Shown: one piece after another, positions 1 to 32,015 of the stretch
How the letters are laid out: every line of letters starts with the position of its first letter
How positions within the stretch are numbered: the stretch's first letter is position 1
From: Anaerolineales bacterium
GTDB lineage: Bacteria; Chloroflexota; Anaerolineae; Anaerolineales; UBA11858
DNA: 32,015 nt
Direction of reading: 5' to 3'
Assembly (NCBI GenBank): GCA_018335275.1
Contig: JAGXKM010000017.1
Span: 1-32,015 of the forward strand
The notes under the pieces: generated by a model
Databases searched by the model: none
Told to the model about the DNA's origin: nothing
Seen by the model: only the letters and a program-made list of their open reading frames with translations
Position numbers and translations under genes: made by a program

Positions 1-275
1 ACTATCTTTCACCGCCCATTGACACTTTGCGGGATGCTGGCTTACAGCATGTGATGTCTACCCTGCCGGATCAGGAACGTTATAACTATATCTACGCAGG
101 TCGTTCTCAGCTCTTAGATCACATCCTAGTCACCCCGAATCTGATGGAGGCACTGGTCCGGGTCGATGTCTTGCATACGAACGCGGATTTCCCCCTGCCC
201 CTTCCCGGTGATGAGTCGCCAATGCGGAAGTCGGATCACGACTTGGTGGTTGCCACGTTTTCCGGGCTGGAATAA
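1..275 (+). CDS. Endonuclease/exonuclease/phosphatase family protein, C-terminal part
   Basis: The reading frame is open to the left window edge (frame starting at base 3), so this is the 3' end of a longer gene. The visible 90 or so residues contain the segment SQLLDHILVTPNL, typical of the EEP (DNase I-like) fold, and end with KSDHDLVVATF. In that family the final S-D-H-D motif supplies the catalytic aspartate and histidine that bind metal and the scissile phosphate. The family covers secreted nucleases and phosphodiesterases; the missing N-terminus prevents a decision on substrate or on a signal peptide. A TTG at 27 is not a credible start because coding continues upstream of it. No terminator is evident before the next gene. 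Confidence 0.8.
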   Translation, partial: YLSPPIDTLRDAGLQHVMSTLPDQERYNYIYAGRSQLLDHILVTPNLMEALVRVDVLHTNADFPLPLPGDESPMRKSDHDLVVATFSGLE

Positions 276-403
276 AATCAGGTTTTACGAATAATGGACG
301 AGGAAAAGATGGGATCGAACCTTTTAGGGCACCTGTTGGTCGTCCTTCTGAAGGGAGATTGCAGAACAGGTCCGTAGTGTCACCGGTGGTCAAGGAAGAA
401 GGT

Positions 404-2902
404 ATGATGGAAACTTATGATGGGAAATTTTATCTCGGCAAGACATATGATCTGGAAAAGGGTGAAATCACAGCGGATAAGTTACTGTATGACCCGGATG
501 ATTTAACCACCCATGCGGTAGCGTTTGGGATGACGGGGTCGGGAAAGACAGGGCTGTGCATTGACCTCTTGGAGGAGGCAGCCTTAAATGAAATCCCTGC
601 CCTGATGATCGATCCTAAGGGGGATATGACGAACACGCTTCTCCACTTTCCTGATTTGCTTCCGGAAGATTTTTTACCCTGGGTGAATCCGGATGAAGCC
701 AGGCGGGAGGGCAAGACACTAGAGCAGTCGGCAGCGGACGCCGCTTCTTTGTGGAGTAAGGGGCTGGAAGGTTGGGGGATTGGAGAGGAGCGGCTGCAGG
801 CTTTGAAAGATTCCGTACAGTATACGATTTATACGCCCGGGTCGGAATCCGGGATGCCTGTTAATATCTTATCTTCTTTGGAAGCGCCCGGATTGGATTG
901 GGAAAAACACCGCGAGATATTGCGGGAAAAAATTTCCGGTGTGGTCATGGGTTTGCTGGGTTTGGTGGGGTTGGATGAAATGGATCCGGTGCGGTCCCCT
1001 GAACATATCCTGCTCAGCAATATTTTCGAGCATGCCTGGAGTCAAGGCCAGGATCTCGACCTGGGTGAGTTGATCCTCCAGATTCAGAATCCTCCCTTTG
1101 AAAAACTGGGCATGATGGATGTGGAGGCATTTCTGCCTGAAAAGGAACGGGTGGAGTTATCGATGATGTTAAACAACATCTTGGCTGCTCCCTCATTCCA
1201 GTCCTGGATCATAGGGCAGCCGTTAGAGATTGGGGAGCTGCTCATGACCCCTGAGGGTCGGCCGCGCCACAGTGTCTTTTATATCGCGCATCTCAGTGAT
1301 GCGGAGCGGATGTTCTTTGTCACCCTCCTGTATTCTGCCGTTGAAACCTGGATGCGATCGCAGAAAGGTTCGACCTCCCTCCGAGCACTGCTGTATTTTG
1401 ATGAGATTTATGGTTATCTGCCGCCGGTAGCCAATCCTCCCTCTAAGACGCCGATGCTGCGAATGCTGAAACAGGCAAGGGCATTTGGGGTAGGGCAGGT
1501 CCTGGTTACCCAGAACCCGGTGGATGTGGATTACAAGGCCCTTTCCAATGCCGGAACCTGGTTTATCGGGAAGCTGCAGACAGAACAGGATAAGGAGCGT
1601 CTCCTCGATGGCCTGGAAGGCGCGTCCCCGGGGATGGAGCGCAAGGCGTATGACCGTTTGATCTCCAGATTGGACAAGCGTATTTTCCTGCTCCATAACG
1701 TCCATGAAGAAGACCCTGTCCTGTTCCACACACGGTGGGCTATGAATTACCTTACCGGTCCGCTGACACGGAATCAGATTCCTGCTTTAAACAAGCTGGC
1801 GGGATTAAAAGCAGGAGTGCGGAAGGGAGCCCCCGCGGAGGAAGAAGGCAAAGGCAGGACCAAGGGAGAACAGGGGGAAACGGAGGGGCAGCAGCAAAGA
1901 ACGAAGGATGTGCCCGGGTCCTCCACGCCGCCTTCCGTGCCCAGGGGAGTGGATGAATATTTTTACCCCCTTGAATTGGATCTGGATGCGGCTGTGGAGG
2001 AAGCTTCTCTACATTCCAAAAGTGTCCTCCAAAGCGTTATTTTATACTGTCCTGTGCTCGCTTCCCAGGCAAATGTTCGATTTCTGAAGCGAAATTACAA
2101 CCTGGATTATGAAGAAAAAAGGACAGCTCTGGTTTTGGATCCAGAGCCAACGGGGAGGGTCGATTGGGAGAGCTGGTTGGAGGAACCCTTGAAGATTCGC
2201 GCCCTGAGGCGGAAGCCGGAAACCGGATCGCGTTTTGCTGACCTGCGGGCCCCTCTCTCTGACGAAAAAACCCTCAATTCGCTGCAGGCGGACTTTAAGG
2301 ATTGGATTTATCACACCTTTACAGTGATGGTTAAAGGCTACGAGGACCTGGATGTTTATGCAGGTCCCCGGGAATCCAAAGAGGATTTTCGGAAACGGGC
2401 GGCTGAAGCTGCGGGTCGAGAAAAAGAAACTGAGATCGAGAAGATCAATGAGTCCTATAAAAAGAAAATCGACCGAATGGAAGAGCGGATCCTGAAAGAA
2501 GAGCGGGAGCTGGAAGAGGATGAAATGGAGTTGTCCCAGCGAAAAATGGAAGAGATGGGCACTCATGTGGAAAACGTCTTGAGTTTGTTGGCGGGACGAA
2601 AGCGGCGCTTATCCACATCCCTTTCGAAACGGAGAATGACCAGCAAAGCGAAATCGGATGTCAAAGAATCCCTGGCGGTCATTGAGGAGTATGAGGAGAA
2701 GATTGAGGAGCTGGAAGAAGAGCGTAAGGCGGACATCCAGGATGTGGAGGAAACATGGGATCAGCTCTTAGAGGAAGTGGAGGAGATTCCCATCGCCCCG
2801 TTTAAGAAGGACATTCTCATCGAGCTTTTTGGTGTGATTTGGTATCCCTACTATCTGATAGAGGGTCCCAGAGGATGGGTGGAGGTGCCTGCTTTCTCTT
2901 AG
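404..2902 (+). CDS. HerA/DUF87-type ATP-binding protein with C-terminal coiled coil
   Basis: A large P-loop ATPase of about 832 residues. Walker A is FGMTGSGKTG (residues about 41-50), followed by ALMIDPKGD; Walker B is LLYFDEIYGYL with D333-E334. A later segment, GQVLVTQNPVDVDYKALSNAGTW in essence, resembles the sensor region of the HerA/FtsK/VirD4 group. A low-complexity charged linker lies at about 480-530. A highly charged coiled coil lies at about 670-770, and the protein ends in a short globular piece. I chose ATG 404 because AAGGAAG precedes it; an upstream in-frame TTG at 359 has no comparable ribosome site, and ATG 407 is equally possible. HerA-like proteins are hexameric DNA-pumping motors; this member's partner is unknown, and no NurA-like nuclease is adjacent. 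It is not clearly in an operon. Confidence 0.8.
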   Translation: MMETYDGKFYLGKTYDLEKGEITADKLLYDPDDLTTHAVAFGMTGSGKTGLCIDLLEEAALNEIPALMIDPKGDMTNTLLHFPDLLPEDFLPWVNPDEARREGKTLEQSAADAASLWSKGLEGWGIGEERLQALKDSVQYTIYTPGSESGMPVNILSSLEAPGLDWEKHREILREKISGVVMGLLGLVGLDEMDPVRSPEHILLSNIFEHAWSQGQDLDLGELILQIQNPPFEKLGMMDVEAFLPEKERVELSMMLNNILAAPSFQSWIIGQPLEIGELLMTPEGRPRHSVFYIAHLSDAERMFFVTLLYSAVETWMRSQKGSTSLRALLYFDEIYGYLPPVANPPSKTPMLRMLKQARAFGVGQVLVTQNPVDVDYKALSNAGTWFIGKLQTEQDKERLLDGLEGASPGMERKAYDRLISRLDKRIFLLHNVHEEDPVLFHTRWAMNYLTGPLTRNQIPALNKLAGLKAGVRKGAPAEEEGKGRTKGEQGETEGQQQRTKDVPGSSTPPSVPRGVDEYFYPLELDLDAAVEEASLHSKSVLQSVILYCPVLASQANVRFLKRNYNLDYEEKRTALVLDPEPTGRVDWESWLEEPLKIRALRRKPETGSRFADLRAPLSDEKTLNSLQADFKDWIYHTFTVMVKGYEDLDVYAGPRESKEDFRKRAAEAAGREKETEIEKINESYKKKIDRMEERILKEERELEEDEMELSQRKMEEMGTHVENVLSLLAGRKRRLSTSLSKRRMTSKAKSDVKESLAVIEEYEEKIEELEEERKADIQDVEETWDQLLEEVEEIPIAPFKKDILIELFGVIWYPYYLIEGPRGWVEVPAFS

Positions 2903-2940
2903 CCTTTTTTGCACGTCTTTCCGATCATGGTTCTAACCAC

Positions 2941-2980
2941 ACAATCCCCTCAGCATGTAGGGAGGGGATTGTTATATTTT
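2941..2980. terminator. Bidirectional hairpin terminator between convergent genes
   Basis: ACAATCCCCTC (2941-2951) pairs perfectly with GAGGGGATTGT (2962-2972) around a 10-nt loop, and a T-rich tail (TATATTTTT) follows on the plus strand. It sits between the convergent ATPase gene and the PAP2 gene and can serve both. Confidence 0.8.
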
Positions 2981-2995
2981 TACTGCTTCCCGTTC

Positions 2996-3511
2996 TCAAC
3001 CTGTTATGATGTATACTCCCCAACCGAAGAGGAGCCCGATGCCTGCGCCCGCGAGGATATCTGAGAGGTAATGGACGCCCAATGCGATCCGTGCGGCAGC
3101 GACAAGCAGGGACCAGAGTACCATGACCCCTCCCAACCAGGCGGGGCCGAGGAGGAAGACCAGCAAGCTCAGCATGGCGGCCCGTGCTGCGTGGCCGGAG
3201 GGGAAGGAGTGCGGGTCGGTGGTGCGGTATATTTTTCCCCATTCCCCCTCCGGACGGGGTCGTTTAATGGTCATTTTCAGGGAGAGGACGAAAACGGCGG
3301 TGACCAGAATCCCGATAATGAGCTTGAGGAGGATAGATTTCAGGTTGGGGGATGCCAGGGGGTAGAGGATGATTAACCCAGCTAACCAGAACCAGGAATC
3401 TGCTGAATGGGCGAAAAGAGCAGCTGCCCGCCTCAATGTTGGGCGGGTGGAGGGGAGGCGGATTTTCTGGGAAACTGAGTAGTCAATGCGGGTTAATTTC
3501 TTTAAAACCAT
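2996..3511 (-). CDS. PAP2-family membrane phosphatase
   Basis: An integral membrane phosphatase of about 171 residues. All three family motifs are visible: K-x6-RP (KMTIKRPRP), PSGH (SFPSGHAAR) and a variant of SR-x5-H-x3-D (ARIALGVHYLSD, with A in place of S). The first and third motifs bind phosphate, and the histidines form and break the phosphoenzyme. Several hydrophobic segments surround them, and the active site is expected on the outer face of the membrane. Likely substrates are undecaprenyl diphosphate or phosphatidate-type lipids; the sequence does not decide. ATG at 3511 is preferred over an in-frame TTG at 3520; neither has a strong ribosome site. The gene ends just before the shared terminator at 2941. 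Confidence 0.85.
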   Translation of the reverse strand: MVLKKLTRIDYSVSQKIRLPSTRPTLRRAAALFAHSADSWFWLAGLIILYPLASPNLKSILLKLIIGILVTAVFVLSLKMTIKRPRPEGEWGKIYRTTDPHSFPSGHAARAAMLSLLVFLLGPAWLGGVMVLWSLLVAAARIALGVHYLSDILAGAGIGLLFGWGVYIITG

Positions 3512-3621
3512 GGCTTTCAAGAGATATGTTTTGTCAAAGGAATTGAGGATAATTCAGCGGGTGGATGCAAAACTTGGTAGAAGTATACCGTATTTTTTGG
3601 AAAAGCACCGCCACCCTCTGT

Positions 3622-3651
3622 TTGAGTCGAGATTTCTGTACATGATAAAAT
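3622..3651 (+). promoter_or_regulatory. Candidate sigma-70-type promoter for ilvE
   Basis: TTGAGT (3622-3627) and TAAAAT (3646-3651) are separated by 18 bases. Transcription would begin near 3658 and give a leader of about 70 nt before the GTG start of ilvE. Confidence 0.5.
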
Positions 3652-3667
3652 GGATGATGGATCCTTT

Positions 3668-3701
3668 TTCAGGGATGATTGATGCTTCCATTGTCCCTGA
3701 A
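3668..3701 (+). promoter_or_regulatory. Hairpin in the ilvE leader
   Basis: TTCAGGGA (3668-3675) pairs with TCCCTGAA (3694-3701) around an 18-nt loop. It lies between the putative promoter and the ribosome site of ilvE. No T-box sequence and no U-run follow it, so its role is open. Confidence 0.4.
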
Positions 3702-3729
3702 GATGAAATCAGTATGAGGAGGATGGGCT

Positions 3730-4650
3730 GTGGAACTTCCAACGTATGCATATTTTGAAGGCGAGATTGTTCCGTATCGGGAAGCGAAAGTCAGCATTCT
3801 CGTTCATGCTTTAAATTACGGTACAGCTGCGTTTGGCGGTTTGCGCGGGTATTGGAACGAGGGGGATGAACAGCTGTATCTTTTTCGAGCTGAAGATCAT
3901 TTTCAACGTTTATTGAACTCAGCAAAAATCCTAACGATGGAGTTTGATGAGACTCCCGCGGATTTGATTCATATCACAAAAGAGTTGCTTCAAAAAGAAG
4001 GTTACCATCAGGATGTATACATACGACCCCTGGTGTATAAAGCTGAGGAAGGGATTGGCGTCCGTTTGCATGATATCAAGGCGGAATTGGCGATCTCGGC
4101 TTTGCCGTTCGCTCGATATGTGGCTAACGACACGGATGCTCATGTGACGATATCCTCCTGGCGGCGGATCGATGATAACATGATCCCTGCCCGGGGGAAG
4201 ATCGCCGGGGCCTACGCAAATTCAGCTTTCATCAAGTCGGACGCCGTGCGCTCCGGCTTTGATGAGGCGCTGGTCCTCACCTCGGATGGACATATCTCCG
4301 AGGGGAGTGCGGAGAACGTTTTTTTGGTCAGGGATGGGGTCCTTGTCACCCCTCCCATCACAGAAAATATCCTGGAAGGGATTACACGGCGGACTGTGCT
4401 GCAGATCGCAGACGAGATCTTGGGGATTGAAACCCGGGAACGGAGGGTGGACCGCACGGAAATTTATGTCTGTGATGAGCTTTTTCTGACCGGGACAGCT
4501 GCGCAGATCACAGCGGTGACCCAGGTAGATCACAGGTTGATTGGTTCGGGAAAAATGGGGCCGATCACAAAACGACTTCGCGAAACGTTTGATGATGTCG
4601 TCCGGGGTCGGGTGCAATCCTACAGCTCCTGGCTGACAATAGTGTATTGA
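3730..4650 (+). CDS. ilvE: Branched-chain amino acid aminotransferase
   Basis: A fold-type IV PLP aminotransferase of 306 residues, the usual length for bacterial IlvE. It interconverts leucine, isoleucine or valine with their 2-oxo acids, using glutamate/2-oxoglutarate. Visible family signatures are HALNYGTAAFGGLRGY near the N-terminus, YIRPLVYKAEEGIGV around residue 100, and RGKIAGAYANSAFIK, in which K157 should be the PLP-binding lysine. SDGHISEGSAENVFLV and the C-terminal FLTGTAAQI complete the cofactor and phosphate-binding surface. The start is GTG 3730, with GAGGAGG seven bases upstream. It is transcribed alone, with its own likely promoter and a strong terminator. D-amino-acid or aminodeoxychorismate-lyase relatives share the fold, but the N-terminal motif fits IlvE best. 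Confidence 0.92.
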   Translation: MELPTYAYFEGEIVPYREAKVSILVHALNYGTAAFGGLRGYWNEGDEQLYLFRAEDHFQRLLNSAKILTMEFDETPADLIHITKELLQKEGYHQDVYIRPLVYKAEEGIGVRLHDIKAELAISALPFARYVANDTDAHVTISSWRRIDDNMIPARGKIAGAYANSAFIKSDAVRSGFDEALVLTSDGHISEGSAENVFLVRDGVLVTPPITENILEGITRRTVLQIADEILGIETRERRVDRTEIYVCDELFLTGTAAQITAVTQVDHRLIGSGKMGPITKRLRETFDDVVRGRVQSYSSWLTIVY

Positions 4651-4673
4651 GGGAAGGGTCCGAAAGGCAGCAA

Positions 4674-4718
4674 CGCAGCCTAGTTGATATATCAACTAGG
4701 CTGCGCTTTATTTTTTAA
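4674..4718 (+). terminator. Rho-independent terminator of ilvE
   Basis: A perfect 32-base palindrome (4674-4705; each arm starts CGCAGCCTAGTTGATA) is followed by CTTTATTTTTTAAT. It can also serve the minus-strand LysM gene that ends at 4739. Confidence 0.88.
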
Positions 4719-4738
4719 TATGAAAGTACAGGGAGAAA

Positions 4739-5383
4739 TTACGGAACCTGAATGGTCTGGCCCACACTTAGCTTTTGGTCAACACCGATGTCATTGACCT
4801 CAGCGATCGCCCGGGGGTCGACGTCACCGAATTCACAAGCGATGGAATAGGTGGTGTTGTTGCTGATGGTTACAGTGTACGTCGTGGGATGGTATTGTAA
4901 GGCCCGCTTGCCGGGAAACGCCCGAGCCTGGGAGGGGATTTGAATGGTTTCTCCTGGGAAGAGGACAGCCCCTTTGGTGAGGCCATTGTAGTTCAGAAGA
5001 TCCACGGGGTGGATGTCATAACGCCGAGCCAAACAGTAAACCCACTCGCCTTTGTGGAGGGTATATGAGCTGGGAGCAGCGTATGTGCTGGCCTGCTGCG
5101 GTTCAGACGTGGGCTGGTCCGTAGGTACCGGCGTGTTAGTCGGCGCAATTTCTGTTTCTCCCGCCGTCTCCGTCCCTTCTTGACCGGGGGAGGTCGCCAG
5201 TGGGGTTTCAGAACCCTCTGTTTGAGGAGTTTTCGCTACCGCAGTCATGGTCGCCTGTTTTGCGATCTCACTCAGGTTGGTAGTGGGTGTCACGGGAGGG
5301 GGGGTGGAAGCCGAAAGGCGACAGGCAGACAAAGTGAGCGTCAGTACAATACATACGATGAGAAAAATCCGAGAATTATTCAT
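4739..5383 (-). CDS. LysM-domain lipoprotein
   Basis: A 214-residue exported protein. The N-terminus MNNSRIFLIVCIVLTLTLSAC has a hydrophobic core and a lipobox (LSAC, Cys21), so it should be lipid-anchored. Residues about 25-105 are a Pro/Thr/Glu-rich spacer of low complexity. Two LysM repeats follow: one from YTLHKGEWVYCLARRYDI to GETIQIP (about 107-150) and a second from YTVTISNNTTYSIACEFG to GQTIQVP (about 168-214). LysM binds N-acetylglucosamine-containing glycans such as peptidoglycan. There is no catalytic domain, so a surface-anchoring or glycan-binding role is inferred. ATG 5383 is preceded by AAGGAGAG at good distance. It is a single gene, divergent from dnaX. Confidence 0.85.
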   Translation of the reverse strand: MNNSRIFLIVCIVLTLTLSACRLSASTPPPVTPTTNLSEIAKQATMTAVAKTPQTEGSETPLATSPGQEGTETAGETEIAPTNTPVPTDQPTSEPQQASTYAAPSSYTLHKGEWVYCLARRYDIHPVDLLNYNGLTKGAVLFPGETIQIPSQARAFPGKRALQYHPTTYTVTISNNTTYSIACEFGDVDPRAIAEVNDIGVDQKLSVGQTIQVP

Positions 5384-5610
5384 GAGGCGATCTCTCCTTA
5401 TATGGAACTACATTTCCCTTTGGCTCAGGACGTGATTGAGACACAATGGAAATCGGATTAATGTTGATGCTAGCACACTTCCAAAAGTGCGTCAAGAAAA
5501 TGTGGTTTCTGTTCATGCACTTCAAATGGGTGCAAGATCGGTGCCAGACCTGAAAAATCGGGATGGATTTCCGCGAGGTAAAGCGGATCTTGGCTGATCG
5601 GGGCCGTTGA

Positions 5611-5639
5611 TTGACCCTTCGGGGAGCTTCTGATACACT
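5611..5639 (+). promoter_or_regulatory. Sigma-70-type promoter for dnaX-ybaB-recR
   Basis: TTGACC (5611-5616) and TACACT (5634-5639) are separated by exactly 17 bases, about 55 bases before the dnaX start. The rest of the 5384-5692 gap shows no gene. Confidence 0.7.
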
Positions 5640-5692
5640 AATAAAAGAATTATTGGCCGACGAATCTGGGACCATTCCCTGGGATAAATAAT

Positions 5693-7273
5693 ATGTCAAA
5701 AGTATTATATTTGAAATGGCGACCTCTTGATTGGGACGAAGTGGTCAGCCAGGATCATGTCATTAAGACGCTCCAAAATGCAGTCAGGAACGATCGGGTT
5801 TCACACGCCTATTTGTTCTCAGGGCCCCGGGGGACGGGGAAGACGACGACAGCGCGCATATTGGCCAAAGCCGTTAATTGTTTGGAGGAAGAACCTGAAA
5901 ACCGGCCCTGTAATCAGTGCCAACACTGCCGGGCTGTCAACCAGGGGGAATTTCTGGATTTGATAGAGATCGACGCAGCCTCCAACACCAGCGTGGAGGA
6001 TGTCCGTGACCTGCGGGATAAAATTAATTTCACGCCCAATCAAGGCCGTTTCAAAGTGTACATCATCGACGAAGTGCACATGCTTTCGCAGGCTGCCTTT
6101 AATGCACTTTTGAAGACATTGGAGGAACCTCCGGAGCATGCGATTTTTGTTCTGGCGACCACAGAGGTCCATAAGATACCTGCCACGGTGTTATCGCGCT
6201 GCCAACGGCATGAGTTTCGGCGGATCCCGGTGGAGGCTATCGTCACACAATTGGAGAAGTTGGTCGAAAGCGAAGGGTTAGAAGTGGAACCGCAGGCGCT
6301 GCGCTTGATCGCCAAGCAGGCAACGGGGAGTTTGCGGGATGCTATTTCTTTACTTGATCAATTGGCTGCAGCAGAAGCTGAGATCACCCTGGATTTGGCA
6401 CACCAGGTGTTGGGCACTGCGACCGATCAAGCCGTACTTGAGTTGGTGGATGCCCTCCTGAGGGAGGAAGCAGCGAGAGGTTTGGATGTCCTTCAAGCTG
6501 CCTTAGAGCGGGGGAGCGATCCGCGGCATTTCGCCCGGCAAGTGATCAGTTATCTCCGGAATGTGTTGTTGGTGAAGATGGGAAATCGAGAAGAGGTGGA
6601 GATCCCAACGGATGATGAAGCGAGGCTGCTGAAACATAGTCAGGCCTTTACAGTTGACCAACTCTTACGCGTTATCCGGGCTTTTAACCAGGCTACCATT
6701 CACAAAAGCAGCTCCTGGCAGCCTTCTCTGCCCCTTGAGATGGCTTTTATCGACGTCTTGAGTGAGGGGGAAGCGCTTTCATCTGAGGTAACTCAAGAGA
6801 CATCCCAAGGGAAAAAAAAACAGCAAACCCGGGACCAGGTTGACAGCGGGGAGGTCAGCGGGGATTCAAAACGTAAAAGTGAAAACACTGAGACCTCAAA
6901 ACCTCAAAGCGAAGAAGGCTCCCCATCAAAAGCCGTGCATGCTTTACGGAGTTGGGATCAAATCATCAAGATGGCGCGGGATTATAACCCTACGACGCAG
7001 GCGCTTTTAAACTCGTGTACTCCTCTGGGATTGAAAAAGGGCTGTTTGATCCTCAGTTTTAAAAACGAGATCATCAAATCTAAAATGGAGAACGGGGATC
7101 ATCTTCAAACCTGCCGGCAGATTATCACCAAAGTGGTGGGGGAAGAATTTCCCATCAAATGTGTGATCGGTCAGAGCAAAGGGAAGGATATGCCACAGGA
7201 TGTGGATCCGGACGGCCTGGTGGCCACGGCCGTTCGTGAATTGGGTGGTAAGTACGTATCCGATGAGGAGTAG
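5693..7273 (+). CDS. dnaX: DNA polymerase III subunit gamma/tau
   Basis: The clamp-loader ATPase that loads the sliding clamp and, as tau, links polymerase cores. The AAA+ module has Walker A GPRGTGKT (44-51), a zinc-binding set C63, C73, C76, C79, Walker B IIDEVHML (D126-E127), and the sensor/arginine-finger motif LSRCQ (168-171). Domain III runs to about residue 360. A hydrophilic linker (about 365-415) then leads to a tau-type C-terminal domain. The 526-residue length lies between short Gram-positive and long E. coli forms. The A9 run in the linker encodes K374-K376 and may allow production of a shorter gamma form. ATG 5693 has only a weak ribosome site. ybaB and recR follow in the classic order, which supports the call. 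Confidence 0.96.
   Translation: MSKVLYLKWRPLDWDEVVSQDHVIKTLQNAVRNDRVSHAYLFSGPRGTGKTTTARILAKAVNCLEEEPENRPCNQCQHCRAVNQGEFLDLIEIDAASNTSVEDVRDLRDKINFTPNQGRFKVYIIDEVHMLSQAAFNALLKTLEEPPEHAIFVLATTEVHKIPATVLSRCQRHEFRRIPVEAIVTQLEKLVESEGLEVEPQALRLIAKQATGSLRDAISLLDQLAAAEAEITLDLAHQVLGTATDQAVLELVDALLREEAARGLDVLQAALERGSDPRHFARQVISYLRNVLLVKMGNREEVEIPTDDEARLLKHSQAFTVDQLLRVIRAFNQATIHKSSSWQPSLPLEMAFIDVLSEGEALSSEVTQETSQGKKKQQTRDQVDSGEVSGDSKRKSENTETSKPQSEEGSPSKAVHALRSWDQIIKMARDYNPTTQALLNSCTPLGLKKGCLILSFKNEIIKSKMENGDHLQTCRQIITKVVGEEFPIKCVIGQSKGKDMPQDVDPDGLVATAVRELGGKYVSDEE
6812..6843 (+). promoter_or_regulatory. Putative A9 slippage site in dnaX
   Basis: Nine consecutive A (6812-6820), preceded by AAGGG, encode KKK in the linker between the ATPase part and the tau tail. 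Reading on in the -1 frame, or transcript slippage adding one A, adds only TANPGPG and stops at TGA 6841-6843. That would give a product of 383 residues. Thermus dnaX is known to make gamma by slippage at an A9 run; use of the site here is inferred. Confidence 0.5.
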
Positions 7274-7392
7274 GTGAGGATCTCTGTCCTGGAGTATTGA
7301 AAGCTGGTTTTCTAACTCTACCGGGAAAATAGGACTGGTTCGGAAGGTTAGAGTGAAGGTTAATTCGTTTCGTGGTTTTAGCGGAGGAAGGA

Positions 7393-7725
7393 ATGTCAAA
7401 AAGTTCGTTTACGGGAAACACATCAATGGGCAGGAAGGGGATGATGCAGCAGCTGCAGCAGCTACAAAAACAAATGAAAGAGGCCCAGGAGCAATTAGCG
7501 GCAGAAGAGGTTGTGGGTTCCGCGGGCGGGGGCGCTGTCAAAGTTGTCTTCAGCGGGGATCAAAAATGCAAGTCGGTGGAGATTGACCCCGGATTGTTCG
7601 CAGAAGGGGACCAGGAAATGCTTCAGGATTTGGTGCTGGCAGCCATCAAGAACGGTTTGGAGAAAGCGAACGAGATGGCTGCAGAGAAACTTGGACCCTT
7701 GGCTGGTGGGGGCTTGCCCTTTTAA
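7393..7725 (+). CDS. ybaB: YbaB/EbfC nucleoid-associated protein
   Basis: A small DNA-binding protein of 110 residues that forms tweezer-like dimers. The family core is clear: a helical MMQQLQQLQKQMKEAQEQLA segment, then the beta region GGGAVKVVFSGDQKCKSVEIDP, then a C-terminal helix ending KLGPLAGGGLPF. ATG 7393 was chosen because GGAGG lies five bases upstream; an in-frame GTG at 7372 lacks such a site. It sits between dnaX and recR as in very many bacteria. The spacing to dnaX (119 bases) is larger than to recR (23 bases), with no terminator between them. EbfC proteins coat and bend DNA with loose sequence preference, so a chromosome-organising or repair-assisting role is likely. Confidence 0.93.
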   Translation: MSKSSFTGNTSMGRKGMMQQLQQLQKQMKEAQEQLAAEEVVGSAGGGAVKVVFSGDQKCKSVEIDPGLFAEGDQEMLQDLVLAAIKNGLEKANEMAAEKLGPLAGGGLPF

Positions 7726-7748
7726 TCTAAACATTCATAGGTGAGACC

Positions 7749-8354
7749 ATGCTCCCTGAACCCGTCACAGATCTTATCAATGCTTTTTCTAGATTGCCAG
7801 GCGTGGGTCCGAAAACCGCTTCGCGGCTGGTGTTTTACCTTTTACGAGGCAGTGATGATGAACTCACACTCACCCTGGCGGACGCCTTGCGGGACCTCCG
7901 TTCCAAGACGGATTACTGCCCGGACTGCTTCAACATCATGAGAAAAGGTCGGGAACGCTGCCGGGTGTGCAGCGACCCGGACCGGGATCGCAGCTTGATC
8001 TGCGTTGTGGAAGACCCCCTGGATGTGGCTGCTTTGGAGCGGACATCGGGCTTTGGGGGAAGGTATCATGTCTTGCATGGAGCCCTTTCCCCTGTGGAAG
8101 GGGTCGGACCCGAGGACTTAAAAATTAAAGAACTGCTGGAGCGGGTGCGGCAGGGTGAGATCAAGGAAGTGATCATCGCCACCAATCCCAGCATGGAGGG
8201 TGATGCCACGGGCATGTACCTCCGTCAGCAGCTGGGACAGATGGATGTCCGGCTGACTCGATTGGCGCGGGGTTTGCCCATGGGGGGCGATCTGGAGTAC
8301 GCGGATCAAAACACATTACTGCGGGCTTTGATGGGGCGGCAGGAGATGGAGTGA
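7749..8354 (+). CDS. recR: Recombination mediator RecR
   Basis: A 201-residue RecR, standard length for the family. With RecO (and RecF) it loads RecA on gapped, SSB-coated DNA. Seen in order are a helix-hairpin-helix FSRLPGVGPKTASR (about 13-26), a four-cysteine zinc finger (C57, C60, C71, C74), a Toprim domain opening with LICVVEDPLDVAALE, and a C-terminal Walker-like/wrapping region with GLPMGGDLEYADQNTL. Ring-shaped tetramers are known for the family. Start ATG 7749 follows a weak GGTGAG. It is the last gene of the dnaX operon. A near-consensus promoter pointing at the rRNA operon begins about 50 bases after its stop. Confidence 0.96.
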   Translation: MLPEPVTDLINAFSRLPGVGPKTASRLVFYLLRGSDDELTLTLADALRDLRSKTDYCPDCFNIMRKGRERCRVCSDPDRDRSLICVVEDPLDVAALERTSGFGGRYHVLHGALSPVEGVGPEDLKIKELLERVRQGEIKEVIIATNPSMEGDATGMYLRQQLGQMDVRLTRLARGLPMGGDLEYADQNTLLRALMGRQEME

Positions 8355-8406
8355 CCGTCTCCGGGGTGGGGAACCTTAACACTTTCTCGGAGGTTGGATT
8401 CATCCC

Positions 8407-8434
8407 TTGACAGGGGTTGAATATACTTTATAAT
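8407..8434 (+). promoter_or_regulatory. Near-consensus promoter upstream of the rRNA operon (P1)
   Basis: TTGACA (8407-8412) and TATAAT (8429-8434) match the sigma-70 consensus exactly, with a 16-base spacer. Transcription would start near 8441, about 290 bases before 16S. Confidence 0.8.
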
Positions 8435-8440
8435 TCGGTA

Positions 8441-8575
8441 CGTAAGAAAGGATTTCGCCCCTTGGGGCAAATCCATGAAAACACAAGAGTAAAAAAGAGA
8501 CCCTCCCAAAACACGAGAGTGCGCGGGTGAAGCCGGTGTCAAAGAGATGGATGTCGGCGGGGTCTTTTGTTCTCT
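8441..8575 (+). other. Structured rRNA leader region between the two promoters
   Basis: No gene is visible here. A hairpin GGATTTCGCCCC/GGGGCAAATCC occupies about 8450-8473. A 13-base direct repeat (AAAACACAAGAGT at 8478, AAAACACGAGAGT at 8508) follows. AAGAGACCC (8495-8503) can pair with GGGTCTTTT (8560-8568) around a long loop, followed by GTTCTCTC. The last structure may end recR or P1 transcripts; this is uncertain. Confidence 0.4.
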
Positions 8576-8584
8576 CTAAAGCCC

Positions 8585-8613
8585 TTGACGTGGATATGGT
8601 GAAATGGTATCAT
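8585..8613 (+). promoter_or_regulatory. Second rRNA promoter (P2)
   Basis: TTGACG (8585-8590) and TATCAT (8608-8613) lie 17 bases apart. Transcription would begin near 8620, just before the left arm of the 16S processing stem. Confidence 0.6.
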
Positions 8614-8638
8614 GGAATTCGCTGAGGAAGGGCCTGAA

Positions 8639-8692
8639 CCTTAACAACTGAATAGTGATAGAAAGCCAACCAGCAAGAAGAAACTTTGAGAT
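8639..8692 (+). other. Left arm of the 16S processing stem
   Basis: The stretches 8639-8667 (beginning CCTTAACAACTGAATAGTGA) and CTTTGAGAT (8684-8692) are complementary to 10371-10409 beyond 16S, with few mismatches and one internal bulge. This is the expected double-stranded RNase III substrate of a precursor 16S. Confidence 0.8.
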
Positions 8693-8730
8693 AGAACTTC
8701 GTAAATCCATCCCACTTTGTGGGATAAATT

Positions 8731-10260
<1,530 letters not shown>

Positions 10261-10370
10261 CTAGGGAGACTCGAGCAAAGGTCCGGTGCTTTTAGAGCAC
10301 AGACCGGCGCTCCACACTCTAGATTTTGAAAGAAATCTTGACTAACCAAATCCTTGACGGTGTCAAGGTC

Positions 10371-10409
10371 ATCTCAAAGCGGTTTTCTATCACTACTCAG
10401 TTGTTAAGG
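10371..10409 (+). other. Right arm of the 16S processing stem
   Basis: This stretch begins ATCTCAAAGCGGTTTTCTAT and is the reverse complement of the two-part left arm at 8639-8692 with few mismatches. It closes the precursor-16S stem just before tRNA-Ile. Confidence 0.8.
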
Positions 10410-10415
10410 TGTTGA

Positions 10416-10488
<73 letters not shown>

Positions 10489-10505
10489 CTATCCCCCGAA
10501 ATCCC

Positions 10506-10578
10506 GGGGATGTAGCTCAGATGGGAGAGCGCCGCCCTTGCACGGCGGAGGCCAGGGGTTCGAATCCCCTCATCTCCA
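10506..10578 (+). tRNA. tRNA-Ala (anticodon UGC)
   Basis: Cloverleaf: acceptor GGGGATG/CATCTCC (one G-U), D stem GCTC/GAGC, anticodon stem CCGCC/GGCGG with loop CTTGCAC, T stem AGGGG/CCCCT with loop TTCGAAT, discriminator A. CCA is not encoded. It lies 17 bases after tRNA-Ile. Confidence 0.97.
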
Positions 10579-10781
10579 CTGAGAAGAGAGTAGGTACGGA
10601 AAAGGATTGATTTTGAAGGGCTTGAAAGGATAACAAACAGCAGGGAAGGCATTTCCAATGGGTTCATTCAGCCCGGCGAAGTGCCGGGCTGTAGTGTCTA
10701 AAAAAATGTTGTCCCGCGGTGGGTGTCCCTGACAGAATGTGAGGGATAGCCGCCGACAGACAACCGTCGGATCGAACCTTA

Positions 10782-10828
10782 CCAATTGAATAGCATACTG
10801 CGAATAAATATCGATTTCTCCGCATCAC
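10782..10828 (+). other. Left arm of the 23S processing stem
   Basis: The segment beginning CCAATTGAATAG and ending CTCCGCATCAC is complementary to 13802-13848 after 23S, apart from a short mismatched centre. It is the expected RNase III substrate of precursor 23S. The 10579-10781 spacer before it shows no gene. Confidence 0.8.
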
Positions 10829-13801
<2,973 letters not shown>

Positions 13802-13802
<1 letters not shown>

Positions 13803-13848
13803 TGGTGCGGAGAACTCGATGTTTATTCCTGACAGCTATTCAAATTGG
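13802..13848 (+). other. Right arm of the 23S processing stem
   Basis: Starting GTGGTGCGGAGAA and ending GCTATTCAAATTGG, this segment pairs with 10782-10828 on the other side of 23S. Confidence 0.8.
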
Positions 13849-13871
13849 ATAAGATGTAAAATGTGAATATT

Positions 13872-13994
13872 GTTCTTGGTGATTCTAGCGGCAAGGGTAC
13901 ACCTGGTTACATCCCGAACCCAGAAGTTAAGCTTGCCAGCGCCGATGGTACTTGAGTGGGAAACCCTCTGGGAGAGTTGGTCATTGCCAAGAAC
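13872..13994 (+). rRNA. rrf: 5S ribosomal RNA
   Basis: Helix I forms between TTCTTGG (13873-13879) and CCAAGAA (13987-13993). The core CATCCCGAACCCAGAAGTTAAGC, shown here only as its key halves CCCGAACCC and GAAGTTAAGC, is diagnostic, and GAGAGTTGGTCATTGCC fits helix IV/V. It lies about 70 bases after 23S and is the last RNA of the operon. The ends are approximate. Confidence 0.93.
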
Positions 13995-14038
13995 ACTTTC
14001 TTTTTAAGTGCCCCTGACCCGGGACGTTAAACGAAAAC

Positions 14039-14071
14039 AGGGCTGCTGGTTTAGCAGCCCTTAATTTTGTT
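14039..14071. terminator. Terminator of the rRNA operon, probably bidirectional
   Basis: AGGGCTGCT/AGCAGCCCT (14039-14047 with 14053-14061) around a 5-nt loop is followed by TAATTTTGTTT on the plus strand. On the minus strand the same hairpin is followed by GTTTTCGTTT, so it can also end the nifJ - dihydroorotate-dehydrogenase-like unit. Confidence 0.85.
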
Positions 14072-14085
14072 TAATAGGGAAGAAG

Positions 14086-15078
14086 TCAGCGGTACGAGCC
14101 CAGCACCTGGATGTAGTTGGCCCGTTCAAAGGCCGCGTCCTGACGGGATGCCTGCTGGCTCATGCTGCCCTGCATCTGCTGGATGGATTCATATTCATGC
14201 TCCTCCATCCACAACTGGACTTCGGCGAGGAGCTTGGTCGGATAACCCATGCCATGTTTCAGGATTGCCGAAGTCGACATGGCAACCTGGGCCCCGGCCA
14301 TCATGGCTTTGATCAGGTCTTCCGCCTGGTGGATACCTGTGGTCAGCGCGAAATCGATCTCGATCCGCCCGTACAGCAGGGCGATCCAGCGCAGCGGAAG
14401 GCGCAGTTCGTCGGAATCACTCAAGGTCAAAGACGGGGTGACTTCCAGTTCTTCCAGGTCGAAATCAGGCTGATAAAAGCGGTTGAAAAGGACCACGCCG
14501 TCCGCGCCTGCCTTCGCCAGACGCTGAATGAAGTGGGGCAGGGCCGTGAAGAAGGGGCTGAGTTTAACGGCCAGCGGGATCTCGATTTCTTTCCGGATAT
14601 CCTCCACGAGTTCGATATAGGCGTTTTCTAACTCGTCACTCGTCAACTTGATGTCGGTGACGATGTTGTAAAGGTTAAGTTCTAAGGCATCCGCTCCAGC
14701 GGCTTCGATCTTCTGAGCGTAGTTGATCCAGCCCCCTGTCGAAACCCCGTTTAAACTCCCGATGATGGGGATACCGGCCACCTCTTTCACCTTCCGGATC
14801 CGATCCACGTAGGCATCCGGCCCGATGGCATATTGGCCCACCTCGGGGAGGTAGGTCAGCGCTTCTGCGAACTGCTCCCTGTCGCGGCTTAAAAAGTGAT
14901 CCAGCTCTAAGCTCTCTTTGATAACCTGTTCCTCAAAAAGGGAGTGCATGACGAGAGCGGATACGCCCGCTTCTGCGAGCTCACGGACTTTTTGCGGGTC
15001 TTTTGAGAGCGGAGAGGAAGAAGCTACCAGGGGGTTTTTGAGTTCTAAACTGAGATAGTTCGTTTTTAAATCTACCAT
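14086..15078 (-). CDS. Dihydroorotate dehydrogenase-like FMN protein
   Basis: A TIM-barrel protein of 330 residues in the dihydroorotate dehydrogenase / dihydropyrimidine dehydrogenase superfamily. Family features are NPLVASSSPL at 15-24, PIIGSLNGVS (about 104-113), LAVKLSPFF for the lysine that contacts FMN, and the C-terminal phosphate-binding ALTTGIHQAEDLIKAMMAGA. The segment that in true PyrD reads NLSCPN, with the catalytic cysteine or serine base, is here ELNLYNI (133-139). Orotate synthesis is therefore doubtful. ATG 15078 has GGGAGAAAT upstream; the extension to GTG/TTG-type starts upstream is not supported. It lies 76 bases downstream of nifJ on the same strand and probably shares its transcript, suggesting an oxidoreductase using electrons from that system. 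Confidence 0.82.
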   Translation of the reverse strand: MVDLKTNYLSLELKNPLVASSSPLSKDPQKVRELAEAGVSALVMHSLFEEQVIKESLELDHFLSRDREQFAEALTYLPEVGQYAIGPDAYVDRIRKVKEVAGIPIIGSLNGVSTGGWINYAQKIEAAGADALELNLYNIVTDIKLTSDELENAYIELVEDIRKEIEIPLAVKLSPFFTALPHFIQRLAKAGADGVVLFNRFYQPDFDLEELEVTPSLTLSDSDELRLPLRWIALLYGRIEIDFALTTGIHQAEDLIKAMMAGAQVAMSTSAILKHGMGYPTKLLAEVQLWMEEHEYESIQQMQGSMSQQASRQDAAFERANYIQVLGSYR

Positions 15079-15154
15079 ATTTCTCCCTTGTCTTACTGAC
15101 AATCATTAACATGGGGGAGCAGAGCTCCCCCATCGCTGTCATTGTAATCTGCGT

Positions 15155-18100
15155 CTAGCTTTCGTCGCTGTAGGTGAGGTTGGCCATCTGTTGGTACAGT
15201 GTCCAACGCTCATTGATCCCTTCTTGGGCTTTCTCCATTAATTTTTCAGCACGTTCCTCGTTCGTTTGCAGCAGCATCCTGTAGCGGGTCTCATTGTAGG
15301 CAAACTCGGTGAGGGGGATGCTTGGCGCCCGAGAGTCCAGCTGGAGGGGGTTCTTGCCCTCTTCCGCAAGCCGGGGATCGTAGCGGTAGAGCGGCCATAA
15401 GCCGGATTTGACGGCCAGATCGGAGTGTTCCAGGCTCTTCTTCATGTCGTACCCATGCGCGATGCAGGGGCTGTAGGCGATGATCAAAGAAGGCCCGTCA
15501 TAGGATTCCGCTTCCCGGAAGGCTTTCAATGTCTGGGTGTCGCTGGCACCCATGGCCACTTGAGCGACATAGATGTAGCCGTAGGACATGGCCATCATCC
15601 CCAGGTCTTTGCGGGGTTCTTCCTTCCCGTTAGCAGCGAACTTAGCCACTGCGGCCAGCGGTGTGGCCTTTGAGGATTGGCCGCCGGTGTTGGAATACAC
15701 CTGGGTATCCAATACGAGCACGTTGACGTTCCTCCTGGAGGCCAGGACATGATCTAGCCCGCCGTACCCGATGTCGTAAGCCCAGCCGTCGCCGCCGATG
15801 ATCCACACGCTCTTCTTGACCAGCTTGTCAGCCAGGGTGAGCAAATCTTTAGCCTTGGGGTCATTGAGATCTTGCAGTCGTTTCTTGAGCTCCTTGACGC
15901 GGGCGCGTTGCTCATGGACGCCGGTCTCTTCGGACATATCGGCGTTATGGATCTCCTCCGCCAATTCTGGACCGATGTCATCTGCGAGCTCTTGCAGCAG
16001 CTCGCGGGCGTATTGGTTTTGTTTATCCATGGTTAGGCGCATGCCCATCCCGAACTCTGCGTTATCCTCGAAGAGGGAGTTATTCCAGGCTGGCCCCCGC
16101 CCCTCCTCGTTGGTCGTATAAGGGTGGGTGGGGAGGTTCCCGCCGTAAATGCTTGAGCAGCCTGTGGCGTTGGCGATCACCATCCGGTCCCCAAAAAGTT
16201 GGGTGGCCAACTTGACATACGATGTTTCGCCGCAGCCCGCACAGGCGCCCGAGAATTCAAACAGCGGCTGCAGCAGTTGGGCGTTCTTAATGGAATTAGT
16301 CTTGAGCTTGGTGCGGTCGACATCCGGTATACTCAGGAAGTAGTCCCAGTTTTCCCCTTCCTGTTCCCGGATGGGGGGTTGGGGCGCCATGTTGATGGCT
16401 TTACGGCCCACTTCTGACTTATCTTTCACCGGGCAGGCTTCCACACAGACTTCGCAGCCGGTGCACTCTTCCGGAGCGACCTGCAGGGTGAAGAGTGTGT
16501 CAGGGAACTCACGGAAACGAGCTTCTGTGGATTTGAATGTCTCTGGCGCGTCTTCAAGGTGTTTGGGGTCGTACACTTTCTGGCGGATGACCGCGTGGGG
16601 GCAAACCATGACGCATTTTCCGCATTGGATGCACAGATCAGGCTCCCAGACCGGGATTTGCAGGGCGATATTACGCTTTTCGTATTTCGTGGTCCCGGTG
16701 GGATAAGTCCCATCTTCAGGCAGGGCGCTTACCGGGAGGCTGTCCCCTTCCGCTTCGATGATCGTCCCCAAGACTTCTTTGACAAAGGCAGGGGCATCTT
16801 CTGTGACCGGTGGGCGGCGCTCCTTTTGGCTGGTAATTTCCTGGGGCGGTTCCACATGGTAAAGGTTTTCCAGGGCCTGATCGACAGCAGCGAAGTTTTT
16901 CTGCACGACCGCTTCACCACGTTTCCCGTAAGACTTACGGATCGCCTTTTTGATTTCCTCGACGGCCTGCTCACGAGGAAGGACGCCGCTGATGGCGAAG
17001 AAGCAGGTCTGCATGATGGTGTTAATGCGCTGGCCCATGCCCGTGTCTTCGGCCACCTCGTAGGCGTCGATGATGTGGAGGTCGAGTTCCTTTTCAAGGA
17101 TGTCCTCCTGGACGGGTTTCGGCAGGTTGTCCCATACCTTGTCCGGCCCGTAAATGCTGTTGAGCAGGAAGGTCGCTCCCTGCTTGGCATATTTGAGCAT
17201 ATCAATCTGCTCCAGGAAGCTGAATTGGTGGCAGGCTACGAAATCAGCCTGATCAATCAGGTAAGGGGCCCGGATGGGATCCGGACCAAAGCGCAGGTGG
17301 GAAATGGTCTTGGCCCCGGATTTCTTGGAGTCGTAGACAAAATACCCTTGGGCGTAGTTTTCAGTTTCCTCGCCGATGATCTTGATCGAGTTTTTATTGG
17401 CGCTCACGGTTCCATCAGAACCCAGACCGAAAAACAGGGACCGCAGGGTGTCTTCGTCCGCGATGGAAAATTCCGGGTCGTACTCGATGCTGGTGTGGGT
17501 GACATCGTCTTTGATGCCAATCGTGAAATGGTTTTTGGGTTTGTCTTTCTTGAGTTCATCGTACAGCCCTTTGACCATGGCGGGTGTGAATTCTTTTGAT
17601 GACAGGCCGTATCGGCCGCCGACCAAAAGAGGCGTTTCTGAGAAAGGCACGGTGCCTTCTTCCAGGGCTTCCTTGATTGCTGTGATCGCGTCTTGATAAA
17701 GCGGTTCTCCAGCCGAACCCGGTTCTTTGGTGCGGTCCAGGGTTCCAATTACCTTTGTTGTGGCAGGCAGGGCGTTCACGAAGTGTTTCACGGAAAAGGG
17801 GCGGTAAAGGCGGACACGGACCACGCCTACTTTTTCCCCCTGTTTCTGTAAATATTTCGCGGTCTCTTCTACGGTCTCTCCACCGCAGCCGATGATCACC
17901 AGGACCCGCTCCGCTTCCGGATGCCCCACATAGTCGAAGAGGTTGTATTGGCGGCCGGTCAGCTCAGCAAAGCGGTCCATGTAAGATTGAACGATGTCAG
18001 GGGCTTCATTGTAGTACGGGTTGACGGTTTCCCGGGCCTGGAAAAAGATATCCGGGTTTTGGGCTGTGCCCCGGATCACAGGGTTCTCTGGAGACATACC

Positions 18101-18718
18101 CCGGGCTCGATGTTCGTGGATCAGTTCATCATCGATCATGGCCCGGATTGTTTCATCGCCGATCACATTGATCTTGTTGATCTCGTGGGAGATCCGGAAA
18201 CCCTCAAAGAAATGCACGAACGGCACACGAGACTTCAGGGTTGAAGCCTGGGCGATAAGGGCGAAATCGTGCGCCTCCTGGATGGATCCGGATCCAAGCT
18301 GAGCAAATCCTGATGCTCGCGTGGCCATGACGTCGGAATGATCCCCGAAGATGGACAACGCTTGAGCAGCCAGGGAACGTGAGGCGACATGAAAGACCGA
18401 GGGGGTTAATTCCCCGGCAATTTTATACATGTTAGGAAGCATCAACATCAAACCCTGGGATGCGGTAAAGGTGGTTGTCAGAGATCCAGTCTGCAGCGCT
18501 CCATGAATAGCGCCCGCTGCTCCACCTTCCGCCTGCATCTCAATCACATCCGGTACCGTCCCCCAGATATTGGCCTTTCCTTCTGCAGACCAGGCATCGG
18601 CATGCTCTCCCATCGGGGAGGAGGGGGTAATGGGATAGATGGCGATCACTTCATTTGTTTTATGGGCAATGTAAGCTACAGCCTCATTGCCGTCAATCAT
18701 ACGAATTTCTTTACTCAT
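15155..18718 (-). CDS. nifJ: Pyruvate:ferredoxin (flavodoxin) oxidoreductase
   Basis: A 1187-residue single-chain enzyme, the usual NifJ/PFOR length. It oxidises pyruvate with CoA to acetyl-CoA and CO2 and passes two electrons to ferredoxin or flavodoxin. The order of domains is complete. The N-terminal domain has AIYPITPSSPMGEH and EGGAAGAIHGAL. A CoA-binding/transketolase-like middle follows. Two ferredoxin-type clusters, CIQCGKCVMVCP (about 692-703) and CTGCEVCVEACP (about 748-759), come next. The proximal cluster and TPP domain has CAGCGET (about 825), CSSIYGGN, GDGWAYDIGYGG (about 974) and VYSNTGGQSS (about 1005). ATG 18718 follows a GGAG. It points to anaerobic metabolism. It is first in a two-gene unit with the dihydroorotate-dehydrogenase-like gene. 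Confidence 0.97.
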   Translation of the reverse strand: MSKEIRMIDGNEAVAYIAHKTNEVIAIYPITPSSPMGEHADAWSAEGKANIWGTVPDVIEMQAEGGAAGAIHGALQTGSLTTTFTASQGLMLMLPNMYKIAGELTPSVFHVASRSLAAQALSIFGDHSDVMATRASGFAQLGSGSIQEAHDFALIAQASTLKSRVPFVHFFEGFRISHEINKINVIGDETIRAMIDDELIHEHRARGMSPENPVIRGTAQNPDIFFQARETVNPYYNEAPDIVQSYMDRFAELTGRQYNLFDYVGHPEAERVLVIIGCGGETVEETAKYLQKQGEKVGVVRVRLYRPFSVKHFVNALPATTKVIGTLDRTKEPGSAGEPLYQDAITAIKEALEEGTVPFSETPLLVGGRYGLSSKEFTPAMVKGLYDELKKDKPKNHFTIGIKDDVTHTSIEYDPEFSIADEDTLRSLFFGLGSDGTVSANKNSIKIIGEETENYAQGYFVYDSKKSGAKTISHLRFGPDPIRAPYLIDQADFVACHQFSFLEQIDMLKYAKQGATFLLNSIYGPDKVWDNLPKPVQEDILEKELDLHIIDAYEVAEDTGMGQRINTIMQTCFFAISGVLPREQAVEEIKKAIRKSYGKRGEAVVQKNFAAVDQALENLYHVEPPQEITSQKERRPPVTEDAPAFVKEVLGTIIEAEGDSLPVSALPEDGTYPTGTTKYEKRNIALQIPVWEPDLCIQCGKCVMVCPHAVIRQKVYDPKHLEDAPETFKSTEARFREFPDTLFTLQVAPEECTGCEVCVEACPVKDKSEVGRKAINMAPQPPIREQEGENWDYFLSIPDVDRTKLKTNSIKNAQLLQPLFEFSGACAGCGETSYVKLATQLFGDRMVIANATGCSSIYGGNLPTHPYTTNEEGRGPAWNNSLFEDNAEFGMGMRLTMDKQNQYARELLQELADDIGPELAEEIHNADMSEETGVHEQRARVKELKKRLQDLNDPKAKDLLTLADKLVKKSVWIIGGDGWAYDIGYGGLDHVLASRRNVNVLVLDTQVYSNTGGQSSKATPLAAVAKFAANGKEEPRKDLGMMAMSYGYIYVAQVAMGASDTQTLKAFREAESYDGPSLIIAYSPCIAHGYDMKKSLEHSDLAVKSGLWPLYRYDPRLAEEGKNPLQLDSRAPSIPLTEFAYNETRYRMLLQTNEERAEKLMEKAQEGINERWTLYQQMANLTYSDES

Positions 18719-18799
18719 AGGTCTACTCCATAAAAAATTGATTTGACTTATTGATAGCCCTGTAAAGTAAGGGTACCTTCATTTCTCACACAGAACTAT

Positions 18800-18805
18800 A
18801 TTATA
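18800..18805 (-). promoter_or_regulatory. Possible -10 element for nifJ
   Basis: On the minus strand TATAAT occurs about 80 bases before the nifJ start. No clear -35 hexamer lies 16-18 bases upstream, so this is only a partial promoter match. Confidence 0.35.
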
Positions 18806-18835
18806 CCCTTCGGTTGTGAAAAGATACACTTGTAG

Positions 18836-20011
18836 TTACCTTAAACCGCGGGAGATCACTCTTTCTCCGTATTTCTCCTGTAATGCATCTAGGGTTTCTT
18901 GGATTTTGAGGTTTTTTTTCACTTCAGGGTCCCAGAGGCCGAGCTGCTGTGCCTCGGTGTCCAGGTTGCTCACACCCACCCCCACTAAGCGAACCAACTT
19001 GCCTTCTTCCCAAACGGCATCTAATAAATCCTGGGCCTGCTGGTTGATGATTTCGGGATCGTGAGTGGGGAAGTCAAGCGTGTTTTGTCGGGTGAGGGTG
19101 GTAAAGTCTGACCAACGTACTTTAATTTGGATGGTCCGTCCTTTGTTTTGGTTCTTTTGGAGTCGATGGGCGACTTTATGCGCTAGGGACTGGAGCCGGT
19201 TCAGGAGCTCTGCCTTCTTTCCGATGTCCCGGCTGAAGGTCGTCTCATGGCTGACAGATTTCATCGTCCGCTCTGTCACAATAGGCCGATCATCCACGCC
19301 CTGGGCCCGTTTTGAGAGATCGTATCCGTGCTTCCCCAACTGTTTGGCCAGCTCAAGGGCCGGGAAGCGAGCCAGGTCACCGATGGTTTCGATTCCCATA
19401 TTTCCCAATCGAGCTTTTGTTTTGGGTCCCACTCCCCATAACATGTCCACAGGAAGGGGTTTGAGGAAATCGGCTTCTTGTCCGGGGGGAACGATGGTAA
19501 TCGCATTCGGGGGTTGATTCCCGGTGTGGGAAAGCTTCCCCACATCTGTGGCTGTTTTCGCGATCAGTTTGTTGGTGGCGATGCCTATGGAAGAGGGAAG
19601 GTGGTACTTCTCCATGATCCCTGTCTGCAGTTTCTCTGCGATCGACCGGGGAGAGCCTTGGATGGAGCTGATATCCAGAAAGGCCTCATCGATGGACAAC
19701 TTTTCGACTTGATCTGTAAGGTCGTGGAGTAAATGGAGGACTTTTTTTGACAGCAGATCATAGGCGCGGTGGTTGGAGGAGACGATGATCAGGTGGGGGC
19801 ACTTTCGGACAGCCTCCGCCATGGGCATAGCTGAGCGAACCCCATATTTGCGGGCAGGATATGAGCAGGAAGCGACCACGCCGCGCCTCGATGGATCACC
19901 ACCGACAGCGAACGCTTTTCCACGCAGCGAGGGATCTCTACGCTCTTCGACCGCGCAAAAGAAGGCGTCCAAATCCAGATGCAGGATCGTTCGTCCTCTG
20001 TTCCAGGTCAT
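18836..20011 (-). CDS. dinB: DNA polymerase IV (Y family)
   Basis: A 391-residue translesion polymerase. Catalytic acidic residues are D13 in ILHLDLDAFF and D108-E109 in KLSIDEAFLDIS; F18 corresponds to the steric gate that excludes ribonucleotides. SCSYPARKYGVRSAMPMAEA in the fingers and SIGIATNKLIAKTA in the palm are typical. They are followed by a helix-hairpin-helix LWGVGPKTKARLGNMGIETIG and a little-finger domain up to about 350. No C-terminal clamp-binding motif of the usual QL-x-LF type is obvious, although QQLGLWDPE at about 364 resembles one. ATG 20011 lacks a strong ribosome site. It appears to be a single gene; I see no LexA-like operator that I could name. Confidence 0.95.
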   Translation of the reverse strand: MTWNRGRTILHLDLDAFFCAVEERRDPSLRGKAFAVGGDPSRRGVVASCSYPARKYGVRSAMPMAEAVRKCPHLIIVSSNHRAYDLLSKKVLHLLHDLTDQVEKLSIDEAFLDISSIQGSPRSIAEKLQTGIMEKYHLPSSIGIATNKLIAKTATDVGKLSHTGNQPPNAITIVPPGQEADFLKPLPVDMLWGVGPKTKARLGNMGIETIGDLARFPALELAKQLGKHGYDLSKRAQGVDDRPIVTERTMKSVSHETTFSRDIGKKAELLNRLQSLAHKVAHRLQKNQNKGRTIQIKVRWSDFTTLTRQNTLDFPTHDPEIINQQAQDLLDAVWEEGKLVRLVGVGVSNLDTEAQQLGLWDPEVKKNLKIQETLDALQEKYGERVISRGLR

Positions 20012-20365
20012 TTTTCGGAGATGATGGAAATCAATACGAGGTTGTCGATCCCTGAAACGATTTCTAAATTAATGGGGGTTGTGTGGGTAATGTTCCAGGC
20101 TTCCGCGCACGTTATCCAATCCACAGTGTTTCCTTTCGCCTATTGATACGATGTCTGATTGCTGGGCGTTGTTCCTGAATTGTGGCAGGTTTTTGATTCA
20201 GGATGGAAAACGCCATTCTGGGCAATACGTTCTATATCTGATCTTTATCTTTGCTGAAGATAGTATACCAGAATGGGAAAGACGAGCTTCCTGATCTGGA
20301 TCTTATTGTGATGTCTTTTCTGAGGAGCTTGCTTGGGTTGGCAAGGTTGCGTTTTGGTGATGGGG
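20012..20365. other. Intergenic stretch without recognisable gene
   Basis: No open frame with coding character and no repeat was seen between dinB and the palindrome at 20366. A short weak hairpin (TATCTT/AAGATA near 20246-20262) is the only structure noted. Confidence 0.5.
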
Positions 20366-20382
20366 TTGTGACAATTTGTTAC
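20366..20382. promoter_or_regulatory. Near-perfect palindrome upstream of the candidate small RNA
   Basis: GTGACAATTTGTTAC is a 7-1-7 inverted repeat with one mismatch. It is centred about 42 bases before the predicted start of the small RNA at 20417, a distance typical of activator sites. Its 11-base core ACAATTTGTTA recurs in the palindrome at 22687-22703. Confidence 0.4.
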
Positions 20383-20404
20383 GCAGGGTGCAGGGGGGTT
20401 ACGC

Positions 20405-20410
20405 TATAGT
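20405..20410 (+). promoter_or_regulatory. -10 element for the candidate small RNA
   Basis: TATAGT lies seven bases before the first structured base. There is no good -35 hexamer, which fits with dependence on an activator at the palindrome upstream. Confidence 0.4.
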
Positions 20411-20416
20411 GAGATT

Positions 20417-20528
20417 AAGCTCCTGGATAATTATTCTTATGGACCCTAGGAGCTATCTCTTTGAGATGTCCCCAGCTGTCCGGGTGAATGGCTGAGTGAG
20501 GGCTCAGTTGGCTGGGGACTTTTTTTTT
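20417..20528 (+). ncRNA. Candidate structured small RNA with intrinsic terminator
   Basis: Three hairpins abut one another. AGCTCCTGG pairs with CCTAGGAGCT across 20418-20454 with a 19-nt loop. ATCTC/GAGAT (20455-20467) has a 3-nt loop. GTCCCCAG (20468-20475) pairs with CTGGGGAC (20512-20519) and encloses CTGAG/CTCAG (20492-20507). Nine T follow (20520-20528), making an excellent rho-independent terminator. No open frame lies within or directly after it, and the next promoter begins at 20608. I do not recognise an RNA family: the SRP loop, 6S bubble and tmRNA elements are absent. A long attenuator for the remnants downstream is the alternative. Confidence 0.5.
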
Positions 20529-20607
20529 AATCGTGATCCACAGAGGATGATCTGAGAAGGGGAGACTTGAGTTGATATTACGAGATGAGGCATCCCGGGG
20601 TGGGAGT

Positions 20608-20637
20608 TTGAGAAAGATTGGGAATTAGTGCTATAAT
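20608..20637 (+). promoter_or_regulatory. Candidate promoter before the decayed coding region
   Basis: TTGAGA (20608-20613) and TATAAT (20632-20637) lie 18 bases apart. They are followed by AGGAG and an ATG at 20688. Confidence 0.5.
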
Positions 20638-20687
20638 TCCTAGGGAATATCCGGGGCATAGGAACTGGCTTTTAGGAGTCCGCAGCG

Positions 20688-20940
20688 ATGTACGATCGCC
20701 AAGCATTTATCGCCACCTCTTATGAAGTCCTCGATCGGTCATACACCCCCCTTGATCTTATAGACATGGATTTTGAAATAGAAATTTGTTTTCCCGGTGA
20801 GTATACATTCAGACGAGGGATTCAGGCATCCATGTACAGGGTGTGAATGTTTTTCTAGAAGGCGGTAACCAGGATGTCCTGATTGGTAATTTGGATCCGG
20901 TAAAGCACAGGTTTTGAAGTTGAAATTCTTACGCTTAGAG
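20688..20940 (+). pseudogene. Possible frameshifted gene remnant (unknown family)
   Basis: An ATG-started frame of 52 codons (20688-20846; begins MYDRQAFIATSYEVLD) follows a promoter-like pair and an AGGAG. Just before its stop another frame takes over, reading GIHVQGVNVFLEGGNQDVLI and ending at a TGA about 20918. The second piece has protein-like composition, so a single gene broken by one frameshift is a plausible reading. I do not recognise the family. A genuine 52-residue protein is the alternative. Confidence 0.3.
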
Positions 20941-20959
20941 ATAGGATAAGGTTGGACAG

Positions 20960-21112
20960 GACAGGCGTTGGATCGGCTGTGGATGGCTTATCAGGGAGTG
21001 AGAACACTTTGCCCCAATCGAGTCGGCTGTTCGCGCCTATGCCACCCCGGGTGAGATTGTGAATGTGAAGAGGGAAGTGTCTGGCACAAACCGTGAGCAG
21101 GATTGGATATAA
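20960..21112 (+). pseudogene. Possible gene remnant directly before xseB
   Basis: A stretch reading ALDRLWMAYQGV in one frame continues, after a one-base shift, as EHFAPIESAVRAYATPGEIV and then to a TAA at 21110-21112. The two pieces look like one protein C-terminus interrupted by a frameshift. It does not resemble XseA, the partner usually expected next to xseB. The family is unknown. Confidence 0.27.
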
Positions 21113-21124
21113 AGGAAGAAAATA

Positions 21125-21352
21125 GTGGTCAATATGGAATTCAAGCCCGTGGATGAATTGACATATGAGGAAGCCCTGGGTGAGTTAGAGGAGATCGTTG
21201 AGGAGCTGGAGCGCGGCGAGCGTGATTTGCAGGTCACGTTAAGATATTTTGAGCGGGGACAAGAGCTTGCCAGTTACTGCCTTTCTCTCCTGGACGAAGC
21301 GGAGCTGAAGGTGGAAGAAATCATAGAGGATGATGAGATTGATGCTGCTTGA
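21125..21352 (+). CDS. xseB: Exodeoxyribonuclease VII small subunit
   Basis: A 75-residue helical protein with the XseB signature LTYEEALGELEEIVEELERGE, then LRYFERGQELASYC and LDEAELKVEEI. Several copies bind the long helical arms of XseA and are needed for the single-strand exonuclease. GTG 21125 is preferred because AAGGAAG lies six bases upstream; ATG 21134 is too far from it. No xseA is found in the window: the catalytic subunit must be elsewhere, and the broken sequence just upstream does not look like it. The 3' end overlaps the next gene by 11 bases, indicating coupled translation. Confidence 0.92.
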   Translation: MVNMEFKPVDELTYEEALGELEEIVEELERGERDLQVTLRYFERGQELASYCLSLLDEAELKVEEIIEDDEIDAA

Positions 21353-21794
21353 TTTTATCCAGCTTAATCCCGTCTTGATTTCCGCCCTGATCAGCTGGAC
21401 TCTGGCACAGGTCCTCAAGGTCTTGATTGATTTTTGGTTGACCCGGGATTGGAACTGGGCCCTGCTCTTTCGCGCGGGGGGAATGCCTAGTTCTCACTCT
21501 GCCATGGTCAGCGCTGCTGCGTACGCTACCGGGTTATACGTTGGGTTTGGGACCCCCTTATTTGCGTTGGCGACCGTTCTTGCTGCCATCGTCATCTATG
21601 ATGCCACTGGTATCCGCCGCCAAGCTGGTCGCCAGGCAGCTTTATTAAATTCCATCATTGAAGATATTTCCCAGGGCAGGTTGACACCTCAGAGAAAGCT
21701 CCGGGAAGTCTTGGGGCATACACCTGGAGAAGCACTCGCCGGGATGGCCTTGGGGGTAGGAATTACGCAGATACTGTGGTGGATAGCCGGGTGA
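21342..21794 (+). CDS. DUF212 / divergent PAP2-family membrane protein
   Basis: A membrane protein of 150 residues resembling Bacillus YuiD. The signature FRAGGMPSSHSA (about 43-54) is a lone PAP2-like PSSH motif. IVIYDATGIRRQAGRQA (about 85-101) and LREVLGHTPGEALAGM complete the DUF212 pattern. Four hydrophobic segments are evident. The full K-x6-RP and SR-x5-H-x3-D phosphatase motifs of true PAP2 enzymes are not seen, and the function is unknown in the family. I chose ATG 21342 by comparison with YuiD-like N-termini; ATG 21330 or 21333 would add three or four residues. It overlaps the end of xseB and probably shares its transcript. Confidence 0.82.
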   Translation: MLLDFIQLNPVLISALISWTLAQVLKVLIDFWLTRDWNWALLFRAGGMPSSHSAMVSAAAYATGLYVGFGTPLFALATVLAAIVIYDATGIRRQAGRQAALLNSIIEDISQGRLTPQRKLREVLGHTPGEALAGMALGVGITQILWWIAG

Positions 21795-21795
21795 G

Positions 21796-22311
21796 TCAGC
21801 CGCGCCCCCCGTTTTCAAGCAGGATACGGCTTGGACCCTCGGGGTCAATTTCCCAAGGGTAGATGATGTACGCATCTGTAATGGCCCCATAGAAATCGGG
21901 TTCGCATTTCAGTAAATTGCGGTAGGGGTTGAAATGGAGGACACAGGTGGAAGGTCTGCCACCTGAAATTTCCACCTGCTTTTCTACAGCGCGCGTCGAG
22001 CGGCCTGCACCCCAGGCGTTGTTTACGACCAGGATATTCCGGTCGCGCAGGTGTTCTTCTTCAGGGAAGACTTTGAAATCTGGCCAGGTTAAGAGTTTGG
22101 ATTTTTCCTGGTCAGGATCAGGGGGAAACTCAACCTGGGCGATGAGTAATTCTTTAAGACCCATGGCGGAGGACAACAAGCCCCCGGGGATCACCCCGCA
22201 AGGGGAGATCATAATCATCGCTTCAAATTCAGATTGGAATTGATCAATGAGGTGGAAAACTAACCTTCCGACTTCCTCCCAAGAGATGAGCTCTTGCCGA
22301 GGTTGATCCAT
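21796..22311 (-). CDS. Phosphoribosyltransferase-like protein with altered PRPP motif
   Basis: A 171-residue protein with a type I phosphoribosyltransferase-like layout. MIMISPCGVIPGGLLSSAMGL (33-53) matches the early substrate/PRPP loop. ILVVNNAWGAGRST (93-106) occupies the place of the PRPP-binding motif. In active enzymes that motif carries two acidic residues; here they are N97 and N98. The end YIIYPWEIDPEGPSRIL resembles the C-terminal 'PWE' of hypoxanthine/xanthine transferases. It may therefore bind a nucleotide without normal catalysis, or act as a regulator. ATG 22311 is preceded by AGGAG. It converges with the DUF212 gene, only one base apart, and has its own possible -10 at 22347. 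Confidence 0.68.
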   Translation of the reverse strand: MDQPRQELISWEEVGRLVFHLIDQFQSEFEAMIMISPCGVIPGGLLSSAMGLKELLIAQVEFPPDPDQEKSKLLTWPDFKVFPEEEHLRDRNILVVNNAWGAGRSTRAVEKQVEISGGRPSTCVLHFNPYRNLLKCEPDFYGAITDAYIIYPWEIDPEGPSRILLENGGRG

Positions 22312-22346
22312 GAATGCATGCTCCTGATAGTATTGAAACTGCCCTT

Positions 22347-22352
22347 ATTATA
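22347..22352 (-). promoter_or_regulatory. Possible -10 element for the phosphoribosyltransferase-like gene
   Basis: TATAAT on the minus strand lies 36 bases before the start codon. A matching -35 was not found. Confidence 0.3.
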
Positions 22353-22359
22353 GCAATAA

Positions 22360-22557
22360 TCAAGGAGAATCGGGGAGTGATAACCCTTTCACTTTATTGA
22401 TTTCTTTAGGTCCCGGTTCCCGAGTCAGGTTGGAAAGGGACTTCGCCAAAGAAGAACGGATGCCGCTGGCCTGGTGTGACCACGTGGAATCGGGAGATAT
22501 CTTTTCCAAACGCTGTAAAAGTGTTTTCGCCTGGCCAATCTGGTTTTTGTTACTCAT
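22360..22557 (-). CDS. Small protein of unknown function
   Basis: A 65-residue frame beginning MSNKNQIGQAKTLLQRLEKI. It consists of one predicted amphipathic helix, then SPDSTWSHQASGIRSSLAKSL, and a polar tail. The D-S-x-W-x-H-x-A-S-G-x-R segment reads like a conserved motif rather than random translation, and no competing frame is better. ATG 22557 is used; an in-frame GTG at 22566 is possible, and neither has a clear ribosome site. It lies 48 bases upstream of the phosphoribosyltransferase-like gene on the same strand. I do not recognise a function. Confidence 0.5.
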   Translation of the reverse strand: MSNKNQIGQAKTLLQRLEKISPDSTWSHQASGIRSSLAKSLSNLTREPGPKEINKVKGLSLPDSP

Positions 22558-22686
22558 CGCTGACACGTTGATTTTACAAGGAAGGCTGCGAGGTGCAGTT
22601 TTGGTTATTTGTTAAGTGTGTCCCACTTTCCAGTCTTTTCATTTCAATCTTGACGGAGCAGCTGGCTGTTGCATGATGGAGCTCAT

Positions 22687-22717
22687 TTTAACAATTTGTT
22701 AAATAATCCCGTATAAT
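22687..22717 (+). promoter_or_regulatory. Promoter with overlapping palindromic operator for the slipin gene
   Basis: TTAACA (22688-22693) and TATAAT (22712-22717) are 18 bases apart. The perfect 8-1-8 palindrome TTTAACAATTTGTTAAA (22687-22703) covers the -35 and part of the spacer. That is a typical repressor position. Its core recurs at 20371. Confidence 0.6.
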
Positions 22718-22775
22718 TATATGGTATCAATAAGAAAGGTGTCATCCATCATTCTAGAGAGAGGAGGTTGTTCTC

Positions 22776-23555
22776 ATGTCACAGTTAGTTAATTTAGGGA
22801 GCTGTATTTTCATAGGGGCACTTCTGGTTGTCCTCATGGTGATCATCCGGGGGATTCGCCTATTATACGAATATGAGCGCGGTGTGGTTTTCACCCTGGG
22901 TAAATTTTCCGGGACCAGGGACCCGGGTTTGAACATCATCATCCCTGTCTATCAAAATATGCAAACAGTGGATATGCGGATTAAAACCGCTGAGATCCCC
23001 CGCCAGGAGGTGATGACCAAAGATAACATCCCCATGCTCGTCAATGCTGTGGTGTATTTTAAAGTCGTCAAGCCGGAAGACGCCATCATCAAGATTGAAG
23101 ATTATGCCTTTGCCATCCGGCAGTACACCCAGGCGGCCCTGCGGGACATCGTCGGCAACAGCGAGATGGATTTTGTGCTCACCGAGCGGGAGCAAATCGC
23201 CCAGAGCATTAAAGAGATTGTGGATTCAGAGACCGACGGATGGGGGATTGATGTCGAGTCGATTAAAATCCAGGAGCTTGAGCTTCCGGCGGAGATGAAG
23301 CGCGCCATGGCCCAACAGGCGGAAGCCGAGCGTGAACGCCGGGCTGTGATCATCAATTCCAAGGGCGAATTGGAAGCGTCCCGGAACCTGCAAAAAGCGG
23401 CTAAAAATCTTGCAGAAAGCGAAGGAGCGATGCACCTGCGGACCCTGCAAACCATCCGGGCCATTGCTGCTGATCCTTCGGAAAAAATTGTGCTCTTTGT
23501 TCCTTCTAACGTGGGAAAAGCTGTCAGCTCTCTGGTGGAAGGAAAGGAAGGATAG
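22776..23555 (+). CDS. SPFH/slipin (stomatin-like) membrane protein
   Basis: A 259-residue slipin. One hydrophobic segment (about 8-27) is followed by the SPFH domain: IRLLYEYERGVVFTLGKFSG, DPGLNIIIP, VDMRIKTAEIPRQEVMTKDNIPMLVNAVVYF in essence, then QAALRDIVGNSEMDFVLTER. A charged helical region rich in Ala/Glu/Arg (about 185-225) and an end LFVPSNVG follow. Stomatin-like proteins oligomerise on the inner membrane face and organise protein complexes. Slipins usually travel with an NfeD-family membrane protein; none is adjacent here. ATG 22776 has GAGGAGG upstream. Its stop is six bases from the next gene, so the two are one operon, controlled by the palindromic promoter. Confidence 0.92.
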   Translation: MSQLVNLGSCIFIGALLVVLMVIIRGIRLLYEYERGVVFTLGKFSGTRDPGLNIIIPVYQNMQTVDMRIKTAEIPRQEVMTKDNIPMLVNAVVYFKVVKPEDAIIKIEDYAFAIRQYTQAALRDIVGNSEMDFVLTEREQIAQSIKEIVDSETDGWGIDVESIKIQELELPAEMKRAMAQQAEAERERRAVIINSKGELEASRNLQKAAKNLAESEGAMHLRTLQTIRAIAADPSEKIVLFVPSNVGKAVSSLVEGKEG

Positions 23556-23561
23556 TCTTCC

Positions 23562-24236
23562 ATGAAATCAAAGCTTGATGACAGAATACGCTATCTGCAG
23601 ATCGCTTTCAATTATGATATGGGTCTGGTGCGCCGGATCTTGCCGTCGATTCAGGAAAGCCGCCGGATCTTGATCGAAGCCGGGACCCCGTACATTAAGC
23701 GGGAAGGGATGGATGGCGTGCGGTTGATCCGGCGCTACTGGGGCGGCCATGTGATTGCGGACATGAAATTGGTTGATGGGGCATTAGGTGAGGTGGATAT
23801 GGCGCGGTCAGCTGGAGCCACAGCGATGACTGTTCTGGGGAACTCGCCTACAGAAACCTTAGACCTGTTCATTAAGCGCTGTGATTCTCTGGGGATGGTC
23901 TCTATGATCGATATGCTGGGGGTGAAGGACCCGCTGGATGTGATGATGAGACTTCGTAAACCGCCGGATGTAATCGTCCTTCATAGGGGGCGGGATGAGG
24001 AGGGCACGCGTGGGAAGTTGATTCAATACCGGCATATCAACCGGGTCCACAGCAAGTTCAATGTGCTTATCTCTGCAGCCGGGGGCGTGGACATCAAGGA
24101 GGCCCGCAGCGCGATTTTCAACGGGGCCAACATCGTCGTCGCCAACCTGGTCCATCCCAGCGACCCCTGGACGGGGATTTCCACAGAAAGTGATGTGGCT
24201 GCCATGGCGAGAGATTTCTTGAACACGATCGAGTGA
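23562..24236 (+). CDS. OMP decarboxylase / hexulose-6-phosphate synthase superfamily protein
   Basis: A 224-residue TIM-barrel protein. EAGTPYIKREGMDGVRLI (39-56) and VIADMKLVDGALGEVDMA (64-81) hold the superfamily's Asp-x-Lys-x-x-Asp catalytic motif (D67, K69, D72). The C-terminal ISAAGGVDIKEARSAIFNGANIVV in essence provides the phosphate-binding loops. VLHRGRDEEGTRG replaces the central VHxGxD-type segment. The family includes orotidine-phosphate decarboxylase, keto-gulonate-phosphate decarboxylase and 3-hexulose-6-phosphate synthase; this N-terminus fits the last group best. No 6-phospho-3-hexuloisomerase gene is next to it, so formaldehyde fixation is not proven. It is tightly coupled behind the slipin gene, an unusual partner. 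Confidence 0.75.
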   Translation: MKSKLDDRIRYLQIAFNYDMGLVRRILPSIQESRRILIEAGTPYIKREGMDGVRLIRRYWGGHVIADMKLVDGALGEVDMARSAGATAMTVLGNSPTETLDLFIKRCDSLGMVSMIDMLGVKDPLDVMMRLRKPPDVIVLHRGRDEEGTRGKLIQYRHINRVHSKFNVLISAAGGVDIKEARSAIFNGANIVVANLVHPSDPWTGISTESDVAAMARDFLNTIE

Positions 24237-24262
24237 TGGATGATAATAATAAATTGAATGAT

Positions 24263-24300
24263 AAATGAGGAAGGAGAGGATGGCAGCTCCTTCCTCATTT
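24263..24300 (+). terminator. Hairpin terminator of the slipin operon
   Basis: AAATGAGGAAGGAG (24263-24276) pairs perfectly over 14 bases with CTCCTTCCTCATTT (24287-24300) around a 10-nt loop. The T-run after it is poor, so efficiency is uncertain. Confidence 0.65.
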
Positions 24301-24380
24301 CATTGTCTCCAGAGGAGCGGCTGCTTGGTTAACTTATGATGGAGATTCAGTCAATCTCCAGCGTTGATTAAAAGCCCCCA

Positions 24381-25160
24381 TCATACTCTGCTGATGATCA
24401 TCGCGGAGGAAGAAGAGTCATCACCTGGCAGTACACCAACCAGAATCGTTTTCTGTCCCTGGCGGGCTTTTATTTGCGCGAAGGGATGTCCCCCGGTGTT
24501 GGGGAAGGGGATATACTGCAGCATTTCCCATTCATAATTGGGCAGCTCACGGGTATAAAAAGCCTGTAACGGCCCTACGCCGTGAGGGGTTGTGAATCCC
24601 TGCCAGCGTCCGGGTTCTTGAATGTCATTCACCATCGCAGCGGGATCAGCCGGGGAACCCTGCGGTGGGAGCGGGATCCCTTCAGCTGTCGAGCTCAACC
24701 CATCCACACCCGGGGGAAATTGCAGACTGGAAATCACCTCGGTGACCACAGGCTCAAAGGATTCCCGGTTGGTTTTCCAGTGCAAAACCAGAAAGGACAG
24801 GACGAGCATGCCGTGTTCTAGGATGCCAGCCCAAAGTCGCTTTTTGCTCTTTTTGGGAAGGACGATTTCCACCTCCAGCCCGGATCGTCCCGCCATCCTC
24901 CAGGGGGCAGCGCCAATCTTCTTGGCACCCAGCATCATGGCTGTCTTGCTGATGTGCCCTTTCCATATCTTTTCAACAGGTTTTTGGAGGGCGTTCCATT
25001 CCCCCTGAATGAGCAGGTGACCTAATTTTTTCCCTTCATAGCCCTCTTGAAAGGCATCGGGATCTTCTGCGAAGCCGTCTTTGCCGTTGAAGGCGATATG
25101 CTGCCAGGTATCGGGGAGGGTGATCTCGTATCCCCATAATCTGTGTTGGAATATTTTCAT
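24381..25160 (-). CDS. Protein of unknown function (possible PsbP/Mog1-like fold)
   Basis: A 259-residue protein that I do not recognise. The opening MKIFQHRLWGYEITLPDTW resembles the start of PsbP/Mog1-type domains, where a short strand leads into 'LPxxW'. There is no signal peptide. The first half (1-150) looks globular with hydrophobic strands such as GMLVLSFLVLHW. A Pro-rich linker (about 152-175) leads to a second part with WQGFTTPHGVGPLQAFYTREL, EWEMLQYIPFPNTGG and a conserved-looking end. Two related halves are possible. ATG 25160 lacks a strong ribosome site. It lies downstream of the moaD-like gene on the same strand, separated by a strong hairpin, so it may be read only at low level from that operon. 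Confidence 0.7.
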   Translation of the reverse strand: MKIFQHRLWGYEITLPDTWQHIAFNGKDGFAEDPDAFQEGYEGKKLGHLLIQGEWNALQKPVEKIWKGHISKTAMMLGAKKIGAAPWRMAGRSGLEVEIVLPKKSKKRLWAGILEHGMLVLSFLVLHWKTNRESFEPVVTEVISSLQFPPGVDGLSSTAEGIPLPPQGSPADPAAMVNDIQEPGRWQGFTTPHGVGPLQAFYTRELPNYEWEMLQYIPFPNTGGHPFAQIKARQGQKTILVGVLPGDDSSSSAMIISRV

Positions 25161-25177
25161 CTTTGGATGATAGCAAA

Positions 25178-25214
25178 CTGACCTATCGTCCCTGTGAAGG
25201 GGGCGATAGGTCAG
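25178..25214 (-). terminator. Hairpin after the aldehyde oxidoreductase operon
   Basis: CTGACCTATCG (25178-25188) pairs with CGATAGGTCAG (25204-25214); a further CCC/GGG extends the stem. It follows the stop of the moaD-like gene on the minus strand but has only TTT after it in that direction; on the plus strand TTTTTT follows. It may be a terminator, or a stem in the leader of the next gene. Confidence 0.55.
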
Positions 25215-25232
25215 GGTATTTTTTAGGTTTGT

Positions 25233-25493
25233 TTATCCACCGGCGACAGCAGGGATGTAGGTGATCCGGTCCCCGTCCTGAGCGAGACCCTCTTCATCCG
25301 CCTGGCGGTTATTGCGCATGATCACCTTGACTTCCTCTGCTGGCAGCTCCAACTGCTCCCGGATCTCGCCAAGTGTTGTCCCTTGCGGGACCTCCAAAAG
25401 CTTGGGTTCACCGATGTCCAGTTCGGGCAGGTAGCGGCGCAAGGTAGCAAAGACGCGCACCTCAACCTGCACAGCTTGTGTGTCCTCAGTCAC
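25233..25493 (-). CDS. MoaD/ThiS-family ubiquitin-like sulfur carrier
   Basis: An 86-residue beta-grasp protein ending exactly in Gly-Gly (PAVAGG), the mature form needed for adenylation and thiocarboxylation by a ThiF/MoeB-type enzyme. VEVRVFATLRRYLPEL, GTTLGEIREQLELP and VIMRNNRQADEEGLAQDGDRI are typical. In its family it donates sulfur for molybdopterin or tungstopterin. The gene follows aor with only three bases between stop and GTG start, so it is translationally coupled. That position suggests cofactor supply for the aldehyde oxidoreductase. An internal GTG seven codons later is a possible alternative start. MoeZR, encoded in the next operon upstream, could activate it. Confidence 0.85.
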   Translation of the reverse strand: MTEDTQAVQVEVRVFATLRRYLPELDIGEPKLLEVPQGTTLGEIREQLELPAEEVKVIMRNNRQADEEGLAQDGDRITYIPAVAGG

Positions 25494-25496
25494 CCC

Positions 25497-27257
25497 TCAC
25501 TTACCGTTGGTCCAGGCGTAAACTTGGTCAAGTTCTTCATCCGACATGGACCACACCTCGTTATGCGGCGGGAGCTTTTCGTAGCGCATGAATTCCGGAA
25601 GACGATCATCCTGGGCCGTGAATCCGGCTTTCTTGTTGAATTCACGCTCCATGCGCAGGATTTCTTTTCCTACATCGATCACGTCATCTCCGGTGATGTC
25701 TAATCCAGTCACACCCGCCACGGATTCCGCCATCCCCTCCCAGCCAGATGAGATATCCAGGATCGGGAAGGCGATGAACAGGCAGTAGCCGGTGCTGTCC
25801 ACAAAGGCGGTGGCAGCCTGGAAAGTGAGGGATAAATCGGATTTCCCTTCCTCGTCAAGGGGGTCGACTTTGCCTCCCACCCCGGCGATCTCGGGGGCGA
25901 TGGTGTAGCCGGCGGTGTGGTCAGCGCCCATGGGGGACGTGGCGTAGGTGACTCCGATACCTTTGATGGCACGCGGTTCGTAAGCGGGCATGGATTGACC
26001 CTTTACAGTAGGTACGCGGTGCACGCCGAAGGCTTTGGCGGTGGCTTCGACGCCCTGTCCGTAGATGCGTCCCAGGGGGGACATTTCCCGGATCTCGTCG
26101 AAAAGTGCCAGGGCTGCTTCCTTATCGCCAAATTCAATCTGACCGCCTTCCATGGCAATGGCAATCGTGTTCCCGGCTTCGATGGTGTCCAGGCCCAGAT
26201 CATTGCACTGGTAGGTCATCTCTGCCACATAATCCAGGTCGTCGATCCCACAGTTGGCACCCAGGGCCCAGGCGGTCTCATATTCCACAACTGAAACTAC
26301 CGCTTCACCCTCTTCGTCGGGGTAAATATTGGAGCATTGGATGATGCATCCGGGATGGCATCCGTGCCCGGTCATGCCCTCCCCGCCGCGCTTTTCCACC
26401 ATCTCAGCTACTCTTTCTCCTGAGATATCTGCTGCTCCTTCGAATTGGCCGGCGCTGAAGTTGCGGGTGGGTAATCCGCCAGCTTCGTTGATGATATTCA
26501 TCAGTACATTGGTGCCGTAGGTGTTCAGTCCGCCATCCGGCTTGGTAAGGTCATGCTCCATGATGGCATCACGGAGCTTGGTGCGGCCTTGCTTGAGGAG
26601 GTCCTCATCAGCTATGTCCACACCCGGTCCACCTTCATCATCGACGACGATGGCTTTCACGCCTCGAGCGCCCATCACGGCTCCCAACCCACCCCGCCCC
26701 GCGTAACGCCCCGGCTTTCCTTCCGGATCATTGACGCTGATGCCGGCATTGGAAAGTTTCTTCTCACCCACAGGTCCGATGCCGATCACGGCTGGCTTAT
26801 TGGGATATTGATCCCACAGGATCTCATCTACTTCATACATCCCTTTCCCGGCCAGGTCAGGGGCATCTTTGAATTCCACACCATCTTTGGTGATCACCAG
26901 CTGATACCACTCCCCATTCTGGGGTTCTCCTTCCAGAATGATGGCAGCCAGGCCGAGTTTGGCGATCTTCTTGGAGGAAAGCCCGCCGGAGTTGCTCTCT
27001 TTGATAGTTCCGGTCAGGGGGCTTTTCCCGCCAAAGGAGGTCCGGCCGCTGCTCGGCGCTGCGGGAGTGCCGGAGACCCAACCGGGGGCGATGACTAATT
27101 TATTGTTCGGCCCTAACGGATGGCAGGTGGGCTCCACCTCGTCCAAGACGATGGCGGATGTCAGGCCGCGGCCGGCCCATTTGGACCACTTTTCAGGGAT
27201 ATCCTCATACACGGCCGATTGATCCGACATGTTGATTCTCAATATTTTTCGCGACAT
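25497..27257 (-). CDS. aor: Aldehyde:ferredoxin oxidoreductase (tungsten/molybdenum)
   Basis: A 586-residue AOR-family enzyme that oxidises aldehydes to acids with ferredoxin, using a bis-pterin W or Mo and one 4Fe-4S cluster. The N-terminal domain shows KILRINMSDQS, WAGRGLTSAIV and GRTSFGGKSPLTGTIKESN, typical pterin-binding loops. Cluster ligands are C300, C304 and C308 (CHPGCIIQC) and C492 in DSTGYCLF. The first spacing is C-x3-C rather than the C-x2-C of the Pyrococcus enzyme. ATG 27257 is used because AAGGAGG lies eight bases before it; the frame is open further upstream but without support. It sits between two ubiquitin-like genes in a three-gene operon. The true substrate is unknown. 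Confidence 0.92.
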   Translation of the reverse strand: MSRKILRINMSDQSAVYEDIPEKWSKWAGRGLTSAIVLDEVEPTCHPLGPNNKLVIAPGWVSGTPAAPSSGRTSFGGKSPLTGTIKESNSGGLSSKKIAKLGLAAIILEGEPQNGEWYQLVITKDGVEFKDAPDLAGKGMYEVDEILWDQYPNKPAVIGIGPVGEKKLSNAGISVNDPEGKPGRYAGRGGLGAVMGARGVKAIVVDDEGGPGVDIADEDLLKQGRTKLRDAIMEHDLTKPDGGLNTYGTNVLMNIINEAGGLPTRNFSAGQFEGAADISGERVAEMVEKRGGEGMTGHGCHPGCIIQCSNIYPDEEGEAVVSVVEYETAWALGANCGIDDLDYVAEMTYQCNDLGLDTIEAGNTIAIAMEGGQIEFGDKEAALALFDEIREMSPLGRIYGQGVEATAKAFGVHRVPTVKGQSMPAYEPRAIKGIGVTYATSPMGADHTAGYTIAPEIAGVGGKVDPLDEEGKSDLSLTFQAATAFVDSTGYCLFIAFPILDISSGWEGMAESVAGVTGLDITGDDVIDVGKEILRMEREFNKKAGFTAQDDRLPEFMRYEKLPPHNEVWSMSDEELDQVYAWTNGK

Positions 27258-27282
27258 CGTGCAGCCTCCTTGTGCTGTCTGA

Positions 27283-27651
27283 TTAGCGCCGTTCCTTGTC
27301 CGTTCTCCCGTAAACATTTTGCATGCTTCCATGCTTTTTCATAGCTTTCTGGAGTTGGTCAGACATGTGAATGCCGTCCCGGTATTGATAGGGCCACATG
27401 TGGGTTGTGGAAAAGATCCCTATATGATCACCATCGTCAAGCGCAGCATCTTTCGAAGCGTATAATCCCGGTGCGTCATGGAGAACAGCATTGATGAACA
27501 GATAGCCACGGTCATCTGGGGAGATACCCAATTTCTGCAGTAGATCACCTACCGTGGCTTTTTCGGTCAGGTTAACGTCCTGTGAGGCAACATGGCTCCC
27601 TCCCGCGAAGTGAGCGATATCGCCGTAAAGTGTGACGTCAACGGTAATCAT
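27283..27651 (-). CDS. Ubiquitin-like (MoaD/ThiS-type) protein without C-terminal Gly-Gly
   Basis: A 122-residue protein. Residues 1-85 fit a beta-grasp fold: ITVDVTLYGDIAHFAG, ATVGDLLQKLGISPDDRG, LFINAVLHD, and LDDGDHIGIFS. Where sulfur carriers end in Gly-Gly, this protein continues with THMWPYQYRDGIHMSDQLQK and a basic tail. It is probably not a sulfur donor but a structural or chaperone partner, possibly for the adjacent oxidoreductase. It is the first gene of the operon, 25 bases before aor, behind an extended -10 promoter. ATG 27651 has a weak ribosome site. Confidence 0.7.
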   Translation of the reverse strand: MITVDVTLYGDIAHFAGGSHVASQDVNLTEKATVGDLLQKLGISPDDRGYLFINAVLHDAPGLYASKDAALDDGDHIGIFSTTHMWPYQYRDGIHMSDQLQKAMKKHGSMQNVYGRTDKERR

Positions 27652-27690
27652 GATGCCTGACCATGTCTTGTACTGTCTTTCACAATTTAA

Positions 27691-27719
27691 ACTGTAACAT
27701 AAAGTTGGTGGGTCATCAA
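27691..27719 (-). promoter_or_regulatory. Promoter of the aldehyde oxidoreductase operon
   Basis: On the minus strand TTGATG (27714-27719) and TACAGT (27691-27696) are 17 bases apart. TG lies one base before the -10, making an extended -10. It is about 40 bases before the first start codon. Confidence 0.6.
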
Positions 27720-27751
27720 TTATTTACAAAATAAATAGGAGGGGAAAATAA

Positions 27752-27780
27752 AAGGGTGATCACGTATGGTGATCACCCTT
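27752..27780 (-). terminator. Terminator of the cysM-moeZR operon
   Basis: AAGGGTGATCAC (27752-27763) pairs perfectly with GTGATCACCCTT (27769-27780) around 5 nt. In the minus direction TTTATTTTCCCC follows. Confidence 0.85.
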
Positions 27781-27815
27781 TCTAGATCTCTGCGGATTAT
27801 TTTTGGGAAGAGGCT

Positions 27816-28988
27816 CTAATAGATCGGCATGTCCTCTTTGACATCCCGGGCCCAGGCGTTAATGCCCCCTTTCAGGTTTTTCACTTTCCGGAAGCCGGCA
27901 GAAGCCAGGATTTCCAGAGCGCGTGTGGAACGCGTGCCGGATTTGCAGTAGAGCACGATCTCATCCGCGGTGTCCAGCTCGGACATACGGGAGGCGACTT
28001 CTCCCATGGGAATCAACTCTGAACCTTCGATGTTGGAAATTTCCTGCTCATGGGGTTCGCGGACATCGATCAATCTTATATCTTCCCCGTTTTTCAGTTT
28101 TTCCTCAAGTTGGGAAGCGGTGATGTCCCATTTTTCCCCGGCGGTGCCTTCTTCGTGGTCGTGGGCAGGCATGCCGCAGAATTCTTCATAGTCGATCAAT
28201 TCTGTGATCTCAGGATGATCGCTGCAAACTTTGCAGTCCGGGTTTTTTTCAAGGTTCACAAATTCGAAGGAGGCGTCCAGGGCGTCATACAGCAGCAGTT
28301 TTCCACTCAGATTCTCGCCGATACCCAGGATAAGTTTGAGCGCTTCTGTAGCCTGGATGGAGCCAATCGTCCCCGGCAGCACACCCAGCACGCCGCCTTC
28401 CGCGCAGGAAGGGACCAATCCGGGTGGTGGGGGTTCTGGGAAGATGCACCGGTAACAAGGGCCGCCGTCCGCGTTGAAGACGCTGGCCTGGCCGTCGAAA
28501 CGGAAGATGGATCCATAGACGTTGGGTTTCCCAGTCAAGACACTGAGGTCATTGATCAGGTACCGGGTGGGGAAGTTATCCGTGCCGTCTATGATCATAT
28601 CGTAGGGCTCAGCAACCTCAAAGGCGTTCTCGGAAGTCAAGGGGTCGCTGTACACATCGACCTGAATTTCGGGGTTGATGTCCAGCATCCGGTCCCGTGC
28701 GGAGTCCGTTTTCAGATCTCCTAACCTTGATTCGCCGTGGATGACCTGGCGCTGCAAATTGGTAAAGTCTACTGTGTCATAATCGACAATGCCGATCCTG
28801 CCTACGCCAGCAGCTGCCAGATAGAGCAGAACTGGAGATCCCAGGCCGCCGGTACCGACGACAAGGACAGAAGCAGCTTTGAGCTTTTTCTGCCCTTCCA
28901 GGCCGACATCTGGAATCAGCAGATGCCTGGAGTATCGATGGATCTCTTCATTCGATAAGTCAGGGAGAGTGTCCTGTTCTTTTGTCAT
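27816..28988 (-). CDS. moeZ: MoeZR-type adenylyltransferase/sulfurtransferase (ThiF/MoeB + rhodanese)
   Basis: A 390-residue two-domain enzyme that adenylates the C-terminal glycine of ubiquitin-like carriers and then loads sulfur. Residues 1-260 form the E1-like domain: nucleotide loop VLVVGTGGLGS (42-51), IIDGTDNFPTR (132-142), zinc cysteines C178, C181, C252, C255, and C195 in the crossover region PSCAEGG. Residues 285-390 form a rhodanese domain with persulfide cysteine C348 in CKSGTRS. The architecture equals that of mycobacterial MoeZR, which thiocarboxylates CysO. ATG 28988 overlaps the cysO stop as ATGA, and a GGTGG encoding the carrier's Gly-Gly lies 11 bases upstream as possible ribosome site. 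It is the last gene before a good terminator. Confidence 0.93.
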   Translation of the reverse strand: MTKEQDTLPDLSNEEIHRYSRHLLIPDVGLEGQKKLKAASVLVVGTGGLGSPVLLYLAAAGVGRIGIVDYDTVDFTNLQRQVIHGESRLGDLKTDSARDRMLDINPEIQVDVYSDPLTSENAFEVAEPYDMIIDGTDNFPTRYLINDLSVLTGKPNVYGSIFRFDGQASVFNADGGPCYRCIFPEPPPPGLVPSCAEGGVLGVLPGTIGSIQATEALKLILGIGENLSGKLLLYDALDASFEFVNLEKNPDCKVCSDHPEITELIDYEEFCGMPAHDHEEGTAGEKWDITASQLEEKLKNGEDIRLIDVREPHEQEISNIEGSELIPMGEVASRMSELDTADEIVLYCKSGTRSTRALEILASAGFRKVKNLKGGINAWARDVKEDMPIY

Positions 28989-29269
28989 ATGGCTGCTTGT
29001 CCACCGGCGATAGAGGGGATGATCTTCAGGATGTCTTCTTCATCCAGCTTCGTTTCCACGCCTTGTAACTGGCGGATATTGTCCTCGTTTAAAAAGAGGT
29101 TGACGAAGGGCCTCAACTCGCCGGAATCGTCGTAAAGATGCTTTCTCAGGTTTGGATGTTCTTGAATCGTTTTCTGCAGAACTTCATCGACATTTTGACC
29201 CTGCACCTTAATGTTGCTCTTGCCATCTGCGTAAGGGCGGAGTGGGGTTGGGATTTTTAATGTAGTCAT
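28985..29269 (-). CDS. cysO: CysO-like ubiquitin-like sulfur carrier with C-terminal extension
   Basis: A 94-residue beta-grasp protein resembling mycobacterial CysO: IPTPLRPYADGKSN near the start, ELRPFVNLFLNEDNIR in the centre, and EEDILKIIPSIAGG near the end. CysO thiocarboxylate is the sulfur donor used by CysM to make protein-bound cysteine. Here four residues, QAAI, follow the Gly-Gly, so the translated form cannot be activated until they are removed. The JAMM protease of the same operon is the obvious candidate. Its stop overlaps the moeZ start. ATG 29269 has AAGGAAAAG upstream. A ThiS- or MoaD-role cannot be excluded, but the gene neighbours point to cysteine synthesis. Confidence 0.88.
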   Translation of the reverse strand: MTTLKIPTPLRPYADGKSNIKVQGQNVDEVLQKTIQEHPNLRKHLYDDSGELRPFVNLFLNEDNIRQLQGVETKLDEEDILKIIPSIAGGQAAI

Positions 29270-29309
29270 AACTTTTCCTTGGGCTTTTTGTTTTGATCAT
29301 TTCAGAGAA

Positions 29310-29352
29310 GGATCCCTTCCATTGTACCGGAAAGGTACAGGTGAAGGGGTCC
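29310..29352 (-). other. Intercistronic hairpin before cysO
   Basis: GGATCCCTTC (29310-29319) pairs with GAAGGGGTCC (29343-29352), enclosing GTACC/GGTAC with a GGAAA loop. No U-run follows in the minus direction. It may be an RNA-processing or stability element that sets different levels of cysO-moeZ and the upstream genes. Confidence 0.5.
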
Positions 29353-29378
29353 ATGTTTGCTTTCACTTTCGCGGGGTG

Positions 29379-29669
29379 TTAACAGCCTTCTTGTTGGACA
29401 ACTTTCTCGCAATGAGAGGCGGGAAGGATGTTCACGGAGCCAGCCGTCTCAAAGGGGCGCATGAACTCGGATACATTTTCCTCGTCGTCTGCTTCCAGGA
29501 TCAGGTTGAAGGTGTGTTTTCCATTGATGACCGCGTCTGCGTGAAGCTTGACGCCGAACTTCCTGGCGTTTTGGGGTTGTAAATGGTTGAGCAGCATATT
29601 GCCTTTTTTGGGGTCTTTCGCGGGGCAAGTTGCTGCGTCATGTGTGTGCTGTACAAAAAAGAGCGACAT
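29379..29669 (-). CDS. Small Cys/His-containing protein of unknown function in the cysteine operon
   Basis: A 96-residue protein. It begins MSLFFVQHTHDAATCPAKDP, then has a ferredoxin-like alternation of strands and helices (ARKFGVKLHADAVINGKHTF, NLILEADDEENVSEFMRPF), and ends ILPASHCEKVVQQEGC. Three cysteines and several histidines near the two ends could bind metal or carry a persulfide; that is inference. It has a GAGGT ribosome site and sits 25 bases after the JAMM gene, so it belongs to the operon. I do not recognise a named function. Its place among sulfur-carrier genes suggests a role in sulfur delivery or its control. Confidence 0.72.
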   Translation of the reverse strand: MSLFFVQHTHDAATCPAKDPKKGNMLLNHLQPQNARKFGVKLHADAVINGKHTFNLILEADDEENVSEFMRPFETAGSVNILPASHCEKVVQQEGC

Positions 29670-29694
29670 CTCTTTACCTCACAACTTATAAATG

Positions 29695-30120
29695 TTAGTC
29701 GACCTGTAATGTTTCTTTTTCAAATCCGGATCGATCATCTTTCAGGCGCCACGACCGGGATCCGTTGGCGCGTCCGTCACGGACGCTGGTAATCAGATAT
29801 GAATACCAGGGGATGGCCCATTCCCTGTCGAAGTCCGAAGGCCGGTCAGGATGGTCGGGATGGGAATGAAAGATGCCCACAATGCTCTGATCGCGTTTTT
29901 CTGCCACTTCTTCCCCGTAAACCATGTCTTCAGCGGTAAGCAAATAGCGGTGATGTCGTTCAGCCTGCTCCCGGGCATTCGTCAAGGGTAAAATGCTTTT
30001 CACCTCCCGCTGATCCTTTTCGTGTTCCCCCAGGAGAAGACCTGCTCCCTCTTCCGGGTAGGACTCTTCGCCGTGGGCATGGATCTCATCAAGGAGTTCC
30101 CGGGGCAGTCTTATTTTCAT
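29695..30120 (-). CDS. mec: JAMM/MPN+ metalloprotease, Mec-like
   Basis: A 141-residue zinc peptidase. The JAMM set is complete: E24 in YPEEGAGLLLG, H85 and H87 in FHSHP, then seven residues to S95 and D98 (SDFD). In mycobacteria Mec cuts CysO-cysteine to release cysteine and regenerate CysO-GG. In the related QbsD system a JAMM enzyme trims residues behind Gly-Gly of the carrier. Both activities would make sense here because the cysO product has a QAAI tail. ATG 30120 overlaps the cysM stop (ATGA, 4 bases), so the two are translationally coupled; an upstream in-frame GTG at 30132 is less likely. It is cytoplasmic, with no signal peptide. Confidence 0.92.
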   Translation of the reverse strand: MKIRLPRELLDEIHAHGEESYPEEGAGLLLGEHEKDQREVKSILPLTNAREQAERHHRYLLTAEDMVYGEEVAEKRDQSIVGIFHSHPDHPDRPSDFDREWAIPWYSYLITSVRDGRANGSRSWRLKDDRSGFEKETLQVD

Positions 30121-31073
30121 GATTCTTTCCACAATTCCTCGTCGCTGAGGTATTTAAAACCTGCATCAGGGAAGATGGTGACGAGGTTACCTCTATCCAA
30201 TTCCTCCGCTACCCTGAGCGCCGCGACCGCTGCTGAACCGGAGGAGACACCTACAAAATAACCCTCTTCCCTGGCAAGCCTGCGCACCATACAATAGGAC
30301 TCTTCTGTGCTGACATGGATGATGCGGTCTGGAGTGGTGGGGTCATAGATGCCTGGCTGGATGGCGGATGCCATATGCTTTAACCCTTCCACGCCATGCA
30401 GCGGTCCGTCAGGTTGGACACCGATGATCTCAATCTGGGGCAGATTCTGGCGCAGGTAACGCGCCACACCGGTTAAGGTTCCAGACGTTCCCAATCCGGC
30501 GACAAAATGGGTGATGCTCTGTCCCGTTTGCTGAAGGATTTCCGGCCCTGTGGTCTGGTAATGGGCTTTCCAATTGTTGGGGTTGTCGTACTGGTTGGCG
30601 TAGAAATATCGACCGGGTTCCTGTTTCGATAACTGCATCGCCTTTTTGATCGCCCCATCCGTGCCCTCTAAGGGGTCAGTGAGGATTAATTCAGCGCCCA
30701 GGGCTTCCAGAATCTGTATTCGTTCTTTGCTGGCATTCGAAGGCAGGATAAGGGTGACAGGGATGCCCAACGTGGCCCCGAATGTCGCGTATGCGATCCC
30801 CATATTCCCGGATGTGGAATCTAAAAGATGTTGACCCTCTGAGAATTCTCCCCTTTCAAGGGCTTCTAAAATGATGTTCAGGGCGGGGCGGTCTTTTACG
30901 GAACCGCTGGGATTAAACCACTCCGCTTTGGCGTACAGGCTCACCTGCGGGTTAAGGTGCTGCCCGATTTTTTCTAAAGGCAGAAGAGGGGTGTTCCCCA
31001 CCAGACTGGGCAAACTGCTGCTGATAATGCTCTGCGTTTCTATTTTCTCTAATACGTTTATCTGCGAGTTCAT
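30117..31073 (-). CDS. cysM: Cysteine synthase CysM (CysO-dependent type inferred)
   Basis: A fold-type II PLP enzyme of 318 residues, close in length to mycobacterial CysM. K60 in WFNPSGSVKDRPA binds PLP, STSGNMGIAYA (87-97) is the substrate loop, GLGTSGTLTGVARYL binds the cofactor phosphate, and SSGSAAVAALRVAEEL is the late loop. Mycobacterial CysM uses O-phosphoserine and CysO-thiocarboxylate rather than acetylserine and sulfide; the same choice is inferred here only from the co-transcribed mec, cysO and moeZ. A cystathionine beta-synthase-like or ordinary CysK role is the alternative. ATG 31073 follows AAAGGTGG. The gene is preceded by a long structured leader with a Cys-rich peptide. Confidence 0.93.
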   Translation of the reverse strand: MNSQINVLEKIETQSIISSSLPSLVGNTPLLPLEKIGQHLNPQVSLYAKAEWFNPSGSVKDRPALNIILEALERGEFSEGQHLLDSTSGNMGIAYATFGATLGIPVTLILPSNASKERIQILEALGAELILTDPLEGTDGAIKKAMQLSKQEPGRYFYANQYDNPNNWKAHYQTTGPEILQQTGQSITHFVAGLGTSGTLTGVARYLRQNLPQIEIIGVQPDGPLHGVEGLKHMASAIQPGIYDPTTPDRIIHVSTEESYCMVRRLAREEGYFVGVSSGSAAVAALRVAEELDRGNLVTIFPDAGFKYLSDEELWKES

Positions 31074-31080
31074 GGGCCAC

Positions 31081-31207
31081 CTTTAAAAATACAAACGGCC
31101 AACGTTCACTTGTGGGCAAATTTTCCGTCCAAATTCATGCGGAGTTCGTATCTGCCCATTTTTGTCCGTTGACCGTTTAGACTTTTTGAGCAGATCTACG
31201 AATTCCG
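31081..31207 (-). promoter_or_regulatory. Putative cysteine-responsive transcription attenuator
   Basis: Two alternative RNA stems are visible on the minus strand. Stem A joins CGGAATTCGTAGATCTGC (31190-31207), which contains the leader stop codon, to GCAGATACGAACTCCG (31140-31155): about 15 pairs in three blocks. Stem B joins AAACGGTCAACG (31167-31178) to CGTTGGCCGTTT (31093-31104): 12 pairs with one G-U, followed by GTATTTTT. GGGCA (31153-31157) with TGCCC (31114-31118) may fold within the loop of B and would exclude A. B's left arm lies in the loop of A, so A and B conflict. A ribosome at the leader stop would mask A and allow B. Confidence 0.6.
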
Positions 31208-31249
31208 CCACATACAGGTGCAACTGCAGACCATGAAACGCATCTCCAT
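31196..31249 (-). CDS. Cys-rich leader peptide of the cysM operon
   Basis: A 17-codon frame, MEMRFMVCSCTCMWRNS, in the leader between promoter and cysM. Three of its residues within five positions (8, 10 and 12) are cysteine. It ends with TAG inside the first arm of stem A of the proposed attenuator. The predicted transcript start near 31265 leaves only about 15 nt before the ATG and no clear ribosome site, so initiation might be weak or nearly leaderless; ATG at codon 3 is an alternative. Its length, Cys cluster and position mimic the leader peptides of amino-acid operons. It is too short for statistical support, so the case rests on context. Confidence 0.6.
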   Translation of the reverse strand: MEMRFMVCSCTCMWRNS

Positions 31250-31271
31250 TTTTATGATTTCGTTGATATAT

Positions 31272-31299
31272 ATTCTACCCCTTTCTCCTGGCTTGTCAA
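31272..31299 (-). promoter_or_regulatory. Promoter of the cysM-mec-cysO-moeZ operon
   Basis: On the minus strand TTGACA (31294-31299) and TAGAAT (31272-31277) are 16 bases apart. Transcription should start near 31265, giving a leader of about 190 nt. Confidence 0.75.
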
Positions 31300-31439
31300 G
31301 AGAAAATCTGCCTTATGTTACATGTTAGGGGTAAAATTAACTTTGCTGAGCTGGAAACAGCATTTTTACCTCTACCTTTTAGATGATATTCAGGGTTTGG
31401 ATATTACCAAACTAGTCCCAAAGCTGTTCAAAATGATCT

Positions 31440-31552
31440 GTACGGGTTAGAGAAGTTCGGTTTAGTAGTGTAAACTTCTTTCTGTAAAATTGATAAAAAA
31501 GTAGGTCAGGTGTATCCTTTAGCAAGATATCAACTCATTAAAGGAGAACACC
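31440..31552 (+). other. Left flank and probable terminal region of the IS element
   Basis: Between about 31320 and 31440 I see no gene. AGAAGTT (31451-31457) and AACTTCT about 15 bases later form an inverted repeat close to where the left end of the insertion sequence should be. Without the right end inside the window the terminal repeat cannot be defined. Confidence 0.35.
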
Positions 31553-32015
31553 ATGACCTACCAAAATAATTTTACCTTACCAACTGAATTATTGGAACAA
31601 ATTTCTTCCGAAGGCTTGGACTTTCTGCCCACGCTGATTGAGATCCTGATCAACACGGCCATGCAGGCAGAGCGGACTAAATATCTCCAGGCAGATCCCT
31701 ATGAGCGGACGGATCACCGCAAGGGATATGCCAATGGGTTCAAACCCAAGAAAGTCACAACCCGCCTGGGTGAGCTGCATTTCGAGGTTCCTCAGGTCCG
31801 GGAAGGGAGTTTCTATCCTGGAGCGTTGGAAAAAGGGGTGCGCAGTGAACGGGCTTTGACCATGACCCTGGCTGAGATGTATGTCCAGGGTGTCTCAACC
31901 CGAAAGGTCAAAAAGATCACGGAACAGCTGTGCGGCACCTCCATCTCCTCCACGCAGGTCAGCAAGGCCGTGGCGAAGCTGGACGAAACTCTCAAGGCCT
32001 GGCGCAATCGGCCGC
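31553..32015 (+). mobile_element. IS256-family transposase, N-terminal part (runs off the window)
   Basis: A frame starting at ATG 31553, with AAGGAG seven bases upstream, is open to the window end (about 154 codons). It reads LDFLPTLIEILINTAMQAER near the start, then YERTDHRKGYANGFKPKKV, TTRLGELHFEVPQVREGSFYP, and TLAEMYVQGVSTRKVKKITEQL. These are hallmarks of IS256/mutator-type transposases: the 'R-x-x-x-R-N-G' like segment, the 'G-x-l-x-l-x-V-P-r-R-x-G-x-F' strand and the 'mY-x-x-G-v-S-t-R' helix. The DDE catalytic residues lie beyond the window. It begins about 230 bases upstream of the cysM promoter and points away from it. Confidence 0.88.

Follow-up and report, generated by a model that had tools for sequence, protein, structure and literature searches.

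A probable cysteine-codon transcription attenuator upstream of cysM in Anaerolineales and related Chloroflexota

Analysis of the stretch of DNA considered here (32,015 nucleotides, hereafter the window) indicates that its cysM operon is very probably preceded by a ribosome-mediated transcription attenuator sensing charged tRNA-Cys. This best explanation is inferred from sequence alone: termination, read-through and a response to cysteine have not been shown, and no transcript, ribosome or growth data stand behind it. The parts of the element, their conservation and the mutual exclusion of two RNA stems, A and T, through a common arm are shown. The leader displays the features of an attenuator: (i) a leader ORF with a start codon, a ribosome site and a stop codon, (ii) Cys codons located before cysteine and sulfur genes, (iii) two mutually exclusive RNA structures and (iv) an intrinsic terminator between the ORF and the gene. 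We infer that the cysteine-codon attenuator is very likely real and widely used, and that it represents a known principle and not a new one. It provides a concrete, testable mechanism of cysteine control for a large, mostly uncultured bacterial group.

Organization of the cysM leader

All parts of the attenuator and the cysM operon lie on the minus strand, starting at 31299 and continuing past the start of cysM at 31073 (Table 1). The transcript start was not mapped and is expected near 31265. Folding of the 206-nt leader gave -65.4 kcal/mol (z = -4.0), a value that none of 200 shuffled sequences equalled.

Table 1. Features of the putative attenuator and of the operon downstream in the window
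Feature	Position	Strand	Details or basis
Sigma-70-type promoter	31299-31272	-	TTGACA (31299-31294), 16-nt spacer, TAGAAT (31277-31272); 11/12 consensus matches
GGAG ribosome site of leader ORF	31247-31244	-	Sequence; same position relative to ATG in close relatives
Leader peptide ORF, 12 codons	31234-31196	-	MVCSCTCMWRNS then stop; C-x-C with in-frame start and stop conserved in relatives; ATG at 31249 in same frame
Regulatory Cys codons	31228-31226, 31222-31220, 31216-31214	-	UGC-AGU-UGC-ACC-UGU; last two are the conserved pair
Stem A (antiterminator)	31139-31208	-	A1: GCGGAATTCGTA 31208-31197 with TACGAACTCCGC 31150-31139; A2: ATCTGC 31195-31190 with GCAGAT 31155-31150; A1 and A2 together -27.4 kcal/mol
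Stem T (inner part of terminator)	31113-31158	-	TGGGCAGAT 31158-31150 with ATTTGCCCA 31121-31113
Stem B	31092-31179	-	TAAACGGTCAACG 31179-31167 with CGTTGGCCGTTTG 31104-31092; B + T nested hairpin, -36.4 kcal/mol
U-run TATTTTT after stem B (intrinsic terminator tail)	31085-31091	-	Sequence
cysM ribosome site	31077-31084	-	AAAGGTGG; sequence; outside stems A, T and B
cysM-type cysteine synthase (PALP family), first gene controlled	30117-31073	-	PF00291, 7.7e-74
mec-like JAB peptidase	29695-30132	-	Prok-JAB match
DUF3303 protein, small gene between mec and cysO	29379-29669	-	Domain match
cysO-like ThiS/MoaD-fold sulfur carrier	28985-29269	-	Domain match
moeZ-like ThiF + rhodanese adenylyltransferase/sulfurtransferase	27816-28988	-	Domain match

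A preliminary description of this region had proposed a cysteine-responsive attenuator before cysM, made up of a TTGACA/TAGAAT promoter, a 17-codon frame with three Cys codons (ATGGAGATGCGTTTCATGGTCTGCAGTTGCACCTGTATGTGGCGGAATTCGTAG, 31249-31196, peptide MEMRFMVCSCTCMWRNS) and two stems, A and B. All of these parts are present, and its location of the stop codon within the first arm of A, and of the left arm of B in the loop of A, held on sequence and folding. Its placement of the leader start at the first ATG (31249) is probably wrong. The third ATG (31234), which opens a 12-codon ORF, is the likelier start as judged from the sequence, because the GGAG motif fits it properly as a Shine-Dalgarno site and close relatives use this start; the first ATG overlaps that motif. 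The poor ribosome site, listed as a weak point, is thus answered by a good one for the corrected start codon. The proposal as a whole largely held, as an inference.

Stem A is extended beyond A1 by A2 (ATCTGC 31195-31190 with GCAGAT 31155-31150) and overlaps the end of the frame. Stem T, which the preliminary description missed, competes directly with A: its 5' arm is common to the 3' side of A, and because it also serves as the 3' arms of A the two stems are mutually exclusive. Stem B is built on a core of 12 pairs including one G-U (AAACGGTCAACG with CGTTGGCCGTTT), followed by GTATTTTT. Stem T sits inside B and closes most of its long loop, so that the objection raised against this loop is largely answered. 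The possibility of a pseudoknot between A and B instead of exclusion is answered as well, since A excludes T outright and exclusion does not depend on that question. Weak points remain in the window: no Us follow stem T, and the U-run of B, already judged modest, is still so.

When the growing transcript of the window was folded with the 5' arm of A free, A was the optimal structure until the right arm of B had been made; with a ribosome at the stop codon, T formed, and then B + T. In the full-length leader, B + T is more stable than A. A fold beginning five bases into A1 no longer shows stem A.

Three observations concern the surroundings of the operon. The DUF3303 gene, whose role in the pathway is unknown, also adjoins mec in four other loci (L004, L017, L022 and L023). 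Just downstream of the moeZ-like gene, the window carries a gene for an aldehyde ferredoxin oxidoreductase-like protein (25497-27332), a call that rests on an NCBIfam match well below cut-off, and a small gene upstream of it (27283-27651) without an NCBIfam match. A Mutator-family transposase gene truncated by the contig end (31553-32015, plus strand) is divergent from the cys operon.

Conservation of the leader ORF and its cysteine codons

Thirty-seven leaders went into a covariance model (R1), which then served to align 100 leaders (alignment A4). An in-frame start within 20 codons was found in all 100, and a stop 7-8 codons beyond the first Cys codon in 93. The Cys codons are arranged as C-x-C instead of an adjacent run, 95 leaders having two of them, and UGC-NNN-UGU-NNN-NNG-CGGGG is a recurring pattern. 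Between the paired Cys codons the residue is unconstrained (L, I, R, M, S, T and others). We infer that the leader ORF is under codon-level constraint. A clear Shine-Dalgarno-like match was seen in only 48 of the 100 leaders. Immediately upstream, 82% of 99 leaders have a promoter with at least 10 of 12 consensus matches, compared with 4% of shuffles.

The first Cys codon of the pair is UGC in 90 leaders and UGU in 10, and the second is UGU in every one of the 100 in the model-based alignment, compared with 29% UGU among the Cys codons of neighbouring genes. Model R1 was trained on UGU-only leaders; the preceding peptide searches, in which the codon was not fixed, likewise gave UGU. No RNA pairing partner was seen for this codon (31216-31214 in the window), and the question is raised of why the last Cys codon is always UGU. 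Given this invariance despite the lower use of UGU nearby, sulfur-dependent tRNA modification, and with it the sulfur status as a whole, may be a further input to the switch. This bolder reading, in which the element would report tRNA-Cys decoding of the wobble codon UGU besides cysteine supply, is regarded as unlikely.

Conservation of the RNA stems

RNAalifold on a MAFFT alignment (A2) gave no useful structure, because the A2 arms of stem A were shifted by 2-3 nt between families and a gap in CCCC-GC had been placed wrongly by MAFFT. The pairs of the model were assigned manually, and counting was done on the model-based alignment. In stem A, 82.9% of the cells are paired, compared with 43.8-61.0% after sliding the partner 1-3 columns; both sides have changed in 80 cells (27.9 in shuffles), and the covariation score is 0.237 against 0.146 +/- 0.007. 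The counting alignment was fitted to model R1, and the related sequences are not independent. Because such an alignment favours pairing, an arm-swap control was run: the own A1 arms of a leader pair better than arms swapped between species in 89 of 94 leaders. Typical A1 partners are GCGGGG/CCCCGC, GCGAGGG/CCCUCGC and GCGGAGGC/GCCUCCGC, the window having GCGGAAUUCGUA/UACGAACUCCGC.

The terminator side was also found to recur. With a ribosome assumed at the stop codon, the 3' arm of A2 finds a new partner downstream in 81 of 94 leaders (86%), compared with 52% after shuffling of the downstream part. In 78% of leaders, against 37% of shuffles, a downstream U-run is preceded by a hairpin of -10 kcal/mol or better. 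The score for a stem resembling B before a U-run attains in 53% of leaders a level found in 1.3% of shuffles, and compensated arms occur in relatives (GGCCAACAGA/UCUGUUGGCC, GCAGUCAACGG/CCGUUGACUGC and GGCCAAAUAGCGAA/UUCGCUAUUUGGCC). Of what the preliminary description would have relatives share, the small frame and its Cys codons are kept, stem A covaries, and about half of them have a version of B whose arms have changed in a compensatory way.

Proposed mechanism

With ample Cys-tRNA, the ribosome would run to the stop codon and cover the 5' arm of A; the common arm would then pair into T, B would close over T and transcription would end before cysM. With Cys-tRNA in short supply, the ribosome would wait on the Cys codons, leaving the 5' arm of A free, and A would form once transcribed. 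Stem A, once formed, would trap the common arm in its stem and the left arm of B in its loop, and polymerase would read into the operon. In the absence of any translation, the design predicts read-through. This direction of control, in which stalling gives read-through, is inferred from the geometry and from known attenuators and has not been measured. As the full-length leader is more stable as B + T than as A, read-through must be kinetic, with A forming first and lasting, as in other attenuators.

The footprint of a ribosome extends about 12 nt ahead of its A site; counted from the first base of the last Cys codon, the 5' arm of A1 begins 8 nt further on. A1 would thus stay free with a ribosome on the earlier codon of the pair, whereas one on the later codon would cover about 4 bases of A1, and one at the stop codon would cover all of A1 and the start of A2. 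The partial masking of A1 by a ribosome on the last Cys codon counts against the mechanism, as does the loss of stem A from the fold that begins five bases into A1.

Alternative explanations

In the first alternative, nascent-peptide arrest, the conserved C-x-C-x-x-R-G end of the peptide would stall the ribosome in response to a ligand and the RNA switch would follow. In its favour, R (98 of 100 leaders) and G (87 of 100) are strongly conserved after the Cys pair. Against it, the R-G codons make up the A1 arm and vary in step with their pairing partner, the residue between the Cys codons is free, and in three Caldilineales-type loci the stop codon precedes CGGG, that is, the R-G codons. Since these codons vary with the pairing partner and follow the stop in those loci, their bases appear to be kept as RNA and not as peptide. 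Peptide arrest was rejected as very unlikely, the peptide varying while the pairing is kept.

Translational attenuation, in which stalling would expose or hide the cysM ribosome site as proposed for mycobacterial polycysteine leaders, is likewise given very little chance. Mycobacterium smegmatis provides a known case of such control by Cys codons (Canestrari 2020, as cited in PMC13236596 and PMC9031893), and the cysM ribosome site of the window immediately follows the U-run. However, this site is in no stem, many relatives have tens to more than 200 nt between the U-run and the gene, and terminator-like hairpins are enriched.

A ligand-binding riboswitch or T-box with a chance ORF would account for a structured, conserved leader before metabolic genes, but is very unlikely: outside A, conservation is highest at Cys codons that share their frame with a start and a stop, and the first of them shows a synonymous UGC/UGU change. 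Curated Rfam covariance models at the gathering score gave no match at the leader positions of the window or of 20 relatives. Matches at E <= 10, such as mir-2943 and an archaeal sRNA, were at chance level and were rejected.

Comparison with known systems

The transcription attenuator preferred here resembles those of trp, his, ilv and leu operons in having a leader ORF with codons for the pathway amino acid and an exclusive antiterminator and intrinsic terminator before the first gene. It differs from them by a C-x-C pair in place of a codon run, by a two-state design whose untranslated default would be read-through, and by a terminator composed of an inner stem T and an outer stem B, the left arm of B lying in the loop of A.

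Leader peptides with Cys codons have been described before cys genes of Mycobacterium, Propionibacterium and Bifidobacterium, the mycobacterial ones without terminators (Seliverstov 2005, PMC1262725), and in M. smegmatis polycysteine leaderless ORFs were shown to attenuate in response to cysteine (Canestrari 2020, as cited in PMC13236596 and PMC9031893). As in the present leaders, Cys codons occur there in a short ORF upstream of cysteine or sulfur genes. The actinobacterial and mycobacterial leaders have runs of Cys codons, leaderless ORFs and control described as translational, without conserved hairpins or terminators in mycobacteria, whereas those of Chloroflexota, another phylum, have an apparently Shine-Dalgarno-led ORF, a C-x-C pair, a covarying antiterminator and an intrinsic terminator. 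In the window, the predicted transcript start, placed from the promoter position only, lies near 31265 and the ORF has its GGAG site. Cysteine attenuation would thus operate here with an antiterminator/terminator pair, which is absent from the published mycobacterial cases.

CysM, CysO and Mec form a known gene set of Mycobacterium tuberculosis. The window carries the same set as this pathway (PMC3227635), for which no attenuator of such design was found in the literature searched. That literature, mostly without subscription papers, yielded no earlier report of a cysteine attenuator in Chloroflexota, which does not prove absence; the preliminary description knew of none for a CysO operon in this phylum.

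Distribution and downstream genes

A frame ending in C-x-C-x-x-R-G-x-stop lies upstream of cysM at nearly every locus from relatives of the same order, and also in assemblies named as Chloroflexi, Anaerolineales, Ardenticatenaceae and Thermoflexales. Model R1 matches 139 of 396 genomes of the class (E <= 0.01). Among 400 genomes drawn from the phylum, matches outside the class were limited to two weak ones (L176 and L177), which were rejected as they lack the Cys codons. For the distribution beyond the phylum, the only basis is nine loci titled as other phyla (Euryarchaeota, Thermoplasmata, Acidobacteria, Poribacteria and others), and the leader pattern is absent from these nine.

The element is not restricted to a position directly before cysM. 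In the Caldilineales-type loci (L052, L056 and L062) it lies about 2 kb upstream of this gene, and other matches (L149, L155 and L160) precede an operon of the order cysO-moeZ-cysM. Sixty loci were taken solely for their match to R1, and the next gene is a sulfur or cysteine gene in 55 of the 58 that could be assessed for downstream genes. Model R1 holds no gene information, so this result provides independent functional support. On the cysteine side, the downstream genes are cysteine synthase (cysK/M) with or without serine acetyltransferase (cysE), mec, cysO and moeZ. Others encode a two-domain rhodanese, sometimes followed by a class-V aminotransferase of cysteine-desulfurase type, sulfite reductase, a YeeE-type sulfur transporter, DUF4395 proteins, siroheme functions, and homoserine O-succinyltransferase (metA) with Cys/Met PLP enzymes. 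Three matches with HypF/HypD and SH3-domain neighbours (L116, L151 and L156) are probably false.

Although data on a cysteine response are lacking, these positions make it very likely, by inference from sequence alone, that the same element controls several sulfur and cysteine operons and defines a class-wide regulon in Anaerolineae and allied Chloroflexota. As a cis-element it marks cysK/M, cysE, CysO-pathway, sulfite reductase, rhodanese, sulfur-transport and metA genes, and model R1 offers a means of annotating sulfur genes whose role is unknown, such as those for DUF4395, DUF3303 and YeiH-type proteins.

Some loci deserve separate mention. DUF4395 is the first gene behind the Cys attenuator in four loci (L124, L131, L148 and L078), a position that points to a role in cysteine or sulfur metabolism. 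Upstream of cysM in L012, the promoter, the Shine-Dalgarno site and the terminator-like end are kept, and the Cys pair and stem A are missing; the middle of the leader seems to have been lost by deletion, and this locus could be a natural attenuator-less operon. Finally, SAM-I riboswitches occur near a Cys-attenuated operon in two loci (L022:2920-3032 and L042:4588-4755).
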